Source of the DNA: Thermoguttaceae bacterium
GTDB lineage: Bacteria; Planctomycetota; Planctomycetia; Pirellulales; Thermoguttaceae
Assembly (NCBI GenBank): GCA_017405595.1
Contig: JAFRAC010000020.1
Location: forward strand, 1 to 64,000
Length of the DNA: 64,000 nucleotides
Direction: 5' to 3'
Shown here: in pieces, positions 1 to 64,000 of the stretch
Numbering within the stretch: position 1 is the first letter of the stretch
Layout: each line of letters opens with the position of its first letter
The notes under the pieces: generated by a model
Databases searched by the model: none
Told to the model about the DNA's origin: nothing
Seen by the model: the letters and a program-made list of their open reading frames with translations, nothing else
Made by a program: the position numbers and the translations under genes

Positions 1-153
1 AATCCGCTCCGCTGGTTTCTGATTATCGTCAAGGGCCTTTTTATGCGGGGCATGTCGCCAATCGCGGTCTGCCAGAATTTGATTCCGCTTTTTGTCATTT
101 CGGCGGTAACGCTCACCTCGGCGGCGTATATGTTCCGAAAGCGGATGGAATAA
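1..153 (+). CDS. ABC-2 type transporter permease, C-terminal fragment
   Basis: The window opens inside a reading frame whose last 50 residues are visible. They begin NPLRWFLIIVKGLF, which matches the conserved segment near the end of ABC-2 type (YhhJ/YbhR-like) permease subunits, followed by a hydrophobic final transmembrane helix and a short basic tail (FRKRME). Such permeases sit in the inner membrane and pair with an ATPase to export drugs, lipids or polymers. The partner gene would lie upstream, outside the window. The next gene starts about 140 bases downstream, so co-transcription is possible but not shown. The family call rests on this short tail only. Confidence 0.65.
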   Translation, partial: NPLRWFLIIVKGLFMRGMSPIAVCQNLIPLFVISAVTLTSAAYMFRKRME

Positions 154-292
154 TAATACCGCCGTTCCGGTGGCATGCCGGCAGATTTTCGTTTCTCTTC
201 CGAACGGAACGGGACTGCGGCACCTGACGATAGTTTCATCATTCCGGGCGAAGAAGTCCGTTAAGAAAGGTACACCTCAGTGAGACGATATC

Positions 293-862
293 ATGGAACT
301 AAAAGATTTTCTTGAAAAAATGGATACAGGCGAGGAAATCGAAGCGGGATCGGAATACCACCTGTTCATGCATGGCCTTTCCCAGGAAGCGCTACGCATC
401 ACGATGGAGATGAACAATGCCTATCATACTCCGGAAGAATTGGTGGAGCTGATGCGGAAGCTGACTGGTCAGCCGGATTTGCCCTCCTTTGTACTCTTTC
501 CACCGTTCTATACGGACTGCGGGAAGAATATCCACTTCGGTCATAATGTGTTCATCAATTCCGGCTGCCGATTCCAAGATCAGGGGGGCGTTTGGGTCGG
601 GGATAATGCGTTGATCGGGCACAATGCGGTCTTGGCTACGCTAAACCACAATCCCGACCCGGAAAAGCGCGGGAACCTGATTCCTTCCCGCATCGTGATC
701 GGCAAAGATGTCTGGCTTGGGGCGAATGCGACGGTGTTACCCGGTGTGACCATCGGGGACGGTGCAATCATCGCTGCGGGAGCGGTTGTAACAAAGGATG
801 TCCCGGCCAAAACCGTCGCTGCCGGAGTTCCGGCGAAAATCATAAAAAGAATAGGAGAATGA
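293..862 (+). CDS. Sugar O-acetyltransferase (maltose/galactoside acetyltransferase family)
   Basis: The 189-residue protein has the family's usual length. Residues about 1-55 match the helical maltose-acetyltransferase N-terminal domain, and from about 70 onward there are hexapeptide repeats of the left-handed beta-helix type ([27 protein letters not shown] at the end). A catalytic His lies in ATLNH near residue 119. Family members move acetyl from acetyl-CoA to a sugar hydroxyl, often for detoxification, in the cytoplasm. The stop is one base ahead of the next ATG, so it is translated as a unit with the flavodoxin-like gene. It is an O-acetyltransferase by family and is not an obvious partner for the glycan operon further along. 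Confidence 0.85.
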
Positions 863-863
863 A

Positions 864-1406
864 ATGAGTAAGGTGCTTGTGATCACAACCAGCCTGCGGG
901 CAAGGAGCAATTCAGACCGATTGGCGGAGGAGCTGGTCCGCGGCGCAAAGGACGCGGGGCATGATGTCGAGTGCATCAGTCTGAAGAAAAAAGATATTCG
1001 GTTCTGCATCGGCTGCCTCGCCTGTCAGAAGACGCTGAAATGCGTTATAAAGGACGATGCCGTCGAGATCGCTGAAAAGGTCAAAAATGCGGATACACTC
1101 GTATTCGTTACGCCGATTTATTACTACGAAATGAGCGGACAGATGAAGACACTGCTGGATCGTATGAATCCGCTGTATCCTTCCGATTATAAGTTCCGCA
1201 AGGTGTATATGCTCTCTACAGCGACGGAAGATGAAGACGGTGTTCCCGAAAAAGCCGTCAGCGGATTGCAGGGCTGGGTCGCCTGCTTTGAAAAGGCGGA
1301 GCTTGCAGACTCGCTGTTCTGCGGCGGCATCTCCGATGCGGGCGAAGCAGACGGAAAGCAAGAGGAACAGCATGAGGCGTATCGGTTTGGCAAAGCGTTG
1401 GAATAA
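864..1406 (+). CDS. Flavodoxin-like NAD(P)H-dependent FMN reductase family protein
   Basis: The 180-residue protein has the flavodoxin fold of the FMN_red/iron-sulfur flavoprotein group. It shows an N-terminal strand and phosphate loop (VLVITTSLRARSNS), then a cysteine cluster CIGCLACQKTLKC at about residues 49-61, then a TPIYYYEMSGQMKTLLDR segment typical of the FMN-binding site. Members carry FMN and pass electrons from NAD(P)H or a ferredoxin to small acceptors. Whether the Cys cluster binds an Fe-S centre here is not certain. It is separated from the acetyltransferase by one base and preceded by AGGAGA, which supports the chosen ATG. Its last 35 bases overlap a lipoprotein-like frame. Confidence 0.8.
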   Translation: MSKVLVITTSLRARSNSDRLAEELVRGAKDAGHDVECISLKKKDIRFCIGCLACQKTLKCVIKDDAVEIAEKVKNADTLVFVTPIYYYEMSGQMKTLLDRMNPLYPSDYKFRKVYMLSTATEDEDGVPEKAVSGLQGWVACFEKAELADSLFCGGISDAGEADGKQEEQHEAYRFGKALE

Positions 1407-1638
1407 GCCAGCAGCCGTCAGTATTGTCTTTCTGATTCTGCTTGCTCTTTGCGCCTGCGCAAAAAGAGAAGTGCCGGAATCCACGTCGGCAACCGATAAC
1501 GGTTGCCATGATTTCCTCGCTAAGCCAAAACCCTACTTTTCCTACTTCTCCTACTGTGATTGTCACAGGATTTTCCGTTTATGTAATAGCGCTGAAAGTG
1601 AAAAGCGGATCCTGAAAAGGGAAGATCAAAAGCAATGA
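1372..1638 (+). pseudogene. Lipoprotein start overlapping the flavoprotein, probably a remnant
   Basis: A frame starting inside the 3' end of the flavodoxin-like gene encodes a convincing lipoprotein signal: a basic start (MRRIGLAKRWNK), a hydrophobic stretch and a Cys after LALCA. After about residue 40 the translation becomes odd (YFSYFSYCDCH) and ends after 88 residues with no recognisable domain. This fits the 5' end of a secreted or lipid-anchored gene that lost its body. The overlap with the upstream gene would give translational coupling. It could also be a genuine short lipoprotein; nothing here decides that. Confidence 0.4.
1554..1568. repeat. Short perfect palindrome CTGTGA-ttg-TCACAG
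   Basis: Six-base arms separated by three bases form a perfect inverted repeat, just after three near-copies of CCTACTTYT. The arms resemble half-sites of CRP-type regulators, but the spacing (3 instead of 6) does not fit. It may be an operator or a chance palindrome in decaying DNA. Confidence 0.3.
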
Positions 1639-1726
1639 AAACTCCCGTCCCTTGTTCCCGTTTGGCGAAATCTCTCCGCGCGCAATGAAATGGAGGGGGG
1701 GAAATCGGCGGAGAAGGGGAAATCTC

Positions 1727-1756
1727 TTGAACGATTATAGGGTATGCCAATATAAT
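1727..1756 (+). promoter_or_regulatory. Sigma70-like promoter TTGAAC-18-TATAAT
   Basis: TTGAAC and a perfect TATAAT are 18 bases apart, about 45 bases ahead of the chosen start codon of the first beta-helix protein. An earlier in-frame ATG overlaps the -10 box and so cannot be on the transcript. Confidence 0.7.
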
Positions 1757-1799
1757 GTCAGCTGCTGCGTCCAAAATAATCCTTTCCGGGGAGCCAATA

Positions 1800-3533
1800 A
1801 TGAAAAAGCCCCCCCGATTTTCAAAACTCCGTGTCGAAAGCCTCGAAGAACGGACCCTGTTGGCCGTCACCGCCGGTGCCGAAGGGTGTGCCGTTTCGTT
1901 GCCCGAACCGACTGAAGCCGCGACCTGGTGGGTGGAAACCGTCGAAGACACCACCGGCAGCGAAAGTTTTTCCTTGAGAGACGCCATCGCCAAAGCGCAA
2001 GACGGCGATACGGTCCGGTTCGTTCCGGAACTTTCGGGGCAAACGATAACGTTGTCGGCCGGTCAGCTCAGGGTTCGGAGAGGGGTCACCGTCGACGCCA
2101 CGGACCTTCCTGGTGGAATTACGATCGATGCGGGCGGAAACAGCCGTGTTTTCTTTCTGAGCGGCGGCACCGAGAGCGCGCCCGTACTGAAAGGACTGAC
2201 GATTACCGGCGGCAAAGATACCAACAACGGCGCGGGAGTCTACTGTTCTGCGGGCACGGTGGCTTTGAGCGGCTGTATCGTGGCGGGGAACACCGTAGGG
2301 TCCATCGGCGGCGGCATCTACAACGGCGGCACAATGACGCTCACGAACTGCACTGTATCGGGCAACACGGCAACCGAATATCACGGAGCGATTTTCAACA
2401 AGGGGACGCTGACGATGGCCGACACGGTCATTGAGGGGAACTTCGGCTGCGGCATCTACAACATCGAAGGCACGTTGACGATCACCGACTCGCTCATTGC
2501 CGGGAATACTGCGGATACCGGCGGCGGGATTTACACATACAACGGCACAATCACGATTACCGGCTCGACCATTGCCGGGAACACCGCAGACACCGGCGGT
2601 GGGATTTACGTTGTTCCCCAGCTGCCGGTCGTTCTGAACGTCTGCAATTCGGTCATCACCCAAAACCAGGCGGACGGCAACGGAGATGACATCTTCAGAA
2701 GCGGCACCTCCGGAACCCTCTCGGCCCGCAATACGCTTTCCTCCTACACCGACTGGACGGATTCGGAAAACTGCCTTGAATACGACTCGAATCTGCCTCT
2801 CTTCACCGACGCCGAAAACGGAGACTACACACTTGCCGCCGGTTCCCAGGCGATCAACGCCGGGAACAACGATTTTGTGACCGCCAAAACCGATCTGGCA
2901 GGGAATCCTCGCATTGTGAACGGAATCGTCGATCTCGGCGCCTACGAGTATCAGGGCTGCAGCCCGGCCGAACAGCTTGCCTCACCGACAATCCTGACCG
3001 GGAATCACGGAGTCTACGTTTCCGCTGGCGCGAACAGACATCAGATTTTCTGGAACGGATTCGAAAACGTTTCAGGCTACGAGCTGCAGTATTCCGCCGA
3101 TGGCGGCACATGGACGACCGTTTCGGTCTTAGAAACCAGCGCAATAGTTACTGGGCTCACTTACGGCCAGAACGTAAAATACCGTGTTCGCGCTTTGGGT
3201 GACGGGGTTTCCTATACCGATTCCGACTGGAGCGCGGATAAAGTGTTCAAAGTCTGCCCGATGGACATCAACAACGATGGTGATATTTCTGGCGGCGACC
3301 GAACCCTGCTTGTCAATTCCTGGCTTTCCGAAGAAGGGGAGGACGAGTACCTGTCTGCTGCTGATATTAACGGGGACGGAAACGTTTCCGGCGGCGACCG
3401 CGTTTTCCTTTCAAACAACTGGCTCATGGATCCTGAAGAGGAAGGGTTTCAATATCCGGCGCCCCTCGCGGCAGAGGCGATATTTGCCGAGTTCGCCTCA
3501 GCCGATCCGGGAGAGGATTTGAACGTCTTCTGA
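1800..3533 (+). CDS. Secreted beta-helix / FN3 / dockerin-like surface protein
   Basis: The 577-residue protein starts MKKPPRFSKLRVESLEERTL, the planctomycete LEPR-XLL-type N-terminus found on exported giant proteins. Residues about 40-375 carry right-handed parallel beta-helix repeats (many GGGIYN and TNCTVSGNT turns) and end in a choice-of-anchor-Q motif (INAGNNDF, VDLGAYEYQ). An FN3-like domain follows at about 395-480. Next come two dockerin-like calcium loops (DINNDGDISGGD and DINGDGNVSGGD, about 488-543). The last 27 residues contain FAEFASAD, which recurs at the end of the 1586-residue paralogue. The ATG after GGGGAG was chosen over one lying in the promoter. The role is probably adhesion or carbohydrate binding outside the cell; no catalytic residues were recognised. 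Confidence 0.85.
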   Translation: MKKPPRFSKLRVESLEERTLLAVTAGAEGCAVSLPEPTEAATWWVETVEDTTGSESFSLRDAIAKAQDGDTVRFVPELSGQTITLSAGQLRVRRGVTVDATDLPGGITIDAGGNSRVFFLSGGTESAPVLKGLTITGGKDTNNGAGVYCSAGTVALSGCIVAGNTVGSIGGGIYNGGTMTLTNCTVSGNTATEYHGAIFNKGTLTMADTVIEGNFGCGIYNIEGTLTITDSLIAGNTADTGGGIYTYNGTITITGSTIAGNTADTGGGIYVVPQLPVVLNVCNSVITQNQADGNGDDIFRSGTSGTLSARNTLSSYTDWTDSENCLEYDSNLPLFTDAENGDYTLAAGSQAINAGNNDFVTAKTDLAGNPRIVNGIVDLGAYEYQGCSPAEQLASPTILTGNHGVYVSAGANRHQIFWNGFENVSGYELQYSADGGTWTTVSVLETSAIVTGLTYGQNVKYRVRALGDGVSYTDSDWSADKVFKVCPMDINNDGDISGGDRTLLVNSWLSEEGEDEYLSAADINGDGNVSGGDRVFLSNNWLMDPEEEGFQYPAPLAAEAIFAEFASADPGEDLNVF

Positions 3534-3559
3534 ATGAAATTCTGAATTTCAACCTACGG

Positions 3560-3597
3560 GCGGCATCGAGCAGGAACGTTTCGGTGCCGCACGTTTT
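3560..3597 (+). terminator. Possible rho-independent terminator
   Basis: GCGGCA and TGCCGC arms flank a loop and are followed by acgtttt, 27 bases after the stop of the beta-helix protein. The T run is short, so the call is weak. Confidence 0.35.
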
Positions 3598-3643
3598 GCA
3601 GATAATGAGAAGATTTCCCGTTAAGAGTTTTCCCCGATCCCCC

Positions 3644-3672
3644 TTTACTTTTAGGGGCAATTGAGCTATAGT
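3644..3672 (+). promoter_or_regulatory. Candidate promoter TTTACT-17-TATAGT
   Basis: Near-consensus -35 and -10 boxes at 17-base spacing lie about 90 bases before the antitoxin-like start codon. They are the only good candidate in this gap. Confidence 0.5.
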
Positions 3673-3758
3673 CAGCAGATAGAAAGGACGTCAACGAGCA
3701 AAAATCTGCGTGGTGATCAGGTGGAAAGTCGTTAGCCTTCTAACTTTGCGAGGTTTTT

Positions 3759-4061
3759 ATGTCCGGCATTATTGAACCAACAACGGAAACTACGAACGTC
3801 CGGGTCGAGATGGCCAGTGCGGCTTCGTTCAGTGATACCGGACTGGTGTTGTCGAACGAGCTTCTTTCAAAAATTGGTGCTTCGCCAAAAGTCCCGCCAA
3901 GGGTTATTGTTGATGGCGACCGGATTGTGGTTGTCAATTCCGTCCGTTATGCGATCGAAAAATGCAGAAGGACGATGAAGGGCGAAGCGGAACGCCTGGG
4001 ATGCAAAACCGACGAGGATGTTTTTGAACTGCTTTCCAAGTGGCGGCACGAAGAGGAATAG
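3759..4061 (+). CDS. Probable antitoxin of a PIN toxin-antitoxin pair
   Basis: The protein has 100 residues and I do not recognise its family. The case for an antitoxin is context: it is a small charged protein directly upstream of a PIN-domain toxin, with two bases between its stop and the toxin start. The middle (VPPRVIVDGDRIVVVNSVRYAIE) is beta-rich, and the C-terminus is helical and acidic (EDVFELLSKWRHEEE). This is the usual arrangement of a DNA-binding part followed by a toxin-wrapping tail, though here the DNA-binding fold is not evident. Antitoxins of this sort usually repress their own promoter. Confidence 0.6.
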   Translation: MSGIIEPTTETTNVRVEMASAASFSDTGLVLSNELLSKIGASPKVPPRVIVDGDRIVVVNSVRYAIEKCRRTMKGEAERLGCKTDEDVFELLSKWRHEEE

Positions 4062-4063
4062 GC

Positions 4064-4474
4064 GTGCGGGTCTTTCTTGATACCAACATCCTCATTTCAT
4101 CCGTTATTACTCCAGGAACGGTCGTTGTCAAAGCTTTCGTTCTCGCGTCGGATTCCCCGAATGAAGCGCTTGTTTCGGATTATGTTCTGCAGGAATTTTT
4201 TAGGAAATGTGCCGATAAATTCCCCGGCAAAACGGAGGAATTAAACTCTTTTCTCTCGGATGTTTTGCCTGCTCTGCAGGTTGTGGCGACGCCGTCTCAG
4301 GCATTGTCCGAAGAAGAAAATGTTGTTGATGTTAAAGACCGCCCCATTTTACGGGCTGCGCTTGTTCACAATGCCGACATTCTTTTAACGGGCGACCCTC
4401 ATCTTTTGAATGTCCGCGATAAGGTTTCGGGAATTGAGATCTTGAATCCTTCCGAATTTCTCAGCCGCAGTTAG
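4064..4474 (+). CDS. PIN-domain toxin (putative endoribonuclease)
   Basis: The protein has about 136 residues and begins with a GTG (VRVFLDTNILISS). The start is set by AAGAGGA seven bases upstream; a GTG further upstream would lie inside the antitoxin gene. The PIN acidic residues are present: Asp in LDTN, Glu in LQEFFRK, Asp in VKDRPIL and Asp in LLTGDPHLL. It resembles the group annotated as putative toxin-antitoxin system toxin component, PIN family. PIN toxins cut RNA with metal ions and are held inactive by the neighbouring antitoxin. All catalytic positions look intact. Confidence 0.8.
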   Translation: MRVFLDTNILISSVITPGTVVVKAFVLASDSPNEALVSDYVLQEFFRKCADKFPGKTEELNSFLSDVLPALQVVATPSQALSEEENVVDVKDRPILRAALVHNADILLTGDPHLLNVRDKVSGIEILNPSEFLSRS

Positions 4475-4479
4475 TTTGT

Positions 4480-4953
4480 TTCGTTTTCCTTCTCCGTCGA
4501 TTCGGTTGCCGCAAGGGCGATGGTCGGAGCTTTTCAAGAGATCCGGAATACCGTTTCTTCACTTCGTCCATCCGCAGACGGAACAGTTTCGTTACTCGTT
4601 TCCAGTTGTCCTCGTGAATGGCGATCCGTTTCACGATGCTGCGATAGGCGAGGAAGAACGGTCCGGCCGCTCCTCCCTGGCTTCCCCGTCGTAGATCTTC
4701 AGTGCGGGGTATTCCGTGATGCAGAATTTCGGGTTGAGTCTGACCAGTTCGGTGATGGTAAACCCGCCGCTGGGGTTTGGGGGATGTTAGGCTGATTTTC
4801 CTTCTTGGCCTTTATCCGGTTTAACAGAAAGCGTTCGTATGCGGTCAGAGCTTCCTCAGAACCTCATTTTCCGAGATAAACTTGTTTGCCGTTGACGGTG
4901 ATATGGGCGGTATTGTTAAACTTGTTTCGGCAGAGTTTCGGGCGGCGTTTCAT
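4480..4953 (-). pseudogene. Degenerate integrase-like gene
   Basis: Read on the minus strand from an ATG, the product starts MKRRPKLCRNKFNNTAHITV and reaches KQVYLGK, then a TGA, then continues in frame as GSEEALTAYERFLLNRIKAK. A frame change then leads to FTITELVRLNPKF and further fragments such as EDNWKRVTKLFRLRMDEVKK. The opening resembles the arm-type DNA-binding start of planctomycete tyrosine recombinases (strand, VYLGKYGS turn, then a helix with a Tyr-containing ERFL). At least one stop and one shift break it, and no catalytic R-H-R-Y core remains. Its position just past the 3' end of a tRNA gene fits a tRNA-integrating element. The family call is from memory of the motif. Confidence 0.45.
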
Positions 4954-5034
4954 GATGAAATTCCTCAGTTTTCTGATATTTATCAGAATTTTAACACAAA
5001 AAACAGCCTTTTCTGCCATACATTTTGTGGCATT

Positions 5035-5075
5035 AAAAAAGCGTCAGACCCTTGAAAACAAGGATCTGACGCTTA
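5035..5075 (-). terminator. Rho-independent terminator of tRNA-Met
   Basis: On the minus strand AAGCGTCAGA and TCTGACGCTT form a stem around a loop containing TTGTTTTCAA, followed by TTTTTT. It begins two bases after the tRNA 3' end. Confidence 0.8.
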
Positions 5076-5076
5076 G

Positions 5077-5150
5077 TGGCTGCGGTTGGATTCGAACCGA
5101 CGACCTACGGCTTATGAAGCCGCCGCTCTAACCAACTGAGCTACGCAGCC
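5077..5150 (-). tRNA. tRNA-Met (anticodon CAU)
   Basis: Read on the minus strand, a seven-base acceptor stem GGCTGCG pairs with CGCAGCC followed by a discriminator A. The D-arm (TAGCTCAGTTGGTTAGAGC), the anticodon arm with loop CTTCATAAG, and the T-arm GGTTCGAATCC are all regular. The CAU anticodon with a paired first acceptor base points to elongator Met; an Ile2 tRNA (CAU modified to lysidine) cannot be fully excluded. The CCA tail is not encoded. Confidence 0.93.
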
Positions 5151-5161
5151 GACTCGAAACC

Positions 5162-5189
5162 ATTCTACCCTATTTGACAGGTTTGGCAA
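5162..5189 (-). promoter_or_regulatory. Promoter of tRNA-Met, TTGCCA-16-TAGAAT
   Basis: The boxes lie 11 bases before the tRNA on the minus strand, overlapping the 3' end of the RmlD-like gene. The -10 context (ATAGGGTAGAATGG) closely matches that of the glgP promoter at about 37.65 kb. Confidence 0.6.
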
Positions 5190-6096
5190 GAGGGGGGGCG
5201 CTTTTTGGGGCGCGGCGGTCCAGGAACCGGCGGAGAGCTTCCCGCCAACCGGGGATCGGATGGGCACCGGGGAGGAGGCGGTAGCGTGCGGCGTCGAGCG
5301 CGGTTGACCGTGAACGGGGGGCTTTCCCCCCGTATTCGGCGGTCGTGATTCCCACGATCCGGTGGTTCCGCAGTCCGCAGACGCCTAAGAGAAAGTCTGC
5401 GGCTTCAGCCGGGGTGACACTGTCGGGCGGTGCGACATGATAAAGTCCGGTCGCGCCGGCATGTACCAAATAGCGGAGCGCGCCGACAAGATCGCCGGCA
5501 TCGGTCAGCGAAACGCGCGTGTCATTTAAAACTTTGATCTCGCGGGTTCGGCGCACCGCCTTTAAAACTGTGTCGACAAGATTTCCCGACCCCTGTGTGC
5601 CGGGAGTTCCGAAGAGCGCCGAGGTCCGTACGATCAGATGGCGTTCGTATTCGGATACGGCTCGTTCGGCATCGAGTTTGGTGACGGCGTAGACGCTTTC
5701 GGGGTTGGGGATATCGCCTTCGGCGTGCGGGGGCGCGTCTTCTTCGTGGTAGAAGATTTCGCCGCACCCCAGCTGTACCAGCAAAGCGCCGGTTTTTAAA
5801 GCGACGTGGCGCAGATTTGCCGCCCCCTGGACATGAATCGTTCGCGCGGTGTTCGGGTGCGCCTCGAGCCAGTCGGGCAGGTTGATCGAGGCCAGATTAA
5901 TGATGACATCGGGCTGAATGCCGATCAGACCGTCGGTGCTGATACGGGACGCCGCATCGAATTCCGGCAGATCGAATCCGATCAGCTCATCGGGACATCG
6001 GGGGGACGATGGCGTTTCGGGAAGGGGAAGCGCGTTCCAGCAGCGCATCATTGCCGAACCAACCAGTCCCCCTGTTCCGATGACCGCGATCTTCAT
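5170..6096 (-). CDS. RmlD-like NAD(P)-dependent sugar-nucleotide reductase/epimerase
   Basis: The 308-residue extended short-chain dehydrogenase has the N-terminal nucleotide-binding strand MKIAVIGTGGLVGSAMM. The motif INLASINLPD follows at about 75, and an active-site YxxxK appears as YAVTKLDAE at about 150. The shape is that of the RmlD substrate-binding family (dTDP-4-dehydrorhamnose reductase and relatives). The usual GxxGxxG is altered to GTGGLVG, and the exact substrate is unknown. It starts nine bases after the xylose-isomerase-like gene and is in the same minus-strand transcription unit, so it may act on the same sugar, or make a nucleotide-sugar for the nearby glycan operon. Confidence 0.75.
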   Translation of the reverse strand: MKIAVIGTGGLVGSAMMRCWNALPLPETPSSPRCPDELIGFDLPEFDAASRISTDGLIGIQPDVIINLASINLPDWLEAHPNTARTIHVQGAANLRHVALKTGALLVQLGCGEIFYHEEDAPPHAEGDIPNPESVYAVTKLDAERAVSEYERHLIVRTSALFGTPGTQGSGNLVDTVLKAVRRTREIKVLNDTRVSLTDAGDLVGALRYLVHAGATGLYHVAPPDSVTPAEAADFLLGVCGLRNHRIVGITTAEYGGKAPRSRSTALDAARYRLLPGAHPIPGWREALRRFLDRRAPKSAPPLAKPVK

Positions 6097-6105
6097 TTTG
6101 CCTGA

Positions 6106-7137
6106 CTATTTCAGCATCGCATCGACGATGTAGTAGTTGAGTTCCTCGTAGTCGCGTTCGGCCTGAAGCTGCTCGATTTTGGCATCGTCGAGCGAACGGC
6201 TGATTTCGAGGAGACGGAGGAAGATTTTTCGGCTGTATTCAAGGTGTTTGCACGCGGTTTCGTCTTTTTGCGTACGCATGACCTTGACGTCGAGACCGAT
6301 CCATTCGCCGTTTCGGCCATAGCCGTGCTTGTCGAGGACGCGGACCTGATTGAGCGCCCGCCGCGGATCGACAGCGCCGAAGGTCAGGTCCTGGTCAAAT
6401 TTCAAGCCGTTCTGATCATTGAGGTGGACACTCCAGAGCTTTTTGTGCGCGAGGGCGTAGCCCATTTCGTCGGAAGGCGAAAGGTTTGCCAGGAGAGCAT
6501 GCGCCGTTTCGATGAGACAGCCGACCCGATCGGGCGCGGTGGTCAAAAGGCCGAGCGCGATCGCGTGTCCGATTGTCGGAATGTAGGCGTGGTCCATCGG
6601 TTCGTTTGGCTTCGACTCGACCATGAGACGGACGTCCTTGTCGTAGTCGAGAAGGGTCTGGATTGCTTCAACGATCTTTTCGGTGGCCCAGACCGGATCT
6701 TTCGCTTCGCGGATATAGGTCCCTTCGCGAGCGAGCCAGAAGACGATGTTTTTGGTGCCGAGCGCCTTGGCGATATCGATCGTCCGTTTGGTGCGTTCGA
6801 TGGCGAACTCGCGGCACGCCTTGTCGTTTGACGTGTAACCGCCGTCGATCGTGTGCGGGTCCATCCAGAGACGCGGGGCGACGAATTCGGCAACGAGACC
6901 GTGGTCGTCGAGGACTTTTTTGACCTCTTCGGCCTCTTTGACGATTTCGGAGGGGGACATGTTGTTCATGTTCGGTACGGCGTCATCGTCGTGAAACTGG
7001 ACGCCGTCGAATCCGATCGTCTTATAGATCTCAAGTTTTTTACGGAACGGAATCGTCTGACGGACTTCCGGACCGAACGGGTCGGCTCCTTCGTGAATGT
7101 TCCAGGGACCGAACGAGAAACGGAATTCACCTTGCAT
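6106..7137 (-). CDS. Xylose-isomerase-like sugar isomerase
   Basis: The 343-residue TIM-barrel protein clearly descends from the class I xylose isomerase fold but is shorter than the usual 380-390 residues. It keeps the proton-shuttle His in FHDDD (His49), Glu174 and Lys176 in ESKPNEP, Glu210 and His213 in ETAH, Asp248 and Asp250 in KFDQDL, and Asp283. The metal ligand that is Asp245 in Streptomyces xylose isomerase is His238 here (VHLND). L-rhamnose isomerases carry a His at the corresponding ligand. The substrate may therefore not be xylose. GAAAGG precedes the start. It sits between a secreted-type FAD oxidoreductase and an RmlD-like reductase on the same strand. Confidence 0.75.
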   Translation of the reverse strand: MQGEFRFSFGPWNIHEGADPFGPEVRQTIPFRKKLEIYKTIGFDGVQFHDDDAVPNMNNMSPSEIVKEAEEVKKVLDDHGLVAEFVAPRLWMDPHTIDGGYTSNDKACREFAIERTKRTIDIAKALGTKNIVFWLAREGTYIREAKDPVWATEKIVEAIQTLLDYDKDVRLMVESKPNEPMDHAYIPTIGHAIALGLLTTAPDRVGCLIETAHALLANLSPSDEMGYALAHKKLWSVHLNDQNGLKFDQDLTFGAVDPRRALNQVRVLDKHGYGRNGEWIGLDVKVMRTQKDETACKHLEYSRKIFLRLLEISRSLDDAKIEQLQAERDYEELNYYIVDAMLK

Positions 7138-7210
7138 GGAAATACCTTTCTTTTAGAGTTTTATGTTTATTAAGGAATAAACGTGAAATCTGCATGATGG
7201 CGCCGCGGCA

Positions 7211-8632
7211 TCAGATGACGATTGATCCTCCCGCGGCGAGGGTTCTTCGAACGTCGGCCGCGTCGATTTGATGGACCGGGATCCCCTGATCGAGCGCCAG
7301 ATAGGCGGCAACCCCTGCCGCTTCACCCAGCTGGTTCATGTTGACCATGACGCGCATTCCGGAAAAGGCGATCTCTTCGGCATCGAACATACGCCCCGCG
7401 AGAAGAACATTTTCCGAGTTTTTCGGTACGATGGACCGAAACGGAATCTGGTAGAAGGTCGGGTTTTCCGCAGTTTCGGGACGCCATCTTCCCCTTTTCA
7501 CCGGTTCTCCCGGTGCACCGTAACTCTCTTCGGTTCCGTCGAGAGAGCGGAACGTGATCGCGCGCCCTTTTTCGGTGTTGTGATGAAGGTCGAATGTATA
7601 ACTGCAGTTGGCAATGGCGTCGGGAAGGCGTTTGCCGTACATTGCGTCGCTGTCGGTAACGCGGTAAAGGCAGTCGATGTGCCGCGACTCGCGGATCCCG
7701 AGCGCCGAAGGGAGCGCGGTCAGTCCGAACTGGGCAGGTTTATTGCCGTATTTGCGGTACATATCCATGACCGCGCGCACCTGGCGCCGCCCTTCGATTT
7801 CGGCGGCAGTCAGGTCGTCGGCCTCGGCACAGGCGGCATCGTAGACGCGCGTTCCGGCGAACATAAAGGAATGGGTTCCTGGAATATCAAGCCCCCAGAG
7901 GAAACCTTTCGGAATGTTGTATTCTTTGGCATGTTCGCTGAGCAGTTCGTTGCAGCGGGTGATGTCGAATCCGTCGAGATGAGCGCACATGGTCGGCGGC
8001 TGCGGGTGTTCCGGAAGACGGGAGCCGAACCCCATCCGAACACAGAGGTCGCCGTCCCCGGTCGCGTCGATAAAGACGCGGGCTTTGATGACCCGGCGCC
8101 CCGATTTTCCGTCGATGATAACCCCGGCAAGTTTTCCCGATTCGTAGTAGGGCTCGGAAAAGAGGGTGTGGAGAAACGGCCTGATGTGCGATTCCATGAC
8201 AAGTTCGTCGAGTTCGATTTTGAGTTCGGACGAGTTGAAGCCTGCCCAGACGCTCGGGTTCTTGTCGTAGATTGTGACCGCGTCCCGCTTTTGAAGCCGG
8301 GCGACCGTCTCTTCGGTCAGGCCGGCGATGATCTTTTTTTCAAACCGTGTGTCGTAAAGGGGGTGCCAGACATTTACAAGGCTGTTGACGGCGACTCCGC
8401 CGAACCCGTTTTGCTTTTCGACAATGGCGACACGCGCGCCGAGACGCGCTGCCCGCACTGCGGCAAAGACGCCGGTGGCGCTCCCCCCTAAAACGCAGAT
8501 ATCCGTTTCGTGACAGACCGGAAGGGGAGGGGCGGCGGGAGCGGCCGTCTCTTGCGCCGCAGCGCGTTTTCCGGTAAAAAGCCCAACGGTTCCGGAAGCG
8601 AGGGCGCCGAGAAATGTCCGTCGTGAGTTCAT
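7211..8632 (-). CDS. Tat-exported FAD-dependent oxidoreductase
   Basis: The 473-residue protein opens with a twin-arginine signal (NSRRTFLGALASG, ending near residue 30), so it is folded with its cofactor before export. From about residue 43 an FAD-binding dinucleotide fold is visible (DICVLGGSATGVFAAVRAAR, then VAIVEK). A later FIDATGDGDLCVRMG segment is typical of the FAD_oxidored group. Family members are widespread in planctomycetes, usually of unknown substrate, and often lie with sugar catabolism genes. It is the first gene of a minus-strand run with the isomerase-like and RmlD-like genes (73-base gap). Confidence 0.82.
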   Translation of the reverse strand: MNSRRTFLGALASGTVGLFTGKRAAAQETAAPAAPPLPVCHETDICVLGGSATGVFAAVRAARLGARVAIVEKQNGFGGVAVNSLVNVWHPLYDTRFEKKIIAGLTEETVARLQKRDAVTIYDKNPSVWAGFNSSELKIELDELVMESHIRPFLHTLFSEPYYESGKLAGVIIDGKSGRRVIKARVFIDATGDGDLCVRMGFGSRLPEHPQPPTMCAHLDGFDITRCNELLSEHAKEYNIPKGFLWGLDIPGTHSFMFAGTRVYDAACAEADDLTAAEIEGRRQVRAVMDMYRKYGNKPAQFGLTALPSALGIRESRHIDCLYRVTDSDAMYGKRLPDAIANCSYTFDLHHNTEKGRAITFRSLDGTEESYGAPGEPVKRGRWRPETAENPTFYQIPFRSIVPKNSENVLLAGRMFDAEEIAFSGMRVMVNMNQLGEAAGVAAYLALDQGIPVHQIDAADVRRTLAAGGSIVI

Positions 8633-8687
8633 GCTGTTTCTCGCGGTTAAAGGGGGAGTGGAAGCGGGCGAAAGCGCGGTTTACGGG

Positions 8688-8717
8688 TTGACCGCTCCGC
8701 CGGTTTTGTGCTAGTAT
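8688..8717 (+). promoter_or_regulatory. Sigma70-like promoter TTGACC-18-TAGTAT
   Basis: The boxes lie about 65 bases before the SGNH hydrolase start and probably drive it and the following glycan operon. The position also argues against a TTG start found 11 bases after the -10 box. Confidence 0.55.
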
Positions 8718-8781
8718 ATTATAACAGTTGCCTTTCCGCTTGAAAAGGTTTTTATTGGTTGGCTTTTACGAAAGGTTCGCG

Positions 8782-10134
8782 ATGAAATCGACCATCCTTT
8801 TTCCGGTTTCCGTTTTTTTCCTGGTCCTTTTATCGGGCGCCGCCCTGCTGCGGGCCGAAAATCCGACTGCGGTACATATTCAGCGGACCATGAAAGCGCT
8901 GGAAGAGTCGACCGCCGAACATCCCGCCCATCTCCGTGTGATGTTTTACGGGCAGTCGATTACCGCCCAGGCTTGGACTAGGGAGGTGGAGCGGTTTTTT
9001 CAGGAAAAGTACCCGACGGCGGTTTTTGAGTTCCGGAACGCCGCGATCGGCGGATTTGAGTCGCCGAACCTTGTGCGTTCAGCTGAATGCGATCTCTATC
9101 CCTGGTATCCGGACCTCCTCTTTTTCCACGTTTACGGACCGATCGACAAGTATGAAGAGATTGTTAAAAAAACGCGGGAACGCACCTCTGCCGAGATTAT
9201 TTTGTGGACCAGCCATCTGAACGGGTCTCAGGACCCGAAAAAAATGCTCCTCCAGCGGGATCAGCGGTCAAAGGATATTCTTGAAGTTGCCCAGCGGAAT
9301 CACTGCATGGTGATTGACCTCAATAAAAAATGGTGCCGGATGCTGGTCGATAACGGCTGGGAGCCGAATCGTCTGCTCAGCGACGGAATCCACCTGAACG
9401 AGGACGGGTGCCATATTTACGCGAACATGATCTGGGAAGAGATTGTCCGGGTTCCCGGAACCGAGGGGGAACCCGAAATCTCCGGGACGATTACCGAGTA
9501 TCCCGCCGATGCTCCCTGCATCGTGAAGGAAGAAAACGGCGATTTGACTTTTTCGTTTGACGGCAACCGTGTGGTGGCGGTATCGAACGGAATGGGGGAA
9601 GGTGAAGTCACCTTTCTGCTCGACGGAGAGCCGTTTGCCGATGATATCAATCTCTGGGCTTCCACCCGCCCGAGTACCGGCCCTTGCTGGATGCCCTGCA
9701 TCAATTATGTCGGGTTTGAAAAGACGCCGGTTGCCGAAGATTGGGTTCTGACGGCCACCGAAGGATCGAGTCAGGACGGCACCTACCTGGAATATAAGGT
9801 TGCCGGGTCTGTTACCGGCGAAGACGGTGCCGGAAACTCAAAAGAGGACTTTATTTCCGAATCGGGGCGTGCGGTCATTAAATCGAGCGATATCGGCGTG
9901 ACTTGGCAGTTCCCCTATTTTAAGCAGGAGCTTCCCGAAGATTTCCGGATCACTTGGTCGACCGTGCCGATGTTTACCGATCCCTACCTCGCCGGACCGG
10001 AAGGGGAACGTACCGTGATTGTGCAGAATTGCGCGAACGGTCCCCATAAACTGACGGTTCGTTCGGAAAGCGGTAATACCGGTATCGCAAAATGGATTGT
10101 CAACGCTCCCGCGAAGAATCCGGATCTCCAATAA
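8782..10134 (+). CDS. Secreted SGNH/GDSL-type hydrolase
   Basis: The 450-residue protein starts MKSTILFPVSVFFLVLLSG, a Sec signal peptide cleaved near LLRAEN. The catalytic domain follows with an unusual block I, FYGQSITAQAW (Ser in GQSI, where many relatives have GDS). Later come N in FEFRNAAIGG and the D-x-x-H block as SDGIHLNEDG (about residue 213-222). Such enzymes are esterases that often deacetylate polysaccharides. The C-terminal half (about 240-450) is a beta-rich region I do not recognise. It ends 11 bases before the FlaA1-type dehydratase, so it may belong to the glycan operon and edit its product outside the cell. ATG was chosen for GAAAGG at the proper distance. Confidence 0.78.
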   Translation: MKSTILFPVSVFFLVLLSGAALLRAENPTAVHIQRTMKALEESTAEHPAHLRVMFYGQSITAQAWTREVERFFQEKYPTAVFEFRNAAIGGFESPNLVRSAECDLYPWYPDLLFFHVYGPIDKYEEIVKKTRERTSAEIILWTSHLNGSQDPKKMLLQRDQRSKDILEVAQRNHCMVIDLNKKWCRMLVDNGWEPNRLLSDGIHLNEDGCHIYANMIWEEIVRVPGTEGEPEISGTITEYPADAPCIVKEENGDLTFSFDGNRVVAVSNGMGEGEVTFLLDGEPFADDINLWASTRPSTGPCWMPCINYVGFEKTPVAEDWVLTATEGSSQDGTYLEYKVAGSVTGEDGAGNSKEDFISESGRAVIKSSDIGVTWQFPYFKQELPEDFRITWSTVPMFTDPYLAGPEGERTVIVQNCANGPHKLTVRSESGNTGIAKWIVNAPAKNPDLQ

Positions 10135-10145
10135 TCATAGCAAAC

Positions 10146-12074
10146 ATGACTTCACTGAGCGGCGAGTTATTGCGGGGGCTCCCCTTTAAACGGATATGGC
10201 TGCGGTCACAGCTTTTCCTGCGGGGGTTTTGTGTACTCGTCTATACCCTCATCTTTTACGCCGCTTACTATTTGTCTTATCAGTTCCGTTTCGATTTTAA
10301 TCCCGACGAGCGGTTCCGCACCGAGTTTTATCAGACGGTCGGAATTACGATTCTGATTAAAATCGCCTACTTCTACGTTCATCATCATTTCCGAAACGAT
10401 ATGTTTTTCGCCTCGCTCAAGAGTCTGCGGAAAATTCTTGAAAGTACCGCCTGCGCCACGATTACCTTTCTTTTGCTCAGGCAGCTTTCGATCATTCTGG
10501 CGACCCGCTGCGGTCTCTATATGCCGATTGTCAGCTCATCGACCGGCGTCATCCTCATTGATTTCGGCTTAACGATCCTCTTTCTGGGGGGCGTTCAGTT
10601 TTTGGCGCGCTCGTTTCGCGAGGAATTCCTGCTTCTTCGGTCCGATTCCGATTTGAAACCCGCCTATATGGTCGGCGCCACCGGCGAAACGGCCCGTATC
10701 GCCAATATCATCAATTCGCGAAAAACGGTCGGATTTCGGGTGATGGGGTACGTTGCGGTCAGGACGGAAGATTACCCGGTTCATTCGGAACTCGATTTTA
10801 TCCCGGTTGTCTGTACCCCGGAAACGCTTGCGGCGTGCGCCGCAGAAGACGGTGTGCGCGATCTGCTGGTGGTGGCCGGGTTTTTGCCCGGGCCGCGGTT
10901 CCGAACCCTTTTCGACCAGTGCAGGAGTATCGGAATTGAACTGCATGTGATTCCCGCGACCGAAATTTCGGTGAGCCAGACGATTCCGATCCGAAAAATC
11001 GAGATTAACGACCTCTTAAAGCGCGATCCGGTCTTTCTGCATACCGACGAACTGAAACAGCAGTTTCAGGGAAAGAAAGTGCTGGTGACCGGCGCGGGAG
11101 GGAGTATCGGTTCGGAAATCTGCCGGCAGATTCTGGCGTTTGAGCCGAAAGAGCTGCTGATTCTCGGACGCGGTGAAAACCGAATCTTCTTCCTTGAACG
11201 GGAGTTGCGTGAACTCAAAAAGAGCACGTTGATTACCCCTCTCATTGCCGATGTGACCGACCGAACCCGGATTGATCAGATTCTGGATACGACCCGGCCT
11301 GATTTCATCTACCACGCGGCGGCGCATAAACATGTGCCGCTGATGGAAGCGAATGTGTCGGAAGCGGTGCGGAACAATGTCGGCGGAACCAAAAATTTGG
11401 TCGACGCGGCTGACCGTTGCGGCGTGGGGCGGTTCGTCCTTATTTCGACCGATAAGGCGGTGAACCCGACCAGCGTGATGGGGCTGACGAAACATCTGGC
11501 CGAAAGGTATGTGAACTCGGCGGCCGAAACCTCGAAGACGAAGTTCATTGTGACGCGTTTCGGCAATGTACTCGGTTCGACCGGGAGCGTGGTGCCGATT
11601 TTTAAGGGTCAAATTGAAAAAGGGGGCCCGATTACCGTTACCGATTTTCGGATGACCCGTTATTTCATGACGATTCCCGAAGCCTCGCAGCTTGTGTTGG
11701 AGGCCTCGGTGATGGGGAACGGAGGAGAAATTTTCGTTCTCGATATGGGGGAACCCGTTCATATTCTGGAATTGGCCCGCGACATGGTACGGCTTGCCGG
11801 TCTGCCCGACGGGGCGATCGAAATTCAGCAGATCGGACTTCGCCGGGGCGAAAAACTCTACGAAGAACTCTATTTCGATTCCGAACAGAAAATTAATACC
11901 ACCCATCCCAAGCTGTACGCTGCCCGTCACCGCGAGTTTCGGCGCGATCTGGTTCAGCGTCAGATTCAGGATCTGCTCGACCTGGCGAAGACCGGCGACG
12001 AGGCCGCGCTCCGCCGAAAATTTAAAGAACTGGTTCCCGAATACCGGCCCAGTATGCCGGGAAAACCGTCATGA
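10146..12074 (+). CDS. FlaA1/CapD/PglF-type membrane nucleotide-sugar 4,6-dehydratase
   Basis: The protein has 642 residues. The N-terminal 130 or so residues hold four hydrophobic segments of the membrane domain. A first Rossmann-like domain (YMVGATGETARIANI) follows at about 175. The catalytic extended SDR begins at about residue 308 (VLVTGAGGSIGSEICRQI), with the DVTDRTRIDQIL segment and STDKAVNPTSVMGLTK, where the usual catalytic Tyr is Met as in the large WbpM/PglF members. These enzymes convert UDP-GlcNAc to the 4-keto-6-deoxy sugar at the inner membrane. The stop overlaps the next start by four bases, so translation is coupled to the aminotransferase that would use its product. Confidence 0.9.
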   Translation: MTSLSGELLRGLPFKRIWLRSQLFLRGFCVLVYTLIFYAAYYLSYQFRFDFNPDERFRTEFYQTVGITILIKIAYFYVHHHFRNDMFFASLKSLRKILESTACATITFLLLRQLSIILATRCGLYMPIVSSSTGVILIDFGLTILFLGGVQFLARSFREEFLLLRSDSDLKPAYMVGATGETARIANIINSRKTVGFRVMGYVAVRTEDYPVHSELDFIPVVCTPETLAACAAEDGVRDLLVVAGFLPGPRFRTLFDQCRSIGIELHVIPATEISVSQTIPIRKIEINDLLKRDPVFLHTDELKQQFQGKKVLVTGAGGSIGSEICRQILAFEPKELLILGRGENRIFFLERELRELKKSTLITPLIADVTDRTRIDQILDTTRPDFIYHAAAHKHVPLMEANVSEAVRNNVGGTKNLVDAADRCGVGRFVLISTDKAVNPTSVMGLTKHLAERYVNSAAETSKTKFIVTRFGNVLGSTGSVVPIFKGQIEKGGPITVTDFRMTRYFMTIPEASQLVLEASVMGNGGEIFVLDMGEPVHILELARDMVRLAGLPDGAIEIQQIGLRRGEKLYEELYFDSEQKINTTHPKLYAARHREFRRDLVQRQIQDLLDLAKTGDEAALRRKFKELVPEYRPSMPGKPS

Positions 12075-13210
12075 CCTTTCCGCGAATCTACCTTTCCCGT
12101 CCTCATGTCAGTTCCCGTGAACGCGGGCTTCTTCTTGACGCGTTCGATTCGAATTGGATCGCCCCGCTCGGTCCGCATGTTAACGCGTTCGAGGCCGAGA
12201 CCGCCGCGTATGTCGGCCGCAATTACGGCTGCGCCCTGTCGAGCGGTACGGCGGCAATCCATCTGGGACTCAAACTCCTTGGCGTCGGGGCAGGGGACGA
12301 AGTTTTTGTTTCCAGCCTGACCTTTTCCGGATCGGTTAACCCGATTTGCTATCTGGGTGCGCGTCCGGTTCTCATCGATTCGGATTGGGAAACCTGGAAT
12401 ATGGATCCGAACCTTTTGGAAACGGCTCTGAAAGAGCGCGCCGCGAAAGGACGGATTCCGAAGGCGGTGATTCCGGTCGATCTTTACGGCCAGTGCTGCC
12501 GGTGGGATTCCATCCTGGAGATCTGCGCCCGTTATGGTGTTCCGATCCTCGAAGACGCCGCCGAGGCCCAGGGGGCACGGTACGGGAGGAAGAACGCCGG
12601 CCAGTTCGGCAGAATCGCGATTCTTTCGTTTAACGGGAATAAAATGGTGACGACCAGCGGGGGGGGGATGCTGCTGACCGACAGTGAAGAGGAAGCTGCC
12701 AAGGTTCGGTTTTGGTCGACCCAGTCCCGCGAACCGGCTCCCCATTACCAGCACCGCGAGCTCGGGTACAACTACCGTATGAGCAATCTGTGTGCGGCGG
12801 TCGGGCGCGGCCAGCTTGCGTGGATCGATGAGCGCATCGCGCGGCACCGGGAAATATTCGCGTTTTATTCCAGCGAGCTCGGCGAGCTTGACGGAATCAC
12901 GTTTATGCGGGAGCCGAAAGAGGGGGACTGGTTTTCGACCAAGTGGCTGACCTGCGTACTGATCGATCCGGCGAGGTTCGGCGCAGACCGAGAAAAGGTT
13001 CGGCTGGCCTTGGAAGCCGAAAATATCGAGTCGCGCCCGATCTGGAAACCGATGCATCTGCAGCCGGTGTTCGCCAAGTGTGACCGCTATATTTCCGGTG
13101 TTTCCGACCAAATCTTTCGAGACGGCCTTTGTCTGCCGAGCGGTTCCGACCTGACCGACCATGATTTGGATCGAATCGTTGAGGTCATCAAGCAATGCCG
13201 AACATCCTGA
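12071..13210 (+). CDS. DegT/DnrJ/EryC1/StrS aminotransferase (PglE-like)
   Basis: The 379-residue PLP enzyme shows the family's opening (RIYLSRPHVSSRERGLL), the SSGTAAIHLGLKLLG cofactor pocket, the EDAAEAQGA motif and the internal-aldimine Lys in SFNGNKMVTTSGGG (about residue 189). PglE/PseC-like members aminate a UDP-4-keto-6-deoxy sugar with glutamate. Encoded directly behind the matching dehydratase with a four-base overlap, it most likely makes a UDP-4-amino-4,6-dideoxy sugar. No N-acetyltransferase to finish a UDP-bacillosamine-type sugar is present in the operon. Its 3' end overlaps the glycosyltransferase by 16 bases. Confidence 0.9.
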   Translation: MTFPRIYLSRPHVSSRERGLLLDAFDSNWIAPLGPHVNAFEAETAAYVGRNYGCALSSGTAAIHLGLKLLGVGAGDEVFVSSLTFSGSVNPICYLGARPVLIDSDWETWNMDPNLLETALKERAAKGRIPKAVIPVDLYGQCCRWDSILEICARYGVPILEDAAEAQGARYGRKNAGQFGRIAILSFNGNKMVTTSGGGMLLTDSEEEAAKVRFWSTQSREPAPHYQHRELGYNYRMSNLCAAVGRGQLAWIDERIARHREIFAFYSSELGELDGITFMREPKEGDWFSTKWLTCVLIDPARFGADREKVRLALEAENIESRPIWKPMHLQPVFAKCDRYISGVSDQIFRDGLCLPSGSDLTDHDLDRIVEVIKQCRTS

Positions 13211-14415
13211 TCCTTTCGCAATGGTATTTTCCGGATACTTGGATGCAGCTGCGCGATCTGGCACGGCGGCTGGCTGCCGACGGTTACGGAGTCGAGGTCC
13301 TTTCGGCGGTTCCCTATTCTCTGGCCGACGGCAAGATCGTTTCGGGATATCGAATGAAGTTCCGGCAGACCGAAACACTCGACGGTATTAAGGTTGTCCG
13401 GCTTCCACTTTTCATCAGCCAGAGCCGGAGCGGACTGGGACGGATTCTTTGTTATTCATCGTTCGGAATTTCAGCCGCTCTTCTCGGACAGTTCGGTCTT
13501 CAGCGTCCTGACATTGTTTTTCTCTATAACCTGCCGACGCTCGGATGGCCGGCGCGGCTGTTCCGCCTTTTCCGCGGGGCGAAGATCGTCGTGATGGTTC
13601 AGGACCTTTGGCCCGAGTCGGTGGCGCATTCCGGGATGATGAAGAGCGGGTTTCTGACCTCTTGTCTGGATCGGTGGTGCCGGAAGTTTTATCGTTCGGC
13701 GGATGGTCTGACAGGCCTTTCCCCCGGATTCAGGGAAAGGCTGATCGGCCGGGGCGCCGATCCGTCCCGAATAGAAGTGGTCTATAACTGGACAGATGAA
13801 ACTGTCCCCCCGTTTCCCCGGCCCGATGAACCGAATCGGCGCTGGACGGCGGTGTATGCGGGGAATATGGGGGTCTACCAGGGGATTGACACCTTTATTG
13901 AGGCCGCCGCGATTCTTGCGGAACAAGGTGTTCCTGCCGATCTGCGGCTGATCGGCGGCGGTGTCGAGCTGGAACGGCTCCGAAAATCGGCCGCCGCGAA
14001 AAATCTTCCCAACCTGACCTTTGTTCCCTGGATGCCCTCGAACCAAATCGGCGCGGAACTGGCCCGCGCCGACGCGCTTCTGCTCCATCTTAAAAAACTC
14101 GACCTTTTTAAGGTGACGATCCCGGGGAAAACGCAGGCTTATCTGCGGGCGGGCCGGCCGATTCTTTGCGGTATTGAAGGGGATGCGGCACGCCTGATTG
14201 AACGGGCCGGCGCCGGATTTGTCTTTGAACCGGAAAACCCGGTTTCCCTCGCCGAGACGATCCGCCGCGCCGCCTCAACGCCGAAAGAGGAGCTGGAGGA
14301 GATGGGACGGGCAGGACGCCGTTTTTATGAAAGTGAAATGGCGTTTGAGATCGGGTACCGGAAAATCACCGGTCTGTTTCAGCGTGTACTGAATCTTTCC
14401 GGGAGAGGGGAATGA
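13195..14415 (+). CDS. Glycosyltransferase family 4 (WbuB-like)
   Basis: The 406-residue GT-B enzyme begins MPNILILSQWYFPD and carries the QDLWPES motif at about residue 137, typical of WbuB-like amino-sugar transferases. In the C-terminal domain a sugar-nucleotide-binding region reads VYAGNMGVYQGID, followed by the E-x7-E-type region at FVFEPENPVSLAE. It would add a sugar to an undecaprenyl-pyrophosphate-linked acceptor on the cytoplasmic face. It overlaps both neighbours in the operon, which also provide the activated sugar and the initiating phosphoglycosyl transferase. The donor specificity is not predictable by eye. Confidence 0.87.
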   Translation: MPNILILSQWYFPDTWMQLRDLARRLAADGYGVEVLSAVPYSLADGKIVSGYRMKFRQTETLDGIKVVRLPLFISQSRSGLGRILCYSSFGISAALLGQFGLQRPDIVFLYNLPTLGWPARLFRLFRGAKIVVMVQDLWPESVAHSGMMKSGFLTSCLDRWCRKFYRSADGLTGLSPGFRERLIGRGADPSRIEVVYNWTDETVPPFPRPDEPNRRWTAVYAGNMGVYQGIDTFIEAAAILAEQGVPADLRLIGGGVELERLRKSAAAKNLPNLTFVPWMPSNQIGAELARADALLLHLKKLDLFKVTIPGKTQAYLRAGRPILCGIEGDAARLIERAGAGFVFEPENPVSLAETIRRAASTPKEELEEMGRAGRRFYESEMAFEIGYRKITGLFQRVLNLSGRGE

Positions 14416-15047
14416 TGGTCTACCGCACGTTCGGAAAGCGCCTTTGCGATATCACGGTATCCCTCTTTTTGCTGGTTCTGCTTTCGGTACCGCTTCTGTT
14501 TTTAGCGCTGGCGGTCCGGCTCTTTTTGGGGAGTCCCGTCTTCTTCCGGCAGGAGAGGCCGGGACGCGGCGGCCAGATCTTCCGGCTGATCAAATTCCGC
14601 ACCATGACCGATCAGCGGGACAGGGAGGGGAACCTTTTGCCGGACGCGGAACGGCTGACCCGTTTCGGGAACTTTTTGCGCCGAACAAGTCTCGATGAAC
14701 TGCCGGAACTTCTTAATGTCCTCAAAGGGGAGATGAGTCTCGTCGGTCCCCGTCCTCTTCTGGTGAAGTATCTGCCTCTCTATTCTCCCGAACAGGCGCG
14801 CCGCCATCTTGTCCGGCCCGGCATTACCGGTTGGGCGCAGGTTCACGGGAGAAACGCGATTACCTGGGAAGAGAAGTTCCGGTTTGATGTCTGGTATGTT
14901 GAGCATGTTTCCTTTTGGCTTGACCTCAGGATTATTGCGATGACGCTTGTCCAGGCGTGCCGCCGCGAAGGGATTTCGGCCGCGGGCTGCGCGACCATGC
15001 CGGAATTTAAAGGCTCTGAGGAAACTTCCGGCTCTTCGGAACACTGA
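14412..15047 (+). CDS. PglC-type undecaprenyl-phosphate phosphoglycosyl transferase
   Basis: The 211-residue protein has one N-terminal hydrophobic re-entrant segment ([17 protein letters not shown]) and the small catalytic core of monotopic phosphoglycosyl transferases: [14 protein letters not shown], the Asp-Glu dyad in SLDELPEL and [12 protein letters not shown]. It transfers a sugar-1-phosphate to undecaprenyl phosphate and so starts glycan assembly. The length equals stand-alone PglC rather than the larger WbaP/WcaJ forms. The start overlaps the glycosyltransferase stop (ATGATGG). It is the last gene of the operon; the following 350 bases have no gene. Confidence 0.9.
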
Positions 15048-15400
15048 TTCCTCCTTTTTTATCTTCTTTGATATCTGCTGATACCGCGGCGGCTGCCGTT
15101 GTTTCCTCTTCTCTGGCTCCTTGGCGGGGACGAAATCTCCGGCTTTTTTCAAATTGCAGCGGTTTAAATTGGAGAGCTTAACCAAACTTTGCCGATAATA
15201 ACAGCAGAGGCGGTTGCCTCGCCGGCGCTGGGCCGGCAAGATGAGTTTATTGGCAAAAGATCAAAAGAGTTTCGGCTCTTCCTTATTTTAAGGAACTGGT
15301 CTTTTTATCAAATTGTTTTGGGAGTTAGGCCGATAGAAAAACTTGAAGGCGCCCGGCGCCGGTCAAAGTCAAGTCGGTATTTTCAAAGGCAGGGAATTCA
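15048..15400. other. 353-base gap with small inverted repeats
   Basis: No gene was found here. Three short inverted repeats are visible: GCCGGC twice around five bases (15221-15237), TTCCTT/AAGGAA around five bases (15279-15295), and two GGCGCC palindromes (15348-15360). They may form a structured leader for the following small gene. No convincing promoter or terminator was seen. Confidence 0.4.
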
Positions 15401-15664
15401 GTGAATCGCGATATCAATGTTTTAGCTCTGGTTAAAGGGGAAGAACGATACGTTTTTATCTACAATGAAGAGAACCGTTCTGAAACAATGCGTCTGATTG
15501 GGCGTTACGCTTCGAATCCTGAACTGAGCTTTTCGTGGTACGATGCCGCTGTCTTGAGCCAGAAAATGCGCCGCGAGTCTCACCGCGAAGCCCTTGCCGG
15601 TCTGCGTGACAGGCTTTCGGTTTCGGAACGGTATGAAGATTTTGACCGCCAAAACCATTTTTGA
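15401..15664 (+). CDS. Small uncharacterised protein upstream of xerC
   Basis: The 87-residue soluble protein begins with GTG (read as MNRDINVLALVKGEERYVFI), preceded by GGCAGGGAATTC. It shows a beta-rich start, then an acidic segment, an arginine-rich helix (SQKMRRESHREAL) and no membrane segment. I recall similar short proteins in planctomycete genomes but cannot give a function. It is followed by a good terminator, so it is probably its own transcription unit and not part of an operon with xerC. The coding look (balanced composition, ordinary codons, RBS) supports a real gene. Confidence 0.65.
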   Translation: MNRDINVLALVKGEERYVFIYNEENRSETMRLIGRYASNPELSFSWYDAAVLSQKMRRESHREALAGLRDRLSVSERYEDFDRQNHF

Positions 15665-15687
15665 TTTCACCTCTCCGGATGTTCATA

Positions 15688-15717
15688 AAAAGCACCGGGT
15701 GCCGGTGCTTTTTTTAT
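15688..15717 (+). terminator. Rho-independent terminator
   Basis: AAAGCACCGG-gt-GCCGGTGCTTT forms a strong stem and continues into TTTTT, 24 bases after the stop of the small gene. Confidence 0.78.
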
Positions 15718-15796
15718 ACCGTTCTGCACAGCCCGGTCTCCATGGCCGGGTGTTATTTTGTCCGCGGGCTGACCGGTCCGACGGGTACCGTTTCGG

Positions 15797-16717
15797 ATGA
15801 GCGAGTTAGAATCTCAAATCAACGAATTTCTCCACTTTCTTAAGGTTGAGAAGAACGCTCCGGCAATGACCCTCAAAAGCTATTCCGAGGATTTGGAAGC
15901 CTGGTTCGATTATACTTTTGAGCTTCACCGGAAACGCGTTCCCCCTATCCGGAATATTCATTCACCGGAGATTCGCGGATACCTTGCGGCGATGAACGGA
16001 GCGGGGTACGCGAAGACGACGGTCGCGCGCCGGATGGCTTCGCTGCGCACCTTTTTCCGGTTCGCGCAGCGGCAGGGGTGGTGCGGCGAAAACCCCGCTT
16101 CCTCGGTTCGGAATCCGAAGATCGGACGGAGTCTCCCGGTTTTTCTTTCGACGTCCGAAATCGAGCGTCTTTTGGACGCGCCGAAACAGACGAACTGGCA
16201 GGGATTGCGGAACCGCGCCATTCTGGAAGTGATCTATTCGGCGGGGCTGCGGGTCGGCGAGTTGGTGGAAATCAATACCGGGGATTTGACCCTTAACGAG
16301 GGGATGGTTTTGGTACGCGGAAAGGGGATGAAAGAACGGTACTGCTTTCTCGGCAGTTATGCCGTTGACGCTCTTCGGGTCTGGCTGAAACTTCGCCCTG
16401 AGATTCTCAAACGGTGCAAACGCCCGCAGGAGGGGGATCCGGTCTTTCTCGGCTCCACGGGGATGCGCATTACGGCGCGGAGCGTCGAGCGGATGGTCGA
16501 CAAATACATCCGGGAAACCGGCCTGAATCAGAAGATCTCGCCCCACTCTCTCCGGCACAGTTTCGCGACACACCTGCTGAACGCCGGAGCCGACATCCGT
16601 GCGATTCAGGAGCTCTTAGGGCACAAAAACCTTGTGACGACTCAAATCTACACCCATGTCAGCACCGAAGCGATGCGCGAGGTTTATCTCAAAGCGCATC
16701 CGCGCAGCCGTCTCTGA
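15797..16717 (+). CDS. xerC: Tyrosine recombinase XerC
   Basis: The 306-residue recombinase has the length of XerC/XerD. Residues 1-100 form the SAM-like core-binding domain (INEFLHFLKVEKNAPAMTLK). The catalytic domain has Arg in SAGLRVGELVEI, Lys in VRGKGMKER, HxxR in SPHSLRHSFATHL, His in LGHKN and the nucleophile Tyr in TTQIYTHV (about residue 285). XerC with XerD resolves chromosome dimers at dif sites. No phage or island genes lie beside it, which favours the housekeeping enzyme over an element-borne integrase. XerC and XerD cannot be separated with certainty by eye. Confidence 0.88.
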   Translation: MSELESQINEFLHFLKVEKNAPAMTLKSYSEDLEAWFDYTFELHRKRVPPIRNIHSPEIRGYLAAMNGAGYAKTTVARRMASLRTFFRFAQRQGWCGENPASSVRNPKIGRSLPVFLSTSEIERLLDAPKQTNWQGLRNRAILEVIYSAGLRVGELVEINTGDLTLNEGMVLVRGKGMKERYCFLGSYAVDALRVWLKLRPEILKRCKRPQEGDPVFLGSTGMRITARSVERMVDKYIRETGLNQKISPHSLRHSFATHLLNAGADIRAIQELLGHKNLVTTQIYTHVSTEAMREVYLKAHPRSRL

Positions 16718-16754
16718 CAGCCGGCGGCCGGTTTTTCGGACGGAAGAATGAGGT

Positions 16755-17534
16755 TTAGGATTTCGGAAGAATGACAACCGGCGGCGGGGGGAATTCGGGG
16801 ATTTGCGCCAAGCCGGGAAAGGTGAGCGTAAATTGCGTACCGCGGCCGACCTCGCTCTGAATGGCGATATGTCCGCCGTGGCCCGCGATGATTTTGCGTA
16901 CGGTCGGAAGGCCAAGACCGGACCCTCCCTGTTTTGTTGAGAAGAAGGGGTCGAAAATCTTTTCAAGCGTTTCGGGTTCCATTCCGCAGCCGGTATCGAT
17001 CAGGTCCAAGGCGACACTTTCGCCCAACGCCCGGGTTCGTATCATGATTTGCCCGCCCTGGCCTTTCATCGCCTGGAGGGAATTGAGCAGAAGGTTGAGA
17101 ATCGCCTGGCGGAATGAACGTTTATCGAGCCGGACTGTCGGCAGGTCCGGGGTGAGGAAGTCGATCAGTTCGACGCCGCTCTCGTCGGCCTGGGGTTTGA
17201 AAAAATGAAGGATGCTCCGGATTTCCTTGTTGATATCGGCAGGGGTCAGTTCGAGATGATGAGCGCGGGTAAAGTGGAGAAACTCGTTGAGGAGGTCTTC
17301 GAGCCGGACCGTCTCGCGCCGCACAACCGCGATCTTTTTGAGAGCCCGCTTTTGCTGCGGCGATTCGGGAAGGTCTTCCATGTCTTCGGCGAGCAAATCC
17401 ATATTCAGCCGGATGGTCGAAAGGGGATTTTTGACTTCGTGCGCCAACCCGCCCGCCAGTTGGGCGATTTCGGAGTACTGTTGGCGCAGCCTCTCCTCGG
17501 CTTCAGATGGATTTGCCGCCTTCTTTTGGGACAT
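16755..17534 (-). CDS. Soluble histidine kinase
   Basis: The 259-residue protein has no membrane segment. After a short coiled-coil-like lead (SEAEERLRQQYSEIAQLAGG) comes the H-box GLAHEVKNPLSTIRLN (about residue 32), an HisKA dimer helix, then the HATPase_c boxes: N in LNLLLNSLQAM, DTGCGM and GGSGLGLPTVRK. This is the core of NtrB-like kinases without a PAS or other sensor. It starts two bases after the pnp stop and is therefore probably co-transcribed with it. No response regulator is encoded in the window. The tail is proline-rich (EFPPPPVV). Confidence 0.85.
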   Translation of the reverse strand: MSQKKAANPSEAEERLRQQYSEIAQLAGGLAHEVKNPLSTIRLNMDLLAEDMEDLPESPQQKRALKKIAVVRRETVRLEDLLNEFLHFTRAHHLELTPADINKEIRSILHFFKPQADESGVELIDFLTPDLPTVRLDKRSFRQAILNLLLNSLQAMKGQGGQIMIRTRALGESVALDLIDTGCGMEPETLEKIFDPFFSTKQGGSGLGLPTVRKIIAGHGGHIAIQSEVGRGTQFTLTFPGLAQIPEFPPPPVVILPKS

Positions 17535-17536
17535 TG

Positions 17537-19669
17537 TCAGTTGTTGCCGCCTTCTTTTTCCTGGAGGAGAACGGCTTTACGGCTCAGCTTGATCCGGTTC
17601 TGTTCGTCGATGGCGAGGACTTTCACTTCCATTTCGTCGCCGACTTTGCAGAACGAGTGAACATCGCTGACGTATTGGTCGGAGAGTTCACTGATATGGC
17701 ATAATCCGTCGCGGCCGGGAAGAATCTCGACGAAAACGCCGAAGTTCTGAATGCTCGCGACGCGGCCTTTGTAGGTTTTGCCGACTTCGACATTGGCGGT
17801 CAGACGGTTGACCTGATCCAATGCGGCCTGGGCGCTGGCTTCATCGTTCGAAGCGATCGAAACGGTACCGTCGTTATCGATTTCGATGGAAGCGCCGGTC
17901 GCTTCCTGAATGCCGCGGATCGTCTTACCGCCGGGGCCGATAAGCAGACCGATTTTGTCTTGGTCGATCGTTGTACGGTAAAGGCGGGGCGCGTAGGGGG
18001 AGATGTCTTCGGCGGGAGAGGGCGCTACGGAGAGCATCTTGCGAAGAATCCCGATGCGGGCTTCCCGGGCCTGCTTTAAGGTCTGCTGGATAATCTCTTT
18101 GGTGATACCGCCGATCTTCAGATCGAGCTGAATGCCGGTGATCCCGTTTTGGGTTCCCGCGACTTTGAAATCCATGTCGCCGAAATGGTCTTCATCGCCC
18201 ATGATGTCGGTGATGGTGATCCACTTTTCGTCGGACTCTTTGACTAAACCGATCGAGATGCCGGCTACCGGATTGGCGATCGGAACCCCTGCCGACATCA
18301 GGCCGAGGGTCGCGCCGCAGACGGTCGCCATGGAACTCGAACCGTTCGATTCGAGAATATCGCTGATCACGCGGATGGTATAGGGGAAGGCTTCTGTGTC
18401 GGGAAGAACCGGTTTGACGCTCCGTTCCGCCAAGGCGCCGTGTCCATATTCGCGGCGGCCGGTTCCGCGGATCGGCTTGCATTCCCCCACCGAGTAGGGG
18501 GGGAAGTTGTAATCGAGCATGAAGCGTTTCGAGTACTCATCGAAAAGGCCGTCGACCCGCTGCTCGTCTTTGGCGGTACCGAGGGTGACGGTGATGAGGG
18601 CCTGAGTCTCGCCGCGCTGGAACACCGCGGAACCGTGAACACGGGGGAGAACGTTAATTCGGCACTCGATGGGACGGACTTCCTTTTGGCCGCGGCCGTC
18701 GAGACGGTCTCCGGCAAGGATGATGTCGCGCACAACGCGGCGTTCAAAATCGTGGAAGGCGACCTCGAACAGTTCGGGGGTATAGAGGTTCTCTTTGCCG
18801 GCGAGCGTGTCCTGCTCGATCTGTTCGGGGGTCGCGACCAAGTCGTCTTTGGCGGCCTGACGGACTTCGGCACAGGCTTCGGCCCGCGCGATCTTCCCCT
18901 CGGTCTTTTTGGCCTTCGTGTAGTCTTTGTAGTATTTCTTCAGGATGGCTTTGTAGAGGGTTTCGGTCGGCGGAGGGGTAAATTCGAGCTTTTCGGGGTT
19001 GACCAGGCCGACCAGGTCGAGCTGGAGCTGGCAAAGCTCTCTGACGTATTTATGAGCTTCCATGATGGCTCCGTAGACTTTCGGTTCGGGGAGTTCGCGG
19101 GCGAACCCTTCGATCATCAGAACGGAGTCAAGGTTTCCCGAAACGACCATATCGAGTTCGCTCGATTCGAGCTGCTCGAAGTTCGGGAACGGAACAAACT
19201 CGCCGTCGATCAGTCCGAGACGCACCGAGGCGAGCGGGCCGCTGAAGGGGACGGGGCTCAGCTGGACGGCGGTCGCGCAGCCGTTCATGGCAATGATATC
19301 GGGGTCGATCGTCTGGTCGCAGGCAAAAACCTGGGCCAGGACCTGGACTTCGTTGAAGAACCCTTCCGGGAAGAGGGGGCGCATCGGCCGGTCGATCAGA
19401 CGGGAGGTCAGAACTTCTTTCAGACCGGGGCGTCCTTCCCGTTTCAGAAAACCTCCCGGGAATTTTCCGGAAGCGGCCATCCGTTCGCGGTAATCACACG
19501 TGAGCGGGAAGAAATCCGCGCCCGGCTTGCTGGGCGCCGTGGTAACGGTACAGAGAAGAACGGTGTCGTCGCACCCGATGAGACAGCTGCCGTGAGCCTG
19601 TTTTGCCAATTCACCTGTTTCGATCCAGAAATTCTTTCCGCCGATAACTTTTTCTACTCGTTGTTTCAT
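17537..19669 (-). CDS. pnp: Polyribonucleotide nucleotidyltransferase (PNPase)
   Basis: The protein has 710 residues, starting MKQRVEKVIGGKNFWIETGE; an upstream in-frame ATG would add 28 unconserved residues. Two RNase PH-like domains are evident (first with FFPLTCDYRERM and RLIDRPMRPLFPEG, second with VLPRVHGSAVFQRGETQALI and FMLDYNFPPYSVGE) and flank an alpha-helical domain. A KH domain (IGPGGKTIRGIQEATG) and an S1 domain (GRVASIQNFGVFVEILPG) close the protein. It degrades RNA 3' to 5' phosphorolytically. The order rpsO-pnp is the classical bacterial arrangement, here with a 435-base gap containing a terminator and a separate promoter. Confidence 0.96.
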   Translation of the reverse strand: MKQRVEKVIGGKNFWIETGELAKQAHGSCLIGCDDTVLLCTVTTAPSKPGADFFPLTCDYRERMAASGKFPGGFLKREGRPGLKEVLTSRLIDRPMRPLFPEGFFNEVQVLAQVFACDQTIDPDIIAMNGCATAVQLSPVPFSGPLASVRLGLIDGEFVPFPNFEQLESSELDMVVSGNLDSVLMIEGFARELPEPKVYGAIMEAHKYVRELCQLQLDLVGLVNPEKLEFTPPPTETLYKAILKKYYKDYTKAKKTEGKIARAEACAEVRQAAKDDLVATPEQIEQDTLAGKENLYTPELFEVAFHDFERRVVRDIILAGDRLDGRGQKEVRPIECRINVLPRVHGSAVFQRGETQALITVTLGTAKDEQRVDGLFDEYSKRFMLDYNFPPYSVGECKPIRGTGRREYGHGALAERSVKPVLPDTEAFPYTIRVISDILESNGSSSMATVCGATLGLMSAGVPIANPVAGISIGLVKESDEKWITITDIMGDEDHFGDMDFKVAGTQNGITGIQLDLKIGGITKEIIQQTLKQAREARIGILRKMLSVAPSPAEDISPYAPRLYRTTIDQDKIGLLIGPGGKTIRGIQEATGASIEIDNDGTVSIASNDEASAQAALDQVNRLTANVEVGKTYKGRVASIQNFGVFVEILPGRDGLCHISELSDQYVSDVHSFCKVGDEMEVKVLAIDEQNRIKLSRKAVLLQEKEGGNN

Positions 19670-20058
19670 TCGACTTTTACTGCTTTCTCTTTCTACAACC
19701 TTACTGACACAGTCTCTGACGCCAAAAATGACGATTCCGGCCGGTTCGTTCACAGTCCGATCTGAATAGGATCACGAAACGCCGAATCGGTTTTGTTTTA
19801 CAGTGAAACCTTGCAGGAAGGAATCCGCGGCTCCGGGCGGGATGCCCGAAGGGGTAAAACAATTTCAACGAAAGAGCCTATCTTTTTACCGGTCCTCACC
19901 GGTTTTATCCACTACAATACTCTAAAAACGCGGGGATGAACAACAGAAAACCCCTCACAGGTTTCCGGCACCAGCCGGAAAGAGAAACCGACACCGCGAA
20001 GAGGAGAATCGAAGACGATGCCAATCTGAAACGATGAGGGTTTCTCGGGCCGATATAA
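19670..20058 (-). other. Long pnp leader region
   Basis: The stretch holds no gene. From the candidate promoter the pnp transcript would have a leader of about 240 bases, containing a hairpin built from ACCGGT-type arms (plus strand TACCGGtcctcACCGGT, 19897-19912). Leaders of pnp are sites of RNase III and PNPase autoregulation in enterobacteria; whether this one is too is unknown. Confidence 0.4.
19914..19943 (-). promoter_or_regulatory. Candidate pnp promoter TTGTTC-18-TATTGT
   Basis: Moderate boxes on the minus strand between the rpsO terminator and pnp. They are needed if the strong terminator after rpsO is efficient. Confidence 0.4.
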
Positions 20059-20096
20059 CTTTTTTGCCGGCACCGAGGCCGGCGCCGGCAAAAAAG
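20059..20096 (-). terminator. Terminator after rpsO (symmetric)
   Basis: Perfect 13-base arms CTTTTTTGCCGGC and GCCGGCAAAAAAG flank a 12-base loop, nine bases after the rpsO stop. The A and T runs on both sides let it work in either direction. Confidence 0.8.
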
Positions 20097-20104
20097 AGGG
20101 AAAT

Positions 20105-20377
20105 TCATTTACGAATGCCGAGTCTCTTGATCAGAGAGGCATAGCGTTCGAGATCAACCTTTTTGAGGTAATCGAGAAGACTGCGGCGGTCGGAAACCAT
20201 TTGCAGAAGACCGCGGCGGGTGGCGAAATCTTTTTTGTTCGCCTTCATGTGCTCGGTCAGGGCGTTAATCTTCTTCGTCAGGAGAGCGACCTGAACTTCG
20301 GGGCTGCCGGTGTCTTCGGCACCGCGGCGATATTCCGCGATGATCGCCTGTTTTTCATCTTTGGTCATGATGGTCAT
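20105..20377 (-). CDS. rpsO: 30S ribosomal protein S15
   Basis: The 90-residue protein starts [20 protein letters not shown] and has the S15 signature region ([22 protein letters not shown], then [20 protein letters not shown]), ending RLGIRK. It binds 16S rRNA early in small-subunit assembly. The start was chosen for AGAGG at the right distance; a longer frame upstream has no S15 similarity. It has its own near-consensus promoter and its own terminator. Confidence 0.97.
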
Positions 20378-20495
20378 CGAAAACCTCTTTCTGCTGCGAT
20401 TGCAGTCCGCGCGGAGCGCGTCTGAATCAATGTTCTGTTTGGAATGTCGAGAAATATTCCTTCTGTTAGGGTTGGAAAAACAATACAACAACCTC

Positions 20496-20523
20496 ATTTT
20501 AACTGATATTTGAGTGCTGTCAA
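20496..20523 (-). promoter_or_regulatory. rpsO promoter TTGACA-16-TAAAAT
   Basis: A perfect -35 and a near-consensus -10 on the minus strand, about 120 bases before the rpsO start. The leader could hold S15 autoregulatory structure, as in other bacteria. Confidence 0.75.
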
Positions 20524-20574
20524 TGCCCCGGGCTTCCCGAAAGAGCCTGAAAATGGGTACCGAACCGTTCTTAC

Positions 20575-21546
20575 TCAGCCGAGACCGTTAACGACGTTAC
20601 GGGGTTTTCCGTCGAAAAACGCTTTCACGTTGGCGACCGTTTCGGCCATCAGTCTCAGGCGCGCCTCACGGGTCGCCCAGGCGTTATGCGGGGTGATGAA
20701 ACAGTGGCGAGCCGAAAGGAGCGGTTCGCTTTCGGCGGGGGGCTCGAAAGTGAGGACATCCATCCCCGCGCCGGCCAGTTTTCCGGCGTTGAGCGCATCG
20801 GCAAGCGCATCGGGATCGATCAGCGGCCCGCGCGCGGTGTTGATCAGGAAGGCGGAAGGTTTCATCATTGCCAGGCGCCGCCGGTCGACCATGTGCCGGT
20901 TTTCGGAGGTTAAGGGGCAGTGAAGCGAGACGACGTCGGCGGAAGCGAAAAGATCGTCGAGGGTCACAGACCTGACACCGCCAGTTTCGGTTCCCGGAGT
21001 CAGACTGCGGCTGAACGCGATCACATTCATTCCGAACGCCATGGCGACCTGAGCCACCCGTCTGCCGATGGCGCCGTAACCGACGATGCCGAATGTCTTT
21101 CCGGCGAGTTCGACGAGCGGTTCGCCGTAAAAGGTGAAATCGGGGGCGGAAGTCCAGGCGCCGCCGCGTGTCTTTTCGGTGAAGTAACAGAGAGCCGAAA
21201 CCATGTTCAGCAGATGGGCGAACGTCATCTGAACAACCGATTCGGTACTGTACCCCGGAACATTCGATACCGGAATGCCGCGCTTTCGGGCCGCTTCGGT
21301 GTCGATCGGATTCACGCCGGTTGCCAGAACGCTGATCAGGCGGAGATCGGGGAGCGCGGCGATCGTTTCGGAAGAGAAGGGGACTTTGTTGGTGAGCGCC
21401 ACCGCCGCGCCTGCGGCACGGGGGATGATCTCTTCGGCCGGGGTACGGTCGTAGACGGTCACCTCGCCGAGTTCTTCCAAGGCTTCCCAGGAAAGATCGC
21501 CCGGGTTGAGCGTCCAGCCGTCGAGTACAACGATTTTTCGATTCAT
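20575..21546 (-). CDS. D-2-hydroxyacid dehydrogenase
   Basis: The 323-residue protein belongs to the D-isomer-specific 2-hydroxyacid dehydrogenase family (hydroxypyruvate reductase/glycerate dehydrogenase type). It has the NAD site [16 protein letters not shown] (about 145-160), the substrate-binding Arg in [13 protein letters not shown], the Glu in LTFEPP, and the catalytic His in [10 protein letters not shown] (about 285). The N-terminal catalytic half shows [10 protein letters not shown] and [15 protein letters not shown]. It is monocistronic as far as seen and is divergent from the CoA-ligase-like gene. Confidence 0.88.
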
Positions 21547-21687
21547 TTTTGACCTTTCGTCGTTTTTTGGGAATGGGGCTGCAGCGGCAGTTCTTCTCCG
21601 CGGTTCCCGTTATTTTAAATAGACGGGGGGATTCTTTCCAGTCCCGGCCGGTGCGGCAAAATCGTATTCCCGCGGGCGCTCGGGGAC

Positions 21688-21716
21688 TGGACAATTGTTG
21701 GGACTGTTCCTATAAT
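21688..21716 (+). promoter_or_regulatory. Promoter TGGACA-17-TATAAT
   Basis: A perfect -10 box about 100 bases before the CoA-ligase-like start, with a five-of-six -35 at optimal spacing. Confidence 0.55.
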
Positions 21717-21816
21717 TTGACGGAATCCCGTTGGAACGGGCTTATCCGCCGTTTTTCGGAGGGTGCCGTCTCCGCAAGAATCATTTGTTTTCTCTAACAT
21801 CAAAAAGGCTGCCGCC

Positions 21817-23100
21817 ATGTCAACCTGTTCCCCCTACTTCAATCCCGCCGCCGAAACCATGTCGCAGGACGAAATCCTTGCGCTTCAGAACCGGAAGCTC
21901 AAAGAGGTTGTCGCCTACGTCTATAAGAACAACACGATTATGCGCGGTCTGCTCGACCAGGCCGGAGTGATTCCGGAGGACTTTCGGGGGATCGAGGATG
22001 TCGCGAAACTGCCGATTATCACCAAAGAGACGTTCCGTACGACCTACCCGCTCGGTCTTTGCTGCCGTCCGAAAGAGGAGCTGCGCGAGATGCATATGTC
22101 GAGCGGCTCGACCGGAACCCCTGTGGTGATGGGGTATACCCCGAACGATCTGCGGCAATGGGCCGAGTGCATGGCGCGCTGCTACCGCATGGCGGGGGGA
22201 TATCCGAATGACGTGGTTCAGATCACCCCCTCGTTCGGCCTGTTTAACGGCGGGTTCGGGATGTATCACGGCGCGCGGATGGCGGAACTCTTTGTGATTC
22301 CGACCGGTTCCGGAAATACCGAGCGGCAGGTGAAACTTGCCCGTGACTTCAAAACCAAGATTCTGACCGCGGTTGTCTCCTACTCGATCCGCATTGCCGA
22401 GGTGATGAATCGGCTGGGGATCGAACTGCCCGATCTGAAAGTCGGCATCTTCGGCGCGGAATCACTCACCAAATCGATGACGAAACGGATTTCTTCGGAA
22501 CTCAATATCGAGGCGTTCAATATTTACGGCATGACCGAAACCGGCGGGGTCGGAACGCTCGGCTGCGACTGCGGCGACCATTCGGGGATCCATGTCTGGG
22601 AAGACCAGTACTATCTGGAAGTCGTCGATCCGGCAACGAAAGCGCCTCTTCCGGACGGGGAACTCGGAGAACTTCTCGTGACCTCGCTGACACGCGAGGC
22701 GATCCCGGTACTCCGCTATAAAACGGGGGATCTGACCCGGATCGTCTCCCGCCGGAAGTGCGCTTGCGGACGGACCCATATCAAAATCGACAACATCGCC
22801 GGGCGAACCGATGATATGCTGATCATTAAAGGGGTCAACTTCTTCCCCGCCCAAGTGGAACAGGCCCTTCTTGAAATTCCGGGGGTTCACCCGCACTATC
22901 AGATTGTGATTGAAGAGACCGCGGGAGTAAAGGATATCCGCGTCAACGTTGAGGCCGAAGAGGGGGTGACCGGCTATACCGTTGCCAAGCACCTCAAAGA
23001 ACGGCTCGGTTTTTCGCCGAAAGGGGACGTCTTCAAACCGGGCACGCTTCCGCGGCAAGAAGGGAAAGCGGTTCGCGTTATCTTCAAGAATAACGACTAG
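21817..23100 (+). CDS. Phenylacetate-CoA-ligase-like AMP-forming enzyme
   Basis: The 427-residue adenylate-forming enzyme has the size and order of the PaaK family: SSGSTGTPVVMGYTPND (the phosphate loop, about 102-118), FGAESLTKSM, the YGMTETGG motif at about 245, and the hinge region RYKTGDLTRIV (about 305). A small C-terminal domain contains GVNFFPAQVEQALLEIPG. A four-Cys-like patch (CGCDCG, then CACGRTH) fits PaaK-like members. It would make an aryl- or acyl-CoA from acid, ATP and CoA. The acid is unknown, since no phenylacetate catabolism genes are nearby. Its stop overlaps the converging oxidoreductase by four bases. Confidence 0.83.
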   Translation: MSTCSPYFNPAAETMSQDEILALQNRKLKEVVAYVYKNNTIMRGLLDQAGVIPEDFRGIEDVAKLPIITKETFRTTYPLGLCCRPKEELREMHMSSGSTGTPVVMGYTPNDLRQWAECMARCYRMAGGYPNDVVQITPSFGLFNGGFGMYHGARMAELFVIPTGSGNTERQVKLARDFKTKILTAVVSYSIRIAEVMNRLGIELPDLKVGIFGAESLTKSMTKRISSELNIEAFNIYGMTETGGVGTLGCDCGDHSGIHVWEDQYYLEVVDPATKAPLPDGELGELLVTSLTREAIPVLRYKTGDLTRIVSRRKCACGRTHIKIDNIAGRTDDMLIIKGVNFFPAQVEQALLEIPGVHPHYQIVIEETAGVKDIRVNVEAEEGVTGYTVAKHLKERLGFSPKGDVFKPGTLPRQEGKAVRVIFKNND

Positions 23101-24539
23101 CTCTTCTTTTTGAGCTCTTTGAGCTTTTGCGCGTCTTCGTGCGTTTTGTAGTACGGGTCGAGCGGGAAACAGCCTGAGACCAAGCCGGCCCGCGGCGCGT
23201 TTGTACAGTCGCCGAACGTGCGGCAGATCTTGTGCCGGTCGAGCGGCCGGCCGGCGAGCGCATCGGCACAGAGGGTTGGGTAGCAGAGCGCCATTCGGCC
23301 GATTCCGATAAAGTCGGCATCGCCGGCGGCCAGAATCCCTTCTCCCGCCAAAGGAAGGTATTCCTGGAGGTAGGTCATGCCGGAGGTGACAAAGGCCATC
23401 CCGGGGCATGCGGCTTTAACGGCGCGGACCGCCCGGATCTGACGCGCCGCGCCGGCAAGCGGATCTTCGGGCGGAAGATAGCCGTCACTGACCGCGTATG
23501 CGGCCGGACGCTGAATGTGGGGGACATAATAGGGGGAACCGAGGGTGGCGCAAACGAGACGAATCCCAAGTTCCCGGGCCATTTTGACGAACGCGATCGG
23601 TTCGGCGGGGTCGAGCCCCAGACCGGTTCCGTCGCCGCCGAACGCGAAAAGGTAGGGGTTTTCGGCGGTATGCCGGGCAACCGGTTCCCCGGTTCCGTCC
23701 GGGCCTTTGGCAAAGGGAATCATATCGCCGAGACTCAGGCGGACGGCGATATCGAGATCGGGCGTCTGCGACTTGATCCCTTCGACAATTTCCCGAAAAA
23801 AGCGGGTCCGGTTCTCAAACGAGCCGCCGTATTTGCCGGGACGTGTGTGCGCCGAAAGGAACTCGTGCCCCAGGTAGCCGTGGGCGCACTTGATGTCGAC
23901 GAAATCGAAACCCGCTTCCCGCGCCAAGTGCGCGGCTTCGTGAAACTTTTCGATGATTCCCTCAACCTCGCCATCGGAAAGAACGTTTTGAGCCGAACAG
24001 CCGAACTTCGGGTCGAGATACGGGTGCTGGTAGGCGGTGCGGGATTCGAGTTTGGCGTCGCTGTTCGGTTTGCTGAACCGTCCGGAATGGGTCAGCTGGA
24101 GACCGACCATCGGCGGATCTCCGAAAAGGTCCTGATGCCTTCGGACCATCTCGGCGCGCAGGTCTCCGATCGGCCCGACCGTTTCAGGCGTGAGGGTCAT
24201 TTGCCGTGTGTTGGCTTTCCCCTCTTTCATGACCGCCGCGGCCTCGCAGCCGAAGATCAGTTTCGCGCCGCTTTCGGCAAAGCGCAGCCAACGGCGGCGC
24301 GCCGAAGCGCTCGGCGCCCCGCTGGGAAGGCAATCCCATCCCTCCATCGGCAGAATCGCCCAACGGTTCGGGATTTCGCGGGACCGGCCGGTGATCGCGC
24401 TTTGATATTGAAACGGCACCTTAAAGGGGGATTCCGCCGCCGGAGCGTCGGGGATCGGAATGTCGGCGCCGATTTCGGCCAGGCGGGCGCGCAGTTCCGC
24501 CGGGGACTTGAAGGAAGCAATCTTGCGAAACTCGATCAT
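23097..24539 (-). CDS. NADH:flavin oxidoreductase, old yellow enzyme family
   Basis: The protein has 480 residues, starting MIEFRKIASFKSP. The FMN-binding TIM barrel shows PMEGWDC early, QLTHSGRFSKP at about 178, and a VDIKCAHGYLGHEFLSAHTR segment with the conserved catalytic HxxH-like region. Later come NRTRFFREIVEGI and, near the end, GDADFIGIGRMALCYP followed by a Cys-rich region (CRTFGDCTNAPRAGLVSGC). In larger relatives that region binds an Fe-S cluster. Unlike 2,4-dienoyl-CoA reductase it lacks the C-terminal FAD/NAD domain. It starts 28 bases after the rhamnosidase stop and is probably in its operon. Confidence 0.85.
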   Translation of the reverse strand: MIEFRKIASFKSPAELRARLAEIGADIPIPDAPAAESPFKVPFQYQSAITGRSREIPNRWAILPMEGWDCLPSGAPSASARRRWLRFAESGAKLIFGCEAAAVMKEGKANTRQMTLTPETVGPIGDLRAEMVRRHQDLFGDPPMVGLQLTHSGRFSKPNSDAKLESRTAYQHPYLDPKFGCSAQNVLSDGEVEGIIEKFHEAAHLAREAGFDFVDIKCAHGYLGHEFLSAHTRPGKYGGSFENRTRFFREIVEGIKSQTPDLDIAVRLSLGDMIPFAKGPDGTGEPVARHTAENPYLFAFGGDGTGLGLDPAEPIAFVKMARELGIRLVCATLGSPYYVPHIQRPAAYAVSDGYLPPEDPLAGAARQIRAVRAVKAACPGMAFVTSGMTYLQEYLPLAGEGILAAGDADFIGIGRMALCYPTLCADALAGRPLDRHKICRTFGDCTNAPRAGLVSGCFPLDPYYKTHEDAQKLKELKKKS

Positions 24540-24567
24540 GGGGAGATCCTGATTTTTTGGAGGATGG

Positions 24568-27399
24568 TTACTGCTGGGGAGGGGTAATCCGGCTCTTGAA
24601 TTCGTATTCTCCGGAAGGGACTTCATAGACGGTATATCCGGGTGTTTCCCGGCCGCGCAGAGGAAGTGCGCCGGCGGTCGCACTCGCCGGCCCGTCGGAG
24701 GGGACGTAGACGGTGGCGGTTGTGTTTACGGGAACAGTCACCTTCATGTAAAACGAACTGTTCTTACGCTGTTTCTGCCAACTGACACTGATCTTGCCGG
24801 CGGGACTGTTAAAGTAGCCCCGAGCCCATTCGAGCGGGGTATCGCCTGATTTCGGCGGATGAATGACGATCTTTTTATAGCCGGGAGTGGCGGGATCGCT
24901 TCGAATTCCGAGAACCGAGTCGATATACCAGGATCCGATGAACAGGAAAGAACTGTGGCAGAGGGAATGACCGGGACGTTTCAGCTCCCATGCCTCCCAG
25001 ATGGTCGTCGCGTCGTGGCCCCGCATAAAGCCCCAGCCGGGATAATCGGTCTGGGAGGCCATTGTGTAAATGAGGTCGTCGCGCCCTTCCTGACGCAGCC
25101 ATCGGAAGAGGAGCGCACCGCCGGTGATTCCGACGCCGACATGACCGTGCTCTTCGTCGAGAATCCTTTTTTCGAGGCGGTCTTTGACCCGCTGCAGCTC
25201 TTCCGCAGGGGGAACCTCGGCCAGGAGCGCCGCCGCGAGAATCGAAGTTTTGCCGGTGCCGTACGTGGCGTCTTCGGGGTGGAAGTACTTCTCGTTGATC
25301 GCACGGCGGCTCTCCTCGGCAAGACGGGTCCATTCGGCCTCCTTTTCGGTTTTGCCGAGCGCCCGGGCGATTTTTGCGGCGGTACGCAGATTAAAAACGC
25401 GGTACATATTGTTGAAGCAGACGAGCTCTTCCTTGTCATTTTCGGGACCGTCGGGAGCGCCCGGCCAGAGCCAGTCGCCGAGGAACGTCCAGGGTTCGCC
25501 GTAGTAGCGGAGAAGGCCGTCGCTGACGTAACAGTTTAAAAACCCGAGCCAGCGGTCGATCAGTTCCCAGTTCTCTTCCAGAATTTGGATATCGCCGTAC
25601 GCGTTGTAATAGAACCAGGGGAGTGTGACAACAATCCCTCCCCAGGCCGGCCCCCCGCCGCCGAAATAGGTGGGAGCGGTGTTCGGGAGAGTCCCTTTGA
25701 GCGCGGCGTCGCGCTGGCCGGGATTGATGTTTTCGATGTCGTTGAGCCATTCCTGATATTGGCCCTGAACATCGCGCCAGTCTTCCATCCATTTCTTGTA
25801 GAAGGCGTCGAGCCGGTAGTGGAACATCCCGGTTTCGCAGGTGGCATGGGCGTCGCCGCCGTAGCCCATTCGCTCGCGCTGCGAGCAATCGACGATACAG
25901 CCGCCGATCGAGAGGTTTTCGTAGGTCCACATGACCGTATCGTGTATCCAGTTTTGAAGATCGTCTGAACACTGAAATGACGCGACCGGTTCGTAGTCGG
26001 TTCGGATCGACCAGCCGCGGAACTGGTCGCGGGCCGGGGCTTTTTTCAGACCGCGGACGGTAATCCAGCGCCCGGCGCTGTAGTTGAATCTGTTCCGAAA
26101 ATGCCCGTGTCCGGTACGGTCGATTTTGATTCTGCTGAACAGATTGAAGGTCATTTCAATGTCGGGATATTCCGAAAAGCGGAACTCGATAATGTCGCCG
26201 GGATCTCCCTGAACGTCGATTCCCATGAAACCCGCGAAATTTTTCCCCATGTCGACCTGCCAGGTGTTTTCGCCTGTCTCGACGATTTCGACCGGGGTCA
26301 GGAGTGTCGTCTGGCGGTTTTTCTCGACCCGTTGGGGCGAGACGGCGAGGCTGGGATGGTAAACGGTACTTGCCTGCCAGTAGGAATCGTCGTAAGAGGT
26401 TTGGGCCCAGTCGGTGGTGCTGACATCGGCATCCTGGAACTCGCCGCCGTAATGGGCGAACCACCATTGTCCGAGAAGCTTGTTTCCGCTCTGGGCAAAC
26501 AGCCAGGAGGCGTCGGTGGCGATCCGTTCGGTTTGGTCTCCGGTGACAATGTCGCACTGAGCCTTGAATATCGGGGCGTTGGGCCGGTCCTCGGTTTTGT
26601 AGTCGCCGAAAACGCTCCACCCGGCACCGAGCCAGACGGCGATCACGTTTTTGCCGGGGGTCAGAAAGGGGGCAATATCGTAGGTGATATACCGGGCGCG
26701 GTGCTTGTGGTCGGTCATGCAGGGAGAGAGAACCGCGTCATCGACCTTTGTGCCGTTCACGTACAGTTCGTGGTAACCGACCGAAGCGAGATGCAGGAGC
26801 GCGCTGTCCGGCCGAGCGTCGAGTGTGAACGTTTTTCGGAACCAGGGATCAAACGGCCGGTCGCTGCCGTCTTCCTCTTCGGCGGTATACTCTAAACCGG
26901 TGCCGATCCACTCGGCGGTCCATTCGGAAGGGGAAAGAAGGGCGGTGGTCCATTTTGCGATACCGCTCGGACTCGATTCACCCCCTTGGTTGTCGCGGAC
27001 GCGGACATTCCAGTAGCAGGTTTGGTTTGACCGGAGGGGGAGACCGTCGTAAGGGATCAGCCGCGCGGCATCGGACTCAACCCACCCGGAGTCCCAGAGA
27101 ATTTCATCGGGGTTTTCATCGACAAGTCCCGTATCCGAGGAGGCGACCAAAATACGGTAGGCGGTCTGATTCCACCCCCGGAGTTTGGCTCCGTCGGTGG
27201 TGAATTTCCAGCTCAGACGCGGAGCGGGGGTGTCGATATCGAGGGGGTCAACCAGGTTTTCGCAGGTGAGGGCGTTCGGCCGCATGGGAGAAGGTTTTCG
27301 GGTTTCCTGGGCCGTGGAGACCGGAAGAAAGGCTGCGGCGATACCGAGCAGGAGAAACGCGGCCAAACGGAAAAACGAAACGGGAGCTGTTTTCATCAT
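24568..27399 (-). CDS. Secreted alpha-L-rhamnosidase (GH78)
   Basis: The 943-residue protein starts with a signal peptide (FFRLAAFLLLGIAAAFLPV, cleaved after about STAQ). N-terminal beta domains of the Bac_rhamnosid_N type follow (DTPAPRLSWKF, then FRKTFTLDARPDSALLHLAS and YHELYVNGTKVDD). The (alpha/alpha)6 catalytic domain has the acidic motif DCSQRERMGYGGDAH (about 500) and GHDATTIWEAWE (about 795). A C-terminal beta domain ends the protein (PGYKKIVIHPP). It releases L-rhamnose from plant or bacterial glycans outside the cytoplasm. The size is normal for GH78. Two Met codons at the start cannot be distinguished. The downstream OYE-family gene is close enough to be co-transcribed. Confidence 0.92.
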   Translation of the reverse strand: MMKTAPVSFFRLAAFLLLGIAAAFLPVSTAQETRKPSPMRPNALTCENLVDPLDIDTPAPRLSWKFTTDGAKLRGWNQTAYRILVASSDTGLVDENPDEILWDSGWVESDAARLIPYDGLPLRSNQTCYWNVRVRDNQGGESSPSGIAKWTTALLSPSEWTAEWIGTGLEYTAEEEDGSDRPFDPWFRKTFTLDARPDSALLHLASVGYHELYVNGTKVDDAVLSPCMTDHKHRARYITYDIAPFLTPGKNVIAVWLGAGWSVFGDYKTEDRPNAPIFKAQCDIVTGDQTERIATDASWLFAQSGNKLLGQWWFAHYGGEFQDADVSTTDWAQTSYDDSYWQASTVYHPSLAVSPQRVEKNRQTTLLTPVEIVETGENTWQVDMGKNFAGFMGIDVQGDPGDIIEFRFSEYPDIEMTFNLFSRIKIDRTGHGHFRNRFNYSAGRWITVRGLKKAPARDQFRGWSIRTDYEPVASFQCSDDLQNWIHDTVMWTYENLSIGGCIVDCSQRERMGYGGDAHATCETGMFHYRLDAFYKKWMEDWRDVQGQYQEWLNDIENINPGQRDAALKGTLPNTAPTYFGGGGPAWGGIVVTLPWFYYNAYGDIQILEENWELIDRWLGFLNCYVSDGLLRYYGEPWTFLGDWLWPGAPDGPENDKEELVCFNNMYRVFNLRTAAKIARALGKTEKEAEWTRLAEESRRAINEKYFHPEDATYGTGKTSILAAALLAEVPPAEELQRVKDRLEKRILDEEHGHVGVGITGGALLFRWLRQEGRDDLIYTMASQTDYPGWGFMRGHDATTIWEAWELKRPGHSLCHSSFLFIGSWYIDSVLGIRSDPATPGYKKIVIHPPKSGDTPLEWARGYFNSPAGKISVSWQKQRKNSSFYMKVTVPVNTTATVYVPSDGPASATAGALPLRGRETPGYTVYEVPSGEYEFKSRITPPQQ

Positions 27400-27663
27400 T
27401 TTTGATGCCCTGAGACTTTTGTGATGATGTTGTTAAAAACCGCCGGAATTATACCAGCTGAAGCGAGAAAGAGCAAACTGAAATTCTCTTTTGCGGGCGA
27501 TTCTTCCCGCCTCTTTCCAAAAGAGCCGAAAGAGGGTACACTCTCTAGGAGCCGGGAACTTTATTTCTCCCCTCGAATGCGGCGGAACCTCTTTTTTCCT
27601 TTTCGGCAAAAAGCTTCCGCACGTTTTCCGGAGGGAAAAGCCGTTAAAAACGAAGAGAGCGCG

Positions 27664-28581
27664 ATGTCGAAGAAGAAGCTGTCCGTCAAACTTGGTCCGT
27701 TAACATTGCCGAACCCGATTCTGACCGCGTCGGGCACTTTCGGTTACGCTAAAGAAATTGCGGGGCTTTATGACCTTTCCCGGCTGGGCGGGATTATCCC
27801 CAAAACAATCACGCTGGCGCCCCGGCCCGGGAACAAACCTCCCCGAACGGTCGAAGTCACTGCGGGACTTTTAAACGCAATCGGTTTGGATAACGACGGC
27901 GCGGACGAGTTCTTAGCGAAAAAACTCCCATGGCTTCGCGGAACGGGCGCCCCGATTATCGTCAGTTTTGCCGCGAAGAAGATCGATGAGTGTGCTCTTT
28001 TTGCCGAAAAATTCAATGCGGCCGACGGCATCGCGGCTCTGGAACTGAATATCAGCTGTCCGAACGTTTCCGGAGGGGTCGATTTCGGAACCGATCCGGC
28101 TTTGTGCGAGAAGATCGTTTCGGAGATGAAAAAGTATTGCCGGCTCCCACTTTGTGTGAAACTTTCGCCGAACGTAACCGCGATCGCCGAAATCGCGAAA
28201 GCCGCCGAGGCCGGCGGCGCCGATATCATTTCGGCCATTAACACCCTTTACGGTTTGGCGGTCGACTGGCGCCGCCGCATCCCGAGGATCGGGAACGGCT
28301 ATGCCGGATACAGCGGTCCGGCGGTGAAACCGGTGGCGCTCCGCTGCGTCAGCCAAATTTACCGTGCGGTGAAGATTCCGGTGATCGGGATCGGCGGGAT
28401 TGAGTGCGCCGAGGACGTGATGGAATTCCTTGTGGCCGGGGCTTCCGCGGTTGAGGTCGGAACGGCGAATTTCTACCGTCCCGATGCCCCGATCCGTATT
28501 CTGGACGAACTTCCGCGCCTTTTGGACGAGGCGGGAGTTTCGTCGGCTGCCGATCTGGTCGGAACGCTGAAATTTTCGTAG
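27664..28581 (+). CDS. pyrD: Dihydroorotate dehydrogenase, class 1B type
   Basis: The 306-residue FMN enzyme of pyrimidine synthesis starts at MSKKKLSVKLGPL; the frame continues upstream but without family likeness. It has NPILTASGTFGYAKE, the KTITLAPRPGN loop and NAIGLDN. The catalytic base is Cys, in ELNISCPNVSGG (about residue 128), as in class 1 enzymes. FMN-phosphate binding segments are IPVIGIGGIE and AVEVGTANF. The sequence features are those of class 1B, which normally works with the Fe-S/FAD subunit PyrK and NAD. No pyrK is present in the window; the next gene is an unrelated type of flavoprotein 55 bases downstream. Confidence 0.92.
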   Translation: MSKKKLSVKLGPLTLPNPILTASGTFGYAKEIAGLYDLSRLGGIIPKTITLAPRPGNKPPRTVEVTAGLLNAIGLDNDGADEFLAKKLPWLRGTGAPIIVSFAAKKIDECALFAEKFNAADGIAALELNISCPNVSGGVDFGTDPALCEKIVSEMKKYCRLPLCVKLSPNVTAIAEIAKAAEAGGADIISAINTLYGLAVDWRRRIPRIGNGYAGYSGPAVKPVALRCVSQIYRAVKIPVIGIGGIECAEDVMEFLVAGASAVEVGTANFYRPDAPIRILDELPRLLDEAGVSSAADLVGTLKFS

Positions 28582-28636
28582 AAGCGCTTCTTCTTTTCAG
28601 ACTGCCGGAGCGGCAAAACCGTAAAGCGAGGAAACC

Positions 28637-30646
28637 ATGAAACGGACGCCGATCAGAAAGATTCACACACTTGTACTCGGAAGCGGCGCGGCCGGGCTGG
28701 CCGCCGCGGTACGTCTCAGACGGGAAGGCTGCGAAGATATCGCGATTCTGACCGAAGATCTCCGTTTCGGCACATCCGTCAACGCCGGCAGCGATAAGCA
28801 GACCTATTATAAACTCGGCCTTTACGGCGGACAGAACGATTCGCCCCGCGCTCTGGCCGAGACGTATCTTTCGGGGGGGAGCGCCGATCCGGAAGTCGCC
28901 CTGACGGAATCGGCCCTTTCGGTCCGCGCTTTTTTTCATCTCGTCAATCTGGGCGTTCCGTTCCCGCACGACCGTTTCGGCCAGTATATCGGGTACAAAA
29001 CCGATCATGACCCGCTTCGCCGCGCGACCAGCTGCGGACCGTATACCTCGCGCGAGATGTGCCGCGCCCTGATCCGCGAAGTGAAGCGGCTGGGAATACC
29101 GATTCTCGAACAGCGTTCGGCGGTGAAACTGGCGGCGGCCGGCCAGGCCGGGGAAAAGCGGATTTGCGGCCTTGTCGCGGTCAATACGCTCGAAAACGCG
29201 TGGGAGTGTTACTGCTGTGAAAATTTGATTTTCGCAGTCGGAGGGCCGGGAGGCCTCTACGACGCGAGCGTCTATCCGAGTTCCCAGTTCGGCGCGATCG
29301 GTCTTGCCCTGGAGATCGGCGCGGCGGCATGCTCTTTGCCCGAAAGCCAATTCGGATTGGCGTCGGTTACCGATATGACCGGCCGGGACATGAAGGCCGA
29401 TGAAATCTGCGACCGGCCGGCGTCGTTTCGATGGAATGTTTCCGGAACCTATATGCAGGTCCTCCCCCGGTTCATTTCGACCGGACCGGAGGGGAGCGGC
29501 GGGGAGCGGGAATTCCTGCGCAGCTATTTTCCGGAACTCGGACAGATGAACAGCCTTGTTTTTCTCAAAGGTTATCAGTGGCCATTCGACGCGCGGAAGC
29601 TTCCCGGCGGCTCTTCCCTGATCGATATGGCGGTTTTTTATGAAACCGCCATTCTCGGACGGCGTGTGTTTCTTGATTTTCGGACCGATCCGGCCGATTT
29701 TTCGTTCGGCGCTCTTTCGGCGGAAGCGCGGGAATATCTCGAAAAATCGGAGGCGCTTCTCGAGACCCCGCTGGCGCGTCTCGAAAAGATGAATCCCGGA
29801 GCCGTTGAGCTCTATCGGGATCACGGGATCGATCTGGCTACGGAACCGCTTGAAATCGCGCTTTGTGCCCAGCACAACAACGGCGGTTTGAAAGGGACCG
29901 TCTGGTATGAATCCGAGAATGTGGCGCATCTGTTTCCGGTCGGCGAGGTGAACGGTTCCCACGGCGTGACCCGTCCCGGAGGATCGGCTCTGAACGCCGG
30001 CCAGGTCGGCGCGTTCCGCGCGGCGCAAAAGATCGCTCAGTGCTATTCCGGCTGGACGGTCGATGATGCCGAAGCCGAAAAAGCTCTCCGCGGCGCCCTG
30101 GAGTCGTTAAACGCCTATCTCGGCCGAACCGTCTCGAATCCCGATTACGCCTGGGAAAAAGAACGAAAACGTTTTCAAGTCCGAATGACCCGTTCGGCCG
30201 CCCATCTGCGCCAAAAGGAAGAGGTCAGGAAAGCTCTCGAAGAAACGTCGTCGGAGTGCCGCCGGATACGCACCCGGATGAAAGACCCTTCCCGGGAAGA
30301 GTCTCCCGGGCTTTTACCGGCGGCGGCTGCTGAAATCCTGCGGAACCGGCATCTCCTTTTGGCCCAGGAGGCGTATCTTTCGGCGCTGAACGCCGCGTTC
30401 GAGGCCGGGTCACGCGGTTCCGCCCTTGTTCTGGATACCGTAGGGACGCCGATCCATCGTCTCTTTCCGGACTCGTGGCGCGTTAAACCGGAAGATCCCC
30501 GTTTTCGCGGGTCGATCCTGATGACCTGTTACGATGAAAACCTCGCCGCTTTTACGAGCCGGTGGCGGAAACTCCCGCCGCTTCCCGAGACGGACGAGTG
30601 GTTTGAGAATGTCTGGCGCGCCTATCGGGAAAGGGATTTTTATTGA
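28637..30646 (+). CDS. FAD-binding protein of the fumarate reductase/succinate dehydrogenase flavoprotein family
   Basis: The 669-residue protein has a dinucleotide fold at the start (HTLVLGSGAAGLAAAVRLRR). It continues with a region matching the SdhA/AprA/NadB flavoprotein superfamily: NLIFAVGGPGGLYD at about 200, an AQHNNGGLKGTVWYESEN segment at about 415 and the FAD-contact region VGEVNGSHGVTRPGGSALNAGQVG. No signal peptide or Fe-S partner gene is visible. It starts 55 bases after pyrD and may be co-transcribed with it. The substrate is unknown. The C-terminal 150 residues are helical and charged, as in the superfamily's capping tail. Confidence 0.8.
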   Translation: MKRTPIRKIHTLVLGSGAAGLAAAVRLRREGCEDIAILTEDLRFGTSVNAGSDKQTYYKLGLYGGQNDSPRALAETYLSGGSADPEVALTESALSVRAFFHLVNLGVPFPHDRFGQYIGYKTDHDPLRRATSCGPYTSREMCRALIREVKRLGIPILEQRSAVKLAAAGQAGEKRICGLVAVNTLENAWECYCCENLIFAVGGPGGLYDASVYPSSQFGAIGLALEIGAAACSLPESQFGLASVTDMTGRDMKADEICDRPASFRWNVSGTYMQVLPRFISTGPEGSGGEREFLRSYFPELGQMNSLVFLKGYQWPFDARKLPGGSSLIDMAVFYETAILGRRVFLDFRTDPADFSFGALSAEAREYLEKSEALLETPLARLEKMNPGAVELYRDHGIDLATEPLEIALCAQHNNGGLKGTVWYESENVAHLFPVGEVNGSHGVTRPGGSALNAGQVGAFRAAQKIAQCYSGWTVDDAEAEKALRGALESLNAYLGRTVSNPDYAWEKERKRFQVRMTRSAAHLRQKEEVRKALEETSSECRRIRTRMKDPSREESPGLLPAAAAEILRNRHLLLAQEAYLSALNAAFEAGSRGSALVLDTVGTPIHRLFPDSWRVKPEDPRFRGSILMTCYDENLAAFTSRWRKLPPLPETDEWFENVWRAYRERDFY

Positions 30647-30670
30647 ATTCGCGCCCGTTTCGACTATAAT
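30643..30670 (+). promoter_or_regulatory. Promoter TTGAAT-16-TATAAT
   Basis: Near-consensus boxes straddle the stop of the flavoprotein gene and stand about 60 bases before the efflux adaptor start. Confidence 0.65.
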
Positions 30671-30730
30671 GAACCTTGTGTTTTTAGTCTGGAAAGTTAT
30701 TCCTTCACTGCGTAAACGGCTCGGTATCCA

Positions 30731-31996
30731 ATGAAAACGGTCTATTATCGGTCAGTTTTCCTTTTCGTCGGTCTCGCCGCTTTTCTTCTTTCAGGCTGTG
30801 ACCTTTGGAACAGGATGATGGGAAAAAATGATGCGGAAGATCGGGTTAAGCGCACCTCCATCCCGGTCGAGACGATGAACCCTCTCCGCCGCGACGTGAT
30901 CGATTACGAGGAGTTTACCGGCGATACCCGCGCCGTTGACGATGTGACGATTCAGGCCCAGGTTTCGGGGATCCTGACCAAGTGCGATTTTGCCGAAGGG
31001 GCTTTTGTTAAGAAGAACGACATTCTTTTCGAGATTGAGCCGGAACTCTACCAGGCGGCGCTCGACACCGCGGTCGGGAACCTGAACAGCGCGAGAGGGG
31101 AATTGGCGGTTCTTCGCGCACGCGAACCTCAGCTGCGGATCGAACGGGACCGGAACGCGAAGCTTCTCGCCTCGAACGCCGTTTCGCGTTCCGATTTCGA
31201 CGAGGCGAAAGCCGCTCATGACGAGTGTCTCGCCAAAATCGAAAAGGCGGATGCCGACATTCTCAAAGCCGAGGCCGAAGTCCAAGAGGCTTTGATCAAT
31301 TTAAAATACACGAAGATTCTTTCGCCGATCGACGGCTATATTTCCCGCAAACTCGTGACCGAGGGGAATCTGATTCGGGACCATCAAACGGAACTGGCCC
31401 AGATCGTTTCTCATGACCCCATTTACGTTTTCTTTTACATTGACGAGACAACTTTTCTCAAGCTGATCGAAAACGCGAAGCAGCAGGCCGCAGCCGGGAC
31501 CGATCCGGAAGAACTGCATATCGAGTTTCGGCTGACCAGCGAAGAATCCTGGACCGATCCGGACGGGAAACCCCTCCATGCGGGAACGGTACGCTATTCC
31601 GATCCGCAGATGGATGCGGCCTCGGGAACATTGCTTCTGCGGGCGACCTGCCCGAATCCCCGTGCTGCGGACGCCCAGGTCAGCGAGATCATTCCGGGGA
31701 TGATGGTTCACATCCGGATTCCCGTAACGAGCCGTTATTCGGCCCTTGTGGTTCCAGAGGAAGCGTTCGGAACGGAACAGGGAACCCGGTACCTTTACGT
31801 GAAAGATGCCGAGGGGAAAGCCCAAATGCGCCGTCCCCAGCTCGGTCCGCTGCAGGAGGACGGCATGCGGGTTGTCCGTTCGGGGATCGAGGAAACCGAC
31901 GAGGTGATCGTCAGCGGGCTGCTCCGTCTGAGGCCCGGTTCCGAGGTCGAGGCGAAAGAGACGACACTCGAAAAGCTTCGCCGCGGAATAGAGTGA
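30731..31996 (+). CDS. RND efflux periplasmic adaptor lipoprotein
   Basis: The 421-residue protein is anchored as a lipoprotein (hydrophobic start, LLSGC with Cys23). It has the membrane-fusion-protein order: barrel-sandwich half-motif VSGILTKCDFAEGAFVKKND, an alpha-helical hairpin at about 100-190 rich in Ala and Glu, the second lipoyl half YTKILSPIDGYISRKLV, then beta-barrel and membrane-proximal domains. It links an RND pump in the inner membrane to an outer-membrane channel. The pump gene follows after 45 bases. No TolC-like channel gene lies in the window, so it must be shared or encoded elsewhere. Confidence 0.92.
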   Translation: MKTVYYRSVFLFVGLAAFLLSGCDLWNRMMGKNDAEDRVKRTSIPVETMNPLRRDVIDYEEFTGDTRAVDDVTIQAQVSGILTKCDFAEGAFVKKNDILFEIEPELYQAALDTAVGNLNSARGELAVLRAREPQLRIERDRNAKLLASNAVSRSDFDEAKAAHDECLAKIEKADADILKAEAEVQEALINLKYTKILSPIDGYISRKLVTEGNLIRDHQTELAQIVSHDPIYVFFYIDETTFLKLIENAKQQAAAGTDPEELHIEFRLTSEESWTDPDGKPLHAGTVRYSDPQMDAASGTLLLRATCPNPRAADAQVSEIIPGMMVHIRIPVTSRYSALVVPEEAFGTEQGTRYLYVKDAEGKAQMRRPQLGPLQEDGMRVVRSGIEETDEVIVSGLLRLRPGSEVEAKETTLEKLRRGIE

Positions 31997-32041
31997 TTCG
32001 AGACCCTTTTTGCGGCATCTTTCGCCCGAGAGGATTCCGAC

Positions 32042-35000
32042 ATGTTTGCCCGTTTTTTTATTGACCGCCCCATATTCGCCTGCGTTCTGTCGATTCTGAT
32101 CGTCATTACCGGTGCGATCTCTTATTACAATCTTCCGCAGGCCCAATATCCGAATGTCGCTCCGCCGACGATCTTTGTGAACGCCCATTATCCGGGCGCC
32201 GATGCGCAGACGCTTTCCGAAACGGTCGCGATTCCCCTCGAAGAGCAGATCAACGGGGTCGAAGATATGCTCTACATGGAGTCGGTCTGCACCAACGACG
32301 GCGTTTGCCGCCTGATCGTGACGTTCAAGGTCGGAACAGATCTGAACATGGCTCAGGTTCTGGTTCAGAACCGGGTCGGGGTCGCGACGCCGAAACTTCC
32401 CGCGGTGACCCGTTCGCTCGGTGTGACCACCCGCAAACGGAGCCCGACGGTGATCCTCTACGTGAACTTCTTTTCGGAGGTCTACGATCAGATCTTTTTG
32501 AGCAACTACGTGCGGCTCAATGTGCGGGATGTGATCGCGCGCCTGCCGGGGGTCGGCGACACGTCGATTTACGGCGAAAAGGAATACAGTATGCGGATCT
32601 GGCTCGACCCGGACAAGATGCAGATTCGGCGCCTTTCGGCGGAAGATGTCGCCGACGCGATCGAAAACCAGAACACGCAGGTTGCCGCCGGTCAGCTCGG
32701 CCAGCAGCCGCTCGACGACCCGGTGATGTTCCAGTACATCCTTCGGACGCAGGGCCGCCTGCCCGATGTTGAGTCGTTCGAGAATATTGTTGTCAAAGCC
32801 GACAGCGACGGGCGCATCACGCTTCTTAAAGATGTTGCCCGCGTCGAAATCGGCGCCAAATCGATTGACGTGGTCAATTACCTCGACGGGAATCTTTCGC
32901 CGATCGACCCCCGGTACGACTCGGCCGCCAATGTTTCGGCCGACAGGACATACCGGGCGCTCCCCGGCTGTACACTGGCGGTTTCGCAGCTGCCCGACGC
33001 CAACGCACTTGATACGGCCCGGGTTGTCAAGGAAAAAATGGTGGAACTGGGGCAGAAGTTTCCGTCGGACATGAAATACACCATCGTTTTCGACACCACC
33101 CCCTTTATTGAGGAGTCGATTACCGAGGTTAAACATACGCTTCGCGACGCGGTCATTTTGGTCGCCCTGGTCGTCTTTTTGTTTCTGCAGTCGTGGCGGG
33201 CGGCGCTGATCCCTCTTTTGGCAGTGCCCGTTTCGCTGATCGGGACCTTTTCGGCGATGTCGGCGTTCGGATTCAGCCTGAACAATCTTTCCCTTTTCGG
33301 ACTGGTTTTGGCGATCGGGATTGTGGTCGATGACGCCATTGTTGTCGTCGAAAATGTCGAACGGCACATGAGCGCCGGCCTCGACGCCAGGGAGGCGGCG
33401 CGCAAGGCGATGGACGAGGTCTCGGGCGCGCTGGTCGCCATCGCGCTTGTCCTCTGTTGTGTCTTTGTTCCGTGCGCCTTTCTTTCGGGGGTAACGGGAC
33501 AGTTTTTCCGGCAGTTCGCGCTGACGATCGCGATTTCGACCGTGATTTCGGCGTTTAATTCACTGACACTGTCTCCCGCGCTTTCGGCGATCCTTCTGAA
33601 ACCGAAGGGGAGCGGCAGGGGAATCCTCGCCCGTCTGAACGATTGGACCCTCGGCGCATTTTTCCGCCTCTTCAACTTTTCATTCAATCTGACAACCGCC
33701 GTTTACGTGAAATTGGTGCGGGGATTTCTCCGTATCAGTTTGATTGTGATCCTGCTTTACGCGGGGCTGCTCTTTCTGACCTACAAGACGTTCACGAATG
33801 TGCCGACCGGATTTATTCCGATTCAGGACCGCGGCTACCTGATGATGTTTGTTCAGCTGCCCGATTCCTCGTCGCTGGACCGGACACGCGCGGTGATCCG
33901 CCAGATTCAGGATCTCTGTTACGGGAACGAAGAGGAGGGGATCGAACCGGTGCCGGGAATCCGAACGGTGATTTCGACGGTCGGAATGTCGTTTCTGACC
34001 TCCAGTACGTCCTCGAATATGGCATCACTCACGGTGATTCTTGACTCGTTTGAAGAACGGAAAAAATCGGGGATTACCGACGTGATGGTGCAGGAAGAGC
34101 TGACCCGACGGCTCGACGAGCATATTACCATGGCAAGCGTCCGGGTGGTTCGTCCCGCCCCGGTCGACGGGATGGGGTCGTCGAGCGGATTTAAGTTCCA
34201 GCTCCAGGACCGCGGCGACATGGGGGTTTATGTTTTGCAGCAGATGGCCGACGAGATCATCGAGGTTGCTAACGCCGATCCGCGCCTTCGAAATGTCTTA
34301 ACCCAGTACCGCGCCAATTCTCCCCAGAAGTATATTACCGTCGACCGTAAAAAGGCGATCGCCATGGGGATTCCGATCGAGGATATCTTCGACGCTTTCC
34401 AGACCTATCTCGGTTCAAATTACGTGAACGATCTCACTTATGTCGGACGGAATTTCCAAGTGAAGGTGCAGGCCGACGGTCCGTTCCGCAGCCATCAGAC
34501 CGACTTGAACCGGATCCATATCAAAAGCGACAGAGGGGGAATGGTCCCGCTCGGGAGCCTGATGACGATTGAAGACTTTAACGGCCCCCAATCGGTGAGC
34601 CGGTTCAACATGTATCCTTCGGCGGCGATCATCGGCGCGCCCGCCGAAGGGGTCAGTTCCGGCGAGAGCCTTAAAGTTATGGAGAACATCGCCGCCGACA
34701 TGCTGCCGAACACGATGAACTACGAGTGGTGTGAACTGGCTTATCTCGAGAAGGCCGCGGGGAATACCGCGATTTTGACCTTCCTCTTTGCCATTTTGTT
34801 CGTTTTCCTGGTTCTCGCCGCTCTTTACGAGTCGTGGACACTCCCCCTGGCAATCATTATGGTGGTGCCGATGTGCCTGCTCAGTTCACTTATCGGCGTC
34901 ATCCTCTGCCGGCTGGACATGAACATCTTCACACAGATCGGTTTTCTCGTCCTGATGGGGCTGGCGTGCAAGAACGCCATTCTGATCGTGGAGTTCGCCA

Positions 35001-35272
35001 AATCGAAACAGGATGAGGGACTTTCGCGTTTCGAGGCCGCCGCCGAGGCGTGCCGCATCCGTTTGCGCCCGATTGTGATGACTTCGCTGGCGTTTATCCT
35101 CGGCGTGGTTCCGCTTCTGGTTTCCAGCGGGGCGGGCCATGAAATGCGCTATACGCTCGGAGTCGCGGTTTTCAGCGGAATGATCGGGGTGACTCTCTTC
35201 GGCATCTTTTTAACCCCGGTATTCTACTCGGTGATTCAGATGATCTTCGGACGGAAAAGAAAAGCGGCGTAG
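32042..35272 (+). CDS. RND family multidrug efflux pump (AcrB/MexB-like, HAE-1)
   Basis: The 1076-residue inner-membrane proton antiporter opens MFARFFIDRPIFACVLSILI. It has the duplicated architecture of HAE-1 pumps: TM1, a large periplasmic loop beginning NLPQAQYPNVAPP, TM2-6 with the proton-relay segment GLVLAIGIVVDDAIVVVENV (two adjacent Asp), then the second half with a similar loop and TM8-12 ending in the LMGLACKNAILIVEFAK region. The length is normal (about 1030-1080). A somewhat longer first-half insert is seen around DGNLSPIDPRYDSAANVSAD. It is co-transcribed with the adaptor and probably exports drugs, bile-like compounds or other amphiphiles. Confidence 0.94.
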   Translation: MFARFFIDRPIFACVLSILIVITGAISYYNLPQAQYPNVAPPTIFVNAHYPGADAQTLSETVAIPLEEQINGVEDMLYMESVCTNDGVCRLIVTFKVGTDLNMAQVLVQNRVGVATPKLPAVTRSLGVTTRKRSPTVILYVNFFSEVYDQIFLSNYVRLNVRDVIARLPGVGDTSIYGEKEYSMRIWLDPDKMQIRRLSAEDVADAIENQNTQVAAGQLGQQPLDDPVMFQYILRTQGRLPDVESFENIVVKADSDGRITLLKDVARVEIGAKSIDVVNYLDGNLSPIDPRYDSAANVSADRTYRALPGCTLAVSQLPDANALDTARVVKEKMVELGQKFPSDMKYTIVFDTTPFIEESITEVKHTLRDAVILVALVVFLFLQSWRAALIPLLAVPVSLIGTFSAMSAFGFSLNNLSLFGLVLAIGIVVDDAIVVVENVERHMSAGLDAREAARKAMDEVSGALVAIALVLCCVFVPCAFLSGVTGQFFRQFALTIAISTVISAFNSLTLSPALSAILLKPKGSGRGILARLNDWTLGAFFRLFNFSFNLTTAVYVKLVRGFLRISLIVILLYAGLLFLTYKTFTNVPTGFIPIQDRGYLMMFVQLPDSSSLDRTRAVIRQIQDLCYGNEEEGIEPVPGIRTVISTVGMSFLTSSTSSNMASLTVILDSFEERKKSGITDVMVQEELTRRLDEHITMASVRVVRPAPVDGMGSSSGFKFQLQDRGDMGVYVLQQMADEIIEVANADPRLRNVLTQYRANSPQKYITVDRKKAIAMGIPIEDIFDAFQTYLGSNYVNDLTYVGRNFQVKVQADGPFRSHQTDLNRIHIKSDRGGMVPLGSLMTIEDFNGPQSVSRFNMYPSAAIIGAPAEGVSSGESLKVMENIAADMLPNTMNYEWCELAYLEKAAGNTAILTFLFAILFVFLVLAALYESWTLPLAIIMVVPMCLLSSLIGVILCRLDMNIFTQIGFLVLMGLACKNAILIVEFAKSKQDEGLSRFEAAAEACRIRLRPIVMTSLAFILGVVPLLVSSGAGHEMRYTLGVAVFSGMIGVTLFGIFLTPVFYSVIQMIFGRKRKAA

Positions 35273-35352
35273 GCCGGTTCGGTCCGCAGGATTTTATACG
35301 GACCGAAAAACAATCGCGCCGGATCCGTTTTCAGACGCCTGTTTTTCCCGGT

Positions 35353-35387
35353 AAAAAGAGCGCGGTTCCCCGGTGAAGGAACCGCGC
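35353..35387 (-). terminator. Terminator of glgP
   Basis: On the minus strand GCGCGGTTCC and GGAACCGCGC form a perfect ten-base stem followed by TCTTTTT, 25 bases after the glgP stop. It lies between two converging genes. Confidence 0.78.
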
Positions 35388-35412
35388 CCTGATTTTACAG
35401 TGCCTTTCGGCG

Positions 35413-37593
35413 TCAGCGCGGCATCTTCGCGCTGATCCCGCCGGCGGCAGGAAGATAGGCAAGACGGACATAGTCGGCAACCATCCGATGGGCACTGAAC
35501 CGCCATGCCAGCGTGGCAAAGGAGTTCTTCATATACTCGACCCATGTACGGGGCAGACCGTATTTGTCGCGGTCGTAGTACATCGGAATAATCTGATGTT
35601 CGAGAACATTCATGAGGGATTCCTGATCCCGCTGGTCAGTGATCGCGTCGTAGATGTGATTCGTCCCGTTGCCGATCGAAAATCCGTTGGTTCCGTCGTA
35701 CGCTTCGGCCCACCATCCGTCGAGAATGGAGAAATTGAGCGCGCCGCTCAGGACCGCTTTCTGACCGCTCGTGCCGGAAGCCTCGAGGGGGCGGCGGGGA
35801 TTGTTGAGCCAGACATCAACCCCTTGCACCATGTGGCGCGCAACGTTGATGTCGTAATTTTCGAGGAAGACGATCTTGTCGGTGAACCGCGGATCGGTAC
35901 GGATTTCGGAAATGGTGCGGATCAGGCGTTTCCCCGGTTCGTCGGCCGGGTGGGCCTTGCCGGCGAAGACGAATTGCACCGGCCGCTCGGGATCGCTGAC
36001 AATCCGCGCCAGCCATTCCAGGTCTTGAAAGAGGAGGGTGGCACGTTTATAGGTGGCGAAGCGGCGGCCGAATCCGATGGTCAGGGCGTTCGGATTGAAA
36101 ATCGTCTTGGCGCGGGCGATTTCCTCGGCGGGCGCTTCGAGCCGTGTCAGCTGCTCTTCGAGACGGTGACGGATGAAATTGATCAGCAAGATTTTCAGGG
36201 CCCCGTGCGTTTCCCAGAGCTCGCCGGAGTCGATATTGTAGACCTGCGCCCAGACAGCGGGATCGATCGACTCTTCGGTCCAGCCGGTAATGTGCCGTTC
36301 AAAGAGAACGCGCATTTGCCAGGCCATCCAGCTCGGAACATGGACCCCGTTGGTGATATGACCGATCGGAACGTCTTCTTCGGCCCGCTGAGGCCAGAGA
36401 TCGCGCCACATATGGCGGGTGACTTTCCCGTGAAGCGAGCTGACCGCATTGGCGTAATGCGAAAGCTTCATGCCAAGGATGGTCATGCAGAAATCTTCGT
36501 TCTGATCGAAGGAATTCTTCCGCCCAAGCGCCATCAGCTGCTCGTGGGTCAGTCCGAGTTTCTGGCGCAGCGGAGACAGGTGCTCGTTGATCAGCTCGCT
36601 TGAGAAGTAATCGTGCCCCGCTTCGACCGGAGTGTGAGTGGTAAAGACGGTCTTTTGAGCGACTTCGCGGGCCGCATCCTCGAAGGTGAGGCCGTTATCT
36701 TCCATCAGTTCGCGGATGACTTCGAGAGTGACGAAGGCGTTGTGCCCCTCGTTGAGGTGATAGACGCCGGGGGTGATCCCGAGTGCGCGCAGTGCGCGCA
36801 CGCCACCGATCCCGGAAACGATTTCCTGACGGATTCGGGTACGCTTGTCGCCGCCGTAAAGGGTGCTCGTCAGCTCACGGTCTTCATTGGAATTTTCGGG
36901 CAGGTCGGTGTCGAGAAGGTAAAGATCGACACGCCCGACTTTGAGTTTCCGAACGCGGGCGTAGATCGGGCCGTTTGTGGTTTCGACCTGGACGGTGATC
37001 TTGTTGCCGTTTTGGTCGACCGCCGTTTCGAGCGGAAGATGCTCGACTTTGGTGTCGATATATTCTTCGTGCTGCCACCCCTCTTTATCGAGAACCTGGC
37101 GGAAATAACCCTGGTCGTAAAAAAGGCCGACCGCAACGAGGGGAACCCCCAGGCCGCTGGCGCTTTTGATATGGTCGCCGGCCAGAATCCCCAGACCGCC
37201 GGAATAGATCGGAACCGATTCGTGAAGACCGAATTCGAGGGAAAAATAGGCGACCGGTTTCGAGCCGAGCACGCCGGTATACTGCTGAGCGTTGAGAGGC
37301 CGGGCGCGCATATAGTTCTTGAGACGGCGGTAAGCCTGATCGATACGCGTATGGAGAACCCGTTCCAGAACACGCTCCTCGAACTCTTCCGGGGTGAACT
37401 GCTTCAAGAGGGCGATGGGGTTGTGCCCCAGGTCGCGCCAAAGGACAGGATCGATTGCCTGAAAGATGGCCACGACATCCTGATGCCAGCTCCACCATAT
37501 GTTGTTGGCGACAACATTGAGCTTTTCGTAGGCGGACAGCGGTTTTTCGCTCACATCCTGTAATTGACTGCTTTGAGGATCGGGATTCATCAT
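35413..37593 (-). CDS. glgP: Alpha-glucan (maltodextrin/glycogen) phosphorylase
   Basis: The roughly 725-residue protein is of the shorter bacterial/archaeal GT35 type with the DUF3417-like N-terminus (ANNIWWSWHQDVVAIF). Catalytic features include AYFSLEFGLHESVPIYSGGLGILAGD at about 115, VYHLNEGHNAF, and the PLP-lysine motif EASGTSGQKAVLSG (about residue 600) followed by LDGWWAEAYDG. It releases glucose-1-phosphate from alpha-1,4-glucans in the cytoplasm. Two adjacent ATGs occur; GGAG lies six bases before the second, which is therefore the likelier start. It is divergent from galM with promoters for both in the gap, consistent with a joint role in carbohydrate use. Confidence 0.93.
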   Translation of the reverse strand: MMNPDPQSSQLQDVSEKPLSAYEKLNVVANNIWWSWHQDVVAIFQAIDPVLWRDLGHNPIALLKQFTPEEFEERVLERVLHTRIDQAYRRLKNYMRARPLNAQQYTGVLGSKPVAYFSLEFGLHESVPIYSGGLGILAGDHIKSASGLGVPLVAVGLFYDQGYFRQVLDKEGWQHEEYIDTKVEHLPLETAVDQNGNKITVQVETTNGPIYARVRKLKVGRVDLYLLDTDLPENSNEDRELTSTLYGGDKRTRIRQEIVSGIGGVRALRALGITPGVYHLNEGHNAFVTLEVIRELMEDNGLTFEDAAREVAQKTVFTTHTPVEAGHDYFSSELINEHLSPLRQKLGLTHEQLMALGRKNSFDQNEDFCMTILGMKLSHYANAVSSLHGKVTRHMWRDLWPQRAEEDVPIGHITNGVHVPSWMAWQMRVLFERHITGWTEESIDPAVWAQVYNIDSGELWETHGALKILLINFIRHRLEEQLTRLEAPAEEIARAKTIFNPNALTIGFGRRFATYKRATLLFQDLEWLARIVSDPERPVQFVFAGKAHPADEPGKRLIRTISEIRTDPRFTDKIVFLENYDINVARHMVQGVDVWLNNPRRPLEASGTSGQKAVLSGALNFSILDGWWAEAYDGTNGFSIGNGTNHIYDAITDQRDQESLMNVLEHQIIPMYYDRDKYGLPRTWVEYMKNSFATLAWRFSAHRMVADYVRLAYLPAAGGISAKMPR

Positions 37594-37650
37594 TGTCTCC
37601 TGACGCGTTAGACTGTTTGAGTTGGGCTTTATCCAAATAAACCTTTCCCC

Positions 37651-37678
37651 ATTCTACCCCTATTAGGCAATTTGTAAA
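37651..37678 (-). promoter_or_regulatory. glgP promoter TTTACA-16-TAGAAT
   Basis: The boxes sit about 60 bases before glgP on the minus strand. The bases around the -10 (ATAGGGGTAGAATGG) nearly repeat those of the tRNA-Met promoter. Confidence 0.55.
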
Positions 37679-37699
37679 CGACGGGGCCGTCGAAAAAGC

Positions 37700-37728
37700 T
37701 TGCAAGTTCACATTCTTTGGGATATAAT
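37700..37728 (+). promoter_or_regulatory. galM promoter TTGCAA-17-TATAAT
   Basis: A perfect -10 box and four-of-six -35 at optimal spacing, about 90 bases before the secretory start of galM. Confidence 0.7.
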
Positions 37729-37818
37729 TCCGGAGAGGGGGATTCGTCTTGTGAGCGGGATAAAGCGGCTTTCCCAGCCGCTTTTGATTCCGAGAGAAAA
37801 TTTGAAAGGGTTCAAACG

Positions 37819-39156
37819 ATGAATGTTCGTCAGTTTTGCTTGCGAGTTCTGGTTCCGGTGCTCGTTTTGGCGCTGGGCGGAACCGCGGCGGTTCCGGCTC
37901 AAAACATATTTTCTCCGCCGCCGTTTTCGGGAGCCGGCGCCGGCCGTTTCCTTCCGGAACCTGTTCTTCCGGTTATTCCGCAGTTGGGAACCGGTCTTGT
38001 ACCGATTCCGATCTTCGGCCCGGCCGCCGGTCAGAACCAGTGCATGCGGCAGGTTGTCTGCGCTGACAACAGTAACGATCATCCAGGAGAGTACACAACA
38101 ATGGGATATCAATCTGAGCCTTTCGGGCAAACTAAAGAGGGGAAAACAGTCGTCGCTTACACGCTGACCAACGCCAACGGACTTAAAGCCGTCGTGCTGA
38201 CTTTCGGCGGGGTTCTCTATTCGATGGAAGTCCCCGACCGCGACGGCAAACTCGAGAATATTTCGGCGAATCTGGCAACGGTCGCGGAATACGAACAGTA
38301 TCGCCCTTATTTCGGTTCACTGGTCGGCCGTTACGGCAACCGGATTGCCCGCGGGAAGTTCACGCTCGACGGCGTTGATTATCAGGTTCCCGTGAATGAC
38401 GGCGTAAACACTCTTCACGGCGGGCTCCGCGGCTTTGACCAGCGGATTTGGGACGCGGAACCCTTTATGACGGAAAACGGCGTCGGGGTGAAACTTTCGT
38501 ATACCGCTCAGGACGGCGAAGAGGGGTATCCCGGGAATCTCGCCGTGACGGTCTGCTACATCCTCTCGAACGACAATTCGCTGACGATCGACTATACCGC
38601 GACGACCGACAAAGCGACGCCGCTGAACCTGACGAACCATACCTTCTGGAATCTGGGCGGCGCCCAGTCCGGGCCGATCCTCGACCATGTTCTGAAACTC
38701 GGCGCATCGAACTATCTGCCGACCGACGACGGCCTTATTCCGACCGGCGAGGTTGCTCCGGTCGAATCGACTCCGCTCGATTTCCGCACCGCGAAACCGA
38801 TCGGGCAGGATATCGCCCAGATTACCGATCCCTGGTTCCGGGGCGGGTTTGATCATTGTCTGGTGCTCGACAAGCCGCTGGAAGGGGAACTCAGTTTCTG
38901 CGCGTTCGTTGCCGATCCGAAATCGGGGCGGACAATGGAGATCGAGACGACCGAACCGGCTGTTCAGTTCTATTCGGGCAACTGGCTTGACGGAACGACG
39001 GGTGTGGGCGATTACAAATACGAACAGCATACCGCTTTCTGTTTAGAGGCCCAGCACTATCCCGATTCCCCGAACAAGCCCGCGTTCCCCAACACAATTC
39101 TCCGTCCCGGCGAAACGTACCGTCAGACGACCGTTCACCGTTTCGGTGTGCAATAA
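37819..39156 (+). CDS. galM: Aldose 1-epimerase (mutarotase) with secretory N-terminal extension
   Basis: The 445-residue protein begins with a signal peptide (CLRVLVPVLVLALGGTAAV) and a proline-rich linker (SPPPFSG through PIPIFGPAAG). The epimerase domain starts near residue 95. The GalM motifs are present: GRYGNRIARGKF, NDGVNTLHGG, the catalytic His in NLTNHTFWNLGG, FDHCLVL, and the catalytic Glu region TAFCLEAQHYPDSPN. GalM interconverts alpha and beta anomers of hexoses. GAAAGGG precedes this start. A second ATG after AGGAGA at the domain boundary could give a cytoplasmic form. It heads a plus-strand run with the Nif3-like, TIM-barrel and isochorismatase-like genes. Confidence 0.9.
   Translation: MNVRQFCLRVLVPVLVLALGGTAAVPAQNIFSPPPFSGAGAGRFLPEPVLPVIPQLGTGLVPIPIFGPAAGQNQCMRQVVCADNSNDHPGEYTTMGYQSEPFGQTKEGKTVVAYTLTNANGLKAVVLTFGGVLYSMEVPDRDGKLENISANLATVAEYEQYRPYFGSLVGRYGNRIARGKFTLDGVDYQVPVNDGVNTLHGGLRGFDQRIWDAEPFMTENGVGVKLSYTAQDGEEGYPGNLAVTVCYILSNDNSLTIDYTATTDKATPLNLTNHTFWNLGGAQSGPILDHVLKLGASNYLPTDDGLIPTGEVAPVESTPLDFRTAKPIGQDIAQITDPWFRGGFDHCLVLDKPLEGELSFCAFVADPKSGRTMEIETTEPAVQFYSGNWLDGTTGVGDYKYEQHTAFCLEAQHYPDSPNKPAFPNTILRPGETYRQTTVHRFGVQ
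38085..38103 (+). promoter_or_regulatory. Internal ribosome-binding site and start inside galM
   Basis: AGGAGA lies ten bases before an in-frame ATG that opens the conserved epimerase domain (MGYQSEPFGQTKEG). Start here would give a protein of about 351 residues without the signal peptide, the normal size of cytoplasmic GalM. Confidence 0.5.
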
Positions 39157-39181
39157 CGGTTCTGCCGCCGAGGGATAAGGA

Positions 39182-40084
39182 ATGGTCTGCTGCCGCGATC
39201 TTGCCGAAGCGATTCGAGCCGCCTGTCCTCTGCCGCTGGCCGAGGAGTGGGATAACGTCGGCCTCTTGATCGGTGAATCGGGGAAAGAGGTTCGTCGGGT
39301 GATGACCTGTCTGACCGTTTCGCTCGAAACCGCCGGCGAGGCCGTGCGCGAAAACGCCGACCTGATCGTTTCGCACCATCCGTTCCCCTTTCGCGCCGAA
39401 AAGAGGTGGACCGACGAGACTCATGCCGGATCGGTTCTGCTGACCCTTGTGCGGGGGGGAGTTGCGGTTTTCAGCCCCCATACCGCACATGATTCCGCAT
39501 TTTGGGGGGTGAACCGCCAGCTGGCCGATTTATTCGGCCTGACCGACGTTAAGCCCCTTTGCCCGGGCGACATTTGCGCCGGTTCGGCGATGCTCGGCGG
39601 GGTTCCTTCCGAAAAGGCCGTCCTGTTGAACGGCGAGCTGGACCTTCCATTGGGAAGCGGGCGTATCGGGTCTTTTCCGAAACCTGTCCGTCTTTCGGCT
39701 TTTGCCGACGAGGTTTGCCGAAAGCTCCGCCAGCCGGACCTGACTTTCGTCGGGGATCCGAACCGCGAACTATCGCGGCTGGCGATCGGCTGCGGCGCCG
39801 CCGACGAGTTTATTACCGAAGCCGCGCGCGCGGGCGCCGATGCCCTTTTGCTGGGGGAAGCGCGTTTTCATAATGCGCTTCTGAGCCGGGAATTGGGGCT
39901 GGCGCTTCTTCTTCCCGGCCATTATGCCACGGAACGGTTTGCGATGGAAAGAATGGCCGACCGTCTCGCGTCCCTTTTCCCGGACCTGGCGGTCTGGGCG
40001 AGCCGTTCCGAGCGGGACCCGATTTGCTATTGGCCGAATCCGCGCCATGAGGGGCCGGATCAGGATCGAGAGGAACGTTTTTGA
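39182..40084 (+). CDS. Nif3-like dinuclear metal centre protein
   Basis: The 300-residue protein is of the NIF3/DUF34 (YbgI-like) family. Metal-binding motifs are seen in order: VSHHPFPF (about 63), FSPHTAHDSAF (about 98), and the C-terminal GHYATERFAMERMAD (about 247) with conserved His and Glu. An LAIGCGAADEFI segment precedes the last motif. Members form toroidal hexamers with two metals per subunit. Some have been proposed to be GTP cyclohydrolase-like or metal-insertion proteins, but the role is unsettled. It follows galM by 25 bases. Confidence 0.88.
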   Translation: MVCCRDLAEAIRAACPLPLAEEWDNVGLLIGESGKEVRRVMTCLTVSLETAGEAVRENADLIVSHHPFPFRAEKRWTDETHAGSVLLTLVRGGVAVFSPHTAHDSAFWGVNRQLADLFGLTDVKPLCPGDICAGSAMLGGVPSEKAVLLNGELDLPLGSGRIGSFPKPVRLSAFADEVCRKLRQPDLTFVGDPNRELSRLAIGCGAADEFITEAARAGADALLLGEARFHNALLSRELGLALLLPGHYATERFAMERMADRLASLFPDLAVWASRSERDPICYWPNPRHEGPDQDREERF

Positions 40085-40162
40085 ACACGCCTTCTGTCCG
40101 CGGTCCCGCCCGTGCGGCTGCCGACCGCGGTCGGATTGAATATGAAATCAGGAGTCATTTTT

Positions 40163-41203
40163 ATGGCAAGACCGAAAGCTCAAAAGAACTTCCCGAAACT
40201 GCATAACGCGACATGGCCGGGAGTCGTCGGAAAAGGAGCCCCCGACAATCCGGTGATCGAGCTGAAACAGATGCTCGAACTCACGAAGAATGCCGAATAC
40301 GAAGGCGTCCATTTCGATGGGGTTGACCTCTTTCTCGACCACCCGCACTACAATATCGAAGGGGGGCATGCCGCCGCCGAAGAGATGGCCGCGCTGGTCG
40401 GCGAATACGGTCTTGATATCGGAACCGTGGTCGCGCCGATTTGGAGCGGTTCGGCGATCGGTCCGGAGGAAAAGCGGACCCACTTTTTAAACCAGGTTCG
40501 GCTCGGCTGCTCGATTGCCAAGGAGTTGCGCGATCTGGGGGTTCGGCCGAACGGCTGCGTGCGTATTGATTCCTCGGTTTCGGTCGCCGAATGGGCGAAA
40601 GATCCGGAAGGGAACCAAAAACAGCTTGCCGAAACATTCGACGCCGCCTGCAATATCGCCGACGAGTACGACGAAGTTCTTGCCGCCGAAGGTGAAATCT
40701 GCTGGGGCGGAATGCACAGCTGGAGGCGGATGCTCCAGCTTCTCGAGATGGTTGACCGGCCCAGAACACTCCGTTTCCAGGCGGATTTGGCACACACGCT
40801 CCTTTATCTTCTGGGGTATAACGCTCCGGAAGACCGTCTTCTGCCCGAAAATTTCGACTGGTCCGATACCGCTGCTTTTGACGCCGCCTACAAGAAGATG
40901 ACCGACAAGCTTCGGCCGTGGACCGTCGATCTGCATATCGCCCAGAACGATGCGACGGTTTTCGGTTCAGGCTCGCACGATAAGACGGGAAGGCACTGTC
41001 TGCCGAAAGACCCGAACGGGAAACTCGATATCGTCAAATACGCCGGATTTTGGCTCGAAGACGAAGACGGTCTTCTGAAAATGTTCAATCATATCTGCTG
41101 GGACGGCTGCATGTTCCCCAACGAGGTCATGCTCCGGCAGGAGACCTGGAACGACATTCTTGAAATGATGGTGAAGGTCCGTCAGAAATACGGCTGGAAA
41201 TAG
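40163..41203 (+). CDS. Sugar isomerase/epimerase-like TIM barrel
   Basis: The 346-residue protein is of the xylose-isomerase-like AP-endonuclease-2 superfamily (sugar phosphate isomerase/epimerase). Visible candidate metal ligands are Glu178 in AAEGEICWGG, Asp208 and His211 in QADLAHTLLY, and His258 in VDLHIAQND, with GSGSHDKTGRHCLP following. The last segments are typical of a planctomycete subgroup I recall as uncharacterised. ATG was chosen because AGGAG lies eight or nine bases upstream; two earlier in-frame ATGs have no such site. It lies between the Nif3-like and isochorismatase-like genes. The substrate is unknown. Confidence 0.8.
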   Translation: MARPKAQKNFPKLHNATWPGVVGKGAPDNPVIELKQMLELTKNAEYEGVHFDGVDLFLDHPHYNIEGGHAAAEEMAALVGEYGLDIGTVVAPIWSGSAIGPEEKRTHFLNQVRLGCSIAKELRDLGVRPNGCVRIDSSVSVAEWAKDPEGNQKQLAETFDAACNIADEYDEVLAAEGEICWGGMHSWRRMLQLLEMVDRPRTLRFQADLAHTLLYLLGYNAPEDRLLPENFDWSDTAAFDAAYKKMTDKLRPWTVDLHIAQNDATVFGSGSHDKTGRHCLPKDPNGKLDIVKYAGFWLEDEDGLLKMFNHICWDGCMFPNEVMLRQETWNDILEMMVKVRQKYGWK

Positions 41204-41231
41204 TGAACTCTCCTTATGAAGGAACCAAACA

Positions 41232-41828
41232 ATGAACGCGAAAGAAACCGCAGTCATTTTCATCGAATTTCAAAATGATTTCTGTCATCCGAACGGGCTT
41301 CTCTACGATACCGTCAGAGGGGAACTGGCGCGGTTGGGAACCGTCGCCAACGCGCAGCGGCTCTTGGCGGGTGCGCGCCGCGCCGGATGCCAGGTGATTC
41401 ATGCCCCCTTCACGCTCGACCGAGCCTGGTGTGAAACACAGAATGTTCAGGGGCTTTTAAAGGATGTCTATGACGGAAACGTTTTCGCGCCCGGCACCTG
41501 GGGACACGAGATTATCGACGAGCTTAAACCGATTGACGGGGAAGTGATTGTTGAAGGGAAACGTTCGCTCAGCGCCTTTACCCATACCAATCTTGCCGAC
41601 ATCCTCCGTTTTGCCGGAATCAGGAATTTCATCGTGACCGGTCAGCTGACGAACATCTGCGCCCAGGCCACCGCGTGGAGCGCCTACGATTTAGGACTGA
41701 CAGTCCGGATGATCCCCGAAGCGTGCGCTTCGGCCGCCCCCGAAATCCATGAGTTTGTGATGAGCCAGGTCGCCCCGCTGTTCGGCGAGGTTCCGACGGT
41801 TGATTCGTTTCTCGCTTCGCTGAGCTGA
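41232..41828 (+). CDS. Isochorismatase-family cysteine hydrolase
   Basis: The 198-residue protein carries the family triad: Asp in EFQNDFCHPNG (about 15), Lys in VEGKRSLSAF (about 109) and Cys in GQLTNICAQATAW (about 143), with the cis-peptide region just before the Cys. Members include nicotinamidases, N-carbamoylsarcosine amidases and isochorismatases, and the exact substrate cannot be assigned. It begins 28 bases after the TIM-barrel gene and is followed by a strong terminator, so it closes the galM transcription unit. Confidence 0.87.
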   Translation: MNAKETAVIFIEFQNDFCHPNGLLYDTVRGELARLGTVANAQRLLAGARRAGCQVIHAPFTLDRAWCETQNVQGLLKDVYDGNVFAPGTWGHEIIDELKPIDGEVIVEGKRSLSAFTHTNLADILRFAGIRNFIVTGQLTNICAQATAWSAYDLGLTVRMIPEACASAAPEIHEFVMSQVAPLFGEVPTVDSFLASLS

Positions 41829-41857
41829 GATTGGTGTATTGCGGATCCGCAGATCGG

Positions 41858-41900
41858 CTCCCCTGAAGACCCGGTATTTCCGGTTTTCAGGGGAGTTTTT
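41858..41900 (+). terminator. Rho-independent terminator of the galM unit
   Basis: CTCCCCTGAA and TTCAGGGGAG form a perfect ten-base stem followed by TTTTT, 30 bases after the last stop. Confidence 0.82.
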
Positions 41901-41945
41901 ATGTCGGCTGCCGGCATTTTCCGAAAATTCCGAAACGGAAAGAGA

Positions 41946-41979
41946 AAGAGCCGGCCGGAGCAGGAACCGACCGGCTCTT
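41946..41979 (-). terminator. Probable terminator of the sialidase gene
   Basis: A 13-base stem with one mismatch (AAGAGCCGGCCGG with CCGACCGGCTCTT) lies about 50 bases past the sialidase stop on the minus strand. T runs on both sides are interrupted. Confidence 0.5.
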
Positions 41980-42027
41980 GTTTTCCTGTGGAAAGGCCGA
42001 TTGTTTAAGTGAACGGTAAAAGCTTTC

Positions 42028-43143
42028 CTAAAACTTCAGCCATTCAATCTTGCCATCGGTGATCCGGAATTTGCGGGCGCGGATGTTTGATCCGTCTCCT
42101 TCTTCGTAGTAAACGAAAAGAGTCGAACCGTCTTTGAGCGTGACCATCGAAGGATAGGCGCCGAGGTGCGGATCGGCGGTTTCCGGCAGACTCCAGGTTT
42201 TTCCCTCATCGGAACTGATCCGGATCGTCGTTGACCACGGAACAACGTTTTCCCCCTCGATCGGGGTCGGACCGGTTCTGGTTCCCAGAACGAAAACGCC
42301 CTCGGGGGTTTTATAGAGATAGGGGCAATGGCCGGAGAACCCGGCACTTTCCGCCTCGGACCAGGTGTCGCCGTTGTCGCAGGAGACGCTCCACGCCATC
42401 GGAAGCGGACCTTCCCCTTCGCGGTGCCGCATGAATGCGAGCAGAGAACCGTCGGACCGCTGGATCACGTCGGTTTCGGCATCCACTTTAAGATTGCCGG
42501 TCGGAATCACAACGGGTTTCCACCATCTTCCTCCGTCATCGGAAACAGCGACGGCGGCTTCCCAATTCGGCTCTTCACTGTAAAGCCCGACAACCCAGCG
42601 GCCGTTTTCAAGAACGCGGATCGGAGCGGACACAAAATAACGGTCTGAAATCGGGGTCGGTTCCGACCATGTTTGTCCGTTGTCGTTCGAGCGGATATAC
42701 CAGGTTCCGAGTTTCCGGTACCACTTTTCCTGTTCGACCGGTTTATCGAGAAGAAAGAAGTTACACAGAACGGTTCCGTCTTCCAGAACCGTTACCGAAG
42801 GGTCGCGGTCGTCGAACGGGGAATCGAAAACGACGAACGGCTCGCTCCATGTTTTCCCCTCGTCTTCCGAATAGCAGCCGGAAACCCGGCCGCCCGTTTT
42901 AAAGACGTTCGCGTCGGGCCAGGCAACGTGTCCGTAACCGTCGTAAAAAACACAGAAGAGCCGCCCGTCGGCAAGACGGCAGACATCGGGGAACGCTTCA
43001 TATCCCCCGGCGCCGCCGTCAAGGGTGACGCAGACAAAGTCCTCACCCTCGATTAACTCCTCGGAAAATACAGCCTCTGCCGCCGAAAGGGAGACGGCGA
43101 AAACGACAAGATTCAGAAAATGCTTCAGCAAATAGCGACACAT
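42028..43143 (-). CDS. Secreted sialidase-like enzyme with Asp-box repeats
   Basis: The 371-residue protein has a signal peptide (HFLNLVVFAVSLSAAEAVF) and then a six-bladed-propeller sequence of the sialidase superfamily. Asp-boxes recur: SEDEGKTW, SNDNGQTW, SDDGGRWW, SCDNGDTW and SSDEGKTW. An FRIP-like motif is not obvious, so sialic acid as substrate is a family-level guess. Residues 35-371 align without a gap to the C-terminal 337 residues of the chimeric protein further along, with about 49 differences by eye. It follows the regulator gene by 16 bases on the same strand and is probably under its control. Confidence 0.82.
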   Translation of the reverse strand: MCRYLLKHFLNLVVFAVSLSAAEAVFSEELIEGEDFVCVTLDGGAGGYEAFPDVCRLADGRLFCVFYDGYGHVAWPDANVFKTGGRVSGCYSEDEGKTWSEPFVVFDSPFDDRDPSVTVLEDGTVLCNFFLLDKPVEQEKWYRKLGTWYIRSNDNGQTWSEPTPISDRYFVSAPIRVLENGRWVVGLYSEEPNWEAAVAVSDDGGRWWKPVVIPTGNLKVDAETDVIQRSDGSLLAFMRHREGEGPLPMAWSVSCDNGDTWSEAESAGFSGHCPYLYKTPEGVFVLGTRTGPTPIEGENVVPWSTTIRISSDEGKTWSLPETADPHLGAYPSMVTLKDGSTLFVYYEEGDGSNIRARKFRITDGKIEWLKF

Positions 43144-43159
43144 AGATTCTATCCTTTCA

Positions 43160-44206
43160 TTACTGTTCTTCGACCTTGATCAGCTTCATCGGGAGACGGA
43201 TATCCTCTCCTTCATCACCGTTCAAAACCTTTTGGAGAGAGTGCCCGATCAGCTCCCCCAGTTCAAACGGTGTCAGAGTGTCAATGAAGTAGGAACCGGT
43301 TCCCGAATTCGTTTCCCGAAGGACCGGGTGGATTGTCACCAAATCGCAGTCCCGCGCCGAGATTTTCCTCTCATTCCGGAGCCGGTCGGCAACGAGGGTA
43401 AACTGCGTGTGGGTTGAAATGATAAAGTCGGGGAAATCGTTTCCGAAACGGTCCGCCAGCTCGCTGAAAATCATATCCGGGTCATCGGGAAGGAAAAAAA
43501 GGGGAGGTTTTCCGGGGAAAATCTGGAGAAGCTCGTTCAGAAGAATAGCGTCCCCGCCCAACACCGTCTGTTTGAGCAGGATGGCGGTTTTCTTTCGTTT
43601 CTTTTCCTTGAAGTAATTGAAAACGTCTTTGGCGACCTGATGAAAATCCTGCTCAATCGAGGGAATAAACCGGGAGATATGATAGCGGGATCCGAATATG
43701 ACGGCGGGACTGTCGGTCGAGGCAAGAAGCTGCTGAATTTGATAGGGGACACTGACCAGGACAAAGGCGTCCGTGTTGTTTTTATTATATGTTCCCTCGA
43801 CCAGTCTGGAAATGGAAGTTTCTTCCTTGTCGATAAAGGAATAATTGACCGAGGCGACCGGAAAGACTGCCTGAAGCCCTCCCAAAATATCGATATTTCC
43901 AATCCCTTCGACCGAAAGCGCTTTGGCATCGAGGAGAAAATGAATACGGCTAAGGCGTTTGTCTGTTTTGTCTTGCGCGGGGTCGGCAATCACAGTTCCG
44001 ATCTTTTTCTGACGGGTGACAGCCCCCTTTTTTTCGAGGACCTGCAAAGCTTTATTGGCGGTATCGACGGCGACCCCCAGAAACCGGCCAGCTTCGGCGG
44101 CGGTATAGTATTTATCGCCGGGCGCGAGCTTTTTCTTCCTGATATCATTTTCCAGCAGGACAACGTAATCATTGATTCTGTTAACGGTTCTCAGTAAATC
44201 TTGCAT
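43160..44206 (-). CDS. GntR-type regulator with LacI-like ligand-binding domain
   Basis: The protein has 348 residues. The first 75 form a GntR winged helix (ENDIRKKKLAPGDKYYTAAE, then VAVDTANKALQVLEKKGAVT, then KIGTVIAD). Residues about 85-345 resemble a periplasmic-binding-protein/LacI-type sensor (VFGSRYHISRF-like hinge segments, TGSYFIDTLTPFELGELIGH). This AraR-like combination controls sugar genes, with the sugar releasing the repressor. It is directly upstream of the sialidase gene in the same direction, which suggests the sialidase product or a glycan component as signal. No separate promoter was recognised in the short gap before it. Confidence 0.8.
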   Translation of the reverse strand: MQDLLRTVNRINDYVVLLENDIRKKKLAPGDKYYTAAEAGRFLGVAVDTANKALQVLEKKGAVTRQKKIGTVIADPAQDKTDKRLSRIHFLLDAKALSVEGIGNIDILGGLQAVFPVASVNYSFIDKEETSISRLVEGTYNKNNTDAFVLVSVPYQIQQLLASTDSPAVIFGSRYHISRFIPSIEQDFHQVAKDVFNYFKEKKRKKTAILLKQTVLGGDAILLNELLQIFPGKPPLFFLPDDPDMIFSELADRFGNDFPDFIISTHTQFTLVADRLRNERKISARDCDLVTIHPVLRETNSGTGSYFIDTLTPFELGELIGHSLQKVLNGDEGEDIRLPMKLIKVEEQ

Positions 44207-44238
44207 TTTCCGTCTCGCTGAATCTGTGGGGCTTGGGT

Positions 44239-44796
44239 TTACAGATAATCGTCAATCTTGATGGTAATATTGTGTGTGTCTTTGGTGATTTCGATCGTTA
44301 CGGGAGTTTCTTTGATGTTTCCCAAAAACGCCGGGGTCGATTCCCCGATCATCTCGTCCCGCTCGGCGCGGTCGGCGGCGATTTTTGCCGCGTATTCAGC
44401 TTTTTCCTGCGGCGGAAGCGCCTCGACCTCATTGCCGGGGAGCTCTTCAATCGGAGGGATGCTTTTTCGGAGTGTCACCCTAAACGTTCCGCAGGGCGCG
44501 CCCGTTTTTGAATAACTCCCCTGCGAGGTGATCAGTCCGGCTGTCCCGTTCGAACCGGTTCGCCCCGAGACCGACCAGGGAACCGTCTGACGGTCGGAGA
44601 TCAGACAGAGATCGACATCTTCCATCGGCGCCCCGTCCCTTTCAACTCCGATTTCGACGGGAACGAGGGGGGGAAATCCCGCCGGTTTGCCCCCGCGGCA
44701 CCCCCCGGCCGCCCCGAGAAGCGCAATCACCGCAAGACAGAACAGAGTGCGATACTGCCGACTTTTCAAAATACCCGTTTCAGCTGATTTTCTCAT
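44239..44796 (-). CDS. Small lipoprotein next to a DUF1559 protein
   Basis: The 185-residue protein has a lipoprotein signal (CLAVIALLGAAGGC, Cys33) and then a single beta-sandwich-like domain (VEIGVERDGAPMEDVDLCLI, GRTGSNGTAGLIT, GTFRVTLRKSIPP) similar to carboxypeptidase-regulatory-like domains. It has an acidic helical stretch and a beta tail (ITKDTHNITIKIDD). In planctomycetes such lipoproteins commonly lie beside DUF1559 genes. Its role is unknown; the pairing hints at a shared cell-envelope function. The gap to the regulator is 32 bases. Confidence 0.75.
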   Translation of the reverse strand: MRKSAETGILKSRQYRTLFCLAVIALLGAAGGCRGGKPAGFPPLVPVEIGVERDGAPMEDVDLCLISDRQTVPWSVSGRTGSNGTAGLITSQGSYSKTGAPCGTFRVTLRKSIPPIEELPGNEVEALPPQEKAEYAAKIAADRAERDEMIGESTPAFLGNIKETPVTIEITKDTHNITIKIDDYL

Positions 44797-44818
44797 CGTT
44801 CTCGTGTTTGGAAATGTG

Positions 44819-44851
44819 GAAAAATTTTCTTGTTTGCCTCACACGCAAACA
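44819..44851 (-). terminator. Terminator after the DUF1559 gene
   Basis: On the minus strand TGTTTGC-gtgtgag-GCAAACA is followed by agaaaaTTTTT. The stem overlaps a 14-base perfect palindrome (AAACAGGCCTGTTT) at the gene's stop codon. Confidence 0.55.
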
Positions 44852-44858
44852 GGCCTGT

Positions 44859-45947
44859 TTACAGCGAACTGCTTTCACCCCCGGAACGAGTTCCCATCGC
44901 CCCCCAAATGCCGTAGGGTGATTTTCCGGACGCTTCCTCGCCGGTATTGTAGTTGTCTTTCCCTTCTGTAATGCAATTAACATTGTCGGTAATAAAGCGG
45001 ACAGATCCGTCCCCCATTGCAACGTTAGCCCCTCCGGGATGGTTCGAGGAAGCCGAGGCGAGGGTTTCGATTCCGTCTCCGTCCGACATTGAGTCGCCGA
45101 TCAGGCGGACGCAGGAAGGGGAGTTGGGCGGGAGGATCGTCTGAAACGCCGACGAGGCGGAATATCCCCCGGAGAAACAGGCACCGGCTCCGCGCCGCCA
45201 TCCTTTGCTTTCGGTCGAGGAAAGAAGGTTGCGGTCGTTCGGATTCCGCGCGGCATTGCAGACCGAGGGGATAATCCCCTCTTCGTCATCGACAAATGCG
45301 AGTCCCCCTTTGACGTTCAGGGTGAACTCTTCGTTTGCGACAACCCGTTCGCTGAGCGCGACCGTATTGGAAAGACCGTCTTTTACACTGGAAAAGCCGA
45401 ACCAATTCAGCCGGCCGGGAAAGAAGCCCCGCTTATTCGACAGCAGTTCACCGGGCGCTGAAAAATTTGGGTTCGCGAGCTGACAGCGCGAAGCCTTAAT
45501 CGTGTCGCCGATTCCAAGCGCGTAGCTTGTCCGGGTCCGGTTTCCCATCTGAACGGAGGGGAGCGACGCGTTTCCGTCGGAAGGACAGGCGAGGTAGGGA
45601 ATTGTTCCCTGATAAACCTCGTTCTCCTGTGCGGTAAACGGATCGATATTCCCCGTCATAATCGCATTGTAGCGTTCCTGCTGTTCCGAATAGGGGAGAA
45701 GCGTAACCAGCGGACTCATGATCGAGTAATAGTAGGCCCACGAACCGTTCATCTGAGACGGAATGGCATCGGTTGTGTCGTGATAACTGTGAACCGAAAG
45801 TGCCAGCTGTTTCAGGTTATTGGAGCATTTCATTCGCCGCGCCGCCTCGCGTGCCGCCTGAACGGCGGGGAGAAGGAGCCCGATCAAAATCCCGATGATG
45901 GCGATAACCACCAAAAGTTCCACCAAAGTAAAACCATTTTTCCTCAT
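44859..45947 (-). CDS. DUF1559 prepilin-like protein
   Basis: The 362-residue protein begins with a type IV pilin/pseudopilin N-terminus ([20 protein letters not shown]), with the prepilin peptidase site before the Phe and Glu at position 5 of the mature protein. The DUF1559 body starts [21 protein letters not shown] and ends with the H-x9-DG motif ([17 protein letters not shown]). These genes occur in many copies in planctomycetes. They are thought to be fibre or pseudopilin components at the cell surface, but the function is not established. It has a clear promoter and lies divergent to the giant beta-helix gene. Confidence 0.93.
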
Positions 45948-46050
45948 GATTCAAATCCAGTCCGGTGCGATTGCGAAATACAATTACAGATGAAAACGAT
46001 TGAGACCGTCGCGGGGGTCTGAGCGGCCGCAGCGGCTGCCTTTTAGTGAA

Positions 46051-46078
46051 ATCATAATGAAATAAACCGGCGAGTCAA
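46051..46078 (-). promoter_or_regulatory. DUF1559 promoter TTGACT-16-TATGAT
   Basis: Five-of-six boxes on the minus strand about 100 bases before the DUF1559 start, back-to-back with the promoter of the giant beta-helix gene. Confidence 0.65.
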
Positions 46079-46097
46079 TATTAATTTTTGGTTTTTC

Positions 46098-46127
46098 AGA
46101 AATTTTTAGAAATTTATAGAAATCTAT
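46098..46127 (+). repeat. Three 10-base direct repeats AGAAATYTWT
   Basis: AGAAATTTTT, AGAAATTTAT and AGAAATCTAT follow one another at exactly 10-base spacing. They end one base before the -35 box of the beta-helix gene. All are AT-rich and on one helix face, so they may act as an UP element or as a regulator site. Confidence 0.6.
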
Positions 46128-46128
46128 A

Positions 46129-46157
46129 TTGACCTTCATTTTTGAATCGGTAATAAT
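46129..46157 (+). promoter_or_regulatory. Promoter TTGACC-17-AATAAT of the giant beta-helix gene
   Basis: A five-of-six -35 and an AT-rich -10 (TAATAAT, 16 or 17 bases apart) lie about 80 bases before the start codon, directly after the 10-base repeats. Confidence 0.6.
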
Positions 46158-46234
46158 GGGCGAGAAAACCGGGTGCAGACCCGTGGGAATTTTGTTTTTG
46201 CCGATTTTACTGGGTGTTTTTTAAGGAGAATCTT

Positions 46235-49200
46235 ATGAAAATGTTCGAAAAAACCAGGACCGCTTCGGAGCGGCGTCAGCTGCGGAAAAAGTCCTTTCGC
46301 CTGGAATCTCTTGAGGAGCGGACGCTTCTGGCCGTTTACGCCGGCCTGTTGCCCGCTCCGACAGGTGATGCCCCATCGACAGTCGTTACGACGCTGGCGG
46401 ACACGGTCGATGATTCGGATGGGGTCATTTCTCTTCGGGAAGCGATCGAAAACGCCAAGACCCTGAAAACCGATATCACTTTTGATGTTGCCGGGACAAT
46501 CAATCTGACCCGCGGCCAGCTGGAAATCACGGAGAGCGCCGTTATTAAGGGAAATGACGAAATTACGGTTCGGGGGGGGGGTGACAGTCGTGTGTTTTAT
46601 ATCAGCGGAAGCGCTGATCTGTCCGGCCTTACGATCACCGGCGGTGCGGTTGCCGAAGGGAACGGCGGCGGGATTCAGGTTTTCGGCGGTTCGCTGACGA
46701 TGACGGATTGCGTTGTGACCGGAAATACCGCGCGGACATCCGGCGGGCTTGACGTCTATAACGGTTCAGCAACTGTTGTCAATTCCGCGTTTACGAACAA
46801 TTCCACTACCTGGGACGGCGGTGCGGTTCAGAATTATCTCAGTAATATGACGGTGATTAATACTCTCTTCGCGAACAACTCAGCGCGTGACGGCGGCGCC
46901 ATTGTCAACTGGGATGCGACGATGACAATGACCAACTGCACCGTGGTCAATAATACCGCATCGCGCGACGGCGGCGGCATCTATATCGGCGGCGGGGGCA
47001 GTGTAACACTGAACAATATGATTGTTGTCATGAACGCCGACTCTCAGGGTCTGGATATCAAGGTAGACAGTACGGCGGCATTCAACAATTCCGTCTACCA
47101 GGCCTCTCGTGCTGTCGGTTCAATCACGGCGAACAATTGTCTCGATTATTCTGAGGAGATGGTTCTTTTTACCGATGCCGCGGGCGGTGATTATTCGCTT
47201 CCCGACAGTTCGATTGCAGTCAACACGGGGAACAACAGGTATGTGACCGCCGAGACCGATCTGGCGGGAAATCCGCGTATTGTCGGCGGCATTGTCGATA
47301 TGGGGGCCTACGAAAACCAGACCTATGTTCCTGTTGAACCGACGGAGGATCCTTCGTCCATTGTGACGACAATCGATGACATTGTGGATCCCCACGATGG
47401 ACAGATTTCCATTCGTGAAGCGATTGCCTATGCGGGCGCCGAAGAGACGGTCTCTTTTTCGGATACCCTTTACACTTACAACGCGGACGCTGGAGAGTGG
47501 ATTGAAACCGACAGTCGGACGATTCTTCTCCGGGACGGAGAGATAACGATTACCGGAATTACAGGAATCCGGTCTGCGGATTCGGATATGATTACCATCG
47601 ACGCTGGCGGCAACTCACGGGTCTTTGCCGTTTCGGGAAGACTGAACCTGTCCGGCCTGACAATCACCGGCGGGTCGGTTGCCGAAGGGAACGGCGGCGG
47701 GATTCAGGTTTCCGGCGGTTCGCTGACAATGACGGATTGTGTTGTGACCGGAAATACCGCGCGGACATCCGGCGCGCTTGATGTCTATAACGGTTCGGTA
47801 ACCGTTATCAACTCGATCTTTACGAACAACACGGCGACATCGGACGGAGGTGTGTCCCAGAATTACCTCGGCAACCTCACTTTTATCAATTCTCTTTTTA
47901 CAAACAATACCGGCCGGGACGGCGGCGCGCTTGTTAATTACGAGGCGACGACAATACTGACGAACTGCACGGTAACGGCCAACACCGCCGCGCGAAGCGG
48001 GGGAGCAGTTTGGAATTTTGGAAACCTCACAATCAACAATTCCATTGTTCTGGGGAATAGCGCCACAGAAAATGGAATGGATATCTGCCATGCCGAATAT
48101 GGTCAGACCGTTTTGAATGCTTCGCTCTGGGTTCCGGCTCACTGTTCCGGTCTCATCACGTCTATCGGCTGTCAGGAATATACCGAGGGAGCGGCGCTCT
48201 TTACCGATGCGGCAAACGGGGACTATACCCTTGCGGACGATTCGGTTGCGATTAACGCCGGGAACAACGACTATGTTACCGCTTCGACCGACCTGACGGG
48301 AAACGATCGGATTATCGCCATTCTTGTCGATCAGGGCGCTTATGAGTATGTTTTCAGTACAACGGAAGAAGATCCCTCTCCGGTTGTTACGACGATCGAT
48401 GATGTATTTGATCCCTATGACGGGCAGATTTCTCTCCGCGAGGCAGTTATCTATGCCGGATCTGACTCGGCGGTGACTTTTGCGGAAACGCTCTACACCT
48501 ACAACACCGAGACAGGGACGTGGGTCGAAGCATCCGGCCGGACGATTCTCCTCCAAGGCAGTGATATCCTTCTCAGCGGAAAGACTACCATCATTGCTAC
48601 TGATTCGAACCCGATTACGGTTGACGCCGGCGGAAATTCACGCGTCTTTTCCGTGACGGGTACCGCGGTTCTGGAAGGTCTGACGATTACCGGCGGGGCG
48701 GTTGCCGAGGGGAACGGCGGCGGGATTCAGGTTAACGGCGGTTCGCTGACGATGACCGACTGCATTGTAACCGGAAATACCGCGCGGACATCCGGTGCGC
48801 TTGATGTCTATAACGGTTCTGCAACGGTTGTGAATTCCGCGTTTACGAACAATTCCACATCGTGGGACGGCGGCGCGGTTCAGAATTTTCTCGGCAATCT
48901 GACGGTAATCAACTCTCTCTTCGCGAACAACTCCGGCCGGGACGGCGGTGCGTTCCTTAATTGGCAGGCAACGACAACCCTAACGAACTGCACGTTTGCG
49001 AACAACACGGCAACAGGGTCCGGGGGAGGCATTTATAACGGCGGCGGCGGTACTCTTGTTCTGAACAACACCATCGTGGTGAAGAACGACGCTTCTGCCG
49101 GGCAGGATATCCAGGCGGACAGCGTGGTCACGCTTAATAACTCGGTCTACCAGACCGCACGCTGCACGGGCGAGATTGCCGCCAACGACTGTGTGACATA

Positions 49201-50995
49201 TACGTCAAAAAAAGTTCTTTTTGCCAATGCCGATGCGGGGGACTATACACTGGCGACCGGTTCGATTGCGATCGACGCCGGGAATATGGACGCAGTCTCC
49301 TACGGTTTCGACCTTGCCGGGAATGAGCGCATTCAGGGGGTTACGGTCGATATCGGAGCCTACGAGGCGAACGGCGCCAAATGGAATATCAACAGGAGTG
49401 TGGATGAGGGAGCGAAAACGATTGTTTACACAGTTGATTCTCTTGAAGATACGATTGCCAACGATTCAAAGACGACCCTGCGCGAAGCCATCCTCTATGC
49501 CAACGGGGATAATTCCCGCGACTACGATATCTCGATCCGTTTCACCCAGAGTCTTTCCGGCGGGACGATCCATTTGGCGGGAAACGAACTTGCCGTTCTG
49601 AACGTGTTTGCCGTTGATGCCGGAGATCTTGCCGATGGTCTGACGGTTAGTGCCGACGGCCTCTCACGGGTTTTCGGCATTACGGCCGGAACAGCCGACA
49701 ATCCGGTTCGATTGGCCGGTTTGACGATTACCGGCGGAGCAGTTGCCGAAGGGAACGGCGGCGGGATTCAGGTTTCTGGCGGTTCGCTGACGATGACCGA
49801 TTGTGTTGTGACCGGAAATACTGCGAGGACATCCGGAGCACTCGATCTTCAAAACGGTTCGGCAACGATCGTTAATTCCGTCTTAACGAATAATTCCGCT
49901 TCCGGTGATGGCGGTGCAGTTCAGAATTATAACGGAACTTTAAACGCGGTTAACACTCTCTTCGCGAATAACTCAGCGCGTGACGGCGGTGCTATTGTTA
50001 ATTGGGTTGCGACGATGACAATGACCAACTGCACTGTGACAGGGAATAGAGCTGACCGCAGTGGTGGAGCAGTTTGGAATTACGGGGATCTGTTTATTAA
50101 TAACTCCGTCGTTCTTGGGAATAGCGGCACGGAAAACGGACCGGATATCTGTCATGCTGGATACGGTCAGACCGGTTTGAATTCCTCGCTCTGGGTTTCG
50201 GCCAATTGTTCCGGTGAAATCACAGCGAACGGTTGTCTGGAATACGTCGAAGGAACACCGCTCTTCACCGACGCAGCAAACGGGGATTACACCCTTGTGA
50301 GCGGCTCAGTAGCGATTAACGCCGGGAACAACGATTACGTTACCGTTTCAACCGACCTAGCGGGGAACGACCGTATTGTCGGCGGTATTGTCGATATGGG
50401 TGCTTATGAGTATCAGGGCGGCGGCGAGACTGAACCGCTCGCCGCCCCGACGATCTCGACCGGCAAGGGCGTTTACGTCTCCTACGGTGCGAACCGCCAT
50501 TTCCTTCAGTGGAGCGCGGTTGAGAACGCTTCCGGCTACGAACTGGCCTATTCGACCGACGGAAGCACTTGGACGACCGTTTCCGCCGCAGAAACCAGTG
50601 CGGTCATCACCGGCCTGACCTACGGTGCCAAGATGACCTACCGCGTCCGCGCACTGGGCGAAGGTTCCTATACCGATTCGGACTGGAGCACGTCTAAGAC
50701 GTTCAGTGTCTGCCCGATGGACATTAATAACGACGAGGACATTTCGGGCGGCGACCGCACGCTTCTGGCGCAGGCTTGGCTTTCCGAAGAGGGGGAAGAG
50801 AATTACCAGTACTACGCCGACATCAACGGCGACGGCGATATCGGCGGTGCCGACCGCGCGTACCTGGCGAACAACTGGCTTCTGAACGTGGAAGACGATG
50901 CAGATGATCTTCAGTATCCGCCCGCACGCAGTGCCGATGCGGTTTTCGCCGAATTCGCTTCGGCCGATCTTGATGTTGTTCTGGATCTCTTCTGA
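46235..50995 (+). CDS. Giant four-block beta-helix / FN3 / dockerin-like surface protein
   Basis: The protein has 1586 residues; the start follows AAGGAGAA, seven bases away. The N-terminus has RLESLEERTL. Four beta-helix blocks of about 340-347 residues each follow. Every block contains near-identical GLTITGG, EGNGGGIQV, GGSLTMTDC and VTGNTARTSG segments; blocks 1, 2 and 4 end in choice-of-anchor-Q-like motifs (INAGNNDYV, DMGAYEYQ) and block 3 in a variant. An FN3-like domain (about 1405-1490) and a dockerin-like pair (DINNDEDISGGD, DINGDGDIGGAD) come next. The 27-residue tail contains FAEFASAD. It is likely exported and surface-bound; binding to glycans or other cells is a guess. No catalytic site was recognised. 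Confidence 0.88.
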   Translation: MKMFEKTRTASERRQLRKKSFRLESLEERTLLAVYAGLLPAPTGDAPSTVVTTLADTVDDSDGVISLREAIENAKTLKTDITFDVAGTINLTRGQLEITESAVIKGNDEITVRGGGDSRVFYISGSADLSGLTITGGAVAEGNGGGIQVFGGSLTMTDCVVTGNTARTSGGLDVYNGSATVVNSAFTNNSTTWDGGAVQNYLSNMTVINTLFANNSARDGGAIVNWDATMTMTNCTVVNNTASRDGGGIYIGGGGSVTLNNMIVVMNADSQGLDIKVDSTAAFNNSVYQASRAVGSITANNCLDYSEEMVLFTDAAGGDYSLPDSSIAVNTGNNRYVTAETDLAGNPRIVGGIVDMGAYENQTYVPVEPTEDPSSIVTTIDDIVDPHDGQISIREAIAYAGAEETVSFSDTLYTYNADAGEWIETDSRTILLRDGEITITGITGIRSADSDMITIDAGGNSRVFAVSGRLNLSGLTITGGSVAEGNGGGIQVSGGSLTMTDCVVTGNTARTSGALDVYNGSVTVINSIFTNNTATSDGGVSQNYLGNLTFINSLFTNNTGRDGGALVNYEATTILTNCTVTANTAARSGGAVWNFGNLTINNSIVLGNSATENGMDICHAEYGQTVLNASLWVPAHCSGLITSIGCQEYTEGAALFTDAANGDYTLADDSVAINAGNNDYVTASTDLTGNDRIIAILVDQGAYEYVFSTTEEDPSPVVTTIDDVFDPYDGQISLREAVIYAGSDSAVTFAETLYTYNTETGTWVEASGRTILLQGSDILLSGKTTIIATDSNPITVDAGGNSRVFSVTGTAVLEGLTITGGAVAEGNGGGIQVNGGSLTMTDCIVTGNTARTSGALDVYNGSATVVNSAFTNNSTSWDGGAVQNFLGNLTVINSLFANNSGRDGGAFLNWQATTTLTNCTFANNTATGSGGGIYNGGGGTLVLNNTIVVKNDASAGQDIQADSVVTLNNSVYQTARCTGEIAANDCVTYTSKKVLFANADAGDYTLATGSIAIDAGNMDAVSYGFDLAGNERIQGVTVDIGAYEANGAKWNINRSVDEGAKTIVYTVDSLEDTIANDSKTTLREAILYANGDNSRDYDISIRFTQSLSGGTIHLAGNELAVLNVFAVDAGDLADGLTVSADGLSRVFGITAGTADNPVRLAGLTITGGAVAEGNGGGIQVSGGSLTMTDCVVTGNTARTSGALDLQNGSATIVNSVLTNNSASGDGGAVQNYNGTLNAVNTLFANNSARDGGAIVNWVATMTMTNCTVTGNRADRSGGAVWNYGDLFINNSVVLGNSGTENGPDICHAGYGQTGLNSSLWVSANCSGEITANGCLEYVEGTPLFTDAANGDYTLVSGSVAINAGNNDYVTVSTDLAGNDRIVGGIVDMGAYEYQGGGETEPLAAPTISTGKGVYVSYGANRHFLQWSAVENASGYELAYSTDGSTWTTVSAAETSAVITGLTYGAKMTYRVRALGEGSYTDSDWSTSKTFSVCPMDINNDEDISGGDRTLLAQAWLSEEGEENYQYYADINGDGDIGGADRAYLANNWLLNVEDDADDLQYPPARSADAVFAEFASADLDVVLDLF
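46600..50420 (+). repeat. Four tandem ~1.03 kb intragenic repeat units
   Basis: The same DNA phrase (gttgccgaRgggaacggcgg) recurs at 46649, 47678, 48701 and 49742, that is at distances of 1029, 1023 and 1041 bases, all multiples of three. The similarity is strongest over the first 350 bases of each unit. Copy number can change by recombination without breaking the frame. Confidence 0.85.
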
Positions 50996-51044
50996 GAAAT
51001 CGTTTTCAGCCTGCCTGCGCTGAACCGGTTTTTCGGTTTCTGAA

Positions 51045-51070
51045 GGGGGTCCCGCTGAGGGACCCCTTTC
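51045..51070 (+). terminator. Rho-independent terminator
   Basis: GGGGTCCC-gctga-GGGACCCC is followed by TTTCCTT, about 50 bases after the giant gene's stop. Confidence 0.68.
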
Positions 51071-51201
51071 CTTGAAAAGGGAAGCTTTTCCAAGCTGTTT
51101 TTTATTGTGCGGAAGAGGGGAATCCCTTTGGAAACTTCCGGATGGTTTCCTTCGGACACGGGCCGCAGGATTAATCCGAATTCGTTTAAGGTTTTGTATC
51201 G

Positions 51202-53934
51202 ATGGGAATGTTAGAGGGAATATTTAATTCGTTGAGAACAGTTAAGCGTCGGAAGAGATTGCTTCGGGTGGAGCCTCTCGAGGAACGGACTCTGTTCGCT
51301 GTTTACGCCGGATTTCTCCTGGCTCTCAATGTCGGCGGTACGCCGACGGCTGCTGGAGCATCGGCCGAACAGCCTTCACCTGTGGTTACGACGATCGATG
51401 ACACCGTTGACCCCGAAGACGGTTATATCTCTCTTCGCGAGGCGATTGATTATGCGGGGGCGAACCAAACCGTAACTTTTGCCGATACGCTTTACGCCTT
51501 CGACAACAACGCGGGAAAGTGGATCGAAACGTCTTCCGGAACGATTCATCTCCGGCACGGATCCCTTACGATAGACGGAAAGACACGCATTATCGCGGAT
51601 AAATCGAAGCCGATCACCGTCGATGCCGGAGGAAATTCGCGCGTCTTTTACGTTACGGGAAGCGCGGCTCTGACCGGTCTGACGATTACCGGCGGTTCGG
51701 TGCCCGATGCGGTGTCCCCCGCCGGGAACGGGGGAGGTATTCAGGTTTACGGCGGTTCTTTGGTGATGTCCGATTGTATTGTAACCGGGAACAGCGCGAG
51801 AACTTCCGGCGGACTTGATCTCCAGGACGGATCGGCAACGATTGTCAATTCGATTTTTACCGATAATACATCGACCGGCGACGGCGGCGCGATCCAGAAT
51901 TATCACGGGTTTTTGGAAGCGGTTAACACACTCTTTGCCGACAATGTTAACAGTGGCAATGATGGAGGAACAATTGTCAATTATTACGCGTCAACAACCC
52001 TGACAAACTGCACTATTTCCGGGAATATGGGATCTGCGGTCGGGGGTATCTATAATCAGGGCGCGCTCAATATTTATAATACGATCATTCTCGGCAATTC
52101 GGGAGACGTTCCCGATCTGAAGACCAACAATACGATCGTTCTTGCCAGTTCCCTCTGGAACCCGTCGGCCTGTTCGGGGCAAATCTCTGCCAGCCGATGC
52201 CGGACCGCCGCCGGAGGGGCTTCCGTATTCGCCGACTTTTCCCGCGGCGATTATTCCCTTGCCGACAGATCCCCCGCGAATAATGCCGGGAACAACGATT
52301 ATGTGACGGTCCGAACCGATCTGGCGGGGAATCCCCGGCTGGTCGGCGGAACGGTCGATATGGGCGCTTATGAAAATCAGAAAACAGATCTTTTCGTGCG
52401 TCTTTCCGCACCGGAAATCATCACCGGCAGTCACGGTGTCTATGTTTCCTACGGCGCCAACAGACACCGAATTACCTGGAGCGAAATTGAAAACGCCGAC
52501 GGTTACGAGCTGTCGTATTCGCCGGACGGCCGTTTCTGGACGAGTATCGATACGGCTGAGACGAGCGCGGTGATCGGCGGCTTAACATACGGCGCCAATG
52601 TGATTTACCGCATTCGGGCATTGTCAAACGGTTCCCATGTCGACTCCGACTGGAGTGTGCCGAAAACTTTTCGCGTCAATCCTATCGATATCAATAATGA
52701 CGGGGATATTTCGGGGGGCGACCGGACCCTCTTGGCGCAGTCCTGGCTTACCGAAGAGGGGGACGACAATTACCGGTACTATGCCGATATCGACGGTGAC
52801 GGCGATGTTTCAGGTAAAGACCGTGCGTTTCTTTCCGAAAACTGGTTGGGTGAAGTTGCAACTGACGAATTTTCATATCCCCCGGCCATTCCGGTTGATG
52901 TGCCGGATACCGACGGTGACGATTTCGTTTTCGTTACGACCGATGCCGGCGCGGGCGGTTATGAGGCGTTTCCCGATGTTTGCCGCCTTGCGGACGGGCG
53001 CCTTTTCTGCGTTTTCTACGACGGTTACGGACATATCGCCTGGCCCGATGCGAACATCTTTAAGACCGGCGGCCGGGTTTCGGGTTGTTATTCGGAGGAC
53101 GAGGGGAAAACGTGGAGCGAGCCGTTCGTCGTTTTCGATTCTCCGTTCGACGACCGCGATCCCTCGGTGACCATGCTGGAGGACGGAACGGTTCTCTGCA
53201 CCTTTTTCCTATTGGATAAACCGGTGAATCCGGGAACCGGATACAGGAAACTCGGAACCTGGTTTATCCGTTCGGCCGACGGCGGCGCGACCTGGTCGGA
53301 ACCGACCCCGATTTCTGACCGCTACTGGGTTTCTTCGCCGATCCGCGTTCTTGAAAACGGCCGCTGGATCGTCGGACTCTACGGAGAGGAACCTGACTGG
53401 GAAGCCGTCGTTGCCATCTCCGACGATCAGGGTAACTCGTGGCGTCCTGTCGTGATACCGACCGGCAACCTTATGGTGGACGCCGAAACCGACGTGATCC
53501 AGCGTTCCGACGGTTCTCTGCTGGCGTTTATGCGTCACCGCGAGGGACAGGGACCCCTCCCGATGGCCTGGAGCGTCTCCTATGACAACGGGAACACCTG
53601 GCAGCAGGCCGAAAGCGCCGGTTTTTCGGGCCATTGCCCCTATCTCTACAAAACCCCTGAAGGCGTTTTCGTTCTGGGGACCAGAACCGGCCCGACCCCG
53701 ATTGAGGGGTATAATGTGGTTCCCTCCTCAACGACGATCCGGATCAGTTTCGATGAGGGGAGGACGTGGAGTGTCCCCGAAACCGTCGATTATCATACGG
53801 GCGCCTATCCCTCGATGGTCACACTTAAAGACGGTTCGACGCTCATCGTTTACTATGAGGAGGGGGACGGGTCGAATATCCGTGCCCGGAGGTTCCGGAT
53901 CGAGAACAACCGGATCCGGTGGCTCAAATTATAG
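51202..53934 (+). CDS. Chimeric beta-helix / FN3 / dockerin-like / sialidase protein
   Basis: The 910-residue protein begins with the same export-type N-terminus (RVEPLEERTL, about 25-35). One beta-helix block and choice-of-anchor-Q motif fill residues about 60-393. An FN3-like domain follows (about 398-490), then a dockerin-like pair (DINNDGDISGGD and DIDGDGDVSGKD, about 494-548). After FSYPPAIP, where the two paralogues carry their FAEFASAD tail, a full sialidase-like propeller starts at residue 574. It has Asp-boxes SEDEGKTW, SADGGATW, SYDNGNTW and SFDEGRTW, and runs to the end. That domain equals the nearby free sialidase in length. The design displays or docks the enzyme through the carrier part. 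Confidence 0.88.
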   Translation: MGMLEGIFNSLRTVKRRKRLLRVEPLEERTLFAVYAGFLLALNVGGTPTAAGASAEQPSPVVTTIDDTVDPEDGYISLREAIDYAGANQTVTFADTLYAFDNNAGKWIETSSGTIHLRHGSLTIDGKTRIIADKSKPITVDAGGNSRVFYVTGSAALTGLTITGGSVPDAVSPAGNGGGIQVYGGSLVMSDCIVTGNSARTSGGLDLQDGSATIVNSIFTDNTSTGDGGAIQNYHGFLEAVNTLFADNVNSGNDGGTIVNYYASTTLTNCTISGNMGSAVGGIYNQGALNIYNTIILGNSGDVPDLKTNNTIVLASSLWNPSACSGQISASRCRTAAGGASVFADFSRGDYSLADRSPANNAGNNDYVTVRTDLAGNPRLVGGTVDMGAYENQKTDLFVRLSAPEIITGSHGVYVSYGANRHRITWSEIENADGYELSYSPDGRFWTSIDTAETSAVIGGLTYGANVIYRIRALSNGSHVDSDWSVPKTFRVNPIDINNDGDISGGDRTLLAQSWLTEEGDDNYRYYADIDGDGDVSGKDRAFLSENWLGEVATDEFSYPPAIPVDVPDTDGDDFVFVTTDAGAGGYEAFPDVCRLADGRLFCVFYDGYGHIAWPDANIFKTGGRVSGCYSEDEGKTWSEPFVVFDSPFDDRDPSVTMLEDGTVLCTFFLLDKPVNPGTGYRKLGTWFIRSADGGATWSEPTPISDRYWVSSPIRVLENGRWIVGLYGEEPDWEAVVAISDDQGNSWRPVVIPTGNLMVDAETDVIQRSDGSLLAFMRHREGQGPLPMAWSVSYDNGNTWQQAESAGFSGHCPYLYKTPEGVFVLGTRTGPTPIEGYNVVPSSTTIRISFDEGRTWSVPETVDYHTGAYPSMVTLKDGSTLIVYYEEGDGSNIRARRFRIENNRIRWLKL

Positions 53935-53980
53935 ACGGGCTTTGTTGTTTTCCCAAGCCGTTTCCATCTTCAAATTAACA

Positions 53981-54008
53981 GGTTCAAGCGCAAATTTGCG
54001 ATTGAACC
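53981..54008. repeat. 28-base near-perfect palindrome
   Basis: GGTTCAA-g-CGCAAATTTGCG-a-TTGAACC is symmetrical except for one pair. It sits 47 bases after the chimera's stop and 39 bases before the symporter's -35 box. Without a T run it makes a poor terminator, so an operator is the better guess. Confidence 0.55.
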
Positions 54009-54047
54009 CGCTTTCTCCGATGAACGGGCCGGCTCAATTCAGAACAC

Positions 54048-54076
54048 TTGAATCGGCCCTCTTTTTCTCCTATAAT
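54048..54076 (+). promoter_or_regulatory. Symporter promoter TTGAAT-17-TATAAT
   Basis: A perfect -10 and a four-of-six -35 at optimal spacing, about 60 bases before the symporter start. Confidence 0.7.
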
Positions 54077-54135
54077 CTTCTTATCAAATTTGGTCCGTTT
54101 TGTTTCATAGACCCTTTGCTCATAAGAGGTGAGTG

Positions 54136-56172
54136 ATGTCGAATCTGTTTCTGTTGGCGCAGTCCGTTTCCGATGCCGCGGCGGAAGGAACCCGCGGTTA
54201 TTGCGCCGACATTGTCGTTTTTGTCCTGTTTCTTCTGGCCGTAATCTTTACCGCGTTTTCGGTCAGCCGCAAATCGAACACGGGAAGCGAATCGTATTTT
54301 CTCGCCGGGCGCGGCCTTTCGTGGTGGCTGATCGGCGTTTCGCTTATCGCCGCCAACATCTCGGCGGAACAGTTTATCGGAATGTCGGGGAACGCTTCGG
54401 ACTATATCGGGATGGCGGTCGCCAGTTACGAGTGGGTGGCCGCCCTTTCTCTGGTTATTGTCGCGTTCTTCTTCCTCCCCCGTTTTCTGCGGGCCGGTAT
54501 CTACACCATTCCCGAATATCTGGAAAACCGCTTCAGTAAAGGGGCACGGACGATCATGTCGCTGATGATGGTCATCATGCTTATCGCCGTCAACTTTACC
54601 GCCGTTACCTATGCCGGAGCGAAATACTTCGACGTCGTCTTCTCTGAGCATCGGGTTGCCAGCGGGATCTTTGCCGGCGATCCGATCAACCTCTATACCC
54701 TCAGCTGGTTTATCGGGATTCTGGCGGCGGCGTACGTCTTTGCCGGCGGACTGAAAGCGTGCGCCTGGGCCGATCTCCTTCAGGGGTCGGCGCTCATCAT
54801 CGGCGGAGCGATTGTTCTCTATTTCGCCATGCACACACTCGGCCAGGCCGATCCCGAGACGCTGACTCCCGCCCCGATGCAGGCCGCCGAGTTTTCCGGC
54901 AATATGCAGAGCATCGCCGACCACGGGGCGGTCGAACGGTTCCGCGAGCTGAATCTCGGCAAGCTGCGGATGAACCTTCCCGCGTCCGACTCCTTTCTTC
55001 CGATCACCGCTCTCCTTCTGGGGATCTGGATTCCGAACCTCTACTACTGGGGCCTGAACCAGTATATCATTCAGCGTACCCTTGGATCGAAGAGCCTGGC
55101 CGAAGGGCAGAAGGGGCTCGTTTTTGCGGCGGTTATGAAACTGATCATTCCGTTCATCATTGTCTTTCCGGGGATTATCGCCTACAACCTCTATCACGAC
55201 GATATGAGAAGGAGCGCCGCCGAAAACGCGTCCGGCGAACTGGAACGTCTCGAGAAATACCAGGACTTGGAACAGACCGCGCTGACCGGCGAACCTCTCT
55301 TCTCCTTTACCGACGAATTTGCCGTTAAGAATCCGGAAAAAGCCCGTGAGATGATCCTGGCCAACGCCAGAATCACCGGGATCGGCCTCGATGAAACGAT
55401 CGCCGAGGTCGGCGCGCTCCGCGAAGATTTTCAAGCCAAACTCGCCGCCAAAGGGGATGCCGATCCTTCGTTCGATGCCGATTTCAATCCGCCTGTCGCC
55501 TACTGCGACTATGATGCCGCGTTCCCCCTTCTGGTCAAGAATCTGGTTCCTCTCGGCGGGTTTCGCGGGTTCCTTCTTGCTGCTCTCCTGGGCGCGATCA
55601 TCAGTTCGGTCGCCGCCATGCTTAACGCCGCCTCGACCATCTTTACCATGGATATTTACAAGGAATATTTCGGCAAACAGGCTTCGGACCGGCATCTTGT
55701 TTCCATCGGCCGCGCGGCGGTCGTGGTCTTTGTGATCGTCGGCTGCTGGCTCGCCCCCCAGCTGGCGAATCCCCGTTTCGGCGGGATCTTCAAGTTTATC
55801 CAGGAGTTCCAGGGGTATATCTCGCCCGGTATTCTGGCGGCGTTTGCCATCGGGTTCTGTGTGAAGCGGGCCCCTTCGGTTTGCGGTGTGGTTTCGCTTC
55901 TCCTCTGCCCGGTCATTTACGGATGTCTGCACGCCTTTGTGCCGGGCCTCGATTTCCTGAACCGTATGGTGGTGACCTTCTTTGCCATCATTGTTCTTGA
56001 CCTGATTATTACGCTTCTCCATCCGCGGAAAGAGGCGTTCATTCTCGAGGCGAAGACATCGCTCAATCTTTCGTTCTCGAAGATTGCGGTCGTTGTCGGA
56101 ATTCTGGTGGTGATCGTCACCCTTTGCCTGTATGCCTATTTCTGGGATTACAGCGCGCCGATGTTCGACTAA
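54136..56172 (+). CDS. Sodium:solute symporter (SSS/SGLT family)
   Basis: The roughly 678-residue inner-membrane protein has about 13-14 hydrophobic segments. The SSS signature appears early (SYFLAGRGLSWWLIGVSLIAANISAEQFIGMSG split across TM1), with AGIYTIPEYLENRFS and LYYWGLNQYIIQRTLGSKSL in the middle and a GAIISSVAAMLNAASTIF segment late. The form resembles SGLT-like sugar transporters. An ATG six bases after AAGAGG is preferred to the GTG just before it. A soluble insert of about 130 residues lies near residues 355-480. It follows the chimeric sialidase gene and precedes an FG-GAP protein by 23 bases, which suggests uptake of a sugar freed outside the cell. Confidence 0.9.
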   Translation: MSNLFLLAQSVSDAAAEGTRGYCADIVVFVLFLLAVIFTAFSVSRKSNTGSESYFLAGRGLSWWLIGVSLIAANISAEQFIGMSGNASDYIGMAVASYEWVAALSLVIVAFFFLPRFLRAGIYTIPEYLENRFSKGARTIMSLMMVIMLIAVNFTAVTYAGAKYFDVVFSEHRVASGIFAGDPINLYTLSWFIGILAAAYVFAGGLKACAWADLLQGSALIIGGAIVLYFAMHTLGQADPETLTPAPMQAAEFSGNMQSIADHGAVERFRELNLGKLRMNLPASDSFLPITALLLGIWIPNLYYWGLNQYIIQRTLGSKSLAEGQKGLVFAAVMKLIIPFIIVFPGIIAYNLYHDDMRRSAAENASGELERLEKYQDLEQTALTGEPLFSFTDEFAVKNPEKAREMILANARITGIGLDETIAEVGALREDFQAKLAAKGDADPSFDADFNPPVAYCDYDAAFPLLVKNLVPLGGFRGFLLAALLGAIISSVAAMLNAASTIFTMDIYKEYFGKQASDRHLVSIGRAAVVVFVIVGCWLAPQLANPRFGGIFKFIQEFQGYISPGILAAFAIGFCVKRAPSVCGVVSLLLCPVIYGCLHAFVPGLDFLNRMVVTFFAIIVLDLIITLLHPRKEAFILEAKTSLNLSFSKIAVVVGILVVIVTLCLYAYFWDYSAPMFD

Positions 56173-56195
56173 GCGATTTTCCCGGAGACCGAAAG

Positions 56196-58295
56196 ATGCG
56201 ACGTTTTGCGTTTTCCGCCGTTATCTGTTTTACGATTGCGCTTTTGCCGTGTTTTGCGCAGGACGAGGCGAAACCGGAGATGACGATTATGCATTACAAT
56301 CATCCCGGTCTCCTCGACGATTTGGCCGTCGGTCTTTGGAGCTGGCCGGTTCCGGCCGACTTCAACCATGACGGCCGCCCCGATCTGATCGTCAGCAGCG
56401 AATGCGTTCCGTATAACGGAGTCTTCCGATTTGAAAGCCTTCCCGTTTCACCGGAATTTCCGGGGCAGGGAACGCCTCCCGAATCGTCGGCGCCGGTGCC
56501 GAACCCCGCCATGCCGGTCTTTAAGCCGGCGGGGAAACCGGTCAGCCGTGCCGACCGGAATCTTGTACCGAGCTGGGTGAACGGAGAACTTCGCGTGATA
56601 ACCCGCGAAAAGCAGTATCCCGATTTTACCGAGACGGGAATGGGCCGGCCGGAACCGGTTCCGGGACTGGGGGAACTTCCTCCCGACGGCCGGGCGAATA
56701 TGTGGAAATATGTCGACTTTAATGCCGACGGCGCGACGGATCTTGCTGTCGGGGTCGATGACTGGACCAAGTACGGATGGGATAACGCGTACAGCGCCGA
56801 AGGGGTCTGGCAGAACCCGAAAGCGGCGGGAAACGTCTATCTGCTGATCAACCGCGGAACCGACAATGAGCCGCGTTACGACAAGCCGGTCCTCCTGGAG
56901 ACGCTCGACGGCCGGCCGATCGACACCTACGCCTGGCCGAGTCCGAACTTCTTCGATTTCGACGGGGACGGCGACCTCGATCTTCTCTGCGGCGAGTTTA
57001 TCGAACGGTTCACCTACTTTGAAAATGTCGGTTCGGCGGAGAAGCCGGTCTATGCGCCGGGGGTTCCGGTTCTCTTTGAAGACGGGACGAATGCCTGTGA
57101 AAATCTCTGTATGCCGACCCCGGTTCTCTACGACTGGACCGGCAACGGGTATCCTGACATCATTGCGGGGAATGAAGACGGACGGGTCTCGTTTTTTGAG
57201 AATACCGGCAAGTTTACGAAGATGACCGCCGGGGAAGGGGCTTCGGCCGTACCGGTTTCGGTTCCTCTGTTCAAACGCCCCCTCTATTTCCAACAGGAGG
57301 CGGACGAGCTGAAAGCCTCGTCGCTGACCACTCCCTGCTGCGTCGATTTTGACGGCGACGGCGCCGTCGATATCGTGACCGGAACGACGGAAGGGACGAT
57401 CCTCTTTTTCAAGAACCTCTCGCCGCCCGGCGAGGAGTTTCCGAAATGGGCGCGGCCGGTCTATCTGAAAGCGCGGGGGAAAAGCGGGGACGAGGTTTTC
57501 CGGATTACTGCCGGAACGAACGGTTCGATTCAGGGACCGATTGAACGGAAATACGGCTATACCGCGATTTCGGTGACCGACTGGGACGCGGACGGGTTCC
57601 CGGACATTCTTGTCAATTCGATTTTCGGAAAAGTGGTCTGGCTCCGGAATATCGGTTCCGCGGCGCAGCCGGCATTCGACACGCCGCGCCGGATCGAGGT
57701 CGAGTGGGAGGGGGAACAGCCCCGTCTGGCGTGGGGCTGGATGACGCCTGGGAATGACACCCTTCCGATCTGCCGGCCGCCGGAACATTTTCCGGCGAGG
57801 CCGGGGAAAGCGCTGCTGACGCAGTGGCGGACCACGCCGCTGGCCTACGACTGGACGGGGGACGGGCTGCCCGACCTTTCGATGCTCGATACCGAAGGGT
57901 ACCTTGTCCTTTTTGAGCGGTACCGCGACGAGGACGGTGAACTGAAACTGAAAGCGCCCCGCCGCGCGTTCAAGGATTCCAACGGAACCCCGTACCGGCT
58001 GAACGCCAACAAGGGGGGCGCGAGCGGCCGCCGCAAAATCTGTGTGACCGACTGGGATGGAGACGGGCTCCCCGACCTTTTGGTTAATACACGAAACGCC
58101 GCTCTTCTGCGGTGCGTTAAGGCTGAGAACGGAGACTGGTATTTTCAGGACATGGGAGATCTGAGTTCGACACTCCTGGCGGGGCATTCCACCAGTCCGA
58201 CGACCGCCGATTTCAATGCCGACGGCGTACCCGATCTGGTTATCGGCGCCGAAGACGGCCGGTTTTACTATCTGAAAAACCAGACCCGCCCTTAA
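56196..58295 (+). CDS. Secreted FG-GAP/VCBS repeat protein
   Basis: The 699-residue protein has a signal peptide (FAFSAVICFTIALLPCFAQ) followed by repeated integrin-alpha-like calcium-binding loops: DFNHDGRPDLIV, DFNADGATDLAVG, DFDGDGDLDLLCG, DFDGDGAVDIVTG, DWDADGFPDILV, DWDGDGLPDLLV and DFNADGVPDLVIG. This gives about seven blades of a beta-propeller. Such planctomycete proteins bind ligands or sugars at the surface; none has a catalytic motif I can see here. It is 23 bases downstream of the symporter and so in the same transcript. Confidence 0.86.
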   Translation: MRRFAFSAVICFTIALLPCFAQDEAKPEMTIMHYNHPGLLDDLAVGLWSWPVPADFNHDGRPDLIVSSECVPYNGVFRFESLPVSPEFPGQGTPPESSAPVPNPAMPVFKPAGKPVSRADRNLVPSWVNGELRVITREKQYPDFTETGMGRPEPVPGLGELPPDGRANMWKYVDFNADGATDLAVGVDDWTKYGWDNAYSAEGVWQNPKAAGNVYLLINRGTDNEPRYDKPVLLETLDGRPIDTYAWPSPNFFDFDGDGDLDLLCGEFIERFTYFENVGSAEKPVYAPGVPVLFEDGTNACENLCMPTPVLYDWTGNGYPDIIAGNEDGRVSFFENTGKFTKMTAGEGASAVPVSVPLFKRPLYFQQEADELKASSLTTPCCVDFDGDGAVDIVTGTTEGTILFFKNLSPPGEEFPKWARPVYLKARGKSGDEVFRITAGTNGSIQGPIERKYGYTAISVTDWDADGFPDILVNSIFGKVVWLRNIGSAAQPAFDTPRRIEVEWEGEQPRLAWGWMTPGNDTLPICRPPEHFPARPGKALLTQWRTTPLAYDWTGDGLPDLSMLDTEGYLVLFERYRDEDGELKLKAPRRAFKDSNGTPYRLNANKGGASGRRKICVTDWDGDGLPDLLVNTRNAALLRCVKAENGDWYFQDMGDLSSTLLAGHSTSPTTADFNADGVPDLVIGAEDGRFYYLKNQTRP

Positions 58296-58310
58296 TTTTC
58301 CCTCAAAGGT

Positions 58311-58339
58311 CTTTCGTTCAGGTGAATTTCCTATATAAT
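58311..58339 (+). promoter_or_regulatory. Possible promoter with TATAAT box
   Basis: A perfect -10 (58334-58339) stands ahead of the WYL regulator, but the -35 at the right distance is poor (ctttcg). Confidence 0.4.
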
Positions 58340-58467
58340 GGAAATTGACGGGCGGGGGAATTTTAAAGGAGCCGGCGGGCCGCTTGTCCGGCCCGCTGTC
58401 GAATTTTCGGCCTGACGCAGCGGCCGAAGGCAGATTGTTTCCGCAAACCCATTTTTCGAGCACAGCT

Positions 58468-59583
58468 ATGAGAATCAGCCTCATTTCCGAAGATGAAAAA
58501 CCCAGGATCATTCCCGTAAAAAAGACGAAGCGGGGAACTGCTCCGGAAATCGCCGATGACGCCGATATGAAGTCGTTCCGGCGTAAGTGGGCGATTATCA
58601 ATATGATTCTCGATTCGAATAAAGGGTACACGCTCGAAGAGCTTGCCGAGCATTTTAATGTCAGCGCGCGAACGATCCGCCGGGATATCGGAATCTTCGA
58701 CGTGGTTTTCGGCGGTTTCGATACTGAGTTCGAGAAATGGGGAAAACGCCGGTTCACGCTGGAACGCATTCCGATCGGGAACAAAATCGGCGAAGCGACT
58801 TCGGGGCTTTCCCGGGACGAGCTGATTGCCTTTTGCGTTGCCCAGCGTCTGATGAATCCGCTGAAGGGAACCGTTTTCGGGGAAAATATGCGTTCGGGCT
58901 GCGATAAGATGCGCAGCTGCCTCCGCAAGCCGACCCTTGAAAGGGTCGACGATTACGCCTCGTTTTTCTACCGGCCCGAGTTCAAGCGTCCCGCAAACAG
59001 CCGTTACGGACGGACGATCGATCTGATTTTGAACGCTCTGCTTCGTTCCCGCGCGTTGAAAATCAGATACAGTCTCGGCGGCGAAAGCGACGAGCACACC
59101 TACACGATTCTTCCGTGCACGTTCATTTACAGCGACGGCTTTATTTACCTGGTTGCCTACAAGTACAACGATCTGGTTGACTCGAAGAACGATTCGGCGA
59201 AACCGCATCTGTGGAAGCTGAGCCGGATCCGCGGGGTCAAACTCACCAACATTCTGTTTGTGCCCCCCAAAAAATTCAACCCGAAGAAATATTTCAGCGG
59301 GATTCTTTCCCCCTATGCCGGCGACGAACAGCAGGTTCGTGTGAAAGTCCGTTTTGATCCGGCGGTAGTTACCTACGTGAAAGAGCAGAATCTTCCCTGG
59401 ACAAAAGACCCTGTGAAGAAAAGGGACGGCTCTCTTGAAGGGGAAATGGAGGTCAATCCCGACGGGTTCGTCTCCTGGATTCTGAGTTTCGGGGTGAGAG
59501 CCGAAGTTCTTTCTCCCCAGTCGATGCGCGAAAAGGTTTCGGATCGGGTACGCCGGATCCACGAAGTTTACGATTCCGAATGA
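58468..59583 (+). CDS. HTH and WYL-domain transcriptional regulator
   Basis: The 371-residue protein starts MRISLISEDEKPRIIPVKKT. An HTH of the DeoR/HTH_11 type lies at about 45-90 (KGYTLEELAEHFNVSARTIRRDI). The WYL domain is at about 190-275 (ALKIRYSLGG, then CTFIYSDGFIYLVAY and LWKLSRIRGVKLTN), followed by a WCX-like end (QVRVKVRFDPAVV). WYL regulators bind nucleic acid or nucleotide ligands and often control DNA-damage or defence genes; no defence genes are visible here. It stands alone, ending at a terminator shared with cysC. Confidence 0.85.
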   Translation: MRISLISEDEKPRIIPVKKTKRGTAPEIADDADMKSFRRKWAIINMILDSNKGYTLEELAEHFNVSARTIRRDIGIFDVVFGGFDTEFEKWGKRRFTLERIPIGNKIGEATSGLSRDELIAFCVAQRLMNPLKGTVFGENMRSGCDKMRSCLRKPTLERVDDYASFFYRPEFKRPANSRYGRTIDLILNALLRSRALKIRYSLGGESDEHTYTILPCTFIYSDGFIYLVAYKYNDLVDSKNDSAKPHLWKLSRIRGVKLTNILFVPPKKFNPKKYFSGILSPYAGDEQQVRVKVRFDPAVVTYVKEQNLPWTKDPVKKRDGSLEGEMEVNPDGFVSWILSFGVRAEVLSPQSMREKVSDRVRRIHEVYDSE

Positions 59584-59617
59584 GTTTCGGATTCGTTCGC
59601 CATAAAAAAAGGCCGTG

Positions 59618-59653
59618 AAAAAAGGCTCTCCCGGTGAAAGGAGAGCCTTTTTT
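59618..59653. terminator. Bidirectional terminator between the WYL gene and cysC
   Basis: AAAAAAGGCTCTCC and GGAGAGCCTTTTTT form a perfect 14-base inverted repeat midway between two converging genes. Confidence 0.82.
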
Positions 59654-59685
59654 CATGGCTCTGGAGAATTTGCGCGAGTTTTCTT

Positions 59686-60348
59686 TCAGGCCATGAGAAT
59701 GCCGCGTTCTTTCAGATAGGCGATGACCTCGTCGGCCAGCTGTTCGGCCGACTTGCTTCCGCCGTCAAGAACCAGTTCCGGATTGAGGGGGGCTTCGTAA
59801 GGGTCGTCGATGCCGGTAAACCCTTTCATTTCGCCGGCACGCGCTTTTTTATAGAGTCCTTTCGGATCGCGGGCTTCACAGACTTCCAGAGGGGTGTTGA
59901 CGAAGATTTCGATGAAATCGTTTTCGGTCATCGTCTTGCGAACCCGGTCGCGGTCGATCCGATAGGGGCTGATGAACGCCGTCAGGGCAATCGTTCCCGA
60001 TTCGGCAAAGAGTTTCGCGACCGCGCCGATCCGGCGGATGTTCTCTTCGCGGTCTTCGGCGGAAAAACCGAGTCCGAACCGTTTCGAGAAATCTTCGCTA
60101 TGCTCTTCGGCAAGGATTTTCGGCGAGGCGTTCAGGCCGTGGCGGACATTGTCGCCGTCGAGAACGAAGCTTTTCTTGCCGAGTTCGAAGAGTTTGTGAT
60201 CGACAATGTTCGCGATAGTGCTCTTTCCGCTGGCGGAAAGGCCGGTGAACCAGACGATGCAACCTTTATTCTTGTTCGCGGTTTCCCGTTCGGAACGGGG
60301 AACGGCAAATTGGTGCCAGTAAACTTCAACGTTGTTCGAGTCAGCCAT
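59686..60348 (-). CDS. cysC: Adenylylsulfate (APS) kinase
   Basis: The 220-residue protein has the Walker A loop WFTGLSASGKSTIAN (about 33-47), VLDGDNVRHGLN with the APS-binding Asp and Arg, FSAEDREENIRRIGAVAKL, and the lid and substrate segments FISPYRIDRDRVR and VCEARDPKGLYKKARAG. It phosphorylates APS to PAPS for sulfation or sulfate assimilation. A strong AGGAGG precedes the start. The N-terminal 20 residues (VYWHQFAVPRSERE) resemble the linker seen when CysC is paired with CysN. No cysD, cysN or sulfotransferase gene is in the window. It follows tsaB by 75 bases on the same strand. Confidence 0.94.
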   Translation of the reverse strand: MADSNNVEVYWHQFAVPRSERETANKNKGCIVWFTGLSASGKSTIANIVDHKLFELGKKSFVLDGDNVRHGLNASPKILAEEHSEDFSKRFGLGFSAEDREENIRRIGAVAKLFAESGTIALTAFISPYRIDRDRVRKTMTENDFIEIFVNTPLEVCEARDPKGLYKKARAGEMKGFTGIDDPYEAPLNPELVLDGGSKSAEQLADEVIAYLKERGILMA

Positions 60349-60423
60349 TCTTGAAAAACCTCCTTTTTTGCGGGTTTTACCGGTTACGGCAACTTGCCGG
60401 GTTCAACGAAATGAACGATGGTT

Positions 60424-61269
60424 TTAACAGGGTCTATTATCGACCGATTGACCCGTCTTTCTTTTCTCTTCAGCGGCGCTTTCCCGGGAATAGAGGGGAA
60501 GAAAATGGAACGGGTCGGCTTTCGGGCAATTTTGGGAAGCGAGCGCGACTCCGCCAGCGGTCGGAATTCCGAGGGGGTCCGGTAAAAAAGCGGGCTGCTG
60601 ATCGGGCAAGAACTTCGCCCGGCGCGACCTGAGAGGGGCTCCGGCATAGAGAACCGGATAGGGACCCGCGGGGGTCTTTTCCGGAACGGAGCCGGGCACG
60701 CCGCCATCGGGACCGCCGGCCGGGGCCGGAGAGAGGATTTCGGTTCTCGGGGCAAGCCAGTCTGAAAGGGGAAGAAGCCGAAAACTGCCGCCGAGAGGGA
60801 CGGGGACCGCCGATTCAAGATTGATGATAAAGTCGCGGGCCGCGACATCGCCCCGCTGCGCATCGATCGAAACGGTCAGAAACGCGGCGCCGCGGCGGAG
60901 CACTTTTTCGTAGACGGGGTTCGAACGGTCGCTTTTGAGCAGGTCCGGGAGAGCGGCGGCGATTTGCCAGGCGGAGGCGTCGAGGGAATTGACCCCGTAG
61001 AGATCGGCTTTGCAGGACCAGGCCAGGATTTTGGCGGTCGTTACGCCGACTCGCAGACCGGTAAATGAGCCGGGCCCGATTGCCGCGGCAACCGCATCTA
61101 AACCGTTCGGACTCCACCCCAATGAAGAGAGGATCGCCTCGATAGCGGGAACAAGGGACTGGGCGCTTCGCTGACCGGCGGGAAGAGGCGATTCGGCGAT
61201 CAGACGGCCGTTTTCGGCACAGGCAACGGTTCCGTTGATTCCGGTAGTTTCGATGGCTAAGAGTTTCAT
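60424..61269 (-). CDS. tsaB: tRNA threonylcarbamoyladenosine biosynthesis protein TsaB
   Basis: The protein has 281 residues. The ASKHA fold begins MKLLAIETTGINGTVACAEN, then LVPAIEAILSS and the family's GPGSFTGLRVGVTTAKILAW (about 68-87), followed by GVNSLDASAWQI. TsaB is the scaffold partner of TsaD in making t6A at position 37 of ANN-decoding tRNAs. The family averages about 230 residues; here a low-complexity, proline- and glycine-rich C-terminal part lengthens it. It is divergent from the phosphoesterase gene, with face-to-face promoters in the gap. Confidence 0.9.
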   Translation of the reverse strand: MKLLAIETTGINGTVACAENGRLIAESPLPAGQRSAQSLVPAIEAILSSLGWSPNGLDAVAAAIGPGSFTGLRVGVTTAKILAWSCKADLYGVNSLDASAWQIAAALPDLLKSDRSNPVYEKVLRRGAAFLTVSIDAQRGDVAARDFIINLESAVPVPLGGSFRLLPLSDWLAPRTEILSPAPAGGPDGGVPGSVPEKTPAGPYPVLYAGAPLRSRRAKFLPDQQPAFLPDPLGIPTAGGVALASQNCPKADPFHFLPLYSRESAAEEKRKTGQSVDNRPC

Positions 61270-61306
61270 CGCGAGGTCGGCGGTTCTTCCTATTTTTTTT
61301 ATTTAT

Positions 61307-61333
61307 ATTATACTAAGTGCTGTGTGTTGACAA
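61307..61333 (-). promoter_or_regulatory. tsaB promoter TTGTCA-15-TATAAT
   Basis: A perfect -10 and a five-of-six -35 on the minus strand with a short spacer. The -35 overlaps that of the opposite promoter. Confidence 0.5.
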
Positions 61334-61351
61334 GTTCGTTCGACCTATAAT
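61327..61351 (+). promoter_or_regulatory. Phosphoesterase promoter TTGACA / TATAAT, short spacer
   Basis: Both boxes are perfect but only 13 bases apart, so strength is uncertain and the -35 may be used only with help. Confidence 0.35.
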
Positions 61352-61375
61352 AGCGATATTTTTAAGGGGCGCTTG

Positions 61376-62161
61376 GTGAAACAGGCCATTATCAGCGACA
61401 TTCACAGCAACCTCGAAGCGTTTCAGGCGGTGCTGGCCGATATGAACGAATTGGGAATCGACGAGGTCTTCTGTCTCGGAGATCTGATCGGTTACGGTCC
61501 GAACCCGAAAGAATGCGTTGATCTTGCGATGAAACCCGAAACGAAGATCAAAGTCTGCATTATGGGGAACCACGACTACGCCGCCGTCTACGAGCCGGGC
61601 GGGTTCAATTCGGTGGCCGAGCAGGCGATCTACTGGACCCGCGAACAGCTCGAACGCGCACGGGACAGCAAAAAAGAGGAACGTCTCGATTTCGTCAGCG
61701 GACAGCTGAAACGCGCTTATCGCGAGGGGGATTTTCTCTTTGTTCACGGATCTCCGAAAAATCCGACCACGGAATATGTCTTTAAGGAAGATGTCCGCGA
61801 CAGCAAGATGGAAAAACTGTTTGGGCTTGTTCCGCACTGCTGCTTTATGGGGCACACGCACGTCCCGGGCGTTTTTACCTGCGACAATTCGCCGACAACC
61901 GTTTTCCCCTACGATTTCGTTTCCCCCGATCAGCTCGAGAACAACCGTTATAAGATCGGATCGGAAAAGGTGATGATTAACGTCGGTTCGGTCGGTCAGC
62001 CCCGCGATCACGATTCCCGGGCCTGCTACGCGGTGCTTTATGACGGGCAGCTTCTCGAGTTCCGCCGCGTTCCCTACGATATCGAAAAAACCTACCAGAA
62101 GATTCTGCAGATCCCGGATCTCGACAATTTCCTCGGAGAACGCCTGAAACAGGGGCGCTGA
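61376..62161 (+). CDS. Metallophosphoesterase (YfcE/diadenosine-tetraphosphatase-like)
   Basis: The protein has about 261 residues, starting with GTG six bases after AAGGGG (VKQAIISDIHSN); a TTG one codon earlier is also possible. The calcineurin-like signature is complete: D-x-H in SDIHSN, GD in FCLGDLIGYGPN, GNHD in MGNHDYAAV, His in FVHGSP, and GHTH in FMGHTHVPG. The enzymes hydrolyse phosphodiester or dinucleotide bonds with two metals. The substrate is open. It lies 90 bases ahead of yidC. Confidence 0.88.
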   Translation: MKQAIISDIHSNLEAFQAVLADMNELGIDEVFCLGDLIGYGPNPKECVDLAMKPETKIKVCIMGNHDYAAVYEPGGFNSVAEQAIYWTREQLERARDSKKEERLDFVSGQLKRAYREGDFLFVHGSPKNPTTEYVFKEDVRDSKMEKLFGLVPHCCFMGHTHVPGVFTCDNSPTTVFPYDFVSPDQLENNRYKIGSEKVMINVGSVGQPRDHDSRACYAVLYDGQLLEFRRVPYDIEKTYQKILQIPDLDNFLGERLKQGR

Positions 62162-62251
62162 CACTGGCGCCAGACTGTTTTCGGCGGCTGCCGGATCTTC
62201 CTCTGTGCTTACGTGCCGGCAAGACGCCGGCGCCGTTTTTGAAAGTGATTT

Positions 62252-64000
62252 ATGCCGATTCCAAAACTCCCTCAATATACGACTCCTCCCTCGATCCCCA
62301 GACGCGGCGCCCCTTCGGCCGACGACGGCAAAAAAGGGGGAGGCTGTTTTAATACGGTCTTGATGATCCTGGTCATGATGTGGGCCATTTCTTTTCTGAC
62401 AAAAAAGAAAGAACCGGCGCCCGCAACCGAGACTCCGGTCGAGCCGCAGGCACAGGTTGAACCGATCGCCGCCGAAACACTCAGCGCCATTGCCGAATCT
62501 CTTCCTGAGGAGATCAAACAGGACGCGCAGAAAACGGTTCCCTCGGAATTTGTGACGCTCGGCAGCCTCGATCCGGAAAGCCCGTATCGGATGCTTGTGA
62601 CCCTCTCGAGCCGGGGGGCCGCGGTAACCCGTGTTGAAATGAATGAAGCCGGGTTCCGCGACTGCGCCGACAATTCCGGTTACCTTGGCCAGATTATCGC
62701 CGACGAGACCGCTGCCGGCGAAGAGAATGCCCAGGGACTGCCGGGGGTCGGTATTCAGACCGTTGGTCCCGGAACGCCCGCCGCCTTGGCCGGACTCCGG
62801 CCGGGTGACCGTATTTTGGCGGTTGCCCGTTCCGAAAACGGTTCGGTTTCCGAACCGGCGGCGACCGGTTCGTTTGACGATTTGCGCAAGGCTCTTTTGG
62901 AGACCCAGCCCGACGAAACCGTTGAGCTGAGTGTTTTGCGCCGTGAGAACCTTCCTTCGGAAGGGGAATCCCTGCCGGAACCGGAAACGGTTCCGGTGAC
63001 CCTGACCGAGGCGCCGCTTCAGGTGATCCGTCCGATGGGCGTGATCGCCAATTACGGCGACTACGTGAATATGGTCGGTCTTCAGGGGGTGTGCCGCGAC
63101 GATTCGAACGACTTGTATGACGTCATGAACGATAAAGAGTTCCATCGGCGGCCGAATACCGATGCTTCCTCGTTCCTGATGACACTTGCCTCGTACGATA
63201 CCGCTGAAAAACTCGAGTGGCCCCTTTACCGTGAAGGGGACCGAAAGACGTCGGCCGGACGGAATTACGCGATCGAAACGGAACTTCCTTTCTACGGGAT
63301 CGGCGGGGAAGGGGAACTCGCTCCTTCGCCTGAAGCGGGGATGAGAAACGGCAACTGGGAATTTGCCGCCGCCGAATCGGATCAGACGACCGCCGTGTTT
63401 CGAAAAGTTCTTCCGGTCCGCCGTCTGGAAATGCGGAAGATCTACCGGCTCAGCGCTTTTGATTCGGCCGGGTCGGGAAAGAAAAAGCAAGGAGAGCGGG
63501 ATTACCATTTGACGCTCACCGTGGAAGTCCGGAACCTCGATGCCGAAAATGCCCATACGGTTTCCTATTTTCTCGACGGCCCCACTTCGCTGCCGGTTGA
63601 GGGACTCTGGTATTCTCTCGGACGAAAGACCGGACCCGGCTGGGGAACCTACGGAATGCACGATATGGTGCTGAAACTGGGGGGGAACAATTTCCGCGTT
63701 TTCCGGTGCAGCGATATCGCCCTCGAAAAGAAGGAAAACAGCCGCCCGAGCGATCCGGTTGCGATCAATTTTATCGGAGTCGATTCGCAGTATTTTGAAG
63801 CGACGATGATTCCGGATCCGAACGCCGAACTTCACGAATATTTGCCGATCCGTGTCGGCGCCCGCCTTTCCGGAAAAGAAACATACACGAACATTTCGTT
63901 CCGCCTGAAAAGCGCCGAGAAGAAACTTGCCCCTGCCGGCCAGCCGGGCGATGTTTCGGCCGAAAGCTATACCGTTTTCGTCGGCCCGAAACGTCCGGCG
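62252..64000 (+). CDS. yidC: Membrane protein insertase YidC, N-terminal part with PDZ-like insert (runs off the window)
   Basis: An open frame from MPIPKLPQYTTPPS continues to the window end (583 residues seen). One transmembrane helix lies at about 32-49 (NTVLMILVMMWAISFL). A proline-rich linker follows, then a large beta-rich periplasmic domain of the YidC_periplas type (LVTLSSRGAAVTRVEM at its start, later VSYFLDGPTSLPVEGLWYSL). Residues about 163-230 form a PDZ-like unit (VGIQTVGPGTPAALAGLRPG, DRILAVA). The conserved insertase core with five helices would follow outside the window. YidC inserts proteins into the inner membrane. GAAAGTGA precedes the start. The assignment rests on the periplasmic domain. 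Confidence 0.78.
   Translation, partial: MPIPKLPQYTTPPSIPRRGAPSADDGKKGGGCFNTVLMILVMMWAISFLTKKKEPAPATETPVEPQAQVEPIAAETLSAIAESLPEEIKQDAQKTVPSEFVTLGSLDPESPYRMLVTLSSRGAAVTRVEMNEAGFRDCADNSGYLGQIIADETAAGEENAQGLPGVGIQTVGPGTPAALAGLRPGDRILAVARSENGSVSEPAATGSFDDLRKALLETQPDETVELSVLRRENLPSEGESLPEPETVPVTLTEAPLQVIRPMGVIANYGDYVNMVGLQGVCRDDSNDLYDVMNDKEFHRRPNTDASSFLMTLASYDTAEKLEWPLYREGDRKTSAGRNYAIETELPFYGIGGEGELAPSPEAGMRNGNWEFAAAESDQTTAVFRKVLPVRRLEMRKIYRLSAFDSAGSGKKKQGERDYHLTLTVEVRNLDAENAHTVSYFLDGPTSLPVEGLWYSLGRKTGPGWGTYGMHDMVLKLGGNNFRVFRCSDIALEKKENSRPSDPVAINFIGVDSQYFEATMIPDPNAELHEYLPIRVGARLSGKETYTNISFRLKSAEKKLAPAGQPGDVSAESYTVFVGPKRPA

Follow-up and report, generated by a model that had tools for sequence, protein, structure and literature searches.

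Dockerin modules are common in planctomycetes, and to our knowledge their partners have mostly been missing so far. The gene at 51202..53934 (+ strand; 910 aa) of the window analysed here, a 64,000-nt stretch of DNA from a Thermoguttaceae bacterium, joins a dockerin-bearing carrier to a copy of a secreted enzyme. This locus raises the question of whether such a fusion is genuine and maintained, what kind of enzyme it carries and what its dockerin might bind. The source genome is a metagenome-assembled genome (MAG) of 2.67 Mb in 27 contigs, about 85% complete, with several carriers at contig ends.

Anatomy of the chimeric gene

The chimera consists of an LEERTLFA tag, a beta-helix, an Fn3 module, a dockerin and a BNR_2 enzyme domain. 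Its carrier part starts with planctomycete PLEERTLFA sequence, and this N-terminal region (51202..51318, +) holds the tag PLEERTLFAVYAG, a motif that also heads other carriers. A CSLREA-like start, the beta-helix and a choice-of-anchor Q region follow (51319..52386, +), with 57% identity to the carrier encoded at 46214..50995 (+). The next segment is an Fn3-like module common to carriers (52444..52680, +), whose name derives from a weak match in the 46214 carrier. The dockerin (residues 496-545; 52687..52836, +) scored 32.4 bits against a Pfam Dockerin_1 cut-off of 22.9, and both of its calcium loops, DINNDGDISGGD and DIDGDGDVSGKD, are intact and canonical.

At the junction (52873..52911, +), the carrier's YPPA linker runs in frame into the start of the mature enzyme, directly past the position of the free form's signal peptide; both that signal peptide and the carrier tail are missing. 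The original prediction had placed the fusion after a dockerin pair and the YPPA segment. This position is correct; the two calcium loops, however, belong to one type I dockerin and not to a pair. The BNR_2 (sialidase-fold) domain occupies the remainder of the gene (52912..53934, +) and is 85% identical to the free enzyme.

Two further carriers lie in the window. The 46214 carrier (1593 aa) has a dockerin and a normal C-terminal tail (50915..50995, +; conserved tag at 50915-50992), the element replaced in the chimera; since the chimera's beta-helix is closest to that of this protein, we regard the two as tandem relatives. The third carrier (1755..3533, +; 592 aa) likewise has a dockerin and a tail, with its tag at 3453-3530. 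At 51040-51070, in the stretch that separates the 46214 carrier from the chimera, reading of the sequence revealed an inverted repeat rich in G and C, GGGGTCCCGCTGAGGGACCCC, with T's behind it; this repeat is absent from the list produced by the window scan. Judging from this repeat, the two genes may form separate transcripts.

Relationship of the fused and free copies

The free enzyme (42028..43143, − strand; 371 aa) comprises an apparent signal peptide and a BNR_2 propeller. Its neighbours (43160..45947, −) encode a GntR-type regulator (43160-44206), a small protein (44239-44796) and a DUF1559-type pseudopilin (44859-45947). The same three kinds of gene adjoin the enzyme in another genus (locus L107), and this recurrence supports the free form as ancestral. 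Because free copies are spread across the genus and the fusion is confined to this genome, joining of the enzyme to the carrier is the likely direction. Phylogenetic analysis placed the chimera, the free copy and the copies of two congeners (G001 and G006) in one group (91/67), the internal order of which is weak (86/75), so the tree does not fix the relative age of the copies.

BLASTP aligned chimera residues 571-910 with residues 32-371 of the free enzyme, with 289 of 340 positions identical and no gap (E about 1e-206, which excludes chance). The gap-free register of 337 columns with about 49 differences that had originally been read by eye was reproduced, with exactly 49 differences counted between chimera residues 574-910 and free-enzyme residues 35-371. 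DNA identity is 80% (813/1020), and the 207 differences are distributed over the three codon positions as 32/31/144. Estimates by three methods gave dN of 0.09-0.10 and dS of 1.0-1.3, with dN/dS about 0.1. Towards outgroup copies, dN is 0.19-0.20 for the chimera and 0.21 for the free form; as the chimera's values are no higher, neither copy appears to be under relaxed selection, a pattern that the original prediction had named, together with a lack of enzymes at this junction in other genomes, as telling against it. Every invariant residue of the family is retained in the chimera. From its sequence, the fusion thus looks old and under purifying selection, in agreement with what had been proposed for both copies.

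Integrity of the junction

An assembly artefact that fused two genes had been named as the other refuting outcome, and the division of the MAG into 27 contigs with several carriers at contig ends gives this explanation some initial weight. We compared the junction (52851-52990) with the rest of the window and with the carrier and paralogue loci that were retrieved, and the longest exact shared word was 15 nt. In a DNA search of the whole genome, the junction was 80% identical to the free copy, and its matches to carriers did not exceed 88% over 56 nt. With no long repeat at the junction and low DNA identity elsewhere, a repeat-driven misjoin is unlikely. Furthermore, the enzyme part differs by 20% in DNA from its nearest copy, the fusion is in frame at a linker and base composition across the junction is smooth. 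The fusion is probably not a misjoin, and on the exact-word and whole-genome searches we discard an artefactual origin as extremely improbable.

In a separate comparison, 21 of 24 nt are common to the tail of the 1755-3533 carrier and the signal-peptide end of the free enzyme (42028-43143). Fusion through this likeness was considered and set aside, as it is not retained at the chimera junction; the match is a lead only.

Distribution of the fusion and of the enzyme family

Among the seven genomes of the genus compared (this one, G000, and six congeners, G001-G006), the exact fusion occurs in one, the present MAG, and was not found in the six congeners, while free enzyme copies occur throughout the genus. 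The original prediction had read the locus as a deliberate two-form design, which this distribution does not bear out. Two forms do coexist elsewhere: G003 and G005 hold free copies together with a dockerin-bearing form, but one of different architecture. This second arrangement, also present on contig C27 of this genome, consists of an N-terminal tag, a dockerin, a sugar-binding-like module and a BNR_2 domain (51% identical).

At the family level, BNR_2 relatives were identified in 28 of 119 genomes, and most of them are free or bear an N-terminal 3-keto-disaccharide hydrolase (LamG-like) module. The nearest named relatives come from rumen and yak-duodenum Thermoguttaceae or planctomycete MAGs.

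A probable carrier-specific C-terminal tag and the modules behind the dockerin

As originally predicted, the fusion point is the site at which the paralogous carriers (46214-50995 and 1755-3533) have their own tail. What had been missed is that this tail is a near-universal carrier feature. Among the 28 carriers of this genome with complete ends that we examined, about 23 end in a short tail near the consensus YPPAKAADAVFAEFASADLDVDLDVF at the very C-terminus; four others end soon past the dockerin, and the last is the chimera. In a genome search, YPPAKAADAVFAEFASADLDVDLDVF-like tails turned up at 27 places, almost all of them in dockerin carriers, and in the carrier tested the tail matched no Pfam or NCBIfam model. 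By its position and consensus, the tail looks like a carrier-specific end tag that the enzyme has displaced in the chimera, and the chimera may be sorted differently after its loss.

Other carriers also hold modules behind the dockerin, which answers in the affirmative the original question of whether other enzymes are attached at this junction, but in a differing manner each time. The giant carriers L110 and L111 bear extra modules at this site, yet the tail still stands at their end. In L110 (3-8375 of its locus; G000:C16), an HEVGHALGLRH-containing module lies directly behind the dockerin, and beyond it come a second beta-helix, CARDB and, at the end, the carrier tag; the HEVGHALGLRH module gave a weak Reprolysin_5 match and is likely a metallopeptidase, judging from its motif. 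L111 has CARDB repeats at the junction, and L112 has an incomplete extension there, at a contig end. Extensions of 380-440 aa behind the dockerin are found in congeners G004 and G005. Two dockerin proteins on one contig of G004 (G004:C144; L153, 1258-3036, and L157, 1219-3024) have C-terminal extensions of ~380 aa, and the one tested had no Pfam match in its extension. At another locus of this genome (L090; G000:C13:84000-100394), a carrier that stops right past its dockerin (YPQI) lies ~1.4 kb from another free BNR_2 gene in convergent orientation.

Nature of the BNR_2 domain

The enzyme domain scored 94.7 bits to BNR_2, which identifies a BNR/Asp-box propeller fold. Its AF2 model (pLDDT 91) matched mostly sialidases in Foldseek, with 5hx0 as the best PDB fold match and GH33 sialidases next. 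Glu223, Arg239 and Tyr330 align with GH33 catalytic residues in the PG_0352 structures; catalytic numbering beyond this alignment follows the general background of the GH33 family. The aligned GH33 nucleophile Tyr and its partner Glu are present, with E223 in 36 of 36 relatives and Y330 in 35.

Two positions depart from the GH33 pattern, both called from sequence alignment rather than from superposed structures. The FRIP/YRIP Arg position (49) is E in 30 relatives, A in three, Q in two and H in one, with R in none of the 36, and every relative has A or S at the acid/base Asp position (74; D219 of PG_0352). H72, R113, R176 and R289 are invariant in the family and could form another active site. 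The NanA model gave no match above its cut-off in the genome, and PADLOC gave none on the enzyme. Since neither the GH33 triad Arg nor the acid/base Asp is present at its aligned position and no NanA match above cut-off was found, we use the name BNR_2 enzyme rather than sialidase, the term of the original prediction, which these alignments and the fold model support as a fold assignment only.

Candidate cohesin partners

The original prediction was silent on what the dockerin might bind and so missed candidates encoded in the same genome. The best Pfam Cohesin match reaches 23.1 bits against a cut-off of 24.1, below threshold; such matches led to a ~150-aa module present four times in the tag-bearing protein L180 and twice in L182. 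An AF2 model of this module, built from 23 modules, had a pLDDT of 83.6, and each of its first 38 Foldseek matches in the PDB was a cohesin (best E 1.6e-5); TM-scores were modest, at about 0.4-0.6. By sequence, a five-sequence profile of the module found no cohesin in the PDB. Pfam matches of these repeats to other families looked spurious and were rejected.

A profile search revealed 13 cohesin-fold modules in this genome. Four stand in tandem in one protein (G000:C22:239433-241706), which starts MRKLCLESLEQRTLLA and whose gene is cut by the contig end; given the cohesin fold call, which comes from the structural model, it qualifies as a candidate scaffoldin. Two loci encode multi-cohesin-fold proteins: L197 (G000:C22:238000-241814), cut by the contig end, and L196 (G000:C7:144500-153500). 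The idea that the contig ends of C22 and C8 are halves of one scaffoldin gene was set aside as unproven, the ends showing no exact overlap.

Cohesin-fold modules also occur in G002-G005, and the profile search found none in G001 and G006, which are also without carriers. Carriers and cohesin-fold modules are thus co-present in five genomes (this one and G002-G005) and co-absent in two, a pattern that is suggestive, with the reservation that the present and absent pairs may be close kin. Many carriers bear a cohesin-fold module and a dockerin together, which leaves the pairing of partners ambiguous.

Proposed function and alternative explanations

The fusion, its constraint, the dockerin loops, the sialidase-like and cohesin-like folds and the co-occurrence within the genus are computed observations. 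Our main reading, to which we assign a probability of roughly one half, is that the enzyme has been recruited into a cryptic cohesin-dockerin network, with the chimera as a surface or secreted carrier and the free form diffusible. The free, signal-peptide-bearing enzyme would be the older form, of which a copy that lacked the signal peptide would have joined a 46214-related carrier, in frame and at a point behind its dockerin. The resulting protein holds a BNR_2 enzyme in place of the usual C-terminal tag. Its N-terminal tag would direct export, and its dockerin would plug, with calcium, into cohesin modules of the same genome, placing the fused enzyme in a surface assembly or scaffold of several proteins, while the free form would diffuse to soluble glycan. 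The substrate of catalysis would be a sugar of gut glycans, which need not be sialic acid.

A broader and more tentative extension, which we think somewhat doubtful, is that gut Thermoguttaceae possess a cryptic cellulosome-like system, in which divergent cohesins, missed by current models, would organise dozens of tagged beta-helix carriers. A new C-terminal tag would be common to these carriers, and the entry point for enzymes would lie behind the dockerin, with the altered BNR_2 propeller and the metallopeptidase added at one fixed junction.

The dockerin may instead take no part in docking, with the N-terminal tag and beta-helix displaying the enzyme at the cell surface and the calcium loops only stabilising the fold. 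Non-cellulosomal dockerins are common, the cohesin matches fall below the Pfam cut-off, and dozens of dockerin carriers face few cohesin-fold modules; these modules nevertheless number 13, four of them in tandem, and they come and go with the carriers across the seven genomes, which makes an idle dockerin unlikely. Nor do we favour, at a similarly low level of belief, a strongly altered or catalytically inactive propeller serving as a glycan-binding lectin, the carrier being an adhesin that gained a binding head. This explanation draws on the sequence alignment, where none of the 36 relatives has the GH33 Arg (YRIP) or the acid/base Asp in its place, on a genome with no NanA match above cut-off and on a host protein built of beta-helix and Fn3, the usual parts of adhesins. 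It accords less well with the retention of Glu223, Arg239 and Tyr330 (35/36), with the invariant H72, R113, R176 and R289, and with strong purifying selection.

A further view holds that the fusion has no special role and arose neutrally, when a carrier gene and an adjacent enzyme gene were rearranged. Carriers do adjoin free BNR_2 genes at two loci (C1, the locus described here, and L090 on C13 at ~1.4 kb), and the congeners lack the exact fusion; with dS near 1, a dN/dS of about 0.1 and the chimera's lack of excess divergence from outgroups render neutrality very improbable.

Recruitment of the enzyme into a cohesin-dockerin network, if the cohesin-fold modules are real partners, would turn the many orphan dockerin proteins into an assembly system that can be tested in gut bacteria. 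The free and fused enzymes would offer a natural experiment on the effect of attachment. The finding is somewhat more interesting than first stated, as it exposes a candidate network. It also carries a caution that many BNR-repeat-annotated "sialidases" in Planctomycetota may lack the residues needed for GH33 chemistry.

Comparison with known systems

Our literature search found no report joining planctomycete, sialidase and dockerin. Among solved structures, the GH33 sialidase PG_0352 of P. gingivalis (PDB 8feb, 8t26) shares the BNR propeller and the aligned Glu, Tyr and one Arg, whereas the whole family described here has other residues in place of its YRIP Arg and acid/base Asp. Dfer_1899 of Dyadobacter fermentans (PDB 5hx0) is the closest solved structure by both profile and fold and, like our enzyme, carries AFP where YRIP has RIP; this protein is uncharacterised, it is 23% identical over the fold alignment, and its 402-residue chain has no carrier part.

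Thermoguttaceae isolates with more than 80 GH33/GH177 genes have been described (PMC11929135). Going by how the nearest relatives are named, they belong to the same family, and they resemble the present genome in their many sialidase-fold genes; unlike here, that paper makes no mention of dockerin or cohesin. In the Limousia mucinolysome and among Clostridium perfringens glycosidases, gut sialidase-family and other mucin enzymes are joined by cohesin-dockerin pairs (PMC12997984). These are Firmicutes systems with called GH33 enzymes and, in the part of that account available to us, without planctomycete tags or a beta-helix carrier.

For freshwater planctomycetes of the Nemodlikiaceae, a "planctosome" has been proposed (PMC6461901), in which planctomycete cohesin and dockerin modules would assemble non-cellulolytic enzymes. 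These include M12B reprolysin-like peptidases, comparable to the weakly reprolysin-like peptidase found here behind a dockerin. The present system differs in its gut-type Thermoguttaceae relatives, in cohesins that fall under the Pfam cut-off, in a multi-cohesin array, in a sialidase-fold enzyme and in the attachment of enzymes behind the dockerin of beta-helix carriers.
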